Positions 1 to 10,322 of a stretch of DNA of 10,322 nucleotides are shown piece after piece. The stretch spans positions 1 through 10,322 of the forward strand of contig DQIO01000254.1 of assembly GCA_020793555.1 (NCBI GenBank). Direction: 5' to 3'. Within the stretch, counting starts at the first letter, position 1; every line of letters begins with the position of its first letter. A program made the translations under genes and the position numbers. Under the pieces are notes generated by a model, which saw nothing but the letters and a program-made list of their open reading frames with translations, searched no databases and had not been told where the DNA came from. This DNA comes from Methanosarcinaceae archaeon (GTDB taxonomy: Archaea > Halobacteriota > Methanosarcinia > Methanosarcinales > Methanosarcinaceae).

Positions 1-13
1 CTATCTATTTATG

Positions 14-57
14 AACTATTCAATCTACCGACAACGTTTATGCATAGCTGAATAGTT
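14..57 (-). terminator. Inverted repeat downstream of the DUF47 gene
   Basis: AACTATTCA (14-22) and TGAATAGTT (49-57) form a perfect 9-bp inverted repeat around a 26-nt loop, starting 12 nt past the DUF47 stop codon. The position suggests a transcription end or mRNA 3'-end structure, but the loop is long and no clear U-tract follows, so an operator for a gene outside the window is equally possible. Confidence 0.35.
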
Positions 58-68
58 ACCATTTCTCT

Positions 69-761
69 TTATCTTCTCAAGATCATAGTTCTTAATCGGT
101 CTGCTGCATATTCCGATTTGTCGGCTATATCCCCGATGGATTTTACGAGTTCTGCAAGGTGATAAACACCTGCACCGCCAAGAATTTCCTCATGTTTGAA
201 AATTATCTTTACAAGATTGGTTTCGATAACATCGACATCATGTTCCAATTCTTCTACTTGCGGAACAATTGCCAGCGTTTGTTTAACCTCTTTTTTGCTG
301 AACGATGTCTCAAGCAGTTCGCTTAACTTATCAACCAATGTTTCATACATTTCCACAGTTTCAGCCGATTTTGACATAAGTTGCAATAAGCCGTTCCGGA
401 TCACATCCGGAAGTTCACATTTTCGCAGTGTCAACCAGTATGCAACATTTTGTGCATCGTCCGCTATAGAATCTTGTGGTTTTAAGAAATCCAGAAGGTC
501 ATCTGCGTTTACAGGTAGCATGATAGAGGATTTCAATTGTGAACGTATAGTCTGTTTAATAATATCTGCTTCATGTTCAATAACATCGATCTCGTTGCTT
601 AATTCCTCTACGCGTGCCATATCGCCTGCGCAGTAGGCTTCAACTGATTCGCTTAATTTCCGAACCGCATCTGCACCTTTTTCTGCATGCATGTGCAGTG
701 GTCTGAAAGGCGATTCTGCAAATACACTAAGTACTGAACGGATGTATTTTCTTTTCATCAT
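69..761 (-). CDS. PhoU-like DUF47 protein, partner of the PiT phosphate transporter
   Basis: The 230-residue protein matches the DUF47/PhoU_div family (TIGR00153 type), the usual length. It is all-helical in character, with acidic helix motifs typical of PhoU-like bundles: [14 protein letters not shown] at about 57-70, QDSIADDAQ at about 96-104, LEHDVDVIE near 172 and [13 protein letters not shown] near the C terminus. No signal peptide or membrane segment is seen, so it should be cytosolic. The start overlaps the stop of the PiT gene by 4 nt (ATGA, 758-761), which indicates translational coupling. Members of this family encoded beside PiT permeases are thought to modulate phosphate uptake; that role is family knowledge, not shown here. 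Two consecutive ATG codons make the exact start uncertain by one residue. Confidence 0.93.
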
Positions 762-1795
762 ATTCCAATCCCCATAAGCCCTGTAAATATTAGCGCAGCC
801 GTGAGTGCTGCAATAGGGACAGTTATTATCCAGGATGACATTATCTTTCCAATGACACTTAAATCAACCGCCGCAAGACCGCCTGCAAGACCAACACCGA
901 TAACCGATCCTACAAGAGTGTGTGTAGTCGATATTGGAAGTGAACTGTAACTGTGCATAACAACAACTGTCGCGGTTGCAAACTCCGCAGAAAAACCTCT
1001 GGTAGGAGTAAGTTCTGTGATCTTTGTACCGATCGTCTCAATAACACGGTAGCCCCATGTTGCAAGACCGATAATCATTCCAAATCCTCCAACAGCCAAT
1101 ATCCATGTGGGCATTATATCGCCGGTTAAACCAAGGGTGTTCAGAGCTGCTGAGAGTGGACCTACCGCATTTGCCACATCATTGGATCCATGTGCAAATG
1201 CGATGTAGCAGGCAGTCAGTATCTGCAATCCTACAAATTTTTTCTCGATATCGTATGGGTCACTTGCCCGCTGTAGTAAGAAATACCTAATCAGCGAGAA
1301 TATGAAATATGCGATCATTGCCCCAAGAATAGGCGAGATAAGCCAGCTGGCAACAATTTTGAGAAGTACCGCCCAATTGATATCTGCAAGTTCTATTACA
1401 CCGTTAAACGCTGCAACCAGACCAAAACCCAAAACTGCTCCAACTATGGAATGTGAGGTTGATACAGGTATATTGTAAAAGGTAGCAAAGGTGATCCAGA
1501 ATCCCGCTGCAAGTATTGCCGCAAGCATACCTATTACAACAAGGTGGGGGTCGATCAGTTTTATTGTGTCGATCGGTACGATATCTTTTGCTATCGTTGA
1601 GGCGACTCTTTTTCCAAAGAGCACTGCCCCTGCAAATTCGAAAACTCCTGCTATTATGATTACTTGTTTGATAGACAGAACTCCGCTACCCACCGATGTC
1701 CCCATTGCATTTGCAAGATCGTTTGCGCCAATGTTCCATGCCATGTATAATCCGGCAAGAACAAGTGCAATTACCACTGGATCAAAAAAATCCAT
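758..1795 (-). CDS. pit: PiT-family inorganic phosphate permease
   Basis: A 345-residue polytopic membrane protein of the PiT (PHO-4) family, which takes up phosphate with a cation (H+ or Na+). Both halves of the internal duplication are visible: [10 protein letters not shown] at 23-32 pairs with [11 protein letters not shown] at 203-213, and [14 protein letters not shown] at 110-123 pairs with [14 protein letters not shown] at 287-300. About ten hydrophobic segments are spread along the chain, with a charged cytosolic loop near 175-187. The length suits the short archaeal/bacterial PiT type without the large central loop. An AAAGGAG ribosome site lies 10 nt ahead of the ATG. It is the first gene of a two-gene unit with DUF47. 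No high-affinity Pst genes are in the window. Confidence 0.96.
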
Positions 1796-1869
1796 TATTA
1801 AATATCTCCTTTGAATCTCATTTCAAATCGCAAATGTGACCAATTGAAGATAAAGGTTTATTTATTACT

Positions 1870-1896
1870 CTATATAGTAATATAAAATCTATATAG
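1870..1896 (-). promoter_or_regulatory. pit promoter with paired CTATATAG palindromes
   Basis: Two identical 8-bp palindromes, CTATATAG (1870-1877 and 1889-1896), lie 19 bp apart and bracket TAATATAAAAT (1878-1888), read on the minus strand as an archaeal-type TATA element ATTTTATATTA. The predicted mRNA would begin about 25 nt further on and carry a leader of about 60 nt. The symmetric flanking suggests a repressor site over the TATA box, but AT-rich palindromes also arise by chance. Confidence 0.45.
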
Positions 1897-1998
1897 GAAT
1901 ATGCACGGTCCAATTTTCCAGTTATTTTTCTGATACTGACTCTAATCAACATCCGTTTAAATTCGAATTTATCCGCCATTGATTGTTATGATAAACCA

Positions 1999-2134
1999 AC
2001 CGCAGAGGGCATTCACCTTCCACGAAGTTGAATGTCTGCCACGTTCGCAAGGCGTGCAGGTCACAGAGAGTGAAAAGTGAAGGATGAAGTTGCAAACCAG
2101 TTGACAACTCTGCGCCCTTTGCGTACTCTGCGGT
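1999..2134. repeat. CCGCAGAG-bounded inverted-repeat element, copy 1
   Basis: The element opens with ACCGCAGAG (1999-2007) and closes with its exact reverse complement CTCTGCGGT (2126-2134). Near the right end it carries the related string TCTGCGCCCTTTGCG, and internally CACAGAGAG. A second, shorter element with the same end sequence is at 10041-10111. Sequences built on CCGCAGAG/CGCAGAG motifs recur in many prokaryotic genomes and metagenomes as non-coding repeats that produce spurious ORFs (recalled, not checked). No transposase is present here. Confidence 0.6.
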
Positions 2135-2199
2135 GAAAAATGCCCCCATATTCACAGAATAACCGGATTTTGGAGCAATGCACAGCAATGCAGATTACA

Positions 2200-3456
2200 C
2201 TAAAAAAATGAATCAAGTGTTCGCTGGCATCTGATATTCAACAGCATTTCCGCTTTTTCCATCCAGTCTGCATACGGTGTCCGCAAGCGCGTAGATATGT
2301 CTGCAAGTGCAGGTTCGATAGAATCAAATTTCTGCGGCGCATTCTTTAAAGCCTGACGTGCTGCTTCACGAACCACCCAAACCCCGAGAGGTGCCCAATA
2401 ATCAGGTCGGATCTCGCGCACCATAAAGACAGATGCCTGTCTTTTGATCCCGTTGAGATATTCAAGCGCACCCAATCGTGCCGCATAGTACCCGCCTGCA
2501 AGAGATGAGTATCCCTTCTTTCCATTAATTCCTTCATGGTCTGACCCGATCCATGCCGTGTTCCCTGACCACACTGTCTTTGGCAGCCATGCTTCGATCA
2601 GTTCATACGAAAAACTGCGCGGGATAAAAAGTATCTCAAAATGATTCCCAAAAGTCTCACCGCTAAACAGCGTAATATCCCCGATTTGCTGATAATCCTT
2701 GATGGATTGCAACAGGTTCTTGCCTGCCATATCATCCACTGCTGTAATAGACCAGCGTGTCGGGACAAGACGACGTTCCCTGCCCAACAACCCGATTGAC
2801 AGCAACCGTGTTATATGTTCGTTTGGGACATTGTCGGTGCGCAGTTCAGAAACAACATCCTTTGCCAGCGCATCGGTATCATACACAAGGTAATCCACTT
2901 TCTTTGGGACTTTCGGGTTCTCTGTTATCTCAAAGTTCTTCACTGTACCCGAGGGTCCCATTGGTGTTAACACACCATCGAATTTGAGTTCGTTCTTTAT
3001 CGGTTTGGTAAACCATGCTTCCGTATCGATTGGTTTTTTTGAAAGGGCAAGTTCCTGTGATTTTAAAAGAAGGGGATTGTCGTGCGAACTGGCATCCTTG
3101 ACTTTCACTTTTGTATTTGCCCTGACAAGTTGAGAACGGGAAGAAATTATGTCCTCGATCCCCATCTTGAGCCATTCTTTTGGATCTTCTAAAGCCATGG
3201 CATCGTTTCCGCTCACAAACGGTGGGATCATCGGACCGGCAGACACTGAAGGATAGCCATATCGCCCTACAAAAACAGCAGGTGGGGATGCCCCAAAAAT
3301 AGAATTACTTGATTTAATGTTAATGTTAATTTTAGAAGAGAACGATTCAATTGACTTGAATTTTTTAAGTATCGGGCATGTCGGACGTCCGCACAGCCCT
3401 TTTCCTTTACATTTGATACAGAGTTTTTGTTGCAATGTTATTCGTCTTCCCCACAA
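2200..3456 (-). CDS. nreA: Nre-family archaeal DNA repair protein with C-terminal PIP motif
   Basis: The protein (418 residues from a TTG start) fits the archaeal Nre family (Nre_N plus Nre_C domains). An N-terminal Cys cluster C13, C16, C22, C27 is probably a zinc site. It is followed by the family core, including FGASPPAVFVGRYGYPSVS at about 54-72. The last eight residues, QRTLDSFF, match a PCNA-interacting (PIP) box. Nre proteins of haloarchaea bind PCNA and contribute to repair of DNA damage; the biochemical activity is unknown to me. The start is uncertain: TTG at 3456 overlaps the upstream regulator gene by 19 nt, whereas TTG at 3435 lies 2 nt after its stop, with GGGGA 12 nt upstream, and still keeps all four cysteines. 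Either arrangement implies co-transcription with that regulator. Confidence 0.9.
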   Translation of the reverse strand: MWGRRITLQQKLCIKCKGKGLCGRPTCPILKKFKSIESFSSKININIKSSNSIFGASPPAVFVGRYGYPSVSAGPMIPPFVSGNDAMALEDPKEWLKMGIEDIISSRSQLVRANTKVKVKDASSHDNPLLLKSQELALSKKPIDTEAWFTKPIKNELKFDGVLTPMGPSGTVKNFEITENPKVPKKVDYLVYDTDALAKDVVSELRTDNVPNEHITRLLSIGLLGRERRLVPTRWSITAVDDMAGKNLLQSIKDYQQIGDITLFSGETFGNHFEILFIPRSFSYELIEAWLPKTVWSGNTAWIGSDHEGINGKKGYSSLAGGYYAARLGALEYLNGIKRQASVFMVREIRPDYWAPLGVWVVREAARQALKNAPQKFDSIEPALADISTRLRTPYADWMEKAEMLLNIRCQRTLDSFF

Positions 3457-3794
3457 ATGCCGCAGTATTCTACACCTGGATCGTTTCTATACAACCAACC
3501 TGATTTCTGGACAAATTTACATGCATTGCACATACCTTTAACCTTGTCCTTTGTAGAAATATCTGTTAATAATTCTGTTGCAAACTGACTGATGACCGTT
3601 TTTGTGTCATCGGAAAAATCAACCTCTGCCCCTCGTTTTTCACTTACATACTGTGACACGGCAGCTCTTGAAAGTCCCAAAATATCTGCAACTTTTTGTT
3701 GTGTACAGTTATGTTCTACCATAAGAACTCGTGCAAGTTCTGCCCTGATTGCAGGCAGGACTTTCTGTACCATTATTTCGCAGGGGGTTTTCAT
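3438..3794 (-). CDS. Small HTH transcriptional regulator with a C-terminal Cys4 motif
   Basis: A 118-residue cytosolic DNA-binding protein that resembles archaeal predicted regulators of the COG2522 type. A helix-turn-helix spans about 32-52 (QQKVADILGLSRAAVSQYVSE). The C-terminal part carries two CxxC pairs, C89/C92 and C111/C114, suited to zinc or an Fe-S cluster; further cysteines are C5 and C30. There is no ThiN or other ligand domain. GGAG lies 7 nt before the ATG, and a TATA-like CTATATATC at 3829-3837 would give a very short leader. The gene follows iscU on the same strand and runs into nre. Metal or cluster sensing is inferred from the cysteines and the neighbourhood only. Confidence 0.85.
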   Translation of the reverse strand: MKTPCEIMVQKVLPAIRAELARVLMVEHNCTQQKVADILGLSRAAVSQYVSEKRGAEVDFSDDTKTVISQFATELLTDISTKDKVKGMCNACKFVQKSGWLYRNDPGVEYCGICGEDE

Positions 3795-3828
3795 GATATA
3801 GCTCCATTTTTGATTGTATATATTATAG

Positions 3829-3842
3829 ATATATAGTTTAAG
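3829..3842 (-). promoter_or_regulatory. Candidate promoter for the HTH regulator-nre pair
   Basis: Read on the minus strand, the sequence is CTTAAACTATATATC: a purine-rich BRE-like stretch followed by a TATA box, about 39 nt upstream of the regulator ATG. A start site about 25 nt downstream would leave a leader of about 13 nt containing the GGAG ribosome site. This suggests the pair can be transcribed separately from iscSU. Confidence 0.45.
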
Positions 3843-3904
3843 TTAATCCGAGCATAGCGAGGATTTTCTTTTATTTATAGTTAATGTATTAAAATTGAAA
3901 GTAG

Positions 3905-4282
3905 TTACTTTTTAATGTTTTGCTTATTTTTGTAATCTTCGATCGCAGCATGAAGCCCGTCAGCAGCAAGGTTTGAACAGTGCAGCTTAACTTGCGGAAG
4001 CCCACCCAATTCCTCTGCAACATCGTTGCGTGTAATCTCAAGTGCTTCTTCAATCGTTTTTCCAATTGCCATCTCTGTTATCATACTCGATGTGGCAATT
4101 GCCGCACCACATCCAAATGTCTTGAATTTTACATCTGTGAGGATCCCGTCTTCGACCTTGATGTGAATATTCATCATATCTCCACAAGTTGGGTTTCCTA
4201 CTTGTCCAACACCATCTGCATCCTCAATCTCCCCGACATTACGCGGGTTTGAGAAATAATCCATCACTTTTTCATTGTACAT
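3905..4282 (-). CDS. iscU: Fe-S cluster assembly scaffold IscU
   Basis: A 125-residue IscU/NifU N-terminal domain protein, full length for the family. The cluster ligands are all present: C33 with D35 in the PTCGD motif, C58 in FGCGAAIA, and H101-C102 in KLHCSNLA. It receives persulfide sulfur from IscS, assembles [2Fe-2S] or [4Fe-4S] clusters in the cytosol and hands them to acceptor proteins. The segment equivalent to the bacterial HscA-binding LPPVK reads LPQVK (95-99), and no HscA/HscB, ferredoxin or IscA gene is nearby. An AGG precedes the ATG by 7 nt. It lies 142 bp after iscS, a gap filled partly by an 18-bp repeat array, so it may have its own promoter. Confidence 0.96.
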   Translation of the reverse strand: MYNEKVMDYFSNPRNVGEIEDADGVGQVGNPTCGDMMNIHIKVEDGILTDVKFKTFGCGAAIATSSMITEMAIGKTIEEALEITRNDVAEELGGLPQVKLHCSNLAADGLHAAIEDYKNKQNIKK

Positions 4283-4292
4283 TTTTAACCTG

Positions 4293-4364
4293 CCTGTGAA
4301 TATAAATTCAAATGTAAATACAAATGTGAATGTAAATACAAATGTTAATGTAAATACAATTTTA
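4293..4364 (-). repeat. 18-bp direct repeat array in the iscS-iscU gap
   Basis: Three consecutive 18-bp units begin at 4311, 4329 and 4347, with a degenerate fourth unit at about 4293-4310. Each contains the near-palindrome TGTAAATACA (4313-4322, 4331-4340, 4349-4358; the fourth position reads TGTGAATATA at 4295-4304). The array is directly upstream of iscU, with a TATA-like AATTTATATTC (minus strand) at its iscU-proximal end. The regular spacing suggests a multi-site operator. Confidence 0.6.
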
Positions 4365-4424
4365 ACTATTGATCCGAATCGAATTCAGAAAATGAATCTG
4401 CCTGGTTATCATTGGTGATATTGA

Positions 4425-5597
4425 TTAGCTGAGTTTCATTTTTCCTGCGATGGGTGACATTGCCCGCAGCCGTCCTACAACTTCTATCAGCGCCTCGACC
4501 ACGTAATCCACTTCTTCTTGCGTATTACCCTTTCCAAGTGTGATCCGAATCGAGCCATGTGAATCCTCAGGTCTTAATCCAATAGCAGTCAAAACGTGTG
4601 AGGGTTTAAGTGATTTTGATGAACAAGCCGACCCTGTTGATATCGCAATACCTTTCATATCCAGGAATAGGAGCATCGATTCTCCTTCTATGAAATTAAA
4701 CCTGAGATTGACATTGTTTGGAAGTCGTTTTTTTGCATGTCCGCTAAGGTACACATAGTCCATTGAATCCATTACTTTTTCAATAAGTGAGTCCCTAAGT
4801 TGTGTCATGTGTTTTGAATCATCGATGCGATGTTCATTGACAAGAGATACCGCTTTTGCAAATCCTACGATTCCTGATACATTTTCGGTGCCCGCACGCA
4901 TACTTTGTTCATGGCTTCCACCATGTGCAAGTGATTGCAGTGGCGTGCCTTTTCTGACATACAATGCACCCACACCTTTTGGACCATATATCTTGTGTGA
5001 TGATATGGACAACATATCCACCCCAAGTTCATCAACATTGACTGCAATCTTACCAAAAGACTGCACAGCATCTGTGTGTAGATATATGCCTTTTTCTTTT
5101 GTGAGTTTGCTGATATCCGAAATTGGTTGTATGGTACCGATCTCATTGTTTGCATGCATAACTGAAATCAGAATGGTATCATCACGTATGGCTTTTTCAA
5201 ATTCATCCATATCAATGATCCCGTCACTGTCCACCGAAACATATGTGATCTCAAATCCTTCATTTTCAAGATATGCGCATGTATTGAGTACTGCAGGATG
5301 CTCGATGGTTGATGTTATGATGTGTTTGCCCCTATCGGAATTGCGGTACGCGATACCTTTGATTGCAAGATTATCTGATTCAGTCCCGCCTGATGTGAAT
5401 ATGATCTCTTCGGGTTTTGCACCGATCGAGGATGCAACCTCCTGGCGGGATTGTTCAAGTACTTTGGCAGCTTCCTGCCCGAATGAATGCAGGCTGGATG
5501 CATTGCCGAACTTATCTGTAAAATAAGGCAACATGACATCAACCACCCTCGGGTCTACTGGGGTTGTGGCACCATGATCCATGTATATTCGTTTCAT
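4425..5597 (-). CDS. iscS: Cysteine desulfurase IscS/NifS
   Basis: A 390-residue PLP-dependent class V aminotransferase-fold enzyme that removes sulfur from L-cysteine, giving alanine and an enzyme persulfide. Visible motifs are HGATTPVDPRV at the N terminus, SGGTESDNLAIKG (69-81), H100 in EHPAV, the PLP aspartate D176 in HTDAVQS, the Schiff-base lysine K202 in SSHKIYGPKG, RAGTEN (234-239) and the catalytic loop Cys C325 in STGSACSS. Length and motif order are normal for IscS. The iscU gene 142 bp downstream is its natural sulfur acceptor. No clear Shine-Dalgarno precedes the ATG. A TATA box at 5641-5649 predicts a leader of about 22 nt. All catalytic residues are intact. Confidence 0.97.
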   Translation of the reverse strand: MKRIYMDHGATTPVDPRVVDVMLPYFTDKFGNASSLHSFGQEAAKVLEQSRQEVASSIGAKPEEIIFTSGGTESDNLAIKGIAYRNSDRGKHIITSTIEHPAVLNTCAYLENEGFEITYVSVDSDGIIDMDEFEKAIRDDTILISVMHANNEIGTIQPISDISKLTKEKGIYLHTDAVQSFGKIAVNVDELGVDMLSISSHKIYGPKGVGALYVRKGTPLQSLAHGGSHEQSMRAGTENVSGIVGFAKAVSLVNEHRIDDSKHMTQLRDSLIEKVMDSMDYVYLSGHAKKRLPNNVNLRFNFIEGESMLLFLDMKGIAISTGSACSSKSLKPSHVLTAIGLRPEDSHGSIRITLGKGNTQEEVDYVVEALIEVVGRLRAMSPIAGKMKLS

Positions 5598-5640
5598 GTT
5601 ATCGTCTAAATCAAAGTCTAAATTCAGTTAATCTTCGACA

Positions 5641-5649
5641 TATATAAAT
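5641..5649 (-). promoter_or_regulatory. iscS promoter (TATA box)
   Basis: The minus-strand sequence ATTTATATA is a good archaeal TATA box, centred 48 nt before the iscS ATG. Upstream in the same gap, the 9-mer ATTGTGGCA occurs twice (5658-5666 and 5731-5739, 73 bp apart), the nearer copy within 10 bp of the TATA box. It may be a binding site, though two short copies are weak evidence. Confidence 0.5.
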
Positions 5650-5782
5650 GTATAACTATTGTGGCATGCATACAATGGTTGCACTCTTTACAATCATTAA
5701 ATCTACATTAAGTCACATAATACTAAAAATATTGTGGCAAACCGTTTGGTTATGCACACAAACCCCAAAATGTGTAAATGTT

Positions 5783-6091
5783 TTAATCTCTTATTTGATC
5801 CGGAGAGAATCCTTTTGAGACAAGTACCGCTTTCATACGTGAAAGATGGTTACCCTGCAATTCAACAGTATTGCCTTTTACAGTACCACCGCATGCGAAT
5901 TTTGATTTTAGATATGTGGACAGTTCATGAAGGTCTATTTCATGGGCATCAAAGCCGTCAACAACCGTAACTTCCTTTCCATATCTTCTTCTGTTCACTT
6001 TAACGATAATTCGCTGTTGCTCTTTTGCTACTTCTTCGCAGATGCACAATTCTGATGGCAATCCGCAGACGTGGCACATTTCTGAACTCAT
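5783..6091 (-). CDS. Translation initiation factor aIF1 (SUI1 family)
   Basis: A 102-residue SUI1-domain protein of normal archaeal length. An N-terminal Cys cluster (C6, C9, C16, C18 in [13 protein letters not shown]) precedes the SUI1 fold, which includes [13 protein letters not shown], the basic/glycine loop FACGGTVKG and the helix region [17 protein letters not shown]. aIF1 binds the small ribosomal subunit near the P site and enforces start-codon fidelity. A GGAGG sits 12 nt before the ATG, and a TATA-like TAATATA overlaps the inverted repeat at 6127-6146. The gene is divergent from DUF192. Bacterial YciH is a relative, but the Cys cluster and setting favour the archaeal factor. Confidence 0.95.
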
Positions 6092-6126
6092 TTTTTGGTT
6101 TATCCTCCGATGTTATTATGTATCTT

Positions 6127-6146
6127 GTTACGTATATTAACGTAAC
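6127..6146. promoter_or_regulatory. Inverted repeat in the aIF1/DUF192 divergent promoter region
   Basis: GTTACGT (6127-6133) and ACGTAAC (6140-6146) are perfect 7-bp arms around a 6-bp AT spacer. The repeat sits between the two divergent starts. It overlaps a TATA-like element for aIF1 and abuts the TATA box used by DUF192, a layout typical of a shared dyad operator. Confidence 0.5.
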
Positions 6147-6150
6147 TAAA

Positions 6151-6158
6151 TTATAATA
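6151..6158 (+). promoter_or_regulatory. TATA box for a leaderless DUF192 transcript
   Basis: TTATAATA is centred about 25 nt upstream of the ATG at 6180, the distance at which archaeal transcription starts. No Shine-Dalgarno precedes the ATG, so the mRNA is probably leaderless. Confidence 0.5.
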
Positions 6159-6179
6159 AGATGTATAGAGTAATCAACG

Positions 6180-6533
6180 ATGCTATTAAAGTCTAATGGT
6201 AAAATTATTGCATCAGATATGGAATTTGCACAGAGTTTTCTTAGTCAGACTCTTGGGTTGATGTTTCGGAAAAATATTAAAAATGACTATGCCCTTGTGT
6301 TTGAGATGAAGCGACCAAAACAAGTTTCTCTTCACATGCTTTTTGTCAGGTTTCCAATCGATGTGCTGTTTTTGAATGACTCAAAAACAATAACAAAAAT
6401 TGCACAACTTAACCCATGGACAGGCAGGGAATCATCGGGTGAAAAAGTCAAGTACATCATTGAAATGCCGCAAGGCACAATATTGAAAAACAAGTTGGCA
6501 GTTGGGGAACAACTTTCCTTTGGTTCTGTATGA
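6180..6533 (+). CDS. DUF192 family protein
   Basis: A 117-residue protein of the DUF192 family (COG1430), full length and without a signal peptide, so probably cytosolic, unlike many bacterial members. The family signature is present as LGLMFR (25-30) and LHMLFVRFPIDVLFLN (51-66), followed by the beta-rich tail with YIIEMPQGT and an LAVGEQLSFG ending. The molecular function of the family is not established. It is the only confident plus-strand gene, is divergent from aIF1 across an 88-bp gap and is followed within 15 nt by a strong hairpin. The ATG at 6180 is preferred because an earlier ATG at 6161 stops after three codons. Confidence 0.9.
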   Translation: MLLKSNGKIIASDMEFAQSFLSQTLGLMFRKNIKNDYALVFEMKRPKQVSLHMLFVRFPIDVLFLNDSKTITKIAQLNPWTGRESSGEKVKYIIEMPQGTILKNKLAVGEQLSFGSV

Positions 6534-6546
6534 TATGATTTTGAAC

Positions 6547-6568
6547 GAGGATTTCTGACGAAATCCTC
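6547..6568. terminator. Hairpin between convergent DUF192 and glmM
   Basis: GAGGATTTC (6547-6555) pairs perfectly with GAAATCCTC (6560-6568) across a 4-nt loop. It begins 14 nt after the DUF192 stop, and T-rich sequence follows within about 20 nt. It is likely the DUF192 terminator or 3'-end stabiliser, and could also serve the opposing glmM transcript. Confidence 0.6.
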
Positions 6569-6605
6569 TGAAAAAATTGTTTAGATATTTTTGTAAGGGA
6601 AATCC

Positions 6606-6617
6606 GCCGTATACGGC
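6606..6617. repeat. 12-bp perfect palindrome downstream of glmM
   Basis: GCCGTATACGGC is a perfect palindrome 16 bp past the glmM stop. A stem with no loop is poor for a terminator, so it may be a protein site or part of a 3'-end structure with the neighbouring GGAAATCC string. Confidence 0.4.
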
Positions 6618-6632
6618 AATCAAATTGTTTGG

Positions 6633-7973
6633 TTATTGATATCTTTCAACCAATTCCAACCCTTCCAACATCAATTCCTCTGCTTTTGCTTTTGTTTTTG
6701 ATTCAGCAAATATCCGAATGATCGGTTCGGTTCCGGATGGTCGGATAAGTACCCAGCCATCGTCATACCATATCTTGACCCCGTCCATTGTATCGACTTT
6801 TGCAACACTCTTTAAAACATCTGCTGTTACACGTTCCATGGTTGCCGTGAGATTCTTGCAAACCGTCTTTGTTTTGGAATTGAAATACACAGGTACGCTT
6901 TTGGCGAACTCAGACAGGGTTGTTCCTGCTGCTATAATTTCCAGCAATTTTACGCAGGCCATACCGCCGTCACGACAGTACTGATACTCAGGGAAGATCA
7001 AACCTCCATTTCCCTCTCCACCAAACACGGCGTCGGTTTCCATCATTTTCCGTGCCACATTGATAGAACCGACCGCAGTCCAGATGAGCTCAACACCTGC
7101 CTCTTCTGCAATATCAGCCATACGCTGGGATGAACTGACAGGTGTAACAATGACTCCTTTTTCGCGGCTTAAAATATACTTTGCCATCATGGCGAGTAGT
7201 ACTTCTTCATCAATGAAATCGCCGTTCTCGTCAACAAAAACGGCACGGTCAGCGTCACCATCTTGTGCAACACCCATATCTGCACCTGTTGTCCTGACAA
7301 TTTCCGCAAGTTCTGTCAGCACATCGGGCGTTGGTTCGGGATTGCGCCATGGAAATGTGCCGTCAAGTTGTGCATTAATTGTTATGACATCACACCCAAG
7401 CTTTTGAAGCAAAAACGGCAGGGTGACGGAACCTGCACCGCATCCGGTATCTGTTACAACTTTCAACCGTTTTTCCCGAATGTTTTGTGCATCCACGTGA
7501 TCGATGATTCCCTGAATGTAATACTCATTTGCGTTATTGGCTGTTCGCAAATCCCCTGTCCTGTCCCAGTTTGCGGATGCGAATTGTTTGGAATAGTATA
7601 TCTTTTCTACCTCGCTCTCACCCTCACGCGAAAATTCACTTCCATCTCCTGCGATTAATTTGATCCCATTATACTCGCGCGGGTTGTGTGATGCAGTTAT
7701 CATTATTCCTGCATCCGCATGGTCGCGTACATAATACTGTAAAGCCGGAACCGGCACGGTTCCGACATCAATGACCGTAAGACCTGCTGATAGTGCACCT
7801 GCGATCGCGGCTGATTTTAGCATCTCCCCTGACATCCGTGTGTCGCGCCCGATTGCAATCGTTCCTTTTGAATCCATGTATGTGCCAAGACTCTTTGCCA
7901 CATCGATCGCAAGTTGCGGTGTGATGTAGTCGTTAGCAATACCCCTTACTCCATTTGTTCCAAAAAATGCCAT
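6633..7973 (-). CDS. glmM: Phosphoglucosamine mutase / phosphohexomutase
   Basis: A 446-residue alpha-D-phosphohexomutase with all four domains in order. FGTNGVRG is at the N terminus. The phosphoserine loop TASHNP has S95. The metal loop DGDADR contains D238, D240 and D242. The sugar-specificity loop GEGNGG is at 319-324, and the phosphate-binding loop RPSGTEP is at 411-417. It moves phosphate between C6 and C1 of a hexose phosphate, most likely glucosamine-6-phosphate to glucosamine-1-phosphate for UDP-GlcNAc synthesis in the cytosol. The opening FGTNGVRG and the EGNGG loop favour GlmM, but archaeal members can also act on mannose or glucose phosphates. GGTGA lies 6 nt before the ATG, and a TATA-like box is at 8019-8027. 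Confidence 0.93.
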   Translation of the reverse strand: MAFFGTNGVRGIANDYITPQLAIDVAKSLGTYMDSKGTIAIGRDTRMSGEMLKSAAIAGALSAGLTVIDVGTVPVPALQYYVRDHADAGIMITASHNPREYNGIKLIAGDGSEFSREGESEVEKIYYSKQFASANWDRTGDLRTANNANEYYIQGIIDHVDAQNIREKRLKVVTDTGCGAGSVTLPFLLQKLGCDVITINAQLDGTFPWRNPEPTPDVLTELAEIVRTTGADMGVAQDGDADRAVFVDENGDFIDEEVLLAMMAKYILSREKGVIVTPVSSSQRMADIAEEAGVELIWTAVGSINVARKMMETDAVFGGEGNGGLIFPEYQYCRDGGMACVKLLEIIAAGTTLSEFAKSVPVYFNSKTKTVCKNLTATMERVTADVLKSVAKVDTMDGVKIWYDDGWVLIRPSGTEPIIRIFAESKTKAKAEELMLEGLELVERYQ

Positions 7974-8018
7974 TTTGAATCACCATTGTCCATTCTACTT
8001 TCTTTAATATTGTTGATA

Positions 8019-8027
8019 CTGTATATT
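8019..8027 (-). promoter_or_regulatory. Candidate glmM TATA box
   Basis: The minus-strand sequence AATATACAG is centred about 50 nt before the glmM ATG, predicting a leader of about 25 nt that includes the GGTGA ribosome site. Confidence 0.4.
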
Positions 8028-8179
8028 AGATTTTGCGGCAACGATTTGCTCAGAAAAACATGAAAAATGAAAATGTGTGATCACATATATCCGAACAAAT
8101 GAACAAAAACAAATTGTGATTGGACTATATTCGATAGCCCCATCTTGCAATAGAATCTAAACCTTATATTCCGCATGTA

Positions 8180-8208
8180 TGTTTTGAAAAAAATCTTTTT
8201 CTTAAACA
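8180..8208. repeat. AT-rich hairpin
   Basis: TGTTT then GAAAAA on the left pairs with TTTTTC then AAACA on the right across an AATC loop, with a small internal T/TT bulge: 11 base pairs in 29 nt. No gene or promoter explains it. It could be an RNA 3' end or simply AT-rich symmetry. Confidence 0.35.
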
Positions 8209-8306
8209 TTGAATAATGTCGAATGATTGTGGTTTTCAGTATTTTTGTACAAATTGTTCGGAAAGATGCATGTCTATTTTCTGCCGAAGTTGGTAAAACA
8301 TATATT

Positions 8307-8323
8307 AAAAACATATTGTTTTT
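8307..8323 (-). terminator. Inverted repeat downstream of the toroid protein gene
   Basis: AAAAACA (8307-8313) and TGTTTTT (8317-8323) are perfect 7-bp arms with a TAT loop, 35 bp past the stop codon. The stem ends in a U-tract in either direction, fitting a weak terminator, though the stem is AT-rich. Confidence 0.35.
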
Positions 8324-8357
8324 GATCTTTCGCTGAGTATTTTAGATTCCAATTTCG

Positions 8358-9095
8358 TCAGGTTAACTTTGGGGTATCAACTCTTTTCACCTCACTCATC
8401 CACATCCCAATCGTGATCAACCCCAGCGCCGTAGCAGTAACATCCCCATCTCCTTTACCCCACGACCCGTTATCATTCATCTCCCTAAGTAACCACTGAA
8501 CAGGCACATCAAGTTCATCCTTAAATCCCACAAGCATCAGCGCCTGCATAACAATATTGCTCGTTGATATGAACTTCCAGCCACCATCCGTCTCGCGCTC
8601 TGAAAGTATCCACTCTGCGCGCTCATTGATAAAATCGCGATAAACGGCACTGTCCGAGAGTTTGTCTTGCTTCCACAAAGCAGTGATAATAAGAGCTGTT
8701 GTCCCGACATGCTCCCAATCCGCACTATAATTTTCAACAACCCACCTGCACCCATTCTCATTAGATTCACCCATATCCGCAAGAGCCGCCAGTGAGTATG
8801 TTGTATCGTACACATCCTCGTTCCACGAACCGTCGTGCTGCCGGCTTAAAAGCCATCGTTTCGAATCGTTAAACATAATCCCGATAACTGCCAGAGCAGA
8901 ACACGCTCTTGCAGTTTCCCGAACCGAATCATTCCATGCGCCTTCCTGTTTCATGCGAATCAGGCACGCTGTATCATCATTGTTTGGTATGTCCCACAGC
9001 GCGCAGGCTGAGACAATACGGGAAAGTTTCTTGGCAGAGTCCGGTTGCTGGGTTTTTATCCACTTAAATGATTTTTGTACGGCATCAATATCCAT
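8358..9095 (-). CDS. Alpha/alpha-toroid protein (prenyltransferase/terpene cyclase-type repeats), function unknown
   Basis: From the ATG at 9095 the protein has 245 residues and at least four repeats of the form W-L-L-x(5)-D-G-S-W followed by a small-residue helix. They lie at about 50-72 (EGAWNDSVRETARACSALAVIG), 81-108, 162-190 and 201-230, and match the QW-like repeats of squalene cyclase and prenyltransferase toroids. The length is about one toroid, half a class II cyclase. The segment NNDDTA (38-43) resembles the cyclase DxDDTA motif with its first Asp replaced by Asn, so catalysis is doubtful. No signal peptide is seen. The frame extends to 9248, but that extension reads through the repeat array. 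TAAATA at 9119-9124, 26 nt before the ATG, and no Shine-Dalgarno support a leaderless start at 9095. Confidence 0.75.
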   Translation of the reverse strand: MDIDAVQKSFKWIKTQQPDSAKKLSRIVSACALWDIPNNDDTACLIRMKQEGAWNDSVRETARACSALAVIGIMFNDSKRWLLSRQHDGSWNEDVYDTTYSLAALADMGESNENGCRWVVENYSADWEHVGTTALIITALWKQDKLSDSAVYRDFINERAEWILSERETDGGWKFISTSNIVMQALMLVGFKDELDVPVQWLLREMNDNGSWGKGDGDVTATALGLITIGMWMSEVKRVDTPKLT

Positions 9096-9118
9096 GGAAT
9101 ATAAGATGCAGCAATCGG

Positions 9119-9124
9119 TATTTA
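9119..9124 (-). promoter_or_regulatory. TATA-like box of the toroid protein gene
   Basis: Minus-strand TAAATA, in the context ACTAAATACC, is centred about 26 nt upstream of the ATG at 9095, which would give a leaderless mRNA and supports that start over the longer frame. Confidence 0.45.
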
Positions 9125-9193
9125 GTGTTTCTTTTTTGGTATTGAATTTTTGTTCATTTTGGGTTTTTGATATTTGTTCAACCGGTGCTGCGA

Positions 9194-9213
9194 CCGCGCG
9201 AAGCGCGCACGTT
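9194..9213. repeat. GC-rich hairpin element, copy 1
   Basis: The consensus CCGCGCGAARCGCGCRCGTT is shared with 9858-9877. Inside it GCGCG pairs with CGCGC across a 3-nt loop. It sits about 11 bp before the first A-run of the tandem array and stands out sharply from its AT-rich surroundings. Confidence 0.6.
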
Positions 9214-9218
9214 CCCAA

Positions 9219-9657
9219 ATACATAAAAAAGCACATTGGCTGACACACGTATTATATGCAAGTATACATAAAAAAGCACATTGGCTGACACACGTATTAT
9301 ATGCAAGTATACATGAAAAACACACATAGCTATTGCACGCGGATTATGTGTGAGTATACATGAAAAAACACACATAGCCATTGCACGCGGATTATGTGTG
9401 AGTATACATGAAAAAACACACATAGCCATTGCACGCGGATTATGTGTGAGTATACATGAAAAAACACACATAGCCATTGCACGCGGATTATGTGTGAGTA
9501 TACATGAAAAAACACACATAGCCATTGCACGCGGATTATGTGTAAGTACACATAAAAAAACACATAGCCATTGCACGCGGATTATGTGTAAGTACACATA
9601 AAAAAACACATAGCCATTGCACGCGGATTATACGCAAGTATACATGGAAAAAATACA
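9219..9657. repeat. Tandem array of 45-48 bp repeats, nine copies in three classes
   Basis: The anchor AGTA recurs at 9261, 9306, 9353, 9401, 9449, 9497, 9545, 9591 and 9637, so the period is 45, 47, 48, 48, 48, 48, 46 and 46 bp. The first two units contain GCACATTGGCTGACACACG, the middle units CACACATAGCCATTGCACG and the last ones CACATAGCCATTGCACG. In the middle class TATGTGTG and CACACATA form an 8-bp inverted repeat across each unit junction. No unit holds a unique spacer, so this is not CRISPR. Reading frames through the array exist because 48 is divisible by 3 and the unit lacks stops in several frames. Confidence 0.9.
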
Positions 9658-9890
9658 AGTTCTTGTTTGTCATTGGCGTGGAAACTTGCCGCCTGCGGCG
9701 GTTGCTGCGTTTTTAAAACTCAAGTCGATACCGATGTCGCTCCTTGTACTCTCCCTGCTTACCCGGATTCCACTGGCTCGAATGCCCGAATTAGCCTGTT
9801 ACCCTTCATATGTGATCAACAACTTTCTCGCTGCACAAAAGACAGTTTTCGTTCACTCCGCGCGAAACGCGCGCGTTTCTGCATGACTGT
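9646..9890. other. Non-repeat block interrupting the repeat array
   Basis: About 245 bp of different composition separate the array from one further repeat copy. The block contains a GC-rich hairpin (CCGCC/GGCGG, 9689-9701) and ends with GC hairpin copy 2. Plus-strand frames of 89 and 103 codons cross it, but they also run into repeat or hairpin sequence and match no family I know. It may be a small insertion or degraded gene remnant. Confidence 0.45.
9858..9877. repeat. GC-rich hairpin element, copy 2
   Basis: It matches copy 1 at 9194-9213 except at the two R positions (A and G here, G and A there). GCGCG pairs with CGCGC across AAA. It lies about 13 bp before the A-run of the solo repeat, the same arrangement as copy 1 before the array. 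Confidence 0.6.
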
Positions 9891-9934
9891 AAAAACACAT
9901 AGCCATTACACACGGATTATATGCAAGTATATAC
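9891..9934. repeat. Solo copy of the 45-48 bp repeat
   Basis: AAAAACACATAGCCATTACA followed by CACGGATTATATGCAAGTAT matches the array unit with a few changes. Its left half follows the middle and late classes (ACACATAGCCATT), while its right half follows the early class (ATATGCAAGTAT), so it is a hybrid of the array classes. Confidence 0.8.
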
Positions 9935-10040
9935 AAAAGGGGCGCATACTTTTGCAGGTCACCAGAAAGCACATATGAAATAAAAGGAGAGCGAATCAAC
10001 ATCGAGCGGGCTGTTTATCTTGCAACAAAGAGTATATACG

Positions 10041-10111
10041 AACCGCAGGGATTGGAGAGGTCGCACAGAGTTATTGTTTAATCTCTGCGTTCCTCAGCGA
10101 TCTCTGCGGTT
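10041..10111. repeat. CCGCAG-bounded hairpin element, copy 2
   Basis: AACCGCAG (10041-10048) and CTGCGGTT (10104-10111) are perfect 8-bp ends of a 71-bp imperfect palindrome. The inner arms also pair partly, with GAGG against CCTC and CAGAG against CTCTG. The ends and the CTCTGCG strings relate it to the 136-bp element at 1999-2134. Confidence 0.6.
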
Positions 10112-10205
10112 ATTTTATCCATGACTGATTGTCACACAACATCTGAATATATTGTATATTTGTCAAATTGGTTGCACTGCCTACACAATGTTAGGGAGAA
10201 ACATA

Positions 10206-10265
10206 AAAGAAAAGAAAAGAAAAGAATGTTGGTTGGTTTGTTGGTTGGTTTGTTGGTTGGTTGTT
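10206..10265 (+). repeat. AAAAG and GTTGGTTGGTTT microsatellites
   Basis: Four AAAAG-type units (about 10204-10225) are followed at once by three 12-bp units GTTGGTTGGTTT/G (10228-10263). The second tract has six GG doublets separated by 2- or 6-nt loops, a pattern able to form a two-tier G-quadruplex. Confidence 0.75.
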
Positions 10266-10275
10266 ACCGATAACG

Positions 10276-10312
10276 TTCAACCAAAAATGTTGAATGAGAT
10301 CTATGATCTCAT
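10276..10312. repeat. Adjacent short hairpins at the window edge
   Basis: TTCAAC (10276-10281) pairs with GTTGAA (10289-10294), and ATGAGATC (10294-10301) pairs perfectly with GATCTCAT (10305-10312) over a TAT loop. They may belong to the promoter or terminator of a gene beyond the window. Confidence 0.45.
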
Positions 10313-10322
10313 CCAATCGTCC

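Follow-up and report, generated by a model that had tools for sequence, protein, structure and literature searches.

Do nine repeat units of 45 to 48 bp, set head to tail upstream of a widespread gene, perform some service for the archaeon that carries them, or are they an accident of their neighbourhood? The window examined here, 10,322 nt in length, is the whole of contig C315 from a 334-contig, 2.56-Mb genome (G000; 92.7% complete), whose phosphomutase gene has its closest named relatives (89-93% identity) among Methanosarcinaceae MAGs, one of them labelled ANME3_3; on the strength of these relatives we refer to G000 as a putative ANME-3-like Methanosarcinaceae MAG and to its source as an archaeon of the methane-oxidising kind. 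Together with six sister genomes, G001 to G006 (G002 is 83% and G006 60% complete), it forms the genus set used here. We would give a probability of roughly 0.8 to the reading that the array is a non-coding, neutral and unstable minisatellite, grown from a pair of units (A and B) beside a decaying nrdD2 gene and without a dedicated function. The features that bear on the question are:

8358 to 9095, minus strand: cyclase-like gene for a 245-aa protein with weak squalene-hopene-cyclase-like repeat matches (homology search, Pfam)
9096 to 9140, minus strand: conserved core promoter-like stretch with AAACACTAAATA and ACACTAAAT (82-93% identity among G000, G002 and G005)
9191 to 9220, minus strand: left GC hairpin, a diverged REP-like copy (inverse of the right hairpin)
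9221 to 9310, plus strand: two identical A units of 45 bp each (unit alignment)
9311 to 9549, plus strand: B units of 47, 48, 48, 48 and 48 bp (TRF, unit alignment)
9550 to 9641, plus strand: two 46-bp B units, of which the last shares its kind of tail with the detached copy (unit alignment)
9676 to 9719, plus strand: right GC hairpin of a dispersed REP-like family (core exact at 9687-9704)
9728 to 9889, minus strand: 3' remnant (54 codons) of nrdD2, a class III (anaerobic) ribonucleotide reductase, now a pseudogene (PF13597)
about 9891 to 9932, plus strand: detached unit at the nrdD2 truncation point (profile score; 78% identity to the last array unit)
10251 to 10322, plus strand: probable far side of the lost nrdD2 body (matches upstream of intact nrdD2 in G001 and G003)

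Elsewhere the contig carries genes for a PhoU-like protein, a phosphate permease, Nre, an HTH protein, a NifU-type (IscU) protein, a class V aminotransferase of NifS type, SUI1, a DUF192 protein and a sugar phosphomutase. Two short tandem repeats lie in the same window, one of 18 bp (TGTAAATACAAATGTAAA, 4295-4359) and one of 12 bp (TGTTGGTTGGTT, 10227-10263), and positions 10006-10211, with many partial matches across the genus genomes, belong to at least one further family of dispersed repeats. The array is not the only one in G000: in a sample of 170,501 bases (20 stretches picked by contig number) TRF reported, among others, a 48-bp repeat at L177:12556-12698 (3.0 copies) and an 81-bp repeat at L182:5851-6039 (2.3 copies).

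The array consists of nine abutting units (9221-9641) with lengths, in order, of 45, 45, 47, 48, 48, 48, 48, 46 and 46 bp, and a first-pass annotation of this DNA was right to describe a tandem array accompanied by a detached copy. TRF scores the stretch 9306-9657 at 590 with 95% matches, and the longest exact self-match at periods of 40 to 55 runs for 164 nt at period 48, far above chance. Three of the four 48-bp units are identical and the fourth is 96% identical to them, so that the centre of the array is uniform or nearly so and the edge units differ. The annotation had distinguished three unit classes, and three length classes (45, 47-48 and 46 bp) are indeed seen; a 25-base core pattern, however, matches all seven 47-, 48- and 46-bp units and the detached copy with at most one mismatch and neither A unit within three, and since the 47/48-bp and 46-bp classes share this core, we would count two types, A (two units) and B (seven, plus the detached copy). 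By whole-unit identity, calculated from an alignment with flaws at its left edge, the last array unit is closest to its 46-bp neighbour (88%), followed by A (77%) and the 47/48-bp units (73-76%). In the profile search the detached copy, about 250 bp from the end of the array, reaches 45.4 bits (9891-9930). Its nearest relative is the last array unit (78% identity); identity is 70% with A and 65-72% with the remaining B units. The detached copy had been read as a hybrid of early and late halves; the copy itself stands, but its tail appears similar in kind to that of the last array unit, and it therefore need not be a recombinant of A with a late unit.

Like a CRISPR locus, the array is built of direct repeats of 45-48 bp; unlike one, its repeats abut, with no unique spacers between them, and the annotation's dismissal of CRISPR on that ground was sound. 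Head-to-tail units within the range of about 10-100 bp and of high similarity are those of a minisatellite. Open frames of 143 aa (minus strand) and 83 aa (plus strand) cross the array, but the reading frame is not kept through the 46- and 47-bp units, and no counterpart is present in the sister genomes (in G002 a single 54-aa ORF touches the A unit, and in G005 there are two ORFs, unlike those of the array), from which it seems that the array is not part of a conserved repeat protein.

Where else, then, do the units occur? The core pattern, at up to three mismatches, finds eight matches in G000, all eight within the window, and none in G001-G006, where it is too strict and misses units of G002 and G005. 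A sequence-only profile (R1), built from 14 units including those of G002 and G005 and run against 37 genomes (G000 among them, 150 candidates being scored in each), gives 14 hits at E<=5e-7, all of them at the array locus (ten in the window, two in G002 and two in G005); the next best of the candidates has E = 0.019. The fear that the unit might be a common dispersed repeat thus fails, strong hits being confined to one locus in three genomes of a single genus among the 37 searched. G002 and G005 carry, at the equivalent place, a degenerate two-unit version, A then B, that is recognised even by a profile of window units only, at 28.5 and 21.1 bits in G002 and at 17.0 and 5.5 bits in G005. The best scores in these two genomes were reached by none of 1000 dinucleotide shuffles (maxima 11.6 and 8.3), the second G005 unit lying below its shuffle maximum and not being significant alone; with the same profile, no stretch ahead of the cyclase-like gene in the other genomes covered exceeds 1.2 bits. 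In the unit alignment A is closest to the sister A and B to the sister B, the window A units being 72% identical to A of G002 and 65% to A of G005. No match to an exact 25-mer was found in viral contigs.

Copy number therefore stands at nine (plus one) in G000, two in G002 and two, the second weak, in G005, with no strong hit in the other four genus genomes. Such a difference among related genomes is itself characteristic of minisatellites, and it favours the unstable minisatellite that the annotation had listed among its options. The presence of a two-unit A-B version at the equivalent place in both sisters further suggests that an A-B pair was the starting point and that tandem duplication enlarged it to the present array; with the identical central units, it bears out the earlier suggestion of a recent local expansion.

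The neighbourhood in which this growth occurred is not the gene-free block that it had been taken for. The remnant at 9728-9889 matches PF13597 (NRDD) with E 5.6e-8 over positions 509-562 of 562 and contains two in-frame stops, one TGA and one TAA. An RNA gene proposed for 9719-9865, a conserved stretch that recurs in relatives, was rejected, the stretch being the nrdD C-terminus. All seven genus genomes have an nrdD match. A long paralog is open over 774-784 aa in six of them (G000-G005), and the shorter nrdD2 is open over 605-618 aa in G001, G003, G004 and G005 and reduced to the remnant in G000; in G002 it is missed by the family search and its degraded end is seen by DNA comparison, and in G006 (60% complete, with one partial nrdD match) it was not seen. 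The genus thus has two class III ribonucleotide reductase paralogs (window 9728-9889; G000:C25:3846-5720). Positions 10251-10322 match at 92% the DNA upstream of nrdD2 in G001 (C32:57789-57861) and G003 (C201:3705-3775), and the last 45 bases of the window match at 89% upstream of nrdD2 in G004 (C24). Because these bases correspond to the upstream flank of an intact gene, we infer that the nrdD2 body was lost between 9889 and 10251 and that the detached unit begins at the joint.

The association of nrdD with the cyclase-like gene extends beyond the genus, an nrdD C-terminus being present in 12 of 31 distinct 700-bp stretches upstream of the cyclase-like gene (the match at L115 being weak and split), nine of the twelve outside the genus. 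In eight of these nine the nrdD match ends 38-41 bp before the inferred cyclase-like start, and in the ninth (L067) 116 bp before it. The two genes are still adjacent in G000, G002 and G005, with several hundred bases between them, the A-B units included, and are found on different contigs in G001, G003 and G004. At the degraded nrdD2 end of G002 (L066:1676-1765) there is also a short tandem expansion of CGATAC/CGATGT hexamers, which would make two separate origins of repeats at this one decaying gene.

If the array has a function, its target would most naturally be sought in the cyclase-like gene. The protein is widespread in Methanosarcinaceae (47 of 60 genomes, G000 among them, have a match at E<=1e-10), and its Pfam SQHop_cyclase matches, at E 0.006 and 0.011, fall below the cut-off. 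Its promoter motif, which we take to be of leaderless type, includes ACACTAAAT, starting 33 bp before the ATG; the array had been placed directly upstream of a leaderless gene, and such a motif is present, but some 125 bp, the promoter-like stretch among them, separate the ATG at 9095 from the start of the array. An operator or enhancer array, in which a regulator would bind each unit and more units would offer more sites, is the alternative that survives best, and we still hold it to be unlikely. The distance of about 125 bp would suit it, as would the short inverted repeats (hairpins) inside the window B units and the position of the A-B pair, which three species have retained while one adjacent stretch diverged. 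Against it, the inverted repeats are not common to the sisters, and the gene's promoter-like motif is present without any unit upstream in G001, G003 and G004. Across the 31 distinct loci, with and without units, ACACTAAAT lies within 60 bp of the start in 12 and is absent from 19, the G002 copy differing by one base.

Conservation speaks to the same point. Between G002 and G005 identity is 73% for A, 63% for B and 74% for the neighbouring spacer, against 89% for the left hairpin, 60% for the right hairpin and 82% for the promoter; in this comparison, the one with an alignable neighbouring spacer, the units appear no better conserved than the spacer. Between the window and G002 the values are 79% for A, 70-71% for B, 97% and 82% for the left and right hairpins and 93% for the promoter. 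The DNA from promoter to left hairpin cannot be aligned between G000 and either sister, identity being 37% (G002) and 40% (G005) where shuffles give 36% and 38% by chance. This could reflect a replacement in the window; that A-B is recognisable in three species beside it could also be read as mild constraint on the pair. A narrower version of the regulatory idea, slightly less probable again, would make A-B a lineage-specific binding module that was amplified to nine after the loss of nrdD2, its copy number tuning expression of the cyclase-like gene.

A conserved structured RNA element was also considered and rejected: folding z-scores are -0.64 to -1.69 at the window B junctions and +1.46 and +0.31 at the A-B junction, and the sister junctions (+1.35 and +1.66 in G002, +0.29 and -1.35 in G005) fold no better than shuffles to any significant degree. 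The window has no Rfam match at gathering scores, the nine matches in 9000-10322 all being far below them with E>1. The earlier proposal of a DNA-binding array for replication, partition or chromatin fares no better; among the genes annotated on the contig, which ends at 10322, none is for replication or partition, the sisters have only two units each, and there is neither excess unit conservation between G002 and G005 nor a shared structure. None of the tests of conservation, structure, promoter, Rfam and open frames yields a function for the array.

The hairpins raise a further alternative, namely that the units are part of a mobile or structural element of REP-pair or MITE-like kind and spread with it. 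The right hairpin is dispersed, with 8 copies at up to two mismatches in G000, 51 in G001, 135 in G002, 38 in G003, 28 in G004, 65 in G005 and 17 in G006, and no match to a reversed-pattern control in any of the seven; G000 has fewer than any of its six sisters (17-135). The left one is diverged, and the stretch 9191-9226 is conserved at 97% in G002 and 86% in G005. The array lies between the two in minus-then-plus order, which is that of all nine hairpin pairs within 500 bp in G005 (18 of its 65 members; 2000 random placements give a mean of 1.2 close pairs and a maximum of 5). These G005 pairs are 151-246 bp apart. G001 and G003 have a hairpin pair with a different spacer directly behind nrdD2, and three G004 pairs have spacers that resemble part of the G005 spacer beyond its A-B units (71-84% over 58-70 bases), the 84% match, of 58 bases, lying just outside the A unit. 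In 19 hand-picked pairs from G003, G004 and G005, however, matches to the window fall mainly within the hairpins, and the unit is found nowhere else in the profile search of 37 genomes despite the dispersal of the hairpins, which makes this explanation improbable. REPINs consist of two inverted REP hairpins mobilised by a RAYT; our inverted GC hairpins resemble them in being dispersed and in part paired, but the unit is not dispersed and the spacers of the hairpin pairs are long and divergent. Evidence for REP mobilisation is mixed. Y1_Tnp is open in four of the six sisters (G001, G003, G004 and G005), RAYT and IS200 types not being told apart, and none was found in G002 (83% complete and, with 135, richest in hairpins) or in G006 (60% complete); the three matches in G000 (C19:6119-6487, C61:3844-3999 and C313:21317-21475, the third below the family cut-off) all contain in-frame stops. 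We draw no link between the transposase and the hairpins.

Least probable of all is that the assembler made the array or its copy number, an idea encouraged by a 55-base identity between the end of the contig and the beginning of contig C179, of the kind that a k=55 graph would leave, and by the 164-nt exact self-match at period 48, which exceeds 55, but opposed by unit types that differ along the array and by A-B units at the same place in two other assemblies (G002 and G005). With exact periodic stretches longer than the suggested k, the count of 48-bp units in the G000 assembly is insecure and may be wrong; the distinct unit types and the two sister assemblies restrict the doubt mainly to that number.

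How might a neutral minisatellite have come about here? In an ANME-3-like ancestor, hairpin-flanked (REP-pair-like) DNA would have been placed between nrdD2 and the cyclase-like gene, with a spacer of two related units of 45-49 bp, A then B. In the G000 lineage nrdD2 would then have become non-functional and shed most of its body, and tandem duplication of the A-B spacer, presumably by replication slippage or unequal recombination, would have raised A to two copies and B to seven. Turnover would keep the central units alike as those at the edges drifted, and the detached unit would be of terminal type, a copy that stayed behind where the nrdD2 deletion closed. At most, the array might have a mild effect on read-through, or on the DNA context, ahead of the cyclase-like gene.

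A limited search of the published literature did not meet with this array, but it has relatives in kind. Methanosarcina is satellite-rich in a survey of prokaryotic satellites (PMC6749651), which describes its satellites as mostly short repeats and the longer ones as mostly within protein genes. The present array, from a Methanosarcina relative, is likewise tandem, non-coding and of mixed repeat lengths, and differs from the satellites as presented there in that sister species still display the two-unit state from which it would have grown. The tandem repeats of Borgs are described as arising from local sequence (PMC9879509); ours is similarly intergenic, locus-specific, apparently derived from local sequence and set in an ANME-related genome, and is unlike Borg repeats, as characterised in that account, in its imperfect units and in lying on a contig of housekeeping genes with no Borg sign.

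The array thus appears to be a repeat expansion of the ordinary kind whose history happens to be unusually easy to read, and beyond that history and its use as a marker it is ordinary. Within one genus the birth of an archaeal minisatellite can be read from its ancestor-like state, its expanded state, the decaying gene beside it and the hairpins around it, and the array could serve as a strain marker for ANME-3-like archaea.
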